Below are positions 1 through 37,146 of a DNA stretch of 37,146 nt, piece by piece; the stretch's first letter is position 1, and the number at the start of each line of letters is the position of its first letter. The notes beneath the pieces were generated by a model that had not been told where the DNA came from, made no database searches, and was given only the letters and a program-made list of their open reading frames with translations. The stretch covers positions 1 through 37,146 of the forward strand of contig JAILQN010000350.1 of NCBI GenBank assembly GCA_024699005.1, given 5' to 3'. A program made the position numbers and the translations under genes. This stretch comes from Clostridia bacterium. GTDB lineage: Bacteria; Bacillota_A; Clostridia; Oscillospirales; Acutalibacteraceae.

Positions 1-18
1 GTAAGGCGGGAGTCGCCT

Positions 19-77
19 CGAATAGTGGGCATCCTCTCCTCCGCCCTACGGGCTCCGGCTCGGATGCCCACTATTCG
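19..77. repeat. 16-bp perfect inverted repeat (hairpin)
   Basis: Bases 19-34 and 62-77 are exact reverse complements, separated by a GC-rich 27-base loop that itself contains a short GCCC/GGGC hairpin. There is a T-rich stretch about 20 bases further on (96-106). It may terminate an unseen upstream gene or be a dispersed palindromic repeat; nothing else in bases 1-125 is recognisable. Confidence 0.6.
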
Positions 78-169
78 CAACCCATACCAAGCCCTTTTCT
101 TTTTTTGAACGATATGGTTCATATCAATTGACATCGCAGAATTTTTTTTCTGAAACAAAAAACTTTATG

Positions 170-203
170 TTGAAATTGTGATTTATTAATGTTACAATGT
201 AAC
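170..203 (+). promoter_or_regulatory. SigA-type promoter with palindrome over the -10
   Basis: TTGAAA at 170-175, a 17-base spacer and TACAAT at 193-198 make a near-consensus promoter about 50 bases before the GH35 start. The -10 lies inside a perfect inverted repeat GTTAC-AAT-GTAAC (191-203), which could be an operator. That role is inference. Confidence 0.65.
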
Positions 204-246
204 GGAATAGTTTTATCCATCAAGAATAAAAGAGGAGAGGTTGTAC

Positions 247-2079
247 ATGGACCTGAACCCTAACCTTAATGAAGAAGAAGTCGTTGAGACAGCCCAGGCG
301 CCCGCGTCGCCGTCGTTCACCTATGACAATGACAATTTCCTTTTAAACGGTCAGCCCTTCACCATCGTTGCCGGAGCCATGCACTATTTCAGGGTACCCA
401 AAGAGTACTGGCGCGACAGGCTGCTCAAGATCAAAGCGTGCGGTTTCAATACCGTGGTCACCGCGGTGCCGTGGAACCTCTGTCAGAAAACGGAGGCGGG
501 CTTTGATTTCAGCGGCGGCAACAACGTGGAGCTGTTCCTGGATCTCGCCGCGCAGCTGGGGCTTTACGCCATAGTGAACGCCGGGCCGTATATCGGCGCG
601 GACTGGGACTTCGGCGGTCTGCCGTGGTGGCTGCTCCGTTATGACGATATCGACGTGCGCTGCATGAACGAACGCTATATCGGTTTTGTGAACGCCTATT
701 TTGACGAGCTTATCCCCAGGCTTGCAAGTCACCAGTACACCCGGGGCGGGAATGTACTGATGATCCAGGCGGAGAACGACTACGGTTCTTACGGCGACGA
801 CGTGGCTTATATGCAATACGTCGTTGACGCTATCAAGGCAAGGGGTATCGACGTTCCTGTTTTTACCTCCGACGGTATAGAGGACCATATGCTCACCAAC
901 GGTTCGGTGCCGGGGCAGCTCATAACCGCTAAATTCGGCGCGAATCCGGCGGTTAACCTGTCATATCTGCGTGAGTTCCAGACCCAGGGTCCGCTGTTCG
1001 TTTCCGAGTTCTGGAACGGCTGGTTTGATACCTGGGGTTATCCTCATTATCAGCGCAGGCCGAAGGATGCTCAGCTCTCCCTGCAGAGGACGCTTCTCAG
1101 CGGCGCGAGCCTTGCCTCTTATATGGCGGCGGGCGGCACGAATTTCGGGATCATGAACGGTGCGATCTACGACAACGAATATATGCCCATTACCCCGTCC
1201 TATGATACTGACGCGCTCATCACCGAGGGCGGCGACCTGACTAAAAAATACGAGCTCTACAAAAAGACCATCTCCATGCACGTGGATACCGGAGAAGAGA
1301 TCGCGCTTGAGGAACAGGTACCGAAAGCCCGTTACGGCGCTATACCGTTCACTCACTGCGCGGGTCTGTTCGAAAATATCCCCAACCTCTCCAACCCTGT
1401 CAGGCTGATGAAGCCTATCCCGATGGAAAAACTGGGTCAGGGCTTCGGCATGATCCTTTACCGCGCGCATCTCAAGGGCCCAAGAGACTATATGCCCCTT
1501 GTGATTAAAGAGGTACATGACCGCGCCTACATCTTCCTGAATGACGACCTTTATGCCATCCAGTCCCGCAACGATCCCGAGACGATCGTGGATATCCGCG
1601 TGCCCGAGGAGGGTGTGGATCTGTCTATACTTGTTGACAATATGGGCAGGGTCTCTTTCGGCGAGGAGATCATCGACCGCAAGGGCATAACCGAGTGCGT
1701 AAGGCTCGGTCAGACCTTCGTTTATAACTGGACCGCTTATACCATTGAGTTCAGTGATCTGTCGAAGCTGGAGTTCAAACCCGAGACGGACATGTATTTC
1801 TTCGATCACCCGATGTTCCTCAAGGCGCAGTTCATAATAGACGAGACTCCGGCGGATACCTACATCAAACTTCCGGACTTCAAACGCGGCGTCATCTTCA
1901 TCAACGGCAGGCCGCTGTCCAGATACTGGGATCTCGGGCCGCAGCATTCCGCTTATCTGCCTGCTCCATGGCTGGTAGAGGGTGTGAACGAGATCGTCAT
2001 TCTGGAACTGGAAGGCTTCAACAAGCCAAGGAACACCAATCCCGCGGTACTGTTTGACGATAAACCCGATCTGGGATAA
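247..2079 (+). CDS. Glycoside hydrolase family 35 (beta-galactosidase-like), altered acid/base site
   Basis: The product is about 610 residues with the GH35 TIM-barrel signatures in order: WNL after the first strands, AGPYIGADWDFGGLPWWLL, QAENDYGSYG, SEFWNGWFDTWG and GGTNFGIMNGA. The C-terminal half is beta-rich, as in family members. The nucleophile Glu (SEFW, about residue 254) is present. The acid/base Glu of the usual VENEYG motif is Asp (AENDYG, about 178), the usual AEW is ADW, and the usual WNxHE reads WNLCQ. No signal peptide is visible, so it is probably cytoplasmic. The start is taken at ATG 247 because GGAGAGG ends at 240; the in-frame TTG at 241 would abut it. TRIC follows after 3 bases. 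Family is secure; beta-galactosidase activity is not. Confidence 0.88.
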   Translation: MDLNPNLNEEEVVETAQAPASPSFTYDNDNFLLNGQPFTIVAGAMHYFRVPKEYWRDRLLKIKACGFNTVVTAVPWNLCQKTEAGFDFSGGNNVELFLDLAAQLGLYAIVNAGPYIGADWDFGGLPWWLLRYDDIDVRCMNERYIGFVNAYFDELIPRLASHQYTRGGNVLMIQAENDYGSYGDDVAYMQYVVDAIKARGIDVPVFTSDGIEDHMLTNGSVPGQLITAKFGANPAVNLSYLREFQTQGPLFVSEFWNGWFDTWGYPHYQRRPKDAQLSLQRTLLSGASLASYMAAGGTNFGIMNGAIYDNEYMPITPSYDTDALITEGGDLTKKYELYKKTISMHVDTGEEIALEEQVPKARYGAIPFTHCAGLFENIPNLSNPVRLMKPIPMEKLGQGFGMILYRAHLKGPRDYMPLVIKEVHDRAYIFLNDDLYAIQSRNDPETIVDIRVPEEGVDLSILVDNMGRVSFGEEIIDRKGITECVRLGQTFVYNWTAYTIEFSDLSKLEFKPETDMYFFDHPMFLKAQFIIDETPADTYIKLPDFKRGVIFINGRPLSRYWDLGPQHSAYLPAPWLVEGVNEIVILELEGFNKPRNTNPAVLFDDKPDLG

Positions 2080-2082
2080 AAC

Positions 2083-2748
2083 ATGGATATAATAGTATTC
2101 ATTGCTGAGATAACCGGCGTCGTGGCTTTTGCGGTCGCCGGTACTCTTGTGGGCGTAAAACACGAACTCGACATCATCGGCGCCATTTTTGCCGGCTGCA
2201 CGACGGCTGTCGGAGGCGGTGTCATACGTGACGTTATTCTCGGTTATATTCCGCCCACTATCTTCCGCAGACCCGTTTACGCCGCTGTCGCGGCGGCGAC
2301 GAGCCTTCTGGTGGCGTTGGCGGAATACTTTATCTCCAAGAAAAAAATGCCGGAGTTCGGTACCTACGACCGCGCAGTAAATGTGTTCGACGCTGCCGGA
2401 CTTGCGGTTTTTATCGTAGCGGGTATCAAGCTGACTGCGAAGCAGGGGTACGGCGACAACGCGTTCCTCTCGATATTCGTGGCGTGTGTCGGCGCCCTCG
2501 GCGGGGGCGTCGTGCGCGATCTGCTGGTCGATACCGTGCCGATGATACTGCGCAAGCAGGTATACGCTACGCCCGTCATAGTGGGAGGCATCATCTATTA
2601 TTACGTTTCCGCCCTTGGGGTGAAGGACTATATCCTTATCCCGGCGTTGACGGTAGCTATGGTCGCGGTGCGCGTTCTGGCGGCGGAGTTCCGCTGGAAC
2701 CTGCCCAGATTCAGGAACAACAGAAAAAATGGCAAAGATATACCTTGA
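2083..2748 (+). CDS. TRIC / UPF0126 family membrane protein (trimeric cation channel-like)
   Basis: This is a 221-residue, strongly hydrophobic protein made of two similar halves. Each half carries the family's glycine-rich GGGxxRD signature (GGGVIRDVILG near residue 45 and GGGVVRDLLVD near 145). This matches the bacterial YadS/YicG proteins now classed as TRIC-type cation channels, which sit in the cytoplasmic membrane. It starts three bases after the GH35 stop and ends 20 bases inside the next gene, so the three are co-transcribed and probably translationally coupled. The C-terminus is basic. The transported ion is not deducible from sequence. Confidence 0.85.
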   Translation: MDIIVFIAEITGVVAFAVAGTLVGVKHELDIIGAIFAGCTTAVGGGVIRDVILGYIPPTIFRRPVYAAVAAATSLLVALAEYFISKKKMPEFGTYDRAVNVFDAAGLAVFIVAGIKLTAKQGYGDNAFLSIFVACVGALGGGVVRDLLVDTVPMILRKQVYATPVIVGGIIYYYVSALGVKDYILIPALTVAMVAVRVLAAEFRWNLPRFRNNRKNGKDIP

Positions 2749-3856
2749 TAATTCGGCGACCACTCGCCCGTCGGAAGCTGCGATAAACGCGCTGAAGCTT
2801 GCCGCGGATACGGTCTGGGGCAATCCCTCGGCGCTGCATGAGGGCGGTATAGATGCGGGCAGACTTCTTGAGGCTTCCCGCAAATCCGTCGCCGCCGTTC
2901 TGCGCGCGGATCCGTCCGAGGTCTGTTTTACGGGCAGCGGCACTCTTGCAAACAATACCGCGGTCTTCGGCGCGGCGGCTGCTCTTAAAAACAGGGGCAG
3001 ACGCATCATAACCACTGCTGTCGAGCATCCGTCCGTTTCGGAGTGTATGAAACGCCTTGAGACGGAGGGCTTTGAGGTCATCCGTCTGAGCCCCGATATG
3101 TACGGGCGTTTTTCTCTTGAGGAACTGGAAAGCGTTATCGACGGCAATACGATCCTTGTGAGCGTGATGGCGGTAAACAACGAGCTGGGCACCGTAAATC
3201 CCGTGGAAAAGATCAAACCGGTCATGAAGCGCAGAGGCTCGCCCGGACTGCTTCACTGCGACTGCGTTCAGGCGTTCGGCAAAATCTCTCTGAATCCCGC
3301 AAAATGGGGGATCGATCTTCTTACAGCCAGCGCGCATAAGATCCACGGAGTCAAAGGCGCCGGCGCGCTTTACGTCAGACGCGGAGCAAAGATCCGTCCG
3401 TATATCCTCGGCGGCGGGCAGGAGAGCGGGATATATTCCGGCACCGAGGCTATGCCCGCGATAGCGGCTTTCGGCGCCGCGTGCGGCGAAATCGAAATAA
3501 ACAAGGCTCTTGAAAACGTCCGCGCCATGCGGGATGAGTTCGTGAAAAAACTCCTTTGCATATCCGGAGTGACGATCAATTCTCCCGCCGACGCCCTGCC
3601 CTATATAGTCAATTTCTCTGCCGTCGGCGTCCCTTCGCAGACCATGGTCAACGCCCTTTCGGAACAGGGGATATATATATCCGCCGGTTCCGCCTGCAAG
3701 CGCGGCCACAGGAGCGAAGTCATAACCGCCGTCGGACTGCCCGCGGACAGGGCGGACAGCGCGGTGCGTGTCAGTCTTTCCCGTTATACGACTCCCGAAG
3801 AGCTTGACGCCTGCGCTGCCGCCGTGGCGGATACCGTCAGACGCATCAGAAGGTGA
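2729..3856 (+). CDS. Cysteine desulfurase, NifS/IscS family
   Basis: This is a 375-residue PLP-dependent class V aminotransferase-fold enzyme. Visible are the N-terminal YLDNSATT, the SAHKIHGVKG segment with the PLP-binding lysine (about residue 196), and SAGSACKRGHRS with the persulfide-forming catalytic Cys (about 318). It would remove sulfur from L-cysteine and pass it as persulfide. thiI lies one gene downstream, and desulfurase-thiI pairing is known in Firmicutes (for example B. subtilis nifZ-thiI), so the likely acceptor is ThiI for 4-thiouridine in tRNA. Its start overlaps the TRIC gene by 20 bases and has only a weak ribosome binding site. Distinguishing it from an Fe-S-dedicated paralogue rests on context. 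Confidence 0.9.
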   Translation: MAKIYLDNSATTRPSEAAINALKLAADTVWGNPSALHEGGIDAGRLLEASRKSVAAVLRADPSEVCFTGSGTLANNTAVFGAAAALKNRGRRIITTAVEHPSVSECMKRLETEGFEVIRLSPDMYGRFSLEELESVIDGNTILVSVMAVNNELGTVNPVEKIKPVMKRRGSPGLLHCDCVQAFGKISLNPAKWGIDLLTASAHKIHGVKGAGALYVRRGAKIRPYILGGGQESGIYSGTEAMPAIAAFGAACGEIEINKALENVRAMRDEFVKKLLCISGVTINSPADALPYIVNFSAVGVPSQTMVNALSEQGIYISAGSACKRGHRSEVITAVGLPADRADSAVRVSLSRYTTPEELDACAAAVADTVRRIRR

Positions 3857-3871
3857 TTTTTCGACGGGGTA

Positions 3872-3900
3872 TTGAAAAGGCCCGACGGCTGATGTATAAT
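3872..3900 (+). promoter_or_regulatory. SigA-type promoter
   Basis: TTGAAA (3872-3877), 17 bases, TATAAT (3895-3900). It lies between the desulfurase stop and the chagasin-like gene, so the inhibitor and perhaps thiI have their own promoter. Confidence 0.75.
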
Positions 3901-3944
3901 AGCTTCGAACGTCGCATGATGCACATTTTAAAGGAGTGAGAATA

Positions 3945-4406
3945 ATGCTTGCGATCTTTCAGAAAATCATAGCTTTTTTCATGTCCGTACTTGCTTTCTT
4001 CGGCATCGGCCCGAAACCCGGTCCGGCTGAAACGGATATCCCGGATTTCAACGCCGGCGAAGTCCTCGAGATGCAGGAAGGATATCTGAAACTTGACGGA
4101 AGCGATCTTATCATCGCTCTGCGCGGCAATCCTACCACCGGATATGACTGGGAACACGCTGAACAGGGCGATTCGCTTGTGTTTAAAAACAAGGAGTATA
4201 AACAGGATGCGGCGGCGCCGAATACCGGCGGAGTCGGCGGCACATTCACGTTTACTTATGAACTGGCAAAACCCGGCGAGACGACGCTCACGTTTACTTA
4301 CGCCCGTCCGTGGGAAACCGGCGCGGAGCCGTTGGAAACGGTGATTGTTACTGTCGTTGTCTCCGAAGATCTGAAGATAGGCGGCCTGACGTACGTTCAC
4401 AGTTAA
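3945..4406 (+). CDS. Chagasin-like cysteine protease inhibitor (MEROPS I42), membrane/secreted
   Basis: The product is 153 residues. An N-terminal hydrophobic segment (about residues 2-22, a signal peptide or anchor) is followed by a chagasin-type beta domain. That domain shows the three inhibitory loop motifs: NPTTGYDW, the Gly-rich GGVGGTFTF and RPWE. Family members block papain-like (C1) cysteine proteases. ATG 3945 is chosen because AAAGGAGTGAG ends just upstream; the earlier in-frame GTG (3936) is part of that ribosome binding site. The target could be the cell's own C1 proteases or those of neighbours or the host; sequence does not decide. Confidence 0.85.
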   Translation: MLAIFQKIIAFFMSVLAFFGIGPKPGPAETDIPDFNAGEVLEMQEGYLKLDGSDLIIALRGNPTTGYDWEHAEQGDSLVFKNKEYKQDAAAPNTGGVGGTFTFTYELAKPGETTLTFTYARPWETGAEPLETVIVTVVVSEDLKIGGLTYVHS

Positions 4407-4456
4407 CCGGACTGAGGGACCATATAACTCTGAACTGTAAACCGACATAACGACCG

Positions 4457-4491
4457 GCGTCGGGCAGCCGCCCGGCGCGTTGCTTTTCTTA
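4457..4491 (+). terminator. Rho-independent terminator after the chagasin-like gene
   Basis: A 9-bp GC-rich stem (4457-4465 with 4470-4478, loop AGCC, one G-T pair) is followed by a T-rich run. It would separate the inhibitor gene from thiI, at least partly. Confidence 0.6.
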
Positions 4492-4551
4492 TCTGTTCAG
4501 ATCAATTTTACGTATCGCTCAAAGCTCAAATCTTAAAACTCAGAGGTCATT

Positions 4552-5727
4552 ATGAACGAAGTCATATTACTCAAAGACGGTGAGCTTGCCCTCAAGGGCC
4601 TCAACCGCTCCAGATTCGAGAGCGCGCTTATAAAAACGGTCAGGGCCCGTCTGGCGCGCAGCGTGGGTGAATTTACCGCCGAGCGGGCGCAGTCGATCAC
4701 TTATCTGCGTCCGGTCGATCCGGACGTCGATATGGACCGCGCGATCGAAGTCGTAAGCCGGGTTTTCGGCGTCGTCGGCATTTCGCACGCCGCGGAATGT
4801 GAAAAGGATATAGAGGTAATAGAGCGGACGGCGGAAGAGTTCCTCGGCGAAGACCTTCTGTCCGCACGGACTTTCAAGGTCAACGCCAAACGCGGCGACA
4901 AGACCTTCGCGCTCAAATCCCCGGCTATATGCGAAGAGGTCGGCGGATACCTGCTGTCAAAGTTCAGCCATCTTAAAGTGGACGTCCATGATCCGGATGT
5001 TATAGTGAACGTGGAGGTGCGCGCGCGCAGCGCGTACGTGCACGGCAATCAGCTGCCCGGCGCCGGCGGTCTGCCTTCCGGCACTTCGGGTAAGGCGTGC
5101 GTGCTGATCTCCGGCGGGATCGACAGCCCCGTGGCGGCGTGGATGATGGCGAGAAGGGGTATGCGGCTCGTTGCCGTGCACTTCGCCTCGCCCCCGTATA
5201 CGTCGCAAAGAGCGCTTCTGAAAGTGGAATCTCTCCTTAAAAAAGTCTCGGAATACGCAGGAAGGATCGACTTTTTCGTGGTCAATCTCACGGAGATACA
5301 GGAGAGCATACGCGACAACGCGCCCGAGGACATGCTCACGATAGTAATGCGCCGCGCGATGATGAAGATCGCGAACGGGATCGCGAAACAGAACGACTGC
5401 TCGGCTCTTGTTACCGGCGAGAGCGTCGGACAGGTCGCCAGCCAGACGGTCTCCGCCATCGCCTGTACGGACGTCTGCGCCGATATGCCGGTATTCCGTC
5501 CGCTTATCGGAATGGACAAAAGCGATATCATCAGGATCGCAAACGATATAGACACGTTTGAAACGTCGATACTTCCGTATGAGGACTGCTGCACGGTATT
5601 CACTCCTCCTCATCCCAAGACCCACCCACAGATCCGGGACGCGGAAAAGGCGGAGAATATGTCCGTGACTCCCGAAATGATACAAAAAGCGATAGAGACA
5701 GCAGAGAGATACGTTATTGACGTATAA
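4552..5727 (+). CDS. thiI: tRNA 4-thiouridine synthase ThiI (short form, no rhodanese domain)
   Basis: This is a 391-residue protein with an N-terminal ferredoxin-like/THUMP region (about 1-165), which binds tRNA. The ATP-pyrophosphatase domain carries the PP-loop SGGIDSPVAAW near residue 187. ThiI adenylates U8 of tRNA and exchanges oxygen for sulfur. The C-terminus ends soon after EDCCTVFTPPHPKTHP, so the rhodanese extension of the E. coli type is absent, as in many Firmicutes; sulfur must reach it another way, presumably from the desulfurase two genes upstream. ATG 4552 has AGAGGT six bases before it. Confidence 0.95.
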   Translation: MNEVILLKDGELALKGLNRSRFESALIKTVRARLARSVGEFTAERAQSITYLRPVDPDVDMDRAIEVVSRVFGVVGISHAAECEKDIEVIERTAEEFLGEDLLSARTFKVNAKRGDKTFALKSPAICEEVGGYLLSKFSHLKVDVHDPDVIVNVEVRARSAYVHGNQLPGAGGLPSGTSGKACVLISGGIDSPVAAWMMARRGMRLVAVHFASPPYTSQRALLKVESLLKKVSEYAGRIDFFVVNLTEIQESIRDNAPEDMLTIVMRRAMMKIANGIAKQNDCSALVTGESVGQVASQTVSAIACTDVCADMPVFRPLIGMDKSDIIRIANDIDTFETSILPYEDCCTVFTPPHPKTHPQIRDAEKAENMSVTPEMIQKAIETAERYVIDV

Positions 5728-5746
5728 TGCGTTCAGATCGGAGGTC

Positions 5747-5811
5747 GGAGATGAAATATGACTGATAGCATTACAGCAGAAACAATTAAAAATCAAAACC
5801 ATATTCATCTC
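5747..5811. repeat. Long imperfect hairpin between thiI and the L10 promoter
   Basis: CGGAGATGAAATATG (5747-5761) pairs with CATATTCATCTCCG (5798-5811) with one bulged base. There is no T-tract, so it is not a typical terminator. Function unknown; it could stabilise the thiI 3' end. Confidence 0.4.
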
Positions 5812-5857
5812 CGCACTCCGCTCTCCGAACTTTCTCCGAACTCCTTTCAAAAAACAC

Positions 5858-5886
5858 TTGACAAACGTATAATGATGTGATAACAT
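5858..5886 (+). promoter_or_regulatory. Promoter of the rplJ-rplL operon
   Basis: TTGACA (5858-5863), 17 bases, TAACAT (5881-5886), about 170 bases before rplJ and just upstream of the L10 leader fold. Confidence 0.75.
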
Positions 5887-5889
5887 ACA

Positions 5890-6005
5890 AAAGCTGTTCT
5901 GAAGACAGCAGGTGCGGTATATCCGCGTAAGTATATGCGCCTGCCGAGGGATGGGTTCGACAAAACAGAATTTTGCGCCCCTCTGTGTCTTCACGTATGG
6001 GGCGT
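5890..6005 (+). promoter_or_regulatory. Ribosomal protein L10 leader (autoregulatory mRNA element)
   Basis: The untranslated region has the L10-leader architecture. An outer stem GAAGACA (5901-5907) pairs with TGTCTTC (5986-5992) and encloses a CAGG...CCTG-type inner stem followed by CGAGGGATG. By established knowledge, L10 (with L7/L12) binds this structure and represses its own operon. The match is by eye to the Rfam L10_leader layout. Confidence 0.8.
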
Positions 6006-6053
6006 TTCCTATATCTTGGAGCAGCTATCAATATGGTAAGGTGGTGAAACAAT

Positions 6054-6698
6054 TTGCCGAGTACAGCAGTATTAGAGAAAAAAGCACAGCAGGTGGCTGA
6101 CATCTCCGGAAAGATCAGCTCCGCGGTCGCAGGCGTTCTTGTGGATTACAAGGGCATCACCGTGGCTGACGATACCAAGCTGAGGTCTGATCTGCGCAGT
6201 TCGGGCGTTTCTTACGCAGTTGTCAAAAACACGATACTCAAGCGCGCCATCGCCGGTACGGCTCTCGAAGGGCTTTCCGACGTACTGGAGGGCACAACGG
6301 CTATCGCGGTTTCCGATTCGGATTACGTGGCAAGCGCTAAGATCCTTTCCGAGTATGCGGAGAAACACGACAATTTCAAGGTCAAGGGCGGTTTCCTCGA
6401 CGGTGAGATCATCTCTCTTGACAAGATCAACGAGCTTGCAAAGCTCCCGTCCCGCGAGGTCCTTCTCGCGACCGTAGCTGCCGCATTCCAGGCGCCCATG
6501 GCGTCCTTCGCAAGGGCAGTCAATGCTATCGTGGAAAAGGGCGGAGAAGCCGCTCCCGCGGCCGAGACTGAGGCACCCGCAGAGGCAGAGGCTCCCGCAG
6601 AGGAAGCAGCAGCCCCCGCAGAGGCTCCCGCTCAGGAAGCTGAGGCTCCCGCAGAGGCAGAAGCTCCCGCAGAGGCAGAAGCTCCCGCAGCCGAATAA
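6054..6698 (+). CDS. rplJ: 50S ribosomal protein L10 with long Pro/Ala/Glu tail
   Basis: The 214-residue product forms the base of the ribosomal stalk and holds L7/L12 dimers. Residues 1-165 are ordinary L10 (VADISGKISSAVAGVLVDYKG, VVKNTILKRA). The last 45-50 residues are an acidic low-complexity tail built from APAEAE-like units, unusual against the family's roughly 165-175 residues. The start is TTG 6054, eight bases after AAGGTGGTG; the next ATG is far inside the conserved domain. The upstream L10 leader and downstream rplL fit the standard operon. Confidence 0.95.
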   Translation: MPSTAVLEKKAQQVADISGKISSAVAGVLVDYKGITVADDTKLRSDLRSSGVSYAVVKNTILKRAIAGTALEGLSDVLEGTTAIAVSDSDYVASAKILSEYAEKHDNFKVKGGFLDGEIISLDKINELAKLPSREVLLATVAAAFQAPMASFARAVNAIVEKGGEAAPAAETEAPAEAEAPAEEAAAPAEAPAQEAEAPAEAEAPAEAEAPAAE

Positions 6699-6715
6699 TC
6701 GGTTGGCAAACCCCG

Positions 6716-6737
6716 CCGGGCAGGGGATCTCGCCCGG
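6716..6737 (+). promoter_or_regulatory. Hairpin between rplJ and rplL
   Basis: CCGGGC (6716-6721) pairs with GCCCGG (6732-6737) over a 10-base loop, with no T-tract. It may tune the L10:L12 ratio by processing or attenuation; this is inference. Confidence 0.45.
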
Positions 6738-6773
6738 AAACAAACCAATTTTAAATCAATAGGAGTGAATAAA

Positions 6774-7160
6774 ATGGCATCCGAAAAAATCGCAAAGATA
6801 GTTGACGCAGTCGCCGAGCTCTCCGTACTTGAGCTCTCCGAACTTGTTAAAGAAGTAGAGGACAGATTCGGCGTATCCGCCGCTGCTCCCGTAGCCGTCA
6901 TGGCAGGCCCCGCCGCCGGTCCCGTTGAGGAAGAGAAGACCGAGTTCGACGTAGCTCTCGTAGGCTTCGACGCCGCCGCCAAGATCAAGGTCATCAAGGT
7001 CGTCCGCGAGATCACCGGCCTTGGCCTTAAGGAAGCTAAAGACGCCGTTGAGGGCGCCGCTTCCGAGCCGAAGGTCCTGAAAGAGGCTGCTCCGAAGGAA
7101 GAGGCCGAGGAGATTAAGAAGAAATTAGAGGAAGCCGGCGCAAAGGTCGAGCTGAAGTAA
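6774..7160 (+). CDS. rplL: 50S ribosomal protein L7/L12
   Basis: A 128-residue stalk protein that recruits translation GTPases. The N-terminal dimerisation helices ([26 protein letters not shown]) are followed by an Ala/Pro hinge. The C-terminal domain [40 protein letters not shown] is given here only by its ends: EKTEFDVAL at about 56 and [11 protein letters not shown] at about 88. ATG 6774 has AGGAGTG upstream; the in-frame GTG at 6765 lies inside that ribosome binding site. Confidence 0.97.
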
Positions 7161-7178
7161 TTTCTTTCAAAGAAACGG

Positions 7179-7213
7179 GTCGTAAAAACAGCTGTTTTTA
7201 CGGCTCTTTTTTG
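7179..7213 (+). terminator. Rho-independent terminator of rplJL
   Basis: The 11-bp palindrome CGTAAAAACAG/CTGTTTTTACG (7181-7202), extended by a G-C and a T-G pair, is followed by TCTTTTTTG. Confidence 0.9.
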
Positions 7214-7224
7214 TTTTATTCCCC

Positions 7225-7253
7225 TTGATTTTATCAGTCCGTTTTTGTATTAT
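7225..7253 (+). promoter_or_regulatory. Promoter of the HipA-like gene
   Basis: TTGATT (7225-7230), 17 bases, TATTAT (7248-7253). The start of transcription would be only about 10 bases before the start codon, leaving room for little more than the GGGTGAGGA ribosome binding site. Confidence 0.6.
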
Positions 7254-7268
7254 GGACCCGGGTGAGGA

Positions 7269-8360
7269 ATGATGGATCGTACCTTTTTATATCTGAAATG
7301 GCAGGATGACGTCATCGGTCTGATCGATGAACAATACAATGTCAGGTTTTTAAGCCCGGCATATAATGACGTCGTATCCCTCTACACCTGCGGAAGGAAA
7401 GAATGGACCCGTGATGAATTTGTTTTATTCTTGTCCGAACGCGTTGTCAGCCGTGACAGGCGTGATATTGAGAAAATACTCTTCCGCTGCGGACATTCCC
7501 GGTATGATGTGATCAGGATCGCAGAGGTCACCCGCGGTATCCATCCCAAAGATCTTTTGTGGATAGCAAAAACGGAAAGTGAGCGGTTCACCGATGTGAT
7601 GACCGCCGTATTTGAATCGGTATTTTTGCAGAAGATCGATCTTATCGGGGACAGTGTCGATACCCCCGAGGGATATAATATAAAACGGTACGGTGTATAT
7701 GACGGAAAATACGGAATATATAAACAGCGGATCAGTCCCGTCGTCACAGATGTGGAATCAGAGATCGCCGTTTATGAACTTGCAAAGCGTATAGGCGTGC
7801 CGTGCTGCCCTGCTTACAGAGCGGGGGCGGATACGGTCTTCTCGGAGTTCCTCTACGACTTTTCAAATGAATATATCGTTCATTTCAGGCGCTTGTTCGA
7901 CGGAGCAAGAAGTGAAAATGAATATCAAAACCTTATAAACGTCCGTCCTCAGTATAAGGATGATATCATCAGGATGCTCATCCTTGATTTTATCACCCGC
8001 CAGGATGACCGTCATTTATCCAATATCGCCGTAAAGATTACGGCGACAGGGGAGGAGTTTTACCCGCTTTATGATAACGGCCGCAGTCTGTTTTATGAGG
8101 ATACGCCGGAAACAGTCAGAAAAGCCTGTGAGGATATCCCCGGATATTCAACGACTTTCGGTATGGCGGGCACATATTTCGATCATCTTAAAGATATCGC
8201 CCGGGAAGGCACCGACTTTTTAGCTCTTGTTGACCTTGATATCGGTGATGATGAAATTTATGCGATCCTGAAGGATTCGGGATTCCGGGATTACAGGCTT
8301 GACGGAGCTGCCCGTTGGATAAGAGGGGCGACAGATATAATCAAAGGGATTTATTGTTAA
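7269..8360 (+). CDS. HipA/CtkA-like protein kinase, solitary
   Basis: The product is 363 residues. The C-terminal two thirds carry kinase landmarks of the HipA/CtkA group: an ATP-binding lysine in YGIYKQR (about 152), a helix with ESEIAVYELAKRIG, the catalytic D-R-H-x-x-N in ITRQDDRHLSN (about 247-252), and the metal-binding D-N in PLYDNGRSLF (269-270). The first 130 residues are an extra domain I do not recognise. Related proteins phosphorylate Ser/Thr on protein targets such as tRNA synthetases. No HipB-type antitoxin gene lies beside it, so a toxin role is not supported by context. The start could be ATG 7269 or 7272. Confidence 0.75.
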   Translation: MMDRTFLYLKWQDDVIGLIDEQYNVRFLSPAYNDVVSLYTCGRKEWTRDEFVLFLSERVVSRDRRDIEKILFRCGHSRYDVIRIAEVTRGIHPKDLLWIAKTESERFTDVMTAVFESVFLQKIDLIGDSVDTPEGYNIKRYGVYDGKYGIYKQRISPVVTDVESEIAVYELAKRIGVPCCPAYRAGADTVFSEFLYDFSNEYIVHFRRLFDGARSENEYQNLINVRPQYKDDIIRMLILDFITRQDDRHLSNIAVKITATGEEFYPLYDNGRSLFYEDTPETVRKACEDIPGYSTTFGMAGTYFDHLKDIAREGTDFLALVDLDIGDDEIYAILKDSGFRDYRLDGAARWIRGATDIIKGIYC

Positions 8361-8401
8361 AATATTATTCATACCAAGTCAACAATACAAAGGATATATC
8401 C

Positions 8402-9380
8402 ATGAGTATAATCATTTCGACCATTCCCGCTTCCGCCGCGGATATCAGGACCGGCGCGCTTGTGACCTTCGGTTCCTATCCGCAGACGAGTGTTATCGAT
8501 CCGTATTTGCTTGCCAAGCTTAATAACCTGTCTTTAACCTGGACATATTATGATTATTACTGCGACGGCAAACAGGAAAACTATATGAAATACGCCGACG
8601 TCACCCTTTCAGGCGAGCGCTACAGGGCAGTAACGTTTACACGGTGGGATCTGGGACATTATTCATCACGCCAAACATTTCAGAAGGACAACGGCTATGA
8701 ACCGGGTTAGATATACTGGTTCGAATTTAAGCCTATAGTCTGGCGCGTTCTGGACGCGAAAGAGGGGCTGCTGATGGCGGAGCATCTGATCGACAGCCAG
8801 CCGTTCCATAATTTTATTTACTTTAAACGACGAAAAAGCTTACGGCGATCAGAACTATACGCACTATGTCTCAAACTGGGCATATTCCAGTCTTCGCGCA
8901 TGGATGAACGATGATTTCTATAACACTGCATTTGACGCCGAAAAGAGCTGTATCAAAAACACTTCTCTGAAAACGCCTTCATTATACAGGTCCCCGGAAT
9001 GCGACGCCGATCCGACAAATGACAACGTATTTCTGTTGACCTGGGATGATATGGTGAATTTGTCATACGGTTTCGATCCTGAAACGAGCATCGGCTACAG
9101 AGGCCGCGGCACGGATTATGCCAGATGTCAGGGGTTGGAGGTAGATGATCTCCGCGACTTGTCGTATTGGAGACTGCGCACTCCATTGGATTACTTTTCT
9201 ACAAATTATGTCCACAGCTTAGGCTGCATCGACAGAAGCAACAGTGTCTCGCCCAAATGCGCAACTTTTGGTATTCGTCCCGCTTTGTATGTTAATCTTC
9301 AATCTGCAATCTCTCAATCATTAATCAAAAAAACGGACAGTTCGGGGACTTGTTGTAAACGGTCCGTCTGGAACGGATAA
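8402..9380 (+). pseudogene. Decayed DUF6273 gene (paralogue of 10543-11769)
   Basis: The translation parallels the intact neighbour almost throughout: TGALVTFGSYPQT, NGYEPG, VWRVLD, LIDSQPFHN, SNWAYSSLRAW, NDDFYNTAFDAEK, YWRLRTP and FGIRPAL. It has a TAG stop at 8708-8710 where the neighbour has Tyr, and a frameshift between about 8820 and 8830. The signal peptide is cut to a short MSIIISTIPASA, and the dockerin end is missing. A ribosome binding site AAAGGA precedes ATG 8402. Two separate lesions make sequencing error an unlikely explanation. The original product would have been a secreted DUF6273 protein. Confidence 0.85.
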
Positions 9381-9606
9381 ACTTTCGGGTGATACCGTTT
9401 AATGTAAAGACAATGATATTGGTACGAACGTATCTTACAAAAAGAAAAGTATACCGGTAAAGTGAAAAAAGACTGGTTCTGTCTCGGTTCCGGCAAATAT
9501 GTCAGGTATATATCCTATAATCAGGAACCCCCTACCTTTTGCCCTGATTTTTGATCGGTATTGTTTAAATGCTTTTTTTCGTCTTTTGATATTTTCAGGA
9601 AAAATC

Positions 9607-9635
9607 TTGATATCATTATATTTATTTGTTATATT
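9607..9635 (+). promoter_or_regulatory. Promoter of the SH3 lipoprotein gene
   Basis: TTGATA (9607-9612), 17 bases, TATATT (9630-9635). Confidence 0.6.
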
Positions 9636-9666
9636 GTTTGTGATTTATATGACAGGGGGATTTTCA

Positions 9667-10470
9667 ATGAAAAAACTGGCAGCGATATTATTGACAGCCT
9701 GTATCTTATTATGCTTCGCAGCCTGCGGAAAAACGGGGGATAATGACAGAGGCAATAAAGCACAAAGTTCGGAGAATGATCCCGGGCAGATCACGGACGC
9801 GGTATCCGGCTATCCTGCGGAACAGACCGTCGGTCAGACGAACGTACAGGCAGTCGGAGAGACCGCGACCGTCGTTCCCGCAGCTGAGGAACGCAAAACA
9901 GATGAAGGCGCTACTGCGCGGAAGGAAGAAGAAAATACCACAGCCGCATCCTCCGGAGCCGGGGCAGAAACCACGGCCGCAGATGCCGGCGATACTGCTT
10001 CATTGGGGAAGTATACGGTCACTGCTTCTGCAAAGAACATAATCATGTATCAGGATGACAGCGCTTCCAGGATATTAGCGACAATTCCGTACGGTAAAGT
10101 CATCACCGTGACCGAGATAAGCAACGGTTTCGCCAGAACCAGCTACAAAGATAACACCGGCTGGGTCAGCATGGAAGATATCACATACACTCCCGACGCT
10201 GCGGATCAGACCGAGCCCTCCGGCGATTACGACAATTACAACGAGTATCCCGCCGGCACGTACGAGGTGGTGGATGCTCCCAGTGTCAACATCCGGTCCG
10301 CTCCCGATACTTCCGACGAAGAAAATATCGTCGGCAAGGTTTACAGGGGAGAACAGTATGAGCTTTCCGTTTTCGACGGCGAGTGGGCGAAGATCACGCT
10401 GGAGGACAGAACTCAGGGCTGGGTATATATGGGTTATATGGAGTTCGTCGGGTGGCATACCGAAGAATGA
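9667..10470 (+). CDS. Lipoprotein with two bacterial SH3 domains
   Basis: The 267-residue product begins with a lipoprotein signal peptide ending in the lipobox FAAC (about residue 20). It would be lipid-anchored on the outer face of the membrane. A low-complexity Thr/Ala/Glu linker (about 25-115) leads to two SH3b-like repeats: one around YTVTASAKNIIMY...GWVSMEDI and one around APSVNIRSAPDTS...QGWVYMGY. SH3b domains commonly bind peptidoglycan. ATG 9667 follows AGGGGGA and begins the signal peptide exactly. It lies between the two DUF6273 copies, so it may belong to the same duplicated block. Confidence 0.82.
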   Translation: MKKLAAILLTACILLCFAACGKTGDNDRGNKAQSSENDPGQITDAVSGYPAEQTVGQTNVQAVGETATVVPAAEERKTDEGATARKEEENTTAASSGAGAETTAADAGDTASLGKYTVTASAKNIIMYQDDSASRILATIPYGKVITVTEISNGFARTSYKDNTGWVSMEDITYTPDAADQTEPSGDYDNYNEYPAGTYEVVDAPSVNIRSAPDTSDEENIVGKVYRGEQYELSVFDGEWAKITLEDRTQGWVYMGYMEFVGWHTEE

Positions 10471-10542
10471 CAGCCCCGGATCGTCTGTATCCGATCTCTT
10501 GACTCTGCAATCAACAATCAAAACCGAAAAGGAGACACTTCT

Positions 10543-11769
10543 ATGAAAAAACCTATTTCTTTATTTCTTTCAATCATTCTTCTCATCGGGGCGATTGCTG
10601 TTCCGTGCGCCGCTTTATCCGTTGAGGATCTCGACACAGGCACTCTTGTGACTTTCGGTTCTTATCCGCAGAGCCGGATAACGGATCCTTCGCTGCTTGA
10701 CAAACTCAATTCCCTGCCCCTTGAGTGGACGTTTTATAAATATTATGCGGACGGCAAACAGGAAAATTTCATGGAGTACGCCGATACGACATTTTCCGGC
10801 AACCGCTACAGGGCAGTCCGGTTCAGTAAATACAGACCGCGTTCATTCAACAGCGGCTTGTCGTATGATCAGCGCGACAACGGCTATGAGCCCGGTTATA
10901 CGTACTGGTTCATATATGAACCTCTGGTCTGGCGGGTGCTTGATCCTTCATCCGGGCTTATCATGTGTGAGAAACTGATCGACAGTCAGCCTTTCAATAA
11001 CGTTTACTATCACAATGATACAGACGGTGAGAATTACAGTGATAAAGATTATACGCATTTCGCTTCAAACTGGGCGTATTCTTCGCTGCGGGCATGGCTG
11101 AATGACGACTTCTATAACACCGCATTTGACGCGGAGAAGAATTGTATCGAAAAAACGGAACTTTCGTCGCCTTCGAGCATGGACAGGGTTTATGATGCCG
11201 GTTCGACCACAGATAAGGTTTTTCTGCTGTCGCGTTCGGACGTGATGAACGAGTCCTACGGCTTCAGCTCGTCCTCCAATAACGGCGAGGATACGAACCG
11301 CACAGCATTCGGCACGGATTACGCGAAGTGTCAGGGGCTGTTTGTGAGCACTGCAAGGGGGTATTATTACACAGGCGCGTCGTATTGGCGTCTGCGCACT
11401 CCCGGTTACCGCGACGGCGTCAGCACAGTCTACGTGGAAGGCTACGTCAGCTCCAGCACCACCGACGGGACCTACAGCCGGCATTACGGTATCCGGCCTG
11501 CATTGAAAGTCGATCTTGAATCTGCGATATCCGGATCACTGCTGAAAATCCGGGAGGAACTCAGTTCCGGCGATATCGACGGCAACGGTCAGATACTCGC
11601 CGACGACGCGCGGATTGCTCTGCGGGCTTCTGCACAGCTGGAGAAACTGAGCGCCGAACAGATACGCGCCGCGGATGTTGACGGCAACGGTCAGGTGCTC
11701 GCCGACGACGCAAGACAGATACTTCGGTTCTCGGCAAAACTGCAGCAGAAATTTGAAAAAGCGGTCTGA
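10543..11769 (+). CDS. Secreted DUF6273 protein with C-terminal dockerin-type repeats
   Basis: The 408-residue product has a signal peptide (about 1-25). A DUF6273-type domain follows, recognised by TLVTFGSYPQS near the start, SLRAWLNDDFYNTAF in the middle, and YWRLRTPGYRDG...YGIRPAL at the end. Residues 343-408 hold two dockerin type I-like calcium-binding repeats (GDIDGNGQILADDARIALR and ADVDGNGQVLADDARQILR). Dockerins usually dock enzymes onto cohesins of cellulosome-like complexes; no cohesin is in the window. The function of DUF6273 is not known to me. GGAGA lies nine bases before ATG 10543. A broken paralogue lies 2 kb upstream. Confidence 0.82.
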   Translation: MKKPISLFLSIILLIGAIAVPCAALSVEDLDTGTLVTFGSYPQSRITDPSLLDKLNSLPLEWTFYKYYADGKQENFMEYADTTFSGNRYRAVRFSKYRPRSFNSGLSYDQRDNGYEPGYTYWFIYEPLVWRVLDPSSGLIMCEKLIDSQPFNNVYYHNDTDGENYSDKDYTHFASNWAYSSLRAWLNDDFYNTAFDAEKNCIEKTELSSPSSMDRVYDAGSTTDKVFLLSRSDVMNESYGFSSSSNNGEDTNRTAFGTDYAKCQGLFVSTARGYYYTGASYWRLRTPGYRDGVSTVYVEGYVSSSTTDGTYSRHYGIRPALKVDLESAISGSLLKIREELSSGDIDGNGQILADDARIALRASAQLEKLSAEQIRAADVDGNGQVLADDARQILRFSAKLQQKFEKAV

Positions 11770-11795
11770 GCGTATATGGATTTTGCAAAAAACAC

Positions 11796-11832
11796 TTGAC
11801 GTCCGTTTTTGCGTACGCTATAATATGCATAT
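11796..11832 (+). promoter_or_regulatory. Promoter and candidate operator of yefM-yoeB
   Basis: TTGACG (11796-11801), 17 bases, TATAAT (11819-11824). The palindrome ATATGCATAT (11823-11832) overlaps the transcription start and is well placed for autorepression by the antitoxin, as in the known yefM-yoeB operon. Confidence 0.7.
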
Positions 11833-11855
11833 ACAGAATTGAGAGGTGAATGATC

Positions 11856-12107
11856 ATGACTTCCATCAACGTCACGCAGGCAAGAAGCAAGCTGTATCAG
11901 CTCATATCCGAGGTCAATATGAATTCCGAGCCGGTAACGCTGACAAATAATCGCGGAGGGAACTGCGTGCTTGTGAGCGAAAGCGATTGGCGTGCGATTC
12001 AGGAAACGCTGTATCTTAATTCCGTACCGGGAATGGCGGAAAGTATTCTTGAGGCGGATCGCGAAGCTGAAACGGGAAAGGTATACGATCCCGACGAGGA
12101 GTGGTGA
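11856..12107 (+). CDS. YefM/Phd-family antitoxin
   Basis: The 83-residue product has the Phd/YefM fold. The DNA-binding N-terminus INVTQARSKLYQLISEVN and the strand-loop EPVTLTNNRGGNCVLVSESDW are followed by a flexible C-terminal toxin-binding tail rich in acidic residues. It neutralises the downstream YoeB-like toxin and probably represses the operon. ATG 11856 has the better spacing to GAGGTG; ATG 11850 is possible. The gene is two bases from the toxin's likely TTG start. Confidence 0.9.
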   Translation: MTSINVTQARSKLYQLISEVNMNSEPVTLTNNRGGNCVLVSESDWRAIQETLYLNSVPGMAESILEADREAETGKVYDPDEEW

Positions 12108-12109
12108 TC

Positions 12110-12397
12110 TTGTATCTTATTCGGTTCAGCAAACAAGCGGAAAAAGACAAAAAACTGCTGAAATCTGCCGGGCTTGATAAAAAAACAAAGCAGCTGCTTG
12201 ATATTATCAGCAAAAATCCGCTTCAGAATCCTCCGCCCGTTGAGGCTTTGGTCGGAAATCTGAGCGGTTTTTATTCAAGACGGATCAATATTCAGCACAG
12301 GCTCGTTTACAGTATAAAATATGAAGCAACCGAATACCTTGGCGTCAAGTATGACGGGACCGTAAAGGTTGCCCGGATGTGGACGCATTACGAATGA
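12110..12397 (+). CDS. YoeB/Txe-family mRNA interferase toxin
   Basis: The 95-residue product is a RelE-superfamily toxin: RFSKQAEKDKKLL at the start, PVEALVGNLSGFYSRRINIQHRLVY in the core (shown here by GNLSGFYSRRI and HRLVY), and the hallmark WTHY at the end, which includes the His-Tyr used for ribosome-dependent mRNA cleavage. GAGGAG at 12096-12101 is correctly spaced for TTG 12110, while GTG 12101/12104 are too close. A TTG start right after the antitoxin stop would keep toxin synthesis low and coupled. Confidence 0.9.
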   Translation: MYLIRFSKQAEKDKKLLKSAGLDKKTKQLLDIISKNPLQNPPPVEALVGNLSGFYSRRINIQHRLVYSIKYEATEYLGVKYDGTVKVARMWTHYE

Positions 12398-12443
12398 ACC
12401 GATCGTCCGCGATCGGATCTAAAAAATCAAAACTCAAAACTGA

Positions 12444-12470
12444 TTGCACCTGCCCGTAAGGCAGGTGCAA
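12444..12470. terminator. Terminator between convergent yoeB and ispH-rpsA
   Basis: An 11-bp perfect stem (12444-12454 with 12460-12470, loop CGTAA). On the minus strand it is followed by a T-rich run (AGTTTTGAGTTTTGATTTTTT region), so it mainly serves the leftward operon. Confidence 0.75.
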
Positions 12471-12487
12471 TACTCTTGATTGACGGA

Positions 12488-14746
12488 TTACTCAAAATCC
12501 TCGTCTTCGGCTTCGGCTTCCTTCTTCTTGGCGGCGTCGCGCTTCTCCTGCTCGCGGGCGCGGGCGGCAAGCACGTCGATGTCGATAGCGCCGGTGAAGG
12601 AGTCGTTCTCGGCATCATCGTCATAATCTGCCTTGGCGGGAGCGGCCTCTTTGGGAAGAAGCTCCGCGATGGACAGGCTTATGCGCCTCTTCTCATCGTC
12701 GATCTTGGTGATCTTGACGTTGACGGTCTGGCCTACTGTAAGCTCGTCGGCAACGTTCTCTACCCTGTGATTGGCGATCTGGCTGATGTGGATAAGGCCG
12801 TCGATGTCGGGATCCATGATCCTTGCGAAAGCGCCGAAGGTCTGCAGCTTGACGATGGGCACCTCAATGGCGTCGCCCACGTGGAAGTTGCGTTTGAAGA
12901 CCTCCCAGGGGTTATCCTCATCTCTGCGGTGGGTGAAGGAGATCTTCTTCGCTTCGGGATCGAGCTTGATGATCCTGACGTAGAAGTCGTCGCCCTCTTT
13001 GCAGATCTCGCGGATAGCCGCCTCGTCCTTGACTCTGGACCAGGAAAGCTGAGACATGTGGCACAGACCCTGAATGCCGTATGCAACTTCAACGAAAACG
13101 CCGAATTTGCAGATGGAAACGACTTTGCCTGTGAACTCATCGCCGACTTTTGTGTCGGTCCAGAATTTCTCGGCCGCGGCCTTGCGCTGCTCCTGCTCGA
13201 CCTTTTTGATGGAACCTACAACACGGCGACGCTTCGGGTCGATGTCGAGGATCTTGAACTCCACATTCTTGTTGAGCAGTGTTTCAAGCTTGACACCGCG
13301 CTGTGCGGATGCCTGAGAGCCGGGGATGAAAACTCTGGTGCCCTTGTAGAAGATGATGACGCCTTTTTCAAGTACCTCGGAGACCATGCCTTCAAGGTTG
13401 GCGTTGTTTTCTTTCGCTTCTACTATGAGATCCCAGTTTGCGGCTGCGTCATAGCGCTTCTTGGAAAGCTGGATGGTGCCTTCCACGTCGTTGGTCTTCA
13501 TGATGATAAGGTCGAGAATGTCGCCCTCATGAACTTCCTTCGTGAAGTCTGCCGACGGATCATAGCTGTACTCGTCCGCGGAAACGATACCGGTCTGCTT
13601 CCTTCCCACGTCAACCTGGATCTCGGTGGGGGTCACACGCAGAACGATCCCCTTGACTTTCTGATCGGAATTGAGCGAACCCTGGGCGATGGAATCCTCG
13701 AACAGCTGAGCAAAGCTCTCTTCGCTCTCTGCTGCGTCTTCGACCGCTTCGGCGGGGGCTTCTGCAGCTTTCCCGACTGCTTCGACCGCTTCCTCGACTG
13801 CCGGCGCTTCCGCCGCTGCCGCTGTCATTTCTGCTGCTGCTGCTTCGGCCGCAACGACGGCCTGTCCTTCGGCCTCAGCTGCTACTGCCTCGTTGTTAAT
13901 GTTGTCGGACATAGATCTGATTACCTCCTTGATTATCCATGCCGGTGTGCTTGCACCTGCTGTTATACCGACGGTGCCGACTCCGCCGAAATCGATGCCC
14001 GAAAGCTCGTCGGCAGACTCGATAAGGTAAGTTCTCGCATATTTCTCACATACGTTTTTGAGCTTCTGCGTATTTGAACTTACTTTACCGCCGATTATGA
14101 GCATTATATCACAGGTCCTGGATAAATTGCAAGCGTCATTTTGCCTTTTTGAGGTGGCATCGCATATGGTATCGAAAATTTTCGCATTTGAACAATTTTC
14201 GGCGAGAATAGCCTTGCATTTTGTGAATTCATCAACATTGAATGTGGTCTGAGCCGTAACGATGATCTCCGTATCGGCCCCGAATTCACCGGAGTTCAGA
14301 ATGGAAATAAGCTCTTTCGCATCTGAGAATACAAAAGACCTGCCTTTTGCGTAGCTGCGGAAGCCTTTGACCTCCGGATGATCCTCGTTCCCCGCGATGA
14401 GCAGGACGTTGTCCGGCTCGGTGTTGTGCTCCACGATCAGCTTTATCTTGTTCACGAACGGACATGTCAGATCCGTTACCGTGACGCCGGCGGCTTCGAT
14501 CTTTTCCCTCTCCTCACGGGTTATGCCGTGGGCGCGGATAACAAGATGGCTGCCCGGGGGGACTTCGTCCGCCGACTGTACTATCGGTACGCCCCTGTCC
14601 TCCAGGCTTTTTATGTATTGCGGGTTATGGATCAGCGGCCCGAGAGTGCAGATGTGTTCGCCCGAGGCCAGCAGGTCTTCGACCTTGCTGACCGCCCGGT
14701 TCACGCCGAAGCAGAATCCGGCTGTAGGAGAGAGGATTATTTTCAT
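12488..14746 (-). CDS. IspH (HMB-PP reductase) fused to ribosomal protein S1
   Basis: The 752-residue product has two parts. Residues 1-280 are IspH/LytB, the last enzyme of the MEP isoprenoid pathway. Its [4Fe-4S] cysteines are visible at C12 (GFCFGV), C95 (LTCPFV) and C195 (TICDATSKRQ), with the catalytic HPEV and TAQTT motifs. Residues 282-350 are an Ala/Glu-rich linker. About 360-700 are four S1 RNA-binding repeats (for example FGVFVEVAYGIQGLCHMSQL and FGAFARIMDPDIDGLIHISQ), with an acidic/basic tail. This fusion is known in Clostridia. The conserved MKIILSPTAGFCFG start is at 14746; no clear Shine-Dalgarno sequence precedes it. Confidence 0.93.
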   Translation of the reverse strand: MKIILSPTAGFCFGVNRAVSKVEDLLASGEHICTLGPLIHNPQYIKSLEDRGVPIVQSADEVPPGSHLVIRAHGITREEREKIEAAGVTVTDLTCPFVNKIKLIVEHNTEPDNVLLIAGNEDHPEVKGFRSYAKGRSFVFSDAKELISILNSGEFGADTEIIVTAQTTFNVDEFTKCKAILAENCSNAKIFDTICDATSKRQNDACNLSRTCDIMLIIGGKVSSNTQKLKNVCEKYARTYLIESADELSGIDFGGVGTVGITAGASTPAWIIKEVIRSMSDNINNEAVAAEAEGQAVVAAEAAAAEMTAAAAEAPAVEEAVEAVGKAAEAPAEAVEDAAESEESFAQLFEDSIAQGSLNSDQKVKGIVLRVTPTEIQVDVGRKQTGIVSADEYSYDPSADFTKEVHEGDILDLIIMKTNDVEGTIQLSKKRYDAAANWDLIVEAKENNANLEGMVSEVLEKGVIIFYKGTRVFIPGSQASAQRGVKLETLLNKNVEFKILDIDPKRRRVVGSIKKVEQEQRKAAAEKFWTDTKVGDEFTGKVVSICKFGVFVEVAYGIQGLCHMSQLSWSRVKDEAAIREICKEGDDFYVRIIKLDPEAKKISFTHRRDEDNPWEVFKRNFHVGDAIEVPIVKLQTFGAFARIMDPDIDGLIHISQIANHRVENVADELTVGQTVNVKITKIDDEKRRISLSIAELLPKEAAPAKADYDDDAENDSFTGAIDIDVLAARAREQEKRDAAKKKEAEAEDEDFE

Positions 14747-14815
14747 ATTTAATGAATACTGAAAAATGAATAATAGCGGTTCATTTTTGCGGAGCAAAAA
14801 TGATCTGATCAGCCG
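14747..14815. repeat. Dispersed-repeat-like spacer upstream of ispH
   Basis: The 104-base gap between cmk and ispH contains AATGAATACTGAA (14753-14765), also found twice in inverted orientation at 30309-30360. It also contains a small hairpin CATTTTTGC-GGA-GCAAAAATG. These look like parts of a dispersed intergenic repeat. Confidence 0.5.
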
Positions 14816-14850
14816 CTTGCGCGGCAATGGTCAATACGATCGAAAACCTT

Positions 14851-15555
14851 TTAATCCGGAAGCTGACAGCCGATTTTTGAAATAATGAAGTTGACCACTT
14901 CGTCTATCGTCATATAACTGGAGTCGATAAGGATCGCATCGTCGGCCTGCTTCAGCGGGGCGGTCTCCCTGTGGGAATCCTGGTAGTCGCGCTTGACGAT
15001 GTCGGCGAGAGTCTCTTCATAGTTGACTTCCATCCCTTTTTCGAGCAGCTCTTTTACCCTGCGCTGCGCCCTGACTTCGGCGGACGCAGTCAGGAAAAAC
15101 TTATACTGCGCGTCGGGCAGGATGACCGTGCCTATATCCCGTCCGTCCATGATGACGTTGTTGTTCCCCGCAAGTTCCCTCTGCAGGTCCAGAAGCCGCT
15201 CTCTTACCGCGGGCACGGCGGATACGTCGGACGCAGCCATCGAAGCGGCCGGAGTGCGGATCTCTTCGGAAACGTCGTCGTCGCCCAGGAATACCCTCTG
15301 AGCTCCGTCAACGTATTTCAGTGAAACGTCCGCATAGGGCAGTACGCTCTCGACCGCTGCCCGATCCTTTGTGTCGACTCCGCGGCGCATGGCGCACACT
15401 CCTATGGTCCGGTACAGCGCGCCTGTATCTACATATATGTAGCCGAGTTTCGCGGCGCAAGCCTTTGCTATCGTGCTTTTGCCCGCTCCGGACGGGCCGT
15501 CTATAGCAATGTTGATCGTTTTCGCTGCTGTGATTTCTTGATCGTTGACAGGCAT
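14851..15555 (-). CDS. cmk: Cytidylate kinase
   Basis: A 234-residue nucleoside monophosphate kinase that phosphorylates CMP/dCMP with ATP. It shows the P-loop GPSGAGKSTIAK (about 19-30), VDTGALYRTIG, the family motif DGRDIGTVILP (about 137) and DSSYMTIDEVV near the C-terminus. ATG 15555 follows GAGGGGG. cmk next to ispH-rpsA is a conserved clostridial arrangement. It lies 13 bases after the MIF-like gene in a leftward operon. Confidence 0.95.
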   Translation of the reverse strand: MPVNDQEITAAKTINIAIDGPSGAGKSTIAKACAAKLGYIYVDTGALYRTIGVCAMRRGVDTKDRAAVESVLPYADVSLKYVDGAQRVFLGDDDVSEEIRTPAASMAASDVSAVPAVRERLLDLQRELAGNNNVIMDGRDIGTVILPDAQYKFFLTASAEVRAQRRVKELLEKGMEVNYEETLADIVKRDYQDSHRETAPLKQADDAILIDSSYMTIDEVVNFIISKIGCQLPD

Positions 15556-15568
15556 TTTGTTATCCCCC

Positions 15569-15910
15569 TCAGAAATTGGATCCGTTCCAGCCCCAGTCGT
15601 CGAGCGGATGATAGGTGACGTAGATGTTTTCCGGCGGTATATCCAGCTTTTCGGCGTAAATATCGCAGATCTTTGCCGTCAGGCGTTCATAGTCTGCGCT
15701 TTTCGCGTTCCCCAGCAGGCTGACCTCTGCGTAAACTCCGCGTTCAAGCTTTTCGCCCGCCATCCACAGGTCGTAACCGTCCTGTATGCCGATCATGAGC
15801 CAGCGTTCGCTCTTGCCTAAGAGCGAGATCGCTTCACCGAGTTCGGATTTGATTTCTTCTTTCGTTTCCGGCTTTACCGGCACCGTGATTTTTGAATCGA
15901 TAAACGGCAT
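15569..15910 (-). CDS. MIF-like tautomerase (phenylpyruvate tautomerase-related)
   Basis: The 113-residue product has the size and landmarks of macrophage migration inhibitory factor. It begins Met-Pro-Phe, so Pro2 becomes the N-terminal catalytic base once Met is removed. It contains KSERWLMIGIQDG where MIF has its central strand, and ends DWGWNGSNF, close to the MIF ending NWGWNGSTF. Strong ribosome binding site GGAGGAAC four bases before ATG 15910. It sits between an aldose-epimerase-like gene and cmk. The likely activity is keto-enol tautomerisation of phenylpyruvate-like compounds; a host-directed role is speculation. There is no signal peptide. Confidence 0.88.
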   Translation of the reverse strand: MPFIDSKITVPVKPETKEEIKSELGEAISLLGKSERWLMIGIQDGYDLWMAGEKLERGVYAEVSLLGNAKSADYERLTAKICDIYAEKLDIPPENIYVTYHPLDDWGWNGSNF

Positions 15911-15959
15911 TTCTGTTCCTCCATTCGTCGGATAAATATGACTGTAATATTTTGCCTGA

Positions 15960-16808
15960 TTACGAAAAATCCGCATACCAGCAGGCGTTCCAGTCGCTCT
16001 GCGGAGCGAGGCGGATTATCTCGTCCTTTTGTGAAAAATCGTCGCGTTTTATGCGGTCGTCGTTCACTCCCCACCACGGTTCTATGCAGACGTACGGCGC
16101 GCCGGGCTTTGCCCAGATCCCCAGATAGGGAGGATTCCCGGTGTAAAAATCCACCGTCCGTCCGTCTGAATTGCGCAGGGTGATCTTTTCGGACCGGACG
16201 TCCTTCATGATAAGGGCGTCGTTGTCGAAAATATGTTCGGTGACCGTCAGTTCATCCGAGTCTTCAAGTACAGGCAGCCGCCCGGGCATGCGGTAGGCGT
16301 CCGTATCGATCCTTTCGGTGAACAGAGTCTCGCGGCGGCTGAATCTCAGCTTGTCCCCGATGGTCAGGTTGAATGCCGGATGCGCTCCCAGCGAAAAATA
16401 CATATCGGTTTCGTTTGTGTTCACTACCCGATGATTGACGATAAGCCTTGCGCCGGACAGAGTGAAGCGTACGTATACTCTGAATTTGTACGGGTATTGT
16501 TTCAGAGTCTCACCGTCCTGCTCCTGCATGAAGATCAGTGTCTGCGCGTCCCTGTACGCAAGAACCGCTTCCCGCTTCCGGAACAGACCGTGCTTCGGCA
16601 TGGAATACTCCGTGCCGTTCACGCGGTATCTGTTGTCAAGCAGCCTGCCGACTATCGGGAACAGCACCGGCGACTGCCCGTACCAGATCTCCGGGTCGCC
16701 CTGCCAGAGATATTCATATCCGGTGACGTTGGATTTTACGCTTGTAAGCTCCGCGCCGAGACTTTTTACGGACACCGACAGGGAGTCATTGCAAATCGAA
16801 TGAACCAT
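15960..16808 (-). CDS. Aldose 1-epimerase family protein (LacX-like)
   Basis: The 282-residue product has a galactose-mutarotase fold: a run of beta strands with FPIVGRL (about 50), KHGLFRKREA (about 70), SLGAHPAFN (about 145) carrying the family's conserved His, and the C-terminal GIWAKPGAPYVCIEPWWG containing the conserved Glu (given by PYVCIEPWWG). Such enzymes interconvert anomers of aldoses or sugar phosphates; the substrate is not evident. ATG 16808 is preceded by AAAGGAGGGG. It is the first gene of the leftward operon. Confidence 0.88.
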   Translation of the reverse strand: MVHSICNDSLSVSVKSLGAELTSVKSNVTGYEYLWQGDPEIWYGQSPVLFPIVGRLLDNRYRVNGTEYSMPKHGLFRKREAVLAYRDAQTLIFMQEQDGETLKQYPYKFRVYVRFTLSGARLIVNHRVVNTNETDMYFSLGAHPAFNLTIGDKLRFSRRETLFTERIDTDAYRMPGRLPVLEDSDELTVTEHIFDNDALIMKDVRSEKITLRNSDGRTVDFYTGNPPYLGIWAKPGAPYVCIEPWWGVNDDRIKRDDFSQKDEIIRLAPQSDWNACWYADFS

Positions 16809-16832
16809 ATAACCCCTCCTTTTCGGATAAAA

Positions 16833-16861
16833 AGTATAAATCATTCCAAAAATAATATCAA
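16833..16861 (-). promoter_or_regulatory. Promoter of the leftward epimerase-MIF-cmk-ispH operon
   Basis: On the minus strand: TTGATA (16861-16856), 17 bases, TATACT (16838-16833). It is back to back with the rightward promoter at 16893. Confidence 0.65.
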
Positions 16862-16892
16862 GACCATTAAAACAATATTTACAATTTGCCAA

Positions 16893-16921
16893 TTGACTAT
16901 ACCGTGAAAGAGTGATAGAAT
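16893..16921 (+). promoter_or_regulatory. Promoter of the PP2C-like gene
   Basis: TTGACT (16893-16898), 17 bases, TAGAAT (16916-16921), followed by AAGAGGT before ATG 16956. Confidence 0.65.
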
Positions 16922-16955
16922 ATATCCTGAAATAAATCTGTGAAGAGGTATTACT

Positions 16956-18377
16956 ATGGCAATTATAAGCGTAGAGACCGTCGCCTTTACAAAGTCGGCA
17001 CTTAAAAAAGGATTTAACGGCGATAATATAAATATCAAGGGGCACGCTATACCCCAGGCAAAAGCGGACAGCGGATATCAGGCAAAAGGCACCATGGATA
17101 TTCCCTGCCGCGCACTTGTCGCTTCAAGCGAAAACAAATGCGCTTACGACGCCGCGGAGGCCTTCCGCGATTACTTCCACAATATAGACAATGCCAGGGG
17201 CGACGCGCAGGCTGCGGTCGAAGAGTATATCTCCGATATGGACACCGTTATGTCCAAAATGGCCAACGCGGAGCTTTCCCTGGGGCTTGTCTGTGTATAC
17301 GACAACCGTGTTATCATCGGGAAATCCCGCGACTGCCACGTGATGCGTTTTACGGGCGGCGAGCTTTTTGAAACGGCTCTGACCGGCCGCGGCGGCACGG
17401 GCTATCAGATGATAACGAACGCAGAGGACGGAGACGTCTTCATTCTTCTGGGCGCTCAGGCATCCTCGATCGTCGATTATGACGCGGTTGCCCGCATCCT
17501 TGACGAGAACGAATCGCTTCCCTCTATGATCAAACCTCTTTACGAGTCGTTCTCCGCTGCAGATAAGACCGCTGACTGCACAATAGTCCTGATGAAGATC
17601 AAGACCGACGGCAAGGCTGCCGCTCCGTCCGGCGAGCCTCTCAGGATCTTTGCCGCAGGGGCTGCCGCTCCCGCAGGCGCTGCCGGCGATTTCGGTTTTG
17701 CCCCGGCGATCTCTTCTGATGAGGTGGACGGTATGCGCCGTCCGGTGCTGGACGATTACGGCGAGCCTGTCCCCGAAGTGCGAAAGCCTTCGCTCGGAAA
17801 GCGTATTCTTACCGTTCTGCCCATTGCTCTGGTCGTTATTCTTGTCGGCGGTGCCATCGGTCTGTATATGGCGACCAAGGATACCCGCGACCAGAATAAA
17901 AAGGACAAGACGACCGCTGCACCCGCAGCTGTTTCCGAGACCGAACCTGTTGCCGTACCCGTGACCGAGCCCGAGTCCATTTCATTTACGGATTTGCATG
18001 ATATAGAGGAACTGTCCAACAATCAGACGACCACCAAAAAGGCGGAGAACGCCACCAGAGCCGCCGCGGCTGCCACAACCGCAAGACGGGCAGCTTCCAC
18101 TACACGCAGCAGTTCGTCTTCTTCCACACCGACTACGGCAGCGCGTACCGTTACCACTACCAAAGCGCCTGAGACCACGGCAGCTTATGAAGAGACGCCA
18201 TTTGGGGATGAGGATATCGGCGGGATTATAGACCTTGATAATGGTAACGGCGGTGAGGATGAACCCACCACTCAGTCCGGCGGAAACGACACTCCGACGG
18301 AAGCTCCGAACGAAAATCCGAACAATGAGCCCGAGGGGCCGAATGATAATCCGCTGACTCCTGTTGGTGATGAATAA
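16956..18377 (+). CDS. Degenerate PP2C-like domain, transmembrane, Thr/Ser-rich tail
   Basis: The 473-residue product has three parts. Residues 1-225 resemble a PPM/PP2C phosphatase in order of strands: GFNGDN early, LGLVCVYDNRVIIGKSRD in the middle (usual LxxxxVGDSR place), and DGDVFILLGAQAS later. The metal-binding aspartates of the VADGMGG motif are not there (VASSEN instead), so catalysis is doubtful. One transmembrane helix lies at about 284-305 (ILTVLPIALVVILVGGAIG). Residues 310-473 are a Thr/Ser/Ala- then Asn/Pro/Glu-rich region, presumably outside the cell. It could be a sensor or pseudophosphatase coupling inside and outside. The PP2C assignment is by pattern and needs a profile search. 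Confidence 0.6.
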   Translation: MAIISVETVAFTKSALKKGFNGDNINIKGHAIPQAKADSGYQAKGTMDIPCRALVASSENKCAYDAAEAFRDYFHNIDNARGDAQAAVEEYISDMDTVMSKMANAELSLGLVCVYDNRVIIGKSRDCHVMRFTGGELFETALTGRGGTGYQMITNAEDGDVFILLGAQASSIVDYDAVARILDENESLPSMIKPLYESFSAADKTADCTIVLMKIKTDGKAAAPSGEPLRIFAAGAAAPAGAAGDFGFAPAISSDEVDGMRRPVLDDYGEPVPEVRKPSLGKRILTVLPIALVVILVGGAIGLYMATKDTRDQNKKDKTTAAPAAVSETEPVAVPVTEPESISFTDLHDIEELSNNQTTTKKAENATRAAAAATTARRAASTTRSSSSSSTPTTAARTVTTTKAPETTAAYEETPFGDEDIGGIIDLDNGNGGEDEPTTQSGGNDTPTEAPNENPNNEPEGPNDNPLTPVGDE

Positions 18378-18392
18378 ACTGCCCTGATGTGC

Positions 18393-18436
18393 AAAGCGAA
18401 AATCCTGTCGCGGCAACGCAGGGATTTTCACTTTAT
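18393..18436 (+). terminator. Terminator after the PP2C-like gene
   Basis: The stem AAAGCGAAAATCCTG / CAGGGATTTTCACTTT is followed by TATATATT. It shares its first 18 bases with the terminator at 30240-30281, so this terminator type recurs. Confidence 0.7.
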
Positions 18437-18486
18437 ATATTAATACGAATATCTGAATTTTATCTGACTTTGCTGTCTGATTCCCG

Positions 18487-19149
18487 ATGTCCGACAATTA
18501 TAACAACGATCTTATAACTCCGGATCCCGTACTCCGCGCTGCGGAGGGTGACGGTGTTCCTGCCGAGGCGGATATCTACGACTTTGATAAGACGATAGTG
18601 CCGTTTGACAGCGGAACGCTGTTTATTTTTTACTGCATGCGCCGTTATCCCGGCCTGATTTTCAGGACCGTGCCGGGTTTCCTGTACGGTTTTATGCGTT
18701 ATGCCACAGTCGACAAGAGCATGACTCTCCTTAAGGCCTACGCCTTTGATTTTATCGACCGCATACCGCTTGACGAAGCCGTGCGCGATTTCTGGGACAG
18801 GTACGAAAAGGACGTATACTTCTGGGCGAGACCCGAACGGCGCGAGAGGTATTCCGTCATCATCACCGCGAGCCCGGATTTCCTTATAAAAGAGATTGCG
18901 TCCCGGCTGCGTTTTGACGACGTGATAAGCACAAAGCACGATCTCAGGACCGGCGCTGTGGTCGGCAGGAACGTTCATGACCGTGAAAAGGTCCGTCTGT
19001 TCCGTGAAAGATACCCGGATACGAAGGTCGTGAACGTATATTCCGACAGCATAGACCACGACAAATACATCTTTACCCTTGCCCAGCGGTGTTATCACAT
19101 CGAAAAAGGCAGGCGCATTCAGTTCGATTTCGAACATAAGTACAGTTGA
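18487..19149 (+). CDS. HAD-superfamily phosphatase (subfamily IB, SerB-like)
   Basis: The 220-residue product carries the HAD nucleophile motif YDFDKTIVPFDSGT (about 32-45), TASPDFLIKEIA (motif II, about 138), K in REKVRLF, and NVYSDSIDHDKY (motif III, about 187-198). HAD-IB enzymes hydrolyse small phosphoesters such as phosphoserine or lipid-head-group phosphates; the substrate is unknown. The helical cap between 45 and 130 includes a hydrophobic PGLIFRTVPGFLYGF stretch, as in membrane-associated HAD-IB relatives. The start ATG 18487 lacks a clear ribosome binding site, but no other start precedes the core. Confidence 0.85.
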   Translation: MSDNYNNDLITPDPVLRAAEGDGVPAEADIYDFDKTIVPFDSGTLFIFYCMRRYPGLIFRTVPGFLYGFMRYATVDKSMTLLKAYAFDFIDRIPLDEAVRDFWDRYEKDVYFWARPERRERYSVIITASPDFLIKEIASRLRFDDVISTKHDLRTGAVVGRNVHDREKVRLFRERYPDTKVVNVYSDSIDHDKYIFTLAQRCYHIEKGRRIQFDFEHKYS

Positions 19150-19162
19150 AAGGAAGACTCGG

Positions 19163-19468
19163 ATGACTATTGCGGTACCCTATGACAATATGGGAAACGT
19201 TCCCGTAAATTTCGGGAGCGCCAACACCTTCAAGATATATGAGATCGGGGAAGACGGGGTCGCCCGCTCCGGTCTTGTGTTCCGGTTCGGGATGAACAAA
19301 AAGCTTTCCGCGGCGGAGCTGCTGAAGGATGCCGGCGCCGATACCGTAGTCTGCAATAAGATAAAAGCAGGCGAAAGAAAGGCACTGGAGGACGCCGGTT
19401 TCACGGTCGATTCCGGATTCGAAGGCAACGGCGACTGCGTGGCCCGTGAATTCCTGGCAAAACGATAA
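19163..19468 (+). CDS. NifX/NafY-like dinitrogenase cofactor family protein
   Basis: The 101-residue product is a single PF02579-type domain: IAVPYDNMGNVPVNFGSANTFKIYEI at the start (given by its first part), ELLKDAGADTVVCNKI in the middle, and a final helix. In nitrogen fixers this fold carries FeMo cofactor, but stand-alone copies are widespread in anaerobes without nitrogenase and their role is unclear. No nif genes are near apart from the cysteine desulfurase far upstream. AAAGGA overlaps the end of the HAD gene, so the two are an operon. Confidence 0.85.
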   Translation: MTIAVPYDNMGNVPVNFGSANTFKIYEIGEDGVARSGLVFRFGMNKKLSAAELLKDAGADTVVCNKIKAGERKALEDAGFTVDSGFEGNGDCVAREFLAKR

Positions 19469-19532
19469 AAATCCCCGTATGTTCACTGCAAAAGTTTCGT
19501 ATTGTTAATTCAACTTTGATATCATCTGTTTC

Positions 19533-19599
19533 GAGCATAGGTCTCTCCGTCCATTGTCAGTGTATCTGCTGCAATTTCGGAGTTTCCTATGCTCTTTTT
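19533..19599 (+). terminator. Long two-part hairpin with T-tract
   Basis: GAGCATAGG (19533-19541) pairs with CCTATGCTC (19586-19594), and inside that CTCCG (19545-19549) pairs with CGGAG (19578-19582). The two stems are joined by a symmetrical 3x3 internal loop. TTTTT follows. It probably terminates the HAD-NifX operon but is larger and more ordered than needed, so a structured RNA is possible. Confidence 0.65.
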
Positions 19600-19664
19600 A
19601 ATGCTTTTTTCGTCTTTTACACGTAAATCCGTAAAGAGGGAAACACATTACCGTCTGTACAGTA

Positions 19665-19693
19665 TTGCTTTATCGGCAGTTATCTGTTATTAT
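19665..19693 (+). promoter_or_regulatory. Promoter of the TIR gene
   Basis: TTGCTT (19665-19670), 17 bases, TATTAT (19688-19693), about 55 bases before ATG 19753. Confidence 0.5.
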
Positions 19694-19752
19694 TTTTATA
19701 TCATAACAGGTGTTGTCATGTTTGTCGGGAACACGACCGGAGGTGGCCGCTT

Positions 19753-22700
19753 ATGAAAGACAGTTACAAATACGACGCATTTATCTCTTACCGTCACGTC
19801 GTGCCGGATAAGCCAATCGCGGAACGGCTGCAGAAAATGCTGGAAATATACTCGCCTCCCGCGGGTATCAGTACCTGCGGAAACAACAAAAAGCTGCGTA
19901 TTTTCCGTGATGAGTCCGAATTGCCCACGAGCAACGATCTTGGCGGCGATATCCGGAGCGCTCTTGATAATTCCCGGTTTTTAATAGTGATATGCTCGCC
20001 CGAATACGAAAAATCGAAATGGTGCATGTCAGAGCTGGAGTATTTCAAGAAACTGCACAAAGGATCGAACAAAAATATCCTTACATTGCTGGCGGACGAC
20101 CCGGATAAACGCCCGACATTCCCGGAACCGCTGCGTTATGAGACCTTCAGCGAAACACTCGAAAACGGTGAGACCGTCACATCGCAAAGAGAAACGGAGC
20201 CTCTCGCGGCAAATGTTTCCGCAAAGACCCTGCCGCAGATGTTCAAAAAACTCAAATCGGAATATCTGCGCATCGCAGCTCCGCTGCTGGGATGCGGATA
20301 TGACGACCTGTATAATCGGGAACAGCGCCGTATTTCACAGCGGAAACTGCGCATAGCACTCGGTATTTCCGCGCTGCTTGCCGTTGCGGTGCTGCTGAGC
20401 ACCGCCGCGCTGCTTGCCATCCGCGGAAAAAACCGGCAAATAGCGGCGGACGCCCTTGAACTGCGAAAAAACAATTCGCAGCTGCTGCTGAAGGAATCGG
20501 AGATGCTGAAAAAGGACGGCGACCTTTACGGCGCGATTGAATCCGCCATACGGTCTTTTCCTGAGGAAGACGCCGGGTTTGCCCCGTTACCAGGGACGAT
20601 CAATCAGCTTGTTTCGTTGACAGATGCGTACTCTCCGTACGGTTACTCCTCTGTCCGCAGGGTGGAGCTCCCCTCGGTCCCCCGGAAAATCTGCCTGTTT
20701 GACAAAGGCAAACGGCTCGCGTCAGTTACCGGCGACACCTTTATCCTGACGGATACCGAAACCGGCGAGACACTGAAAACACTGTCCGTCTATTCCGATC
20801 TCGACGTAGGTTTTTATTGCGACCGGCAGATAGATACGACATCCTTCACCCGGATAAAATTCGGCGCAGCCGGTATAACCGGTCAGGTGAAAGGCATTTC
20901 ATATACCGACATGATGATCAAAGATCTGCAGGATGAGAACCAGCCAAACGGGAACGCGATATATATTCACAACCAAAACGAACAAACACTTGAAAGGATC
21001 TCGCCGGATGACGGCGGCGTTATCTGGTCTTTCGCCGTCGGAGAAGTCAAAACACTGAGCATAAGATATTGCAGCAACGAAAGCGTTATTATCCTAAAAG
21101 AAGACGCTTTTATTCTGCTGTCACCGGAAAGCGGGGAGATAATGGCAGAGATCAGCGGCGATGAGATCAAAGCTCTGATCGGAACAATCCCTTATTATGC
21201 CTATTACATGAACGACTATCTTGTATTTACCTACAATGAGAATGATTCAAAGCGGTTCTGTGTTTTCCGACGCAGCGGAAAAGATTTCGCATTTATGTAC
21301 AGCAGTGAACTGTTCCACGATGAGACCATTGTAACCCCCACGTTCCTGATACGGGATGAAACGATCTTTGCATCCGGATACGCATGTACCGGGTATATTG
21401 ACAGCACAGGATTTCTCAAAGCCTATGATCTGAACACCGGCAAGCTCAGATGGAACACGGAAGAGATATACCGGAATGTCAACGATCCTTTCATAGGATT
21501 CATAAAGCTGGAGAAAGAGGAAAACGATGCCTTCCGTGTTGTGTTTGCAGCTGTGGGAGAGCGATTGTTTTCCGTAAACGCCGAAACCGGAGAAGTCCTC
21601 GGCAAGGTACCGCTTCCCGACAAAGTGATCGATATGTATTACAGCGGAAAACACGTGTTCATGACGGATACTGCCGGCCGTGAATGGGCGGCGGTTCCGG
21701 CAAGAGTTTACGATCAAAACAAAACCGACAGTATATATCTGTATCTGATACAGGATTTTTCCACGGAAATAGAAAGATGTGCATACTGCAATAACGTGTA
21801 TGCAATATGCAGAAATAACGACCCGGCTGTGATACTGTACCGCCCGGCGGAAAACACGGAACGTGATACGCTGCGCCGCAGCGCCAACGAAAATTTTGAA
21901 CTGCAGGATATCGCTTTCAGCCCTGACTTCACTCTCGCCGCCGTATCGGAAGCCGCTCCGGGACTGCAAAATACAGGCTTTCTGCCGGATGAAACACAAC
22001 TGTATCTGATCGATACGGAATCAAAAGCCCTCCTCCATACAATTTCTTTCAAAGAAAAACAGCAGAGGGAGACCTGTTTCCTCGGAAATGATTTTGTTTC
22101 AGTCAAACTATATGACGGCTGGACATATTCATATGCTGTTTACAGCACTCTCAGCGGAGAACTGATACAGGAACTGACCGGCGATGAGTATGATTTTAGC
22201 AGCAGATTTGTCTTCAGCCCATCCGGGGATGTTTTTTTGCCTGACAAAAATGATATGATCTTCCGTATACGTCCCGGAGATGATCCGGAAAAACTTTCCG
22301 CTCTGGATTTTACTGAAAGCTCCGATGAAAAACACAGATACCATCAGCATTTGAATGACCTGTATATTTCGGGTTCCGGCAATAAACTGATTCTGTGGAT
22401 CGAGACAAGTTCTGTGACAGTACATGAATCCGGTACACGGGAGGACGGCACATTATATATGGATTATGACAGTACCGACCCCGAAGAGCATCTTTATCTG
22501 TACGATATCAATACCAAAACAGTAACAGAATGTGCTGCAGAGGAAATGTTCGCCGTCAGCGAACTGAAAGACTGTGTGTTTACAGATGATGAAAAATCGG
22601 TTTATCTGTGTTTTAAAGACAACACCATCCAGGGTTTTTCCGTTGAAACCGGCAAACAAATCTGTCTTGCGCAGTATGATGGCAATGTTGATCATTTCTT

Positions 22701-23058
22701 TACTATCGGCAGCGACTTGTGCGTCATCAATTCTTCCGGCAGTCTGATAAAGCTGCAGGTACTGGGATCGGAAATCACAGCTCTTAACAGTATCTCGCTC
22801 TACAACGGTTCTCTGACAATGTGGACGTTTGCTTATACTCCCATGGACGGCAACCGCGGTTTGCTGAAGGCCGGCAACGCCGGCGCATGGATCATCAACC
22901 CGGATACACTTGAAATCATATATGAGATAGACGACTGCTGCGGCATCGATGAAGAGCGCGGTCTGGTTTACCAACAGTATCAGGATCATCTTTACTCCTA
23001 TCCGCTGCTCAGTGACGACGGCCTGCTCGCGCTTGCCAAAGCCAAAATCGGAGAGTAA
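19753..23058 (+). CDS. TIR domain - transmembrane - beta-propeller protein
   Basis: The 1101-residue product begins with a TIR domain (about 4-150): YDAFISYRH at the start, LRIFRDESELP in the BB-loop area, FLIVICSPEYEKSKWCMSEL with the Glu (E94) at the NADase-catalytic position, and ILTLLADD. A basic stretch and one transmembrane helix (about 201-223) follow, then a helical element with DGDLYGAIESAIRSFPEE (about 250-268). Residues about 285-1095 are repeated beta-propeller blades of PQQ/WD40 type, recognisable by TxTGE-like turns (DTETGETLKTL, SPESGEIMAEI, DLNTGKLRW, NAETGEVLGKV, STLSGELIQEL). Orientation suggests a cytoplasmic TIR and an outside propeller sensor. Ribosome binding site GGAGGTGG. 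It lies directly before the tRNA-Thr integration site. A role in defence or signalling is inference. Confidence 0.85.
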   Translation: MKDSYKYDAFISYRHVVPDKPIAERLQKMLEIYSPPAGISTCGNNKKLRIFRDESELPTSNDLGGDIRSALDNSRFLIVICSPEYEKSKWCMSELEYFKKLHKGSNKNILTLLADDPDKRPTFPEPLRYETFSETLENGETVTSQRETEPLAANVSAKTLPQMFKKLKSEYLRIAAPLLGCGYDDLYNREQRRISQRKLRIALGISALLAVAVLLSTAALLAIRGKNRQIAADALELRKNNSQLLLKESEMLKKDGDLYGAIESAIRSFPEEDAGFAPLPGTINQLVSLTDAYSPYGYSSVRRVELPSVPRKICLFDKGKRLASVTGDTFILTDTETGETLKTLSVYSDLDVGFYCDRQIDTTSFTRIKFGAAGITGQVKGISYTDMMIKDLQDENQPNGNAIYIHNQNEQTLERISPDDGGVIWSFAVGEVKTLSIRYCSNESVIILKEDAFILLSPESGEIMAEISGDEIKALIGTIPYYAYYMNDYLVFTYNENDSKRFCVFRRSGKDFAFMYSSELFHDETIVTPTFLIRDETIFASGYACTGYIDSTGFLKAYDLNTGKLRWNTEEIYRNVNDPFIGFIKLEKEENDAFRVVFAAVGERLFSVNAETGEVLGKVPLPDKVIDMYYSGKHVFMTDTAGREWAAVPARVYDQNKTDSIYLYLIQDFSTEIERCAYCNNVYAICRNNDPAVILYRPAENTERDTLRRSANENFELQDIAFSPDFTLAAVSEAAPGLQNTGFLPDETQLYLIDTESKALLHTISFKEKQQRETCFLGNDFVSVKLYDGWTYSYAVYSTLSGELIQELTGDEYDFSSRFVFSPSGDVFLPDKNDMIFRIRPGDDPEKLSALDFTESSDEKHRYHQHLNDLYISGSGNKLILWIETSSVTVHESGTREDGTLYMDYDSTDPEEHLYLYDINTKTVTECAAEEMFAVSELKDCVFTDDEKSVYLCFKDNTIQGFSVETGKQICLAQYDGNVDHFFTIGSDLCVINSSGSLIKLQVLGSEITALNSISLYNGSLTMWTFAYTPMDGNRGLLKAGNAGAWIINPDTLEIIYEIDDCCGIDEERGLVYQQYQDHLYSYPLLSDDGLLALAKAKIGE

Positions 23059-23124
23059 ACGGTCGGAAATCTCCCGGCTCATTTTTCTGATTCACGGCGA
23101 AACGATAAAAAAGTCAAAAAACTA

Positions 23125-23152
23125 TTGACAAAACATTTTCCTGTGTTATAAT
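23125..23152 (+). promoter_or_regulatory. Promoter of tRNA-Thr
   Basis: TTGACA (23125-23130), 16 bases, TATAAT (23147-23152), about 20 bases before the tRNA. Confidence 0.75.
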
Positions 23153-23171
23153 CGTAACGTTCTTGCGAACT

Positions 23172-23247
23172 GCTGTTATGGCTCAGGAGGCAGAGCGCGT
23201 CCTTGGTAAGGACGAGGTCGCCGGTTCGAATCCGGCTAACAGCTCCA
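23172..23247 (+). tRNA. tRNA-Thr (anticodon GGT)
   Basis: A full cloverleaf can be drawn. The acceptor GCTGTTA pairs with TAACAGC; the D stem is GCTC/GAGC; the anticodon stem CGTCC/GGACG has loop TTGGTAA (anticodon GGT); the T arm is GCCGG-TTCGAAT-CCGGC. CCA is encoded. The 3' part from 23203 is repeated exactly at 30196-30240: this gene is the integration target and was restored by the element. Confidence 0.96.
23203..23247. repeat. attL: 45-bp direct repeat at the left end of the element
   Basis: Identical over 45 bases to 30196-30240, ending exactly at the tRNA CCA. The flanking base differs on both sides (C versus A before; T versus A after). Confidence 0.93.
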
Positions 23248-23250
23248 TGA

Positions 23251-23292
23251 TAAAAACTCTGTATCTTTGGTGGATGCGGAGTTTTTATTTTT
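23251..23292 (+). terminator. Element-borne terminator for the tRNA
   Basis: TAAAAACTC (23251-23259) pairs with GAGTTTTTA (23279-23287), followed by a T-rich run. It replaces the original tRNA terminator, which now lies beyond attR at 30240. Confidence 0.75.
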
Positions 23293-23312
23293 CGCTGAAA
23301 ACTCATTTTAAA

Positions 23313-23353
23313 CACTATATATAGTGAGCTTGGCTTCTGAAATCTATATATAG
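23313..23353. repeat. Paired TATATA palindromes near attL
   Basis: The perfect palindrome CACTATATATAGTG (23313-23326) and a related CTATATATAG (23344-23353). They are possible binding sites for integrase accessory factors. Confidence 0.45.
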
Positions 23354-23448
23354 TATTCTCTTCGCAAGGTCTGAATTTGAAAAACCAATACCCAAATGTT
23401 AGGATATTGTGCCGTTGTTCTGACCTCATAACTGCGAAAAAGGCAAAA

Positions 23449-23553
23449 GTGCAATAAAAAGTGCAATTTTATGCGCTCTGCCGTGTGCCTTCAATGCCCG
23501 ATATATCGGGGTATTACGGGGTTTGAGCGGGTGCAATAAAAGTGCAATTTTTA
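23449..23553. repeat. GTGCAAT direct repeats, candidate integrase arm sites
   Basis: GTGCAATAAAAAGTGCAATTTT starts near 23449, given here as two GTGCAAT copies 12 bases apart. A second pair with the same layout lies at 23531-23553, inside the end of the integrase gene. The palindrome CCCGATATATCGGG (23497-23510) sits between. The position close to attL fits arm-type sites. Confidence 0.5.
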
Positions 23554-24575
23554 CCCGTATACAGTTGATCTATCGCTGTGGCTGAACTTGTAACGATCTC
23601 CCTGCCTTTAACATAGTGTTTCAATGTCATTGCCGAGGTTGCGTGTCCTGCTGTCTGTTGAGTCAACTTGATATCCTTTGTTGTATCGTATAAGTCTGTC
23701 AATACGGTTGTCCGGAATCGTATCGGGGTAATCTTGCCGTTGAACTGCGTTTCCCTCTGTATGCGTTCACACATTCGCCTGACTGCCGTATAGCTTAAAG
23801 GGGAATCACCGCCGATAATGTAACCGCTCTTGACCGTTGCCGAGGCGAGATACCGGGATGCGATACCCGATAAACCAATGACGCGCTTGCTTTGCTCTGT
23901 CTTTGGCTCCTTCACTTCCGGCTGGTTGCGTGTGGGATGCGTGACCGCTCTCCGGATATAAAGCCTCTTGTTGTCAATATCGACATCCTGCCATTGTAAA
24001 CCGAGGACTTCTTCAAGTCTGAGAGGATGAAACATCTGTAAGGCTAAATACAATCTGTCTTGCTCTCCCTGAATATCGTCAATATGTGCCGCCAAATACT
24101 GCATCTCTTCAACGCTGTAAGGGGGCGTGTCCTTGCTGACGTTGCCTTCGATCTTCAAGCGTGAGGATTTAAGAGGGTTCTTGTCTATGATATCATCATC
24201 AACTGCGGATTCCAATATCTGATTAAGAACCATCTTCACCTTGTCCTTTGTCGCTTTGGCTCCGTTTATCGAGTTAAAGAGCTGCTGTAAATCGCTGACC
24301 CTGATATCTTCAACATCCATATCACCGAAAGCAGGCAATAGATAATTCGTCAATTGCCGATCATAGCAAGCTGCGGTTGCTGTGGAAACATTCGGAACGG
24401 AATACACGTTGAACCATTCGAGGGCGTAATCGCGGAAGTTGTGCCTTTGCTTTTGCTCCGGTGCATTACCGCGACTTATGGAAACAATCTTGTTGCAATA
24501 GTCTTGTTCGTTGTTCGCGTGAATCCAATGGGAAACACCATCAACAGATACGCGTCTGTTGATCCTATAATTCAT
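23514..24575 (-). CDS. Tyrosine recombinase / phage-type integrase
   Basis: The 353-residue product (from ATG 24575) has an arm-binding N-terminus, a SAM-like core-binding domain (about 45-130, RDYALEWFNVYSVPNVS) and a catalytic domain (about 150-345). Catalytic residues are Arg186 (HPLRLEEVLGLQW), Lys225, Arg288, His311 (AGHATSAMT) and Tyr321 (KHYVKG). The usual His of the HxxR box is Ile (IRFR). AGGAG lies 11 bases before ATG 24575; the frame stays open to 24659 without a better ribosome binding site. The gene faces attL, as expected for an element integrating into a tRNA. Confidence 0.92.
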   Translation of the reverse strand: MNYRINRRVSVDGVSHWIHANNEQDYCNKIVSISRGNAPEQKQRHNFRDYALEWFNVYSVPNVSTATAACYDRQLTNYLLPAFGDMDVEDIRVSDLQQLFNSINGAKATKDKVKMVLNQILESAVDDDIIDKNPLKSSRLKIEGNVSKDTPPYSVEEMQYLAAHIDDIQGEQDRLYLALQMFHPLRLEEVLGLQWQDVDIDNKRLYIRRAVTHPTRNQPEVKEPKTEQSKRVIGLSGIASRYLASATVKSGYIIGGDSPLSYTAVRRMCERIQRETQFNGKITPIRFRTTVLTDLYDTTKDIKLTQQTAGHATSAMTLKHYVKGREIVTSSATAIDQLYTGKNCTFIAPAQTP

Positions 24576-24804
24576 TTCTTTATCAACTCCTATCGTCTGA
24601 GTTGATACATCATTTATGCATATTAAATTGTCAAGGTTCTTACCTTCATATTTTAACACATTGCCGATATCATTGTAAAGACTGTATAATAAATCGGCAT
24701 CTATTCTAACTTCTATCTAAATCAAGACCTTTCACTATAACATATTTCTAAAACATTTTAAAACTACCGAAAAAAATCGAAAACCGAAATCATAAACCAA
24801 CATA

Positions 24805-24858
24805 CGATATATAGAGGTTATATCGCTAAATATTTAAACAATATACAATATATTGTAT
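24805..24858. repeat. Two palindromes upstream of the integrase
   Basis: CGATATA-N7-TATATCG (24805-24825) and the perfect 16-bp palindrome ATACAATATATTGTAT (24843-24858). They may be regulator or recombination-directionality sites. Apart from these, and TTCGG-rich short repeats at 24860-24970, I see no gene in 24576-25010. Confidence 0.5.
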
Positions 24859-25010
24859 CATTTCGGGAGAAGGAAACCGACATCGAAACATTCGGAGATT
24901 ATTGTCAATAATTTGTCATTTATTACTGTTTCGGGAAAATTCGGGATTCATCGGAATGTTCGGAGTCTATGCCTGTTCTGTTCTGACTTCACCGAAAACT
25001 GCTGATAAAT

Positions 25011-25180
25011 AGGTGGAGCCCTTCTAATACCATTACCTAATGTTAAACATTAAATAATTAAAGTCTTAATGTATTACATTACTTAATAATATTATATATA
25101 TTTATATATTATGTATTAGACGGCCTCCACCTCGTTTATAACGATCTGCATTTTTAAACAAGGTGGAGAGCGTCTATTAC
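25011..25180. repeat. Three copies of a 20-bp motif around an AT-rich core
   Basis: The motif AGGTGGAGNNCNTCTANTAC occurs at 25011-25030 (plus), 25113-25132 (minus) and 25161-25180 (plus). The last two form an inverted repeat. Between copies 1 and 2 lies about 80 bases of almost pure A/T (25031-25112). The layout resembles an origin of replication or transfer. Confidence 0.65.
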
Positions 25181-25217
25181 TATTCTGTATTATTTATAAT
25201 ATCTTGTAATATTTCTC

Positions 25218-25288
25218 TGTACAATACGTACATACCCTCTGCACAAATTGTACATACCCTCTGCACGATCTGTGCATACCCTATGTAC
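25218..25288. repeat. Iteron-like array, 22-bp period
   Basis: Three 17-bp units at 25228-25244, 25250-25266 and 25272-25288. Each is an imperfect inverted repeat GTRCA-N7-TGYAC. Adjacent units are separated by 5 bases, and another TGTAC half-site lies at 25218-25222. A protein binding as a dimer along one DNA face is likely. Confidence 0.7.
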
Positions 25289-25297
25289 ATTTGCGCG

Positions 25298-25690
25298 TTA
25301 TAGCGTCATCGCTGCTTCGAGTTCGTCCAATGCACCGCTCATCGCTTTTCGGTTTTTCTCTTGCCGTTCCGGTGGTATCTCCTGCGGGGGAGGGAGTTCA
25401 AAAAATGTGTATGAGTTGCCGCCGTTACAAACCAAATAACCCTTATCCGTTAATTTTTCAACGGCTCTGCGATAATCGGTAATCCCTGAGTTTATGCAAT
25501 CGACTTTTGACAAATAAAAGGTAAATCCATTCTGATTTTGATTCAGATAAAACCATAATTTAAAGGCGTCACCCTTTAAGTCCATTAATGCCTGATCGCT
25601 TGCCGCAATATTAAAAATCGAATATATATGCGCTCTGTCGCTGGTTACTTTCCTGACAGTGATTCGTTTTGAGTTCGGATAACCTGCCAT
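25298..25690 (-). CDS. Winged-helix DNA-binding protein (replication-initiator-like)
   Basis: The 130-residue product has a central winged-helix pattern: GDAFKLWFYLNQNQNGFTFYL (about 39-59, given by GDAFKLWFYLNQN), then GITDYRRAVEKLTDKGYLV (recognition helix and wing, about 68-87). This resembles small HTH proteins of phage and ICE replication modules. Its ATG overlaps the HNH gene's stop (TAATG), so it is translationally coupled and last in a three-gene operon. The iteron-like array begins 10 bases after its stop codon, which makes it a candidate binder. Function is inference. Confidence 0.6.
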   Translation of the reverse strand: MAGYPNSKRITVRKVTSDRAHIYSIFNIAASDQALMDLKGDAFKLWFYLNQNQNGFTFYLSKVDCINSGITDYRRAVEKLTDKGYLVCNGGNSYTFFELPPPQEIPPERQEKNRKAMSGALDELEAAMTL

Positions 25691-26451
25691 TAAACCGTTG
25701 CCTCCGTCTGCTTCGTCAAGGCGTCCTCATTCAGTTGCCGGATTCGTTCGATCTCTGCCTGGTATTGTTCCCTGAGCTTATCATTCTGCGGATAATCTCT
25801 GACCGCTTTACTCATCTTATCCAGCTGCCTGTGTTCCGTTTGCCAAAAACACCATAATAAATTCTCTGGTCTGTTATCTTTTCTGATGCCATTGCAATGG
25901 TGTACGCTGTCGCATCCGCGCGGATTCGCAAGCATTACCATTGCAACGATCTGATGCCCTAATAAAGATTTATCCTCGCCATCAACCGACATATTATATT
26001 GTAGATAACCGTGAGCAACGATCTGCGGAGGAATAATACTTCCTCGTACCGCATTAATAACGATATCCTCATCCGGATTGTAAAAGTAAGGATATCTGCC
26101 CGGAATGACGAAATAACGGCCGCGTTCGGGTATGGGATCGCGTTCTGTGAGCTTGTCGGAAACCTCGCCTGAATCGTAATGCCAACGCCCTGACTCGTCC
26201 TGAAAGCAATTTTTAAACTTGCCGTTCCTGGTGTACTGATTTAATGACGCTCCGCTGACCTGATAATGTTTTGTAATGAAATTTGAATTTACCGTGTCGA
26301 TCTCTTTGAGCTTGTTACCGGAAACCGCCTTATAATACTGCTTGCCTTTTCTATAGTACGGATCGCCGTTCCTGTTCGCCGGAACAAAGCCGAACTGTGC
26401 AAAATAACCTTTAAAATAATCTGTTAAATCTATGATCTTTTCTTTAATCAA
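25690..26451 (-). CDS. HNH endonuclease-domain protein
   Basis: The 253-residue product has a C-terminal HNH_3-type motif: LLGHQIVAMVM (about 165), CDSVHHCNGIRKDNRPENLLW (about 180-200; key residues His-His, Asn-Gly and the NRPENLLW ending). The N-terminal 150 residues are unfamiliar and aromatic-rich (YYRKGKQYYKAV). The start is TTG 26451, seven bases after a GAGGT that lies in the end of the upstream HTH gene. It could be a homing-type nuclease, a restriction factor of the element, or a nicking enzyme for the nearby cis array. It lies between two DNA-binding protein genes, with overlaps or a gap of only 5 bases. Confidence 0.75.
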   Translation of the reverse strand: MIKEKIIDLTDYFKGYFAQFGFVPANRNGDPYYRKGKQYYKAVSGNKLKEIDTVNSNFITKHYQVSGASLNQYTRNGKFKNCFQDESGRWHYDSGEVSDKLTERDPIPERGRYFVIPGRYPYFYNPDEDIVINAVRGSIIPPQIVAHGYLQYNMSVDGEDKSLLGHQIVAMVMLANPRGCDSVHHCNGIRKDNRPENLLWCFWQTEHRQLDKMSKAVRDYPQNDKLREQYQAEIERIRQLNEDALTKQTEATV

Positions 26452-26456
26452 TATTA

Positions 26457-26669
26457 TTACCTCATTTCAATCTTTTTCATTTCTTCGTTTGCCTTCGTTA
26501 AAATACTGATATACTTTTGTATTCTGTCCTGCAATCCACTTGAAATCTTCAGGCCGCCTGAAAACCACCTTGTCAAAGTCTGGCTTGATATGCCTAACCG
26601 TCGACTAAATGTTGAAATCGGAATACCGACCTCATTTAAGACCTGCTTTGTCATCATCGCTGAGTTCAT
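26457..26669 (-). CDS. Small XRE/Cro-like HTH regulator
   Basis: The 70-residue product carries one helix-turn-helix: GIPISTFSRRLGISSQTLTRW (about 15-35, key part FSRRLGISSQTLTRWF). This is the Cro/CI or MerR-like minimal type. A strong ribosome binding site AGGAGG lies eight bases before the ATG. It is the first gene of the leftward operon driven by the promoter at 26868-26896 and could autoregulate it. Confidence 0.7.
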   Translation of the reverse strand: MNSAMMTKQVLNEVGIPISTFSRRLGISSQTLTRWFSGGLKISSGLQDRIQKYISILTKANEEMKKIEMR

Positions 26670-26867
26670 CTACTTCGCCTCCTCTCCATATACCGCACAA
26701 AAAGGAAAAATCCCCGATCCCTATAACGGGAACCGAGGCAACCGCTGAACGACCACAACATATACACTGTTCCCAAAAATTAAAGCCACCGACTGTCTCA
26801 CCATAAAAAAAACATCTCAAATGTTGCGGTGTATTGTAAAGATATATTGCTATCTCTCTACACTGCT

Positions 26868-26896
26868 ACTATACCATATCTAAAAAAGAAAGTCAA
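26868..26896 (-). promoter_or_regulatory. Promoter of the HTH-HNH-winged-helix operon
   Basis: On the minus strand: TTGACT (26896-26891), 17 bases, TATAGT (26873-26868). The leader of about 190 bases contains a small ACATTTGAGATGT hairpin followed by a T-run. Confidence 0.75.
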
Positions 26897-26985
26897 CCCT
26901 ATTTCAAAGAATTTTTATAAATTTTAAATATTTTTTGAGTCTGTAACTGACTTACAGATATATATAATATACAGATTTTTAAATG

Positions 26986-27017
26986 ATAAGTCTCCCGCGA
27001 TTATGCAGGAGACTTAT
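26986..27017. terminator. Hairpin, probable bidirectional terminator
   Basis: ATAAGTCTCC (26986-26995) pairs with GGAGACTTAT (27008-27017), flanked by A- and T-rich runs. It probably ends leftward transcription from the RHH gene. Between here and 27315 I see only a G9 tract (27033-27041), an ATATCCGTT/AACGGATAT hairpin (27188-27221) and a 15-bp sequence GCTTGCCGGGAGCGT (27066-27080) repeated at 29126-29140. Confidence 0.6.
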
Positions 27018-27315
27018 TTATATTCATATATAGGGGGGGGGTAATCCCTCCGGGAGAAAATCACCGCTTGCCGGGAGCGTCACCGTCTGACTGCGGGGCG
27101 GGATATTTGCCGAAATTTTCGACCGAAACGCCGCCGACCGGAGCCGGGGCGGAACGTGTCACCGGAATGATTGTACTGGAAAACATCATATCCGTTATCA
27201 CGGAAATTCATAAACGGATATATGGCGGAAAATGTTTCGAGCCATAACGCCGACCGGGAATTGTTCGATATTTGGTTTTTCTTGCTTGTTTATAAACCGT
27301 AAAAAAATAAAAGTC

Positions 27316-27555
27316 TTATTCGGCTGCATCCTGATCGTGTCCTGCGGGATGCTCTGCGATGTAGCAGTCTATCGCCCGGTTGATATAGGCGTTGAGGCTC
27401 ATCCCTTCGGGAACGTATCCGACAATGATATCTTTCTTACCCTTTGGAACGACAAGATTGATGCGATCGTATTTCTCTTTGAGATTTGCGTCATTCCATT
27501 TTTTATTAGCGCGTTTCTTCGCCTCGCTCATCTTTTTGTTATTATTCTCTGTCAT
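27316..27555 (-). CDS. Small ribbon-helix-helix-type protein (Arc-like)
   Basis: The 79-residue product has a Lys/Asn-rich N-terminus (SEAKKRANKKWNDAN). A short strand DRINLVVPKGKKD then precedes a helix pair ending MSLNAYINRAIDCYI, the pattern of Arc-type RHH proteins common on clostridial mobile elements. GGAGGT lies seven bases before ATG 27555. It is transcribed away from the operator cluster at 27611-27702, and its own promoter contains one operator, so it is the best candidate for the regulator of this region. Confidence 0.7.
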   Translation of the reverse strand: MTENNNKKMSEAKKRANKKWNDANLKEKYDRINLVVPKGKKDIIVGYVPEGMSLNAYINRAIDCYIAEHPAGHDQDAAE

Positions 27556-27597
27556 AATATATACCTCCGTGATTTGAATTTTTCACCGGAATATGAT

Positions 27598-27628
27598 ATC
27601 ATAAATGATGCACTTATGCAAGTGTCAA
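27598..27628 (-). promoter_or_regulatory. Promoter of the RHH gene containing operator O1
   Basis: On the minus strand: TTGACA (27628-27623) and TATGAT (27603-27598, 19-base spacer) or TTTATG (17-base spacer). The operator CACTTATGCAAGTG (27611-27624) covers the spacer and the end of the -35. Confidence 0.55.
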
Positions 27629-27725
27629 ACTGCACAAATTTATACACTTATGTTTGTGCAACATTTTTTGAAAAAACTATTGACTTTGCACTTATGTAAG
27701 TGTATAATGGCATCGTCAGTTGAGA
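27611..27725 (+). promoter_or_regulatory. Regulated promoter cassette A
   Basis: Promoter TTGACT (27680-27685), 17 bases, TATAAT (27703-27708). Operator-like sites CACTTATG-N-AAGTG occur at 27611-27624, 27645-27658 (variant TTTGTG) and 27689-27702, the last filling the promoter spacer. An 8-bp inverted repeat TGCACAAA/TTTGTGCA (27631-27660) spans the middle site. It drives the 42-residue microprotein. It is nearly the same as cassette B at 28012-28126. Confidence 0.88.
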
Positions 27726-27815
27726 GAGCGAGGGAGTCAAAGTTCCCGAAGGAAATCTGGGTTGACCTTGTTGGTACAAGAATAATGACAAGCTCGGGTG
27801 CCTCGCCTCTCTAAA
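27721..27815 (+). ncRNA. Structured leader or small RNA before the microprotein gene
   Basis: The transcript from cassette A would begin near 27715. GAGAGAGCGAGG (27722-27733) can pair with CCTCGCCTCTC (27801-27811) with one bulge. The stem closes a 67-base region containing a GGGA...TCCC hairpin and CTTGT/ACAAG pairing. Cassette B lacks this RNA, so it is specific to copy A. Confidence 0.45.
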
Positions 27816-27845
27816 GACTAAAACACTGGAAAGGAACTTTTAACA

Positions 27846-27974
27846 ATGTTCGATTTATTTGCCGATATGAAAGATTGCTTTAATACGTTCTGTGAAGATG
27901 CAGATCGGGAGATTGACCGCCTGAAGGAGCAACAGAAAAGAGAGCTTGACCGGAAGGATGAAAATACAGACTGA
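27846..27974 (+). CDS. 42-residue acidic/basic helical microprotein
   Basis: ATG 27846 follows AAAGGAAC by about eight bases. The product starts MFDLFADMKDCFNTFCED and continues as a highly charged, probably coiled helix (DREIDRLKEQQKRELDRKD). A consensus promoter lies upstream, and a terminator whose stem begins at its stop codon lies immediately downstream, which together support a real gene. I recognise no family. It could be a small regulator or an anti-repressor. Confidence 0.65.
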   Translation: MFDLFADMKDCFNTFCEDADREIDRLKEQQKRELDRKDENTD

Positions 27975-27998
27975 GAGCGGGGGAACCGCTCTTTTATT
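27974..27998 (+). terminator. Rho-independent terminator overlapping the microprotein stop
   Basis: AGAGCGG (27974-27980), loop GGGAA, CCGCTCT (27986-27992), then TTTATTATTT. Confidence 0.88.
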
Positions 27999-28011
27999 AT
28001 TTAGATAAATA

Positions 28012-28126
28012 CACTTATGCAGGTGTACATTTTGCACAAAATAATGCACTTATGTTTGTGTATGTTTTTTCAAAAAAAATCTTGACAATACACTTATGCA
28101 AGTGTATAATAGCATTGTCAGTTGAG
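28012..28126 (+). promoter_or_regulatory. Regulated promoter cassette B (copy of cassette A)
   Basis: Promoter TTGACA (28082-28087), 17 bases, TATAAT (28105-28110). Operator-like sites lie at 28012-28025 (CACTTATGCAGGTG), 28047-28060 and 28091-28104, with the same spacing as in cassette A to within one base. The same GTCAGTTGAGA follows both. It drives the gene at 28160. Confidence 0.88.
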
Positions 28127-28159
28127 ACAAGACCAAATAACCGAAAGGGAGACAATACA

Positions 28160-28483
28160 ATGAAATTCAATCTTTCATTAATAATGAAAAGAGCGTGGAC
28201 GATCTTTAAGAAAATGGGCGTGACCTTCGGGGAAGCACTTCATAGGAGCTGGCAGGCGGCGAAAGCTGAACCCGTCAACGCCGAGAGGATTCAGAAAGCA
28301 AAAGCCGAGGCGGGCATTGTGGAAGAAACAAACACCTGGGCGGGCTGGCGTGATCTTGGTTATATGGTATCTCACGGAATGAAAGCTTTATTCGGATGTG
28401 ATCTCATCTATGCAAGCAAAGGTGACGGGGAAATATATAAAGCCCGGTTCTTTGGAAAAAGTCAAGTTGAGGCAATCGCCTAA
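28160..28483 (+). CDS. Conserved small protein of mobile elements, function unknown
   Basis: The 107-residue product starts MKFNLSLIMKRAWTIFKKMG and contains GEALHRSWQAAKAE (about 28-41). This MKRAW...F.EALxxSW pattern is familiar from small proteins on Firmicute phages and integrative elements, whose function I do not know. The middle is Trp-rich (NTWAGWRDLGYM). Ribosome binding site AAAGGGAG precedes ATG 28160. The gene is under cassette B and probably co-transcribed with 28541. Confidence 0.75.
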   Translation: MKFNLSLIMKRAWTIFKKMGVTFGEALHRSWQAAKAEPVNAERIQKAKAEAGIVEETNTWAGWRDLGYMVSHGMKALFGCDLIYASKGDGEIYKARFFGKSQVEAIA

Positions 28484-28540
28484 CAATAAACAATCAGCTG
28501 ACCTATCGGCTGTTATACGGGGAGGAAGGCAAACACCGAT

Positions 28541-28840
28541 ATGAAATATTACGCGACATACGACATTTACGACCTTGAGGGATATGAAATATCTGATCTC
28601 TTTGCGTTCCCGACGCGGGCGGCGCGTGATGCTTGGGTAGAGTTCAGGGATGACTGTTCGGTCCTCTTCGGAAGGAACGCCGACAACGCATTATTCGAGA
28701 GACGCGCAATCGACGGTGTAGAGGTTGCGGATGCAAAAAGAATAATCAAGGATGGTGAATACTGGTTCATCGAAAGTGATGAATATCTGCCCGGCGTGAA
28801 GATATATGTTGCTTATCCGCTGCGGTTTGGATGGAAATAG
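28541..28840 (+). CDS. Hypothetical protein of the element
   Basis: The 99-residue product is acidic and aromatic-rich (YYATYDIYDLEGYEISDLF at the start; ARDAWVEFRDDC in the middle). It has no transmembrane segment or motif that I recognise. A purine-rich GGGGAGGAAGG lies upstream of ATG 28541 at a rather long distance. It follows the gene at 28160 by 57 bases and is followed by a terminator, so the two form one unit under cassette B. An antirestriction or host-takeover role would be a guess. Confidence 0.65.
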   Translation: MKYYATYDIYDLEGYEISDLFAFPTRAARDAWVEFRDDCSVLFGRNADNALFERRAIDGVEVADAKRIIKDGEYWFIESDEYLPGVKIYVAYPLRFGWK

Positions 28841-28873
28841 AACGAACTGAAAGACCTTGACGGAGAATATAAG

Positions 28874-28904
28874 AAGCGGCTGAAAGATGCCGCTTTGATT
28901 TTTG
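28874..28904 (+). terminator. Terminator of the cassette-B operon
   Basis: AAGCGGC (28874-28880), 8-base loop, GCCGCTT (28889-28895), then TGATTTTTG. In 28905-29221 I see no gene. Confidence 0.75.
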
Positions 28905-29221
28905 CGCGTTGAACCCCTTGTAATTCTTTAGGTTTGAGCAATGGAATCTTTAGCAATGATATGATATAACCTTTTAATATTGGAATGTGAAACTGTGGAA
29001 ACAACAAGCGAGAACGCGCAGAAATCGACGAGAACGCACGATGCCCCTTTTATGGTATTGAATAATCAATAAAACAATACTTTTATATACGGCAAATCTG
29101 AGCGAGATTAGAACCATATACAATGGCTTGCCGGGAGCGTTTTGATAATCATAAAAAATGTAAACCATATCCGAATCGCTGATCTGTGTATGGAAAACGG
29201 AGCTTGACCGGAACTGAATAA

Positions 29222-29252
29222 GAAAAACGGCGGAGAGCTTGCCTCCTTGCCG
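29222..29252 (-). terminator. Terminator of the serine recombinase gene
   Basis: On the minus strand, CGGCAAGGAG pairs with CTCTCCGCCG (imperfect), followed by TTTTTC. Confidence 0.7.
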
Positions 29253-29262
29253 TGTCCGTGTT

Positions 29263-29832
29263 TTATGCTGTCGCTGTCTGTCGATCTTTTAAGAGTTTAT
29301 CGAGTGTCGGTCTGCTGACGCCGAGAGCCTTTGCAAACTGAACCTTGTTTATTTCGCGCCTGTTATATCGTTCTAACAGTTCGCGGAATAATGATTCATC
29401 GATCTGCTTGACCTGGCCGCCTTTATACTTGCCGTCACGTTTTGCGACTGCGATGCCTTCGCGCTGCCGTTCAAGAAGATTTGCACGTTCAAATTCGGCT
29501 ATCGCGGAAATCATTGTCAACATCAATTTACCCGTTGCCGTGTTGGTGTCAATATTCTCTTTATGTGATACAAGAAAAACACCTTTGCTCTTGAGTGTTT
29601 CAACGATCTGTAAAAGGTCTGCTGTCGATCTTGCAAGCCTTGAGAAATCGTGTATATAAATCGTGTCTCCCTCTCTGACAAAATCGAGCATCTCTTTCAG
29701 CTTCGGTCTGTTGGTGTCCTTTGCGCTTGCCTTTTCAATGTAAGTCTTTTCTATGCCGTATTGTTTCAGTCCTTCGACCTGCCGGGCTTCGTTCTGTTCA
29801 ATCGTGCTGACGCGGATGTAAGCAACTTTCAT
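29263..29832 (-). CDS. Serine recombinase (resolvase/invertase family)
   Basis: The 189-residue product has the N-terminal catalytic domain with the nucleophile Ser9 in YIRVSTIEQN, HDFSRLARSTADLL (about 60-75) and ERANLLERQREGI (E-helix, about 115-130). A C-terminal helix-turn-helix (INKVQFAKALGVSRPTLDKLL) follows. The length is that of Tn3-type resolvases and Hin-type invertases, not large serine integrases. Possible roles are dimer resolution or DNA inversion. ATG 29832 follows GGGAG. It lies about 360 bases from attR. Confidence 0.92.
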   Translation of the reverse strand: MKVAYIRVSTIEQNEARQVEGLKQYGIEKTYIEKASAKDTNRPKLKEMLDFVREGDTIYIHDFSRLARSTADLLQIVETLKSKGVFLVSHKENIDTNTATGKLMLTMISAIAEFERANLLERQREGIAVAKRDGKYKGGQVKQIDESLFRELLERYNRREINKVQFAKALGVSRPTLDKLLKDRQTATA

Positions 29833-29866
29833 TTCGTATAATCTCCCTTGTTTGAATTTCAAGAGA

Positions 29867-29918
29867 ATAATATCACAATGTAAATTTAAAGTCAAACACT
29901 TTCTTTACATTTTGTAAA
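29867..29918 (-). promoter_or_regulatory. Promoter of the serine recombinase and inverted repeat
   Basis: On the minus strand: TTGACT (29895-29890), 17 bases, TATTAT (29872-29867). Just upstream is TTTAC-N5-GTAAA (29904-29918), a possible recombinase or regulator site. Confidence 0.65.
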
Positions 29919-29975
29919 ATAATTCAAAATTTAATTTAGATTTAACAGAATATGAGCTTGACCGAATGTCAATAT

Positions 29976-30041
29976 AGGGTATACCCTGATTTGACAAAAT
30001 AATAAACCTCCTGCGCCTGAAAGCAAAAGGGGGTGGTTTAT
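29976..30041. repeat. Palindrome and hairpin near attR
   Basis: The perfect palindrome AGGGTATACCCT (29976-29987), and a hairpin ATAAACC (30002-30008) with GGTTTAT (30035-30041) followed by TTTT. The latter may terminate transcription coming from outside the element. No gene is seen in 29919-30195. Confidence 0.5.
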
Positions 30042-30195
30042 ATTTTGGGAATAAAAAGGGAATCATAAAAACCTATAATGTGCGCTTCTTCACTGTCGCC
30101 GGGGATTTTTGGAACGAAAAAAGAACCTTGAACAATTATACAATATGCACAAATAATATATCAAAATTTTTGTAATTAATGTTTGTTTTTCAACA

Positions 30196-30240
30196 TTGGT
30201 AAGGACGAGGTCGCCGGTTCGAATCCGGCTAACAGCTCCA
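30196..30240. repeat. attR: 45-bp direct repeat at the right end of the element
   Basis: Exact copy of the tRNA-Thr 3' part (positions 32-76 of the tRNA, including CCA). Without the 5' half it cannot form a tRNA. Confidence 0.93.
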
Positions 30241-30284
30241 AAGCGAAAATCCTGTCGTGAGGTCGGCAGGATTTTCGCTTTGTA
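30240..30284 (+). terminator. Original terminator of tRNA-Thr
   Basis: A perfect 15-bp stem AAAGCGAAAATCCTG (30240-30254) / CAGGATTTTCGCTTT (30267-30281), then GTATT. It now lies 7 kb from the tRNA it served. Confidence 0.8.
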
Positions 30285-30308
30285 TTATTCATTCTTCAGT
30301 CTTAAGTT

Positions 30309-30360
30309 TTCAGTATTCATTAAATCGACAGGATTTTCTGAATGAATAATGAATACTGAA
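30309..30360. repeat. Inverted dispersed repeat
   Basis: TTCAGTATTCATT (30309-30321) and AATGAATACTGAA (30348-30360) are an exact inverted pair. The same 13-mer occurs at 14753-14765. Confidence 0.6.
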
Positions 30361-30371
30361 GAAAGAGAGTT

Positions 30372-30503
30372 AAGTGTTGGAATTGGTCGGTGAAAAAACC
30401 GATATTACTTCCGATAAAGTATCAGTGTGGTATTTCGTCAATCAGATAATACTATGAAAGCACCGACCGGGCACCCCTTTTCGGGCAGTCCGGTCACTTT
30501 TTT
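30372..30503 (+). ncRNA. Candidate structured RNA ending in a terminator
   Basis: In the 320 bases between the repeat and the next gene there is a TCGGT/ACCGA hairpin (near 30390-30405), a GTATT/AATAC pairing (30431-30453) and a strong terminal hairpin GACCGG (30465-30470) / CCGGTC (30490-30495) followed by ACTTTTTT. No coding frame fits. The 5' end and promoter are not clear. Confidence 0.35.
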
Positions 30504-30594
30504 CCAAGGCTTAATGCAACAGCTGCATTTTTTTGCTTTATTATGATTATCACTGTAAATTGTGGCGTATTGATCTGAAAAACATGCCAAAAAC

Positions 30595-30623
30595 TTGACA
30601 ATGTTTTACAAAGGGTATATTAT
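30595..30623 (+). promoter_or_regulatory. Promoter of the LRR lipoprotein gene
   Basis: TTGACA (30595-30600), 17 bases, TATTAT (30618-30623). Confidence 0.75.
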
Positions 30624-30681
30624 CAAAATATCATTTAGAAATGAAAAATATATGATTGCGATTCGGAAGGATGTATAATTT

Positions 30682-32914
30682 ATGAAAAGGATCGTTTCAC
30701 TCGTCAGCATCGTCGCGATTCTGCTCAGCTTTATGTGTCTGAGCGGTTGCGGCAAAAAACACAGGGCTTACGTTCACGCTGATATCTGATTTTCTGCAGC
30801 TTCCGGAGGCGGAGGGATACAAGCTGATTGAGCAGTATGCCTCTGAAGGGGACGCCTGGGTCTGTGTCATCGGACCGAAAGCGCGTAAAAGTGTTATTAT
30901 ACCGGCTGAATACAACCAGCTGCCCGTCAGAGTCGTGACCGGTACTCCTGAAGGTCTCGGCAAAACCATTGAGCTAACGATAAGCGAGGGTGTGTCGGCA
31001 ATCGAAAATCTCGCGCTGTACAAATGTAGCACAGGGGAGCCTGCGAACAATGAAGTCGTGGTTACTGAAGAAGCATGGTACAATGCCGAAGCAGAGAATA
31101 ACAACGAAGAGGTGCAGAACTACACCAATAACGTTGTTTCCGGGGACGGACAGGCTCCCGGAAACAACGAGACTCTTGAGACCGTCAGTCTGCCGGAATC
31201 TCTCAAACAGATAAGAAATTCCTTCGTGAACTGCGTCAATCTGAAAAGCATCGGGATCAAAGGCGATCCCGAGGTTATCTATAATTCCTTCCGCAGCTGC
31301 GGCATAGAAACGCTTTCTGTCGAAAAGCTGTCCGGAGAAGTCGGGTATTCCTTCTGTGAACTTGATTCCCTGACCAGTCTCACCTTCGGAGAGATACAGC
31401 GGCCGGACATAAAGAATACATCTTTAACTTCATTGCCCGCGCTTGAAAGTCTGGAATTTACGGGAAAAGTGGATCTTGCCGTTCCCGCCGCCGAAGAGAA
31501 AAACATCGGTCTGTTCCAAGATAAAAACGCGCTGACCGGGGTCGTCTTCCATGGAGAGGTCGTCAGTCTGCCTGAAAGCTTCTGTAAATTCTGCGAGAAT
31601 CTCACCTCCGTGATATTTGAAAAGTCCGTAGGAGTTATTGGCAGGTCTTGTTTTGAATCATGCAGTAATCTGACTGACCTGAAATTTGAGGATAAGGTCG
31701 ACACGATATGCGATTTCTGCTTTACCGGAGGCAAAATGACCGAGTTGACTTTCGGCGGTGATGTAGGCAGAATCGGAAAGGGCACAGATTCCTTTAGCAG
31801 CTTTACCTTTAATAACAATGACGAACTTAAAAAAGTGGTTTTTAACGGAAACGTAGAGGAGCTGAACAACTCGTTTGAATCATGTGATAATATAGAAAGC
31901 GTAGATTTCGGCGGGTTTGCCGGAAGAATATACGGATCGTTCAACGAATGCAAATCCCTGAAGACTGTGGACTTTAACGGCGATGTTGTAACTGTTGAAG
32001 AATCGTTCAACAAATGTGATTCCCTTAAGACAGTGGATTTTAAAGGCGACGTGGATACTCTTTGTGATTCCTTCGCTGATTCTGAAAAGCTTGAAACGGT
32101 AACTTTTGGCGGAAAGCTCAATCTGATGGACTGCCGGTTGCAAAGCTACTTGTTCAAATCATCCGCCGATGTCAAACTTGTCAATATGCCGGACGGCGTG
32201 AAATATGGTGACGAGATTTTGTCCCAGCGTTTTGACCCCGCTCAGCAGAAATTCAGGGCTTATTATGATCTTGTAAACAAATACGGTGGCAACCTGGAAA
32301 GTTTGAGTTACCAGGAAGCTCCGGCGTATAACCTGACGGAATGGATGCTGAAGCACGTCGCGGGAAAGACGCTTGCAGCAGACAAGCAGATAGAGATCAG
32401 CAAAGCAAAATCCTACGCGAAGGATCTGAACGGTCCGATAGTGGGAAATTTGTATATTCCTGACTGCGCTTATGATGATTACGGACCTGAGGCGGCAAAA
32501 AAAACCGGATACACTGTGTGTAAAATCGAAAGAATCAAGAGTAGTCACCCTGAAACCGTATTCACCGAAGAAAAGGCACTTAAAGTGGTGAACGGAGAAG
32601 CGCCGCTGGTCATAGCAGTCGCGGAATCCATGGGATATATCCCAGAGGAGTATACCGCTGTTGACGGCTCCGGCTATAAGGAAACTCTTTATCACGAGGT
32701 GATGCGCGTCAGCCTTTGGAAAGTAGAGACGGGTGAGCTTATAGCCTGGTACAAATACACAAACGGCGATGCTCCCGACACCTATAAATCCAATGAGACT
32801 TACGATTACGCCTCTGGACACCATGTGGGTGACGATGCTCATGACTTATTATTCCTCAAAGGCAAGTATGAAGACGTTTTTGATTTCCTGTGGAAAACGA
32901 TATTTCCGGAATAA
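30682..32914 (+). pseudogene. LRR_5/BspA-like lipoprotein, frameshifted after the lipobox
   Basis: ATG 30682 starts a lipoprotein signal peptide (MKRIVSLVSIVAILLSF, lipobox LSGC), but that frame stops at 30788. The +1 frame continues without a stop from inside the signal region to 32914: NTGLTFTLISDFLQLPEAEGY, then many LRR_5-type repeats (for example LPESFCKFCENLTSVIFE, FNECKSLKTVDFNGDV) to about residue 480, and an acidic C-terminal part with no family I know. Removing one A from the A6 run at 30754-30759 restores one frame of about 740 codons. It may be broken, phase-variable by slippage, or a sequencing error. The intact product would be a surface-anchored LRR protein. Confidence 0.8.
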
Positions 32915-33122
32915 CAGCTGTTTATCAAACAGTTTTAATATTATGGTATTCATCAGGTAACTGTATAAAAAGAATCTCTGAAGTACAAGGACTGCATCCT
33001 CAAAACATAGGGGATGCAGTCCTGTTTCAGGTATGATTGAATATGCGGTTTTCCCCGTTTAAACAGGTTTTAAAGGAAATCAAAACTATGCGGGCTCTGC
33101 CCGCGCCCGATGATTATCGGTT

Positions 33123-34016
33123 TTATTTTTCATTCATGAAAAAGCCGCAGATCTCATCCAGACACCGTCGGCCTGCTGGGGAATCGGGCTTCTGCACCGC
33201 GAAGACGTGGGGCAGTTTTTTTCCCTCCGCTCCGTCGCAGTACAGCAGTTTTGCCGGAAAATCCCTTCGAAGCAGATATTCGTACAGCCGCAGCGTCTGT
33301 TTCCTCGCCACAACGTCTCCGGCGCTGGTGATCAGCATCGTTCTCGGAAGAGTGTCCGCGAAGTTCAGCGCCTCATCCGCATTCAGATAAGGTTTCTTTG
33401 ACGTACGGAAGGGGCGTTCGCGCCACATCAGGCGGCCGTAAACTCCCATAACTGAGTTTTCGTTCATATAAGCCACTGGCGAGGTCAGCACCAGGCAGTC
33501 GTATCTGAGTCCCGGATCAGCTGTCTGAAAATACCCGCGCATTGAAGGCGAGACCGCCATTGCCGTCGTATATACCGCCAGCATCCCGCCTGCGGAATCG
33601 CCGGTCAGCATTATTTTTTCCGGGTCGCAGGGCAGCTCCGGCAGCAGCCCGCGGACGGCGCAAAGCGCGTCGGCGACGTCCCGCAGCTGTTCGCGCGCCG
33701 TGACCTCCGGCACGAGACGGTAGCTCATACTGAACACCAGAAAGCCGCGCGCCGCCAGGTATTCGTCATACAGAACGCTGGAATCCCTGTCGCCGTACAT
33801 CCAGCCGCCGCCGTGGATATCCACGATCACGGGCAGTCTGCCGTCGTTCCCGTCGGGATAATAGGCGTTCATACGGTGCATGGGACCGCCGTCGCCGTAG
33901 GACAGGTCCCGCAATACGGCGATCCCGCCGGGCAGCGCCTGCCGCGAGCGTGTCCTTGCATCGATCTTTTCCGTGATCTTCCACATCAGGGTGAAAGGGC
34001 TGTACCGTAATTCCAT
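33123..34016 (-). CDS. Alpha/beta hydrolase, HSL/GDXG esterase family
   Basis: The 297-residue product has DIHGGGWMYGD (oxyanion hole HGGG, about 82), GDSAGG (nucleophile Ser, about 155), an Asp in SAGDVVARKQ (about 240), and a His in KLPHVFAV (about 275). These form a complete catalytic triad of the hormone-sensitive-lipase family, which hydrolyses carboxylesters of small acyl chains. No signal peptide is seen. ATG 34016 is preferred because GAGGTCGC lies six bases before it; ATG 34031 is upstream in frame. Substrate unknown. It stands alone on the minus strand. Confidence 0.88.
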   Translation of the reverse strand: MELRYSPFTLMWKITEKIDARTRSRQALPGGIAVLRDLSYGDGGPMHRMNAYYPDGNDGRLPVIVDIHGGGWMYGDRDSSVLYDEYLAARGFLVFSMSYRLVPEVTAREQLRDVADALCAVRGLLPELPCDPEKIMLTGDSAGGMLAVYTTAMAVSPSMRGYFQTADPGLRYDCLVLTSPVAYMNENSVMGVYGRLMWRERPFRTSKKPYLNADEALNFADTLPRTMLITSAGDVVARKQTLRLYEYLLRRDFPAKLLYCDGAEGKKLPHVFAVQKPDSPAGRRCLDEICGFFMNEK

Positions 34017-34122
34017 TTTGCGACCTCGCATTGTTTTTTCAAGTCCTGATTTTACCACGGACAGAATCCGGTTACAATCCCTTTTTATAGTTTGCTGTCA
34101 CTTAATAAATTAACACAAATCA

Positions 34123-34151
34123 TTGACACGGATTTTTGTTTGGTATATAAT
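34123..34151 (+). promoter_or_regulatory. Promoter of nadE-purF
   Basis: TTGACA (34123-34128), 17 bases, TATAAT (34146-34151): full consensus. Confidence 0.88.
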
Positions 34152-34160
34152 AATAAAAAA

Positions 34161-34206
34161 GGCAACGGCGTCTTTGAGTCTTCGGCTCAGGGACGCTCTG
34201 TTTTTT
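34161..34206 (+). promoter_or_regulatory. Candidate transcription attenuator in the nadE leader
   Basis: GCGTC (34168-34172) pairs with GACGC (34192-34196) around an inner TGAG/CTCA stem, followed four bases later by TTTTTT (34201-34206). The T-run ends just before the nadE ribosome binding site, so the hairpin is a terminator inside the leader. The upstream GGCAACGGCGTC could form an alternative pairing; the signal is not identified. Confidence 0.6.
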
Positions 34207-34220
34207 CGGGAGGGATTACA

Positions 34221-34964
34221 ATGTTTGACGCACCGGGCATAAAAAATGCCTGCGTTTTGTGGATCAGGGAGTTTTTCAGAGATAACGGACCGGACTGCAA
34301 CGCCGTCGTAGGTATTTCCGGCGGCAAGGACAGTTCCGTAGTCGCCGCGCTCTGCGCGGAAGCGCTCGGGACAGACCGTGTGATCGGAGTCCTTATGCCG
34401 AACGGGGTCCAGGAGGATTTCGATTCCGCGCAGATGCTGGTGGATTTTCTCGGGATCAGGCATTATGTCGTGAATATCAAAGCCGCTGTCGACGGCCTGA
34501 CAGAAAGCATCCCGTTCGATCTGTCAAAGCAGAGCAGGGTCAATCTCCCCGCAAGAATACGCATGGCGGCGTTGTATGCGGTGTCTCAGAGCAACAACGG
34601 CCGTGTCGCCAACACCTGCAATCTGTCGGAGGACTGGGTGGGATACGCTACGAGGTACGGCGACGGCGCGGGTGATTTCAGTCCGCTATGTCATCTGACG
34701 GTGCAGGAAGTCAAAGCCGTCGGAAGGGTGCTCGGGCTGCCCCGACAGCTGATCGAGAAGACGCCCATAGACGGCCTCAGCGGCATGTCCGATGAAGATA
34801 ATCTCGGTTTCACGTACGCAGAACTGGACAGATATATCAGAACGGGCGTTATCGGTTCCACGGAAACAAAGGAAAGGATCGACCGACTTCATGACGCGAA
34901 TCTCTTTAAGCTTCAGCCCATGCCGGCTTTCGATCCGGGTATAGACAGATATGAGTATACATGA
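34221..34964 (+). CDS. nadE: NAD+ synthase, ammonia-dependent
   Basis: The 247-residue product makes NAD from deamido-NAD with ATP and ammonia. The PP-loop VVGISGGKDSSVVAAL is at about 29-44, RIRMAALYAVSQSNN and VANTCNLSEDWVGYATRYGDGAGDFSPL (key part NLSEDWVGYATRYGD) follow, and IEKTPIDGLSGMSDED (about 175) binds the substrate. There is no N-terminal nitrilase domain, so ammonia must be supplied free or by another enzyme. ATG 34221 follows GGGAGGG. It overlaps purF by 14 bases. Confidence 0.95.
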   Translation: MFDAPGIKNACVLWIREFFRDNGPDCNAVVGISGGKDSSVVAALCAEALGTDRVIGVLMPNGVQEDFDSAQMLVDFLGIRHYVVNIKAAVDGLTESIPFDLSKQSRVNLPARIRMAALYAVSQSNNGRVANTCNLSEDWVGYATRYGDGAGDFSPLCHLTVQEVKAVGRVLGLPRQLIEKTPIDGLSGMSDEDNLGFTYAELDRYIRTGVIGSTETKERIDRLHDANLFKLQPMPAFDPGIDRYEYT

Positions 34965-36366
34965 GGAATGCGGCGTTTTCGGCGTCATGTCCGCTAAGCC
35001 GGCAGATATCGCGGCTTTCTGCTATTACGGTCTTTACGCCCTTCAGCACAGGGGGCAGGAGAGCTGCGGGATAGTCGTGAATGACGACGGCCTGTTCGTA
35101 TCGGTCAGGGATACCGGCCTTGTGAGCGAAGTGATAACCAGGGACGCGCTGGCTTCCTGTCCGGCGGGGACCATGGCGGTGGCTCATACGCGTTACGGCA
35201 CGACCGGCGCTTCGAACTGCAACAACTGTCAGCCGATTGAGGTGAATCATCAGAAAGGCAGGATGGCCATCGCCCATAACGGCAATCTTTCAAACGCGGC
35301 GGAGCTTCGTTCCGCGCTGGAACTGGGCGGAGCGATCTTCCACACCACCAGCGACACGGAGACCATCGCCTATATCATCACGAAAGAACGGCTTACCGCG
35401 CCGTCTATAGAGGATGCGCTCAGCCGGGCGATGAACGTGCTTGAAGGCGCCTATTCCCTTATACTCATGTCTCCTCAGAAGCTGATCTGTGTCAGGGATC
35501 CCTACGGTTTCAGGCCGCTTTGTTACGGCGTGACAGGAGACGGCACGTACGTTATCGCTTCCGAAAGCTGCGCGCTGACTGCCGTCGGCGCTGAATTTGT
35601 CAGAGACGTGGAGCCCGGAGAGATACTTGTCTTCGGTAAAGACGGGATCGCGTCGCGCAGGGAGCATTGCGGCGACAGGGAAAAGAAGATCTGTATTTTT
35701 GAGTATATCTATTTTGCCCGTCCCGACTCCGTGATCGACGGGCGATCGGTCCATACGGCGCGTATAACCGCAGGAAAAATACTCGCTCAGACCGAACCCG
35801 CGGATGCCGATATCGTCATCGGGGTTCCCGATTCCGGTCTGGACGCTGCGCTCGGCTTCAGCCGGGAATCCGGGATCCCTTATGACATCGGGCTCATCAA
35901 GAATAAATATATCGGCAGGACGTTTATCGCGCCGACAGACCGGCAGGATCAGGTCAACATCAAGCTGAGCGCAGTTCCGGACGTGGTGAAGGGGAAGAGA
36001 ATAGTTCTCATCGACGATTCGATCGTGCGCGGTACGACAAGCGGGCACATAGTATCGCTCCTGAGAAAAGCCGGCGCCGCCGAAATCCATATGCGCGTCT
36101 CCGCCCCGCCGTTTCTGTTCCCTTGTTATTACGGCACGGATATCGATTCTCAGGAGAATCTGATCGCCTGTCATCACTCTGTCCCGGAAATAGCGGAAAT
36201 GATCGGCGCCGATACCCTCGGGTTCCTGCCTGTCGAAAGGCTTCGGGAACTGGCGGGAGGCGGCGGCTACTGCAGCTCCTGCTTTGACGGCGTTTTCCCG
36301 ACCGCAATACCCTCGGATACGGGAAAGAACCGTTTTGAACAGAGGATCTCGGAAAGAAACAGATAA
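34951..36366 (+). CDS. purF: Amidophosphoribosyltransferase
   Basis: The 471-residue product catalyses the first step of purine synthesis, PRPP + glutamine to phosphoribosylamine. A short propeptide MSIHEE precedes the catalytic Cys7 (ECGVFGV). The Ntn glutaminase domain shows QHRGQES, HTRYGTTG and AHNGNLSN. The phosphoribosyltransferase domain has the PRPP loop VLIDDSIVRGTTS (about 350). Cysteines in KKICIFEYIYF, IACHHS and GYCSSCFDG are those that bind a [4Fe-4S] cluster in the B. subtilis-type enzyme. The start lies in the 3' end of nadE, so the two are coupled; both use amide or ammonia nitrogen. Confidence 0.96.
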   Translation: MSIHEECGVFGVMSAKPADIAAFCYYGLYALQHRGQESCGIVVNDDGLFVSVRDTGLVSEVITRDALASCPAGTMAVAHTRYGTTGASNCNNCQPIEVNHQKGRMAIAHNGNLSNAAELRSALELGGAIFHTTSDTETIAYIITKERLTAPSIEDALSRAMNVLEGAYSLILMSPQKLICVRDPYGFRPLCYGVTGDGTYVIASESCALTAVGAEFVRDVEPGEILVFGKDGIASRREHCGDREKKICIFEYIYFARPDSVIDGRSVHTARITAGKILAQTEPADADIVIGVPDSGLDAALGFSRESGIPYDIGLIKNKYIGRTFIAPTDRQDQVNIKLSAVPDVVKGKRIVLIDDSIVRGTTSGHIVSLLRKAGAAEIHMRVSAPPFLFPCYYGTDIDSQENLIACHHSVPEIAEMIGADTLGFLPVERLRELAGGGGYCSSCFDGVFPTAIPSDTGKNRFEQRISERNR

Positions 36367-36387
36367 CGGGCCCGACCGATAAACTTT

Positions 36388-36430
36388 AAACCGGAACGCA
36401 GCCGGTCGATTCTTATGAACCGGCCGGTTT
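36388..36430 (+). terminator. Nested hairpin after purF
   Basis: An outer pairing AAACCGG/CCGGTTT and an inner GCCGGT/ACCGGC with a 12-base loop. The T-tract is weak, so termination is likely but not certain. Nothing else is recognised before the next promoter. Confidence 0.5.
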
Positions 36431-36587
36431 GTATGTCCCTGTTCGTTTTCCGTATCGGTTTACGGTTCCGGCAGGGGACCGGAATATATACGGACAGTAA
36501 CTGCCGGTACAATATCTATTGTGAAATATGAACAAAAAAATCAGTCTTATATGTATTTCAGACAAGGGATTTCTACAAATAACCCAC

Positions 36588-36616
36588 TTGAAATTCCGGA
36601 AGCATTGTGATATCAT
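36588..36616 (+). promoter_or_regulatory. Promoter of glgB
   Basis: TTGAAA (36588-36593), 17 bases, TATCAT (36611-36616). Confidence 0.65.
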
Positions 36617-36647
36617 TACCCTAAGTATACTTATGAGGTAGCGTAAT

Positions 36648-37146
36648 ATGAAAGATCTCCTCTCTCCGGAATACAGGATCCCCGTGTATCTTTTTCACGA
36701 GGGCTCCAATGCCAGAGCTTACGAATTTTTGGGTTCGCACTTCAATGCGAACCGCGAGGTCGTGTTCCGCGTCTGGGCGCCGAAGGCCTTCGCAGTCAGC
36801 GTCGTAGGCGATTTCAACAACTGGGACGACACTGCCAACCCCATGGAGCGGGTCAACGACGGCGGTATCTGGGAGGCGGTCATTCCCGGGCTCAAAACCT
36901 ACGACGTCTACAAATACTGCATAACCGCCGCGGACGGGCGCAAGCTGATGAAATCCGACCCTTACGGCTTCCATTTTGAGACGCGCCCGGCAAACGGCAC
37001 CAAGATATACGATCCGTCCGTCATCAAATGGTCCGACGCGGACTGGTACAAAAAGAAACAGAAAACCGACGTTTATTCTTCGCCGGTCAATATCTATGAG
37101 CTGCACGCCGGTTCCTGGCGCCTGCATGAGGACGGCAATCCCTATT
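36648..37146 (+). CDS. glgB: 1,4-alpha-glucan branching enzyme, 5' part (runs off the window)
   Basis: From ATG 36648 the frame is open to the end of the window (166 codons). It begins MKDLLSPEYRIPVYLFHEG, then an N-terminal carbohydrate-binding (CBM48) domain with FRVWAPKAFAVSVVGDFNNWD (about 42-60, key part WAPKA...VGDFNNW), KSDPYGFHFETRP (about 100), and the start of the GH13 barrel NIYELHAGSWR (about 147). GlgB adds alpha-1,6 branches to glycogen. GAGGT precedes the ATG by eight bases. The catalytic residues lie beyond the window, so activity cannot be judged here. Confidence 0.9.
   Translation, partial: MKDLLSPEYRIPVYLFHEGSNARAYEFLGSHFNANREVVFRVWAPKAFAVSVVGDFNNWDDTANPMERVNDGGIWEAVIPGLKTYDVYKYCITAADGRKLMKSDPYGFHFETRPANGTKIYDPSVIKWSDADWYKKKQKTDVYSSPVNIYELHAGSWRLHEDGNPY

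Follow-up and report, generated by a model that had tools for sequence, protein, structure and literature searches.

Inside the tRNA-Thr gene of an uncultured relative of gut and rumen clostridia we located a precisely placed, 7-kilobase foreign-looking unit, which on balance we take to be a 6,993-bp plasmid-like replicon that integrates and relies for its transfer on a helper (a phage or a conjugative element). Integration is well supported and replication moderately so, while transfer we only infer. The element belongs among the hitchhiking elements, a kind already known. Mobile islands lacking a relaxase have been reported (PMC5704250), as have minimal phage satellites (PMC10803314). Its features within the window (the whole stretch of 37,146 nucleotides that was analysed) are collected in Table 1.

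Table 1. Features of the element and its borders (positions in the window).
Feature	Position	Strand	Basis
tRNA-Thr(GGT), integration target	23172-23247	+	ARAGORN
attL, final 45 bp of tRNA-Thr(GGT)	23203-23247	+	repeat analysis
Terminator-like hairpin, inside element, directly 3′ of tRNA gene	23249-23289	+	fold z -7.5
AGTGCAAT/GTGCAAT repeat cluster between attL and integrase	23445-23550	.	repeat analysis
Tyrosine integrase	23514-24659	-	Pfam Phage_integrase 3e-16
Three 22-bp iteron-like repeats, TGYRC-N5-GYRCATACC core	25215-25280	.	repeat analysis
Winged-helix protein (wH), candidate replication initiator	25298-25690	-	family relatives; winged-helix model pLDDT 65
HNH nuclease	25690-26451	-	PHROG HNH 1.4e-12
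Small HTH protein, possible regulator or excisionase	26457-26669	-	weak HTH matches (Pfam, PHROG)
Inverted repeat, 12 pairs, 1 mismatch, in HTH-RHH gap	26986-27017	.	repeat analysis
RHH repressor (phrog_13890)	27316-27555	-	PHROG + relatives
First operator triplet + promoter	27608-27708	.	promoter 27680-27708 (-35 27680-27685, -10 27703-27708)
42-aa microprotein	27846-27974	+	ORF with RBS-like start
Second operator triplet + promoter	28009-28110	.	promoter 28082-28110
107-aa protein	28160-28483	+	sub-threshold AcrIIA3-family similarity
99-aa protein, no assigned function	28541-28840	+	ORF + profile searches
Small serine recombinase, resolvase/invertase type	29263-29832	-	Pfam Resolvase 5e-44, phrog_125 1.5e-62
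30-bp res-like palindrome TGTC...GACA, upstream of serine recombinase	29967-29996	.	palindrome search + shuffles
attR, exact 45-bp duplicate of tRNA-Thr 3′ part	30196-30240	+	repeat analysis
Terminator-like hairpin, chromosomal side	30240-30281	+	fold z -7.25

The two 45-bp att copies are identical and the distance between their starts gives the size of the unit; the shuffled control for this repeat gave a mean of 0.00 matches (100 shuffles). GC content is 41.2% in the element against 51.4% in the flanks, and the tetranucleotide distance is 0.042 as compared to 0.013-0.030 for 24 overlapping 7-kb flank windows. This step in base composition agrees with the att borders. An integrase is found together with identical att repeats, one of which completes the tRNA, as is required of an integrated element. 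Behind each 45-bp copy stands a strong terminator-like hairpin; the one behind attL lies in the element and the one behind attR on the chromosomal side, where it is presumably the original tRNA-Thr terminator. Apart from the tRNA, all Rfam matches in the window fell under the gathering score. The first-pass annotation had drawn these borders from the exact tRNA-Thr repeat, which the repeat analysis, shuffles and GC step bear out, and had listed an integrase, a serine recombinase, an HTH/HNH/winged-helix operon, an RHH protein, a microprotein and two small proteins, all of which were recovered by ORF and profile analysis.

The integrase likely starts at 24575, giving 353 aa. Nine relatives (47-61% identity) come from nine other clostridial genomes, drawn from 7 of 400 and 4 of 394 genomes with two common to both sets. 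The tRNA-Thr(GGT) gene directly adjoins seven of them and a 45-bp copy of its end adjoins the other two, so that the site specificity is common to all nine fetched, while the cargo next to them varies locus by locus. Because these relatives at tRNA-Thr carry differing cargo, the integrase is, judged from its sequence relationships, of a mobile, tRNA-Thr-specific type; the refuting case named in the first-pass annotation, invariable DNA between the 45-bp copies in relatives, is not what we find. In our reading the tyrosine integrase joins a 45-bp attP by recombination to the 3′ portion of tRNA-Thr(GGT), and the tRNA stays whole and gains a new terminator; sequence and relatives strongly support this step. 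The AGTGCAAT/GTGCAAT cluster may hold arm-type integrase sites. TGCAA-containing repeats are present at the corresponding place in L104r, L111 and L112r and were absent there in L105, L106 and L108r.

Once excised, the circle would be replicated by wH from the iteron region, for which support is moderate. With E <= 1e-3 as threshold, a wH-family profile built from three sequences matched 2,111 protein clusters; the window protein as a single query retrieved only itself from the protein database. It may be noted that 20 of 21 aligned members match phrog_270, a replication initiation protein (E <= 0.1; best 2e-8), and that the window protein itself, 26-37% identical to its aligned relatives, matched neither phrog_270 nor any replication family in profile searches. 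The family as a family therefore appears replication-initiator-like and wH a moderately supported candidate initiator. Weak matches to a transcriptional-regulator phrog were also obtained for 12 of the 21 members, and to a MarR model for 11, so wH may be a transcriptional regulator rather than an initiator. The repeat array that had been assigned to the element at first reading consists of three units, each including a perfect or imperfect palindrome, and may act as the origin; in five relative loci examined no iterons adjoin wH. The HNH nuclease, for which one relative was found (75% identity), perhaps nicks at or near the origin, although this is a guess. The serine recombinase would resolve multimers at the res-like site, as gene and site together suggest. 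This palindrome was reached by none of 300 shuffles, and when 32 relatives of the serine recombinase were examined, comparable ones (0 of 60 shuffles) turned up in just 6.

The regulated promoters expected from the first reading are two, both of the form TTGACN-17-TATAAT with a predicted operator palindrome inside the spacer, and their regions are 82% identical across 95 bp. The sequence CACTTATGNNNGTG is present six times in the window, all within 27611-28104 (shuffles mean 0.00). Under these promoters lie the three small genes. For the 42-aa product the profile searches gave no convincing family, and the AcrIIA3-family similarity of the 107-aa protein is at E 0.018, its 15 bits lying below the cut-off of 70. 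The stretch from the first promoter to the microprotein was considered as a structured RNA leader, a reading that was rejected (z -0.7). RHH would repress its own gene and the two small-gene promoters via six operators in or before the promoter spacers; this model is suggested by an architecture that both a relative and phage contigs retain. In the relative, L104r, the RHH promoter region is 72% identical to that of the window across 105 bp (E 7e-10) with the operator-in-spacer layout kept. RHH relatives with similar operators lie in phage contigs L128, L129 and L131 alongside head, connector or small-terminase genes, while operators are absent in L132, one of the five RHH-bearing phage contigs. 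A predicted switch of this type is hence also seen in tailed-phage contigs. Relief of the repression, plausibly by an incoming helper, would switch the element on.

That the element stands alone, as first annotated, does not hold, as we found L104r (G056) and four further bounded elements that contain remote wH relatives (L116, 4,263 bp; L125, 5,309 bp; L127, 6,510 bp; L117, 7,005 bp). L104r has 7,616 bp, a 45-bp att, an integrase, a putative Rep, an RHH protein 51% identical to that of the window and a serine recombinase adjoining attR. The other four are targeted to tRNA-Pro ends or a gene 3′ end, and in two of them a serine recombinase is close to one att. L104r and L117 (G167) resemble the window element in size (7.0-7.6 kb), in the exact att at a tRNA and in the placing of integrase and small serine recombinase at opposite ends. 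The RHH switch is held in common with L104r, which has a different putative Rep, and the wH protein with L117, which differs in its tRNA-Pro target, gene orientation and cargo and whose wH frame contains a TAG. Among the genomes searched no other carries the flanks of the window. Right-flank searches disclosed no empty site: for L117 three loci were read and for L111 two, all lacking a tRNA there, L106 gave short matches only, and for L104r no other genome matched.

How the element moves was approached by profile searches of its nine proteins against four libraries. No relaxase, terminase or capsid match of meaningful score was obtained, in line with the first impression that transfer and capsid genes are not visible; below that level stand only a MobP2 match of the RHH protein (13.7 bits against a cut-off of 200) and a portal match of the 42-aa ORF (13 bits, E 0.09). 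The terminase, capsid and tail genes of a prophage and the relaxase of a canonical IME were thus not recognised. Defence cargo was likewise rejected, as PADLOC gave only weak matches of the HNH protein. For the helper-dependent replicon that we prefer, the helper would carry out the transfer, and we lean slightly towards packaging by a tailed phage that has this RHH-type switch rather than towards mobilisation by conjugation.

The nearest competitor, which we regard as possible but less than even, is a minimal phage satellite that is excised on helper infection, replicated and packaged in helper virions in the manner of the PICMI (phage-inducible chromosomal minimalist islands) of Vibrionaceae. 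The size and gene economy resemble those of PICMI115 (6,110 bp), which has an integrase, a regulator and a primase but lacks capsid-remodelling genes (PMC10803314). PICMI in general are alike in length (~6-7 kb), integrase, regulator, replication gene, direct repeats and the absence of capsid genes, and the RHH switch is common to the element and tailed phages. But PICMI lie at fis and depend on int, alpA and a primase of the DUF3987/DUF5906 type, whereas our element sits at tRNA-Thr and has wH, HNH and a resolvase-type recombinase in place of AlpA and primase; neither AlpA (Pfam matches up to E 1) nor such a primase nor a fis-adjacent site was found. Also, the resolvase would split concatemers and so hinder packaging in that form, and IMG/VR scans with HNH, wH and integrase gave no relative.

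A relaxase-less mobilisable island of the iOriT type, having as its sole transfer feature an oriT for the relaxase of a conjugative element, we consider unlikely. Such islands are already described (PMC5704250), loci of the same integrase lineage encode FtsK/SpoIIIE-family ATPases and Rep-like proteins, and the element has long non-coding gaps with the inverted repeat. Yet of the seven non-coding segments only the RHH promoter matched the loci compared (L104 twice, 22 bp of L040), plasmid matches are confined to the serine recombinase and att, and no relaxosome gene was recognised. Neither of these two comparisons showed oriT-like similarity, though oriTs are short and often uncharacterised. 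MGI/iOriT elements share the tyrosine integrase and the absence of a relaxase, but gammaproteobacterial MGI are 18-33 kb long and their oriT is similar to the one in the helper ICE; no such oriT was recognised here. Canonical Firmicutes IMEs also have a tyrosine integrase at a tRNA 3′ end, some with replication proteins, but differ in their relaxase. Rather improbable is an integrative plasmid spread rarely by transformation, vesicles or chance packaging and with no dedicated helper: a replication-like protein, iterons and a resolvase are typical of plasmids, but profile searches recognised no partition gene, and effective transfer is suggested by the fact that similar elements recur in several genomes and at several target genes. 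That a larger ICE or prophage at a tRNA hotspot has decayed to this remnant is very unlikely, as despite long non-coding gaps (at most 646 bp, between the HTH and RHH genes) and tandem arrays at the tRNA-Thr site of L109r and L107, the frames of integrase, wH, HNH and recombinase are all open, the att copies identical, the operators and palindromes regular, and relatives of the same size exist.

Many genomic islands carry integrases and have no known means of transfer, and the helper-dependent replicon that we propose is one such case, compact and with precise borders, whose relatives are met again in several genomes of clostridia and at several target genes. Tycheposons are tRNA-integrating elements of marine picocyanobacteria with no transfer machinery of their own, and the likeness to them in both respects is by description only. 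They are named in PMC11389934. Tentatively, the element may represent a large unnamed class of 4-8-kb integrative replicons in gut Clostridia, marked by wH (>2,000 sequence clusters), often with an HNH or GIY-YIG nuclease gene alongside and with a serine resolvase next to attP on the side away from the integrase, lacking virion and conjugation genes and moving by a route not yet described, this branch being timed by a repressor switch common to tailed phages. The marker family has no Pfam domain recorded for any of the 120 members listed, and no relatives of it were found in the phage, plasmid and IMG/VR collections searched. With the wH profile, the 45-bp att and the RHH operators, existing metagenomes can be searched for circles, for packaging in virions and for helpers. 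As to the serine recombinase, relatives of up to 70% identity occur at 38 IMG/VR loci, and its ORF is open as far as 29895.

The only tRNA gene called in the window by ARAGORN is tRNA-Thr(GGT), and its last 45 bp recur as an exact copy at attR; shuffled sequence gave a mean of 0.00 matches to this repeat. GC content is 41.2% within the element as against 51.4% in the flanks, and the tetranucleotide distance to the flanks is 0.042, each of 24 overlapping flank windows giving less (0.013-0.030). With two exact copies, the shuffles and the GC step, the first-pass annotation was right to draw an element bounded by an exact tRNA-Thr repeat. A strong terminator-like hairpin follows immediately after each 45-bp copy (z of -7.5 and -7.25). 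The new tRNA terminator seems to have been brought in by the element, and the original one likely now lies beyond attR. Past the terminator a chromosomal inverted repeat is present, and a 1101-aa ORF stands at the other side.

Features of the window and repeat-bounded elements at related loci
Feature	Position (strand)	Repeat	Span (bp)	Remark
1101-aa ORF	19753-23058			directly upstream of tRNA-Thr; N-terminus TIR-like by eye
tRNA-Thr(GGT)	23172-23247			
attL	23203-23247	45 bp	6,993 (spacing to attR)	
Tyrosine integrase	23514-24659 (-)			
Three 22-bp repeats	25215-25280			directly behind wH gene
Winged-helix protein (wH)	25298-25690 (-)			
HNH	25690-26451 (-)			
HTH	26457-26669 (-)			
Inverted repeat, then G run	26986-27042			HTH-RHH gap
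Ribbon-helix-helix protein (RHH)	27316-27555 (-)			
Serine recombinase	29263-29832 (-)			
attR	30196-30240	45 bp		
Chromosomal inverted repeat	30289-30366			arms 30289-30312 and 30343-30366
L104r (integrase relative)		45 bp	7,616	
L106 (integrase relative)		47 bp	9,062	
L111 (integrase relative)		45 bp	13,894	
L107 (integrase relative)		2 mismatches	2,695	
L116 (wH locus)		38 bp	4,263	end resembles tRNA-Pro by eye, but no tRNA call
L117 (wH locus)		48 bp	7,005	tRNA-Pro
L127 (wH locus)		49 bp	6,510	tRNA-Pro
L125 (wH locus)		43 bp	5,309	can encode DDVQNVYHNWEQE-stop, presumably a YebC-like C-terminus

Relatives of the integrase were sought in 400 genomes of the family of G009 (the genome whose NadE contig carries the label Oscillospiraceae) and 394 of its order, reached through NadE loci; genomes were sampled at one per species and the sets overlap between searches. 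Host markers disagree on family, the best IspH-S1 match among the genomes searched being 45%. Relatives were found in 7 genomes of the family set (E <= 1e-70) and 4 of the order set (E <= 1e-80), 9 of them distinct, and in all 9 the distance from the end of the integrase gene to tRNA-Thr(GGT), or to a 45-bp copy of a tRNA-Thr end, is 143-220 bp (267 bp in the window). Seven lie at the tRNA gene itself and two, L109r and L107, at a copy; for L107 the distance (~200 bp) was read from coordinates and the L104r sequence served to identify the copy. A second att copy was absent within the stretch read in L105, L108r, L110r (where the stretch ends with the contig) and L112r. Gene content behind the integrase, as called with a simple script, varies: FtsK/SpoIIIE-family ATPases are present in L105 and L106 (Pfam) and L108r (by similarity), Rep-like proteins in L106 (RNA_helicase, 2e-8), L105 (by eye only) and L108r (L108 3012-3899, CRESS-like, Viral_Rep E 1.8e-5, just under the Pfam cut-off), the last near the FtsK-like ATPase in a tRNA-Thr element, and reverse transcriptases plus an amidase in L112r. 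Therefore, one integrase lineage brings many cargo kinds to a single site. Invariant DNA between the 45-bp copies in relatives had been named as fatal to the first reading; the cargo differs from one relative to the next, and this test did not refute the reading. Tandem arrays at tRNA-Thr occur in L109r and L107, and in L109r the tRNA-Thr-type integrase is preceded by 7.0 kb that carry a DnaC-like loader and an unrelated integrase. At the position of the HxLR box usual in tyrosine recombinases, the consensus of 8 aligned members of this integrase subfamily has PIRFRTT.

Gene calls and profile searches confirmed the gene set originally listed: the integrase, adjacent HTH, HNH and wH genes, RHH (phrog_13890), three small plus-strand genes and the serine recombinase. 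The claimed lack of visible transfer or capsid genes held as well, since Pfam, PHROGs and NCBIfam gave no relaxase, terminase or capsid match at a meaningful score for the element proteins with E up to 1; a 42-aa ORF has a 13-bit portal match (PHROGs, E 0.09) and RHH a MobP2 match of 13.7 bits against an NCBIfam cut-off of 200. PADLOC returned nothing beyond weak matches of the HNH protein, whose single protein-database relative is 75% identical and lies on a 6,124-bp contig. Serine recombinase relatives are common in IMG/VR (38 loci). The far edge of a 30-bp TGTC...GACA palindrome, matched in 0 of 300 mononucleotide shuffles, lies 164 bp from the probable serine recombinase start; palindromes at 152-185 bp, reached in 0 of 60 shuffles, are present in 6 of 32 relatives examined, two of these (L133 and L135) being identical in sequence.

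The repeat array and regulated promoters ascribed to the element were both recovered, the latter at the sequence level. By eye, each 22-bp repeat bears a palindrome; those of the first and third units are perfect, that of the second has a single mismatch, and the changes between third and first are paired. Six putative CACTTATGNNNGTG operators lie as two triplets, and the third operator of each triplet fills the 17 bp between the TTGACN and TATAAT boxes of a promoter. The sister element L104r has the same operator spacer in its promoter; its RHH is 51% identical over 72 residues and the stretch from RHH to the next gene 72% over 105 bp (E 7e-10). It also carries an integrase, a 307-aa protein (phrog_9501, function unknown; Rep by eye), small genes and what looks by eye like a RelBE pair, with a serine recombinase next to attR. 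L111 has an RHH of phrog_13890 with three TTATGTACATA palindromic motifs nearby. A pattern search gave at least 5 IMG/VR contigs with close RHH relatives; among the matches listed, CACTT...AAGTG-like operators were seen by eye in four (L128-L131, two of identical sequence) and not in L132. Head, connector or small-terminase proteins are also found in L128, L129 and L131, so the predicted RHH switch is also a tailed-phage switch. The inverted repeat and G run in the HTH-RHH gap are a candidate terminator, oriT or replication signal. A ~145-bp stretch flanking the L104r element on the right is a dispersed repeat of its genome (G056), present in 6 other contigs (L184-L189) at 85-98% identity.

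Used as a single query, the window wH matched nothing except itself among 5.8 billion proteins. Single-genome searches found relatives in 3 of 300 genomes (E <= 1e-6), and a 3-sequence profile reached 2,111 protein clusters; no Pfam domain is recorded for any of the 120 listed, and a single one of these is named, as 'hypothetical protein'. Of 21 aligned family members, 20 match phrog_270 (replication initiation protein; E <= 0.1, best 2e-8); the window wH has no PHROG match up to E 1 and must therefore be the remaining member. Matches to a phrog of transcriptional regulators (12 of 21, best 0.003) and to MarR_2 (11 of 21, best 0.003) count against a replication initiator. The structure predicted for the window wH (pLDDT 65, 56 sequences) shows a winged helix flanked by a strand at the N-terminus and a helix at the C-terminus; fold searches with it returned generic winged-helix matches only. 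The 21-member profile found 6 loci in 5 of 350 genomes (E <= 1e-5), four between long exact repeats; no bounding repeat was found for L118 and L126. All four bounded elements, their genes again called by the simple script, have a tyrosine recombinase distant from the window integrase, L117 and L125 have a serine recombinase near one end, and Pfam detected a relaxase or virion protein in none of 10 proteins chosen from the four. In the window the neighbour of the wH gene is HNH; in L117 and L126 it is a GIY-YIG-like gene, recognised in L117 at E 4e-4 (slightly below the Pfam cut-off) and in L126 by 79% identity to the L117 gene. A tblastn search of 72,556 plasmids and 50,697 phages with the L116 wH gave no match, nor did the wH profile in IMG/VR. 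In-frame TAG codons occur in wH homologues L119, L120 (G353:C31, G167:C22) and L121 (G309:C4), at sites that are Gln in relatives (for L121, which has two, this holds for the first). The site is shared by L119 and L120, whose compared pieces show 90-95% identity. Such codons may reflect decay, programmed truncation or amber suppression.

As far as sequence can tell, the element has paired att sites, an integrase of a site-specific lineage and a conserved repressor-operator layout. The element would excise, wH would replicate it from the iteron region, multimers would be resolved and RHH would repress the small genes. The shared RHH switch hints at transfer linked to phages, and the resolvase-type recombinase and FtsK-bearing kin hint at a plasmid-like or conjugative life; given these hints, we call the element a putative helper-dependent integrative replicon, whose helper may be either phage or conjugative. 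The nearest known kind in size and gene economy is the PICMI, a Vibrionaceae phage satellite (PMC10803314), but two of the three PICMI core proteins (AlpA and the DUF3987/DUF5906 primase) gave no Pfam hit up to E 1 here, and the target is tRNA-Thr instead of fis. The nearest conjugative kind is the relaxase-less islands (PMC5704250), but no oriT was recognised in our element. PMC11389934 places such elements among the hitchers and anticipates further, unknown members; outside any named family, the element is filed as a variant within this broad kind.
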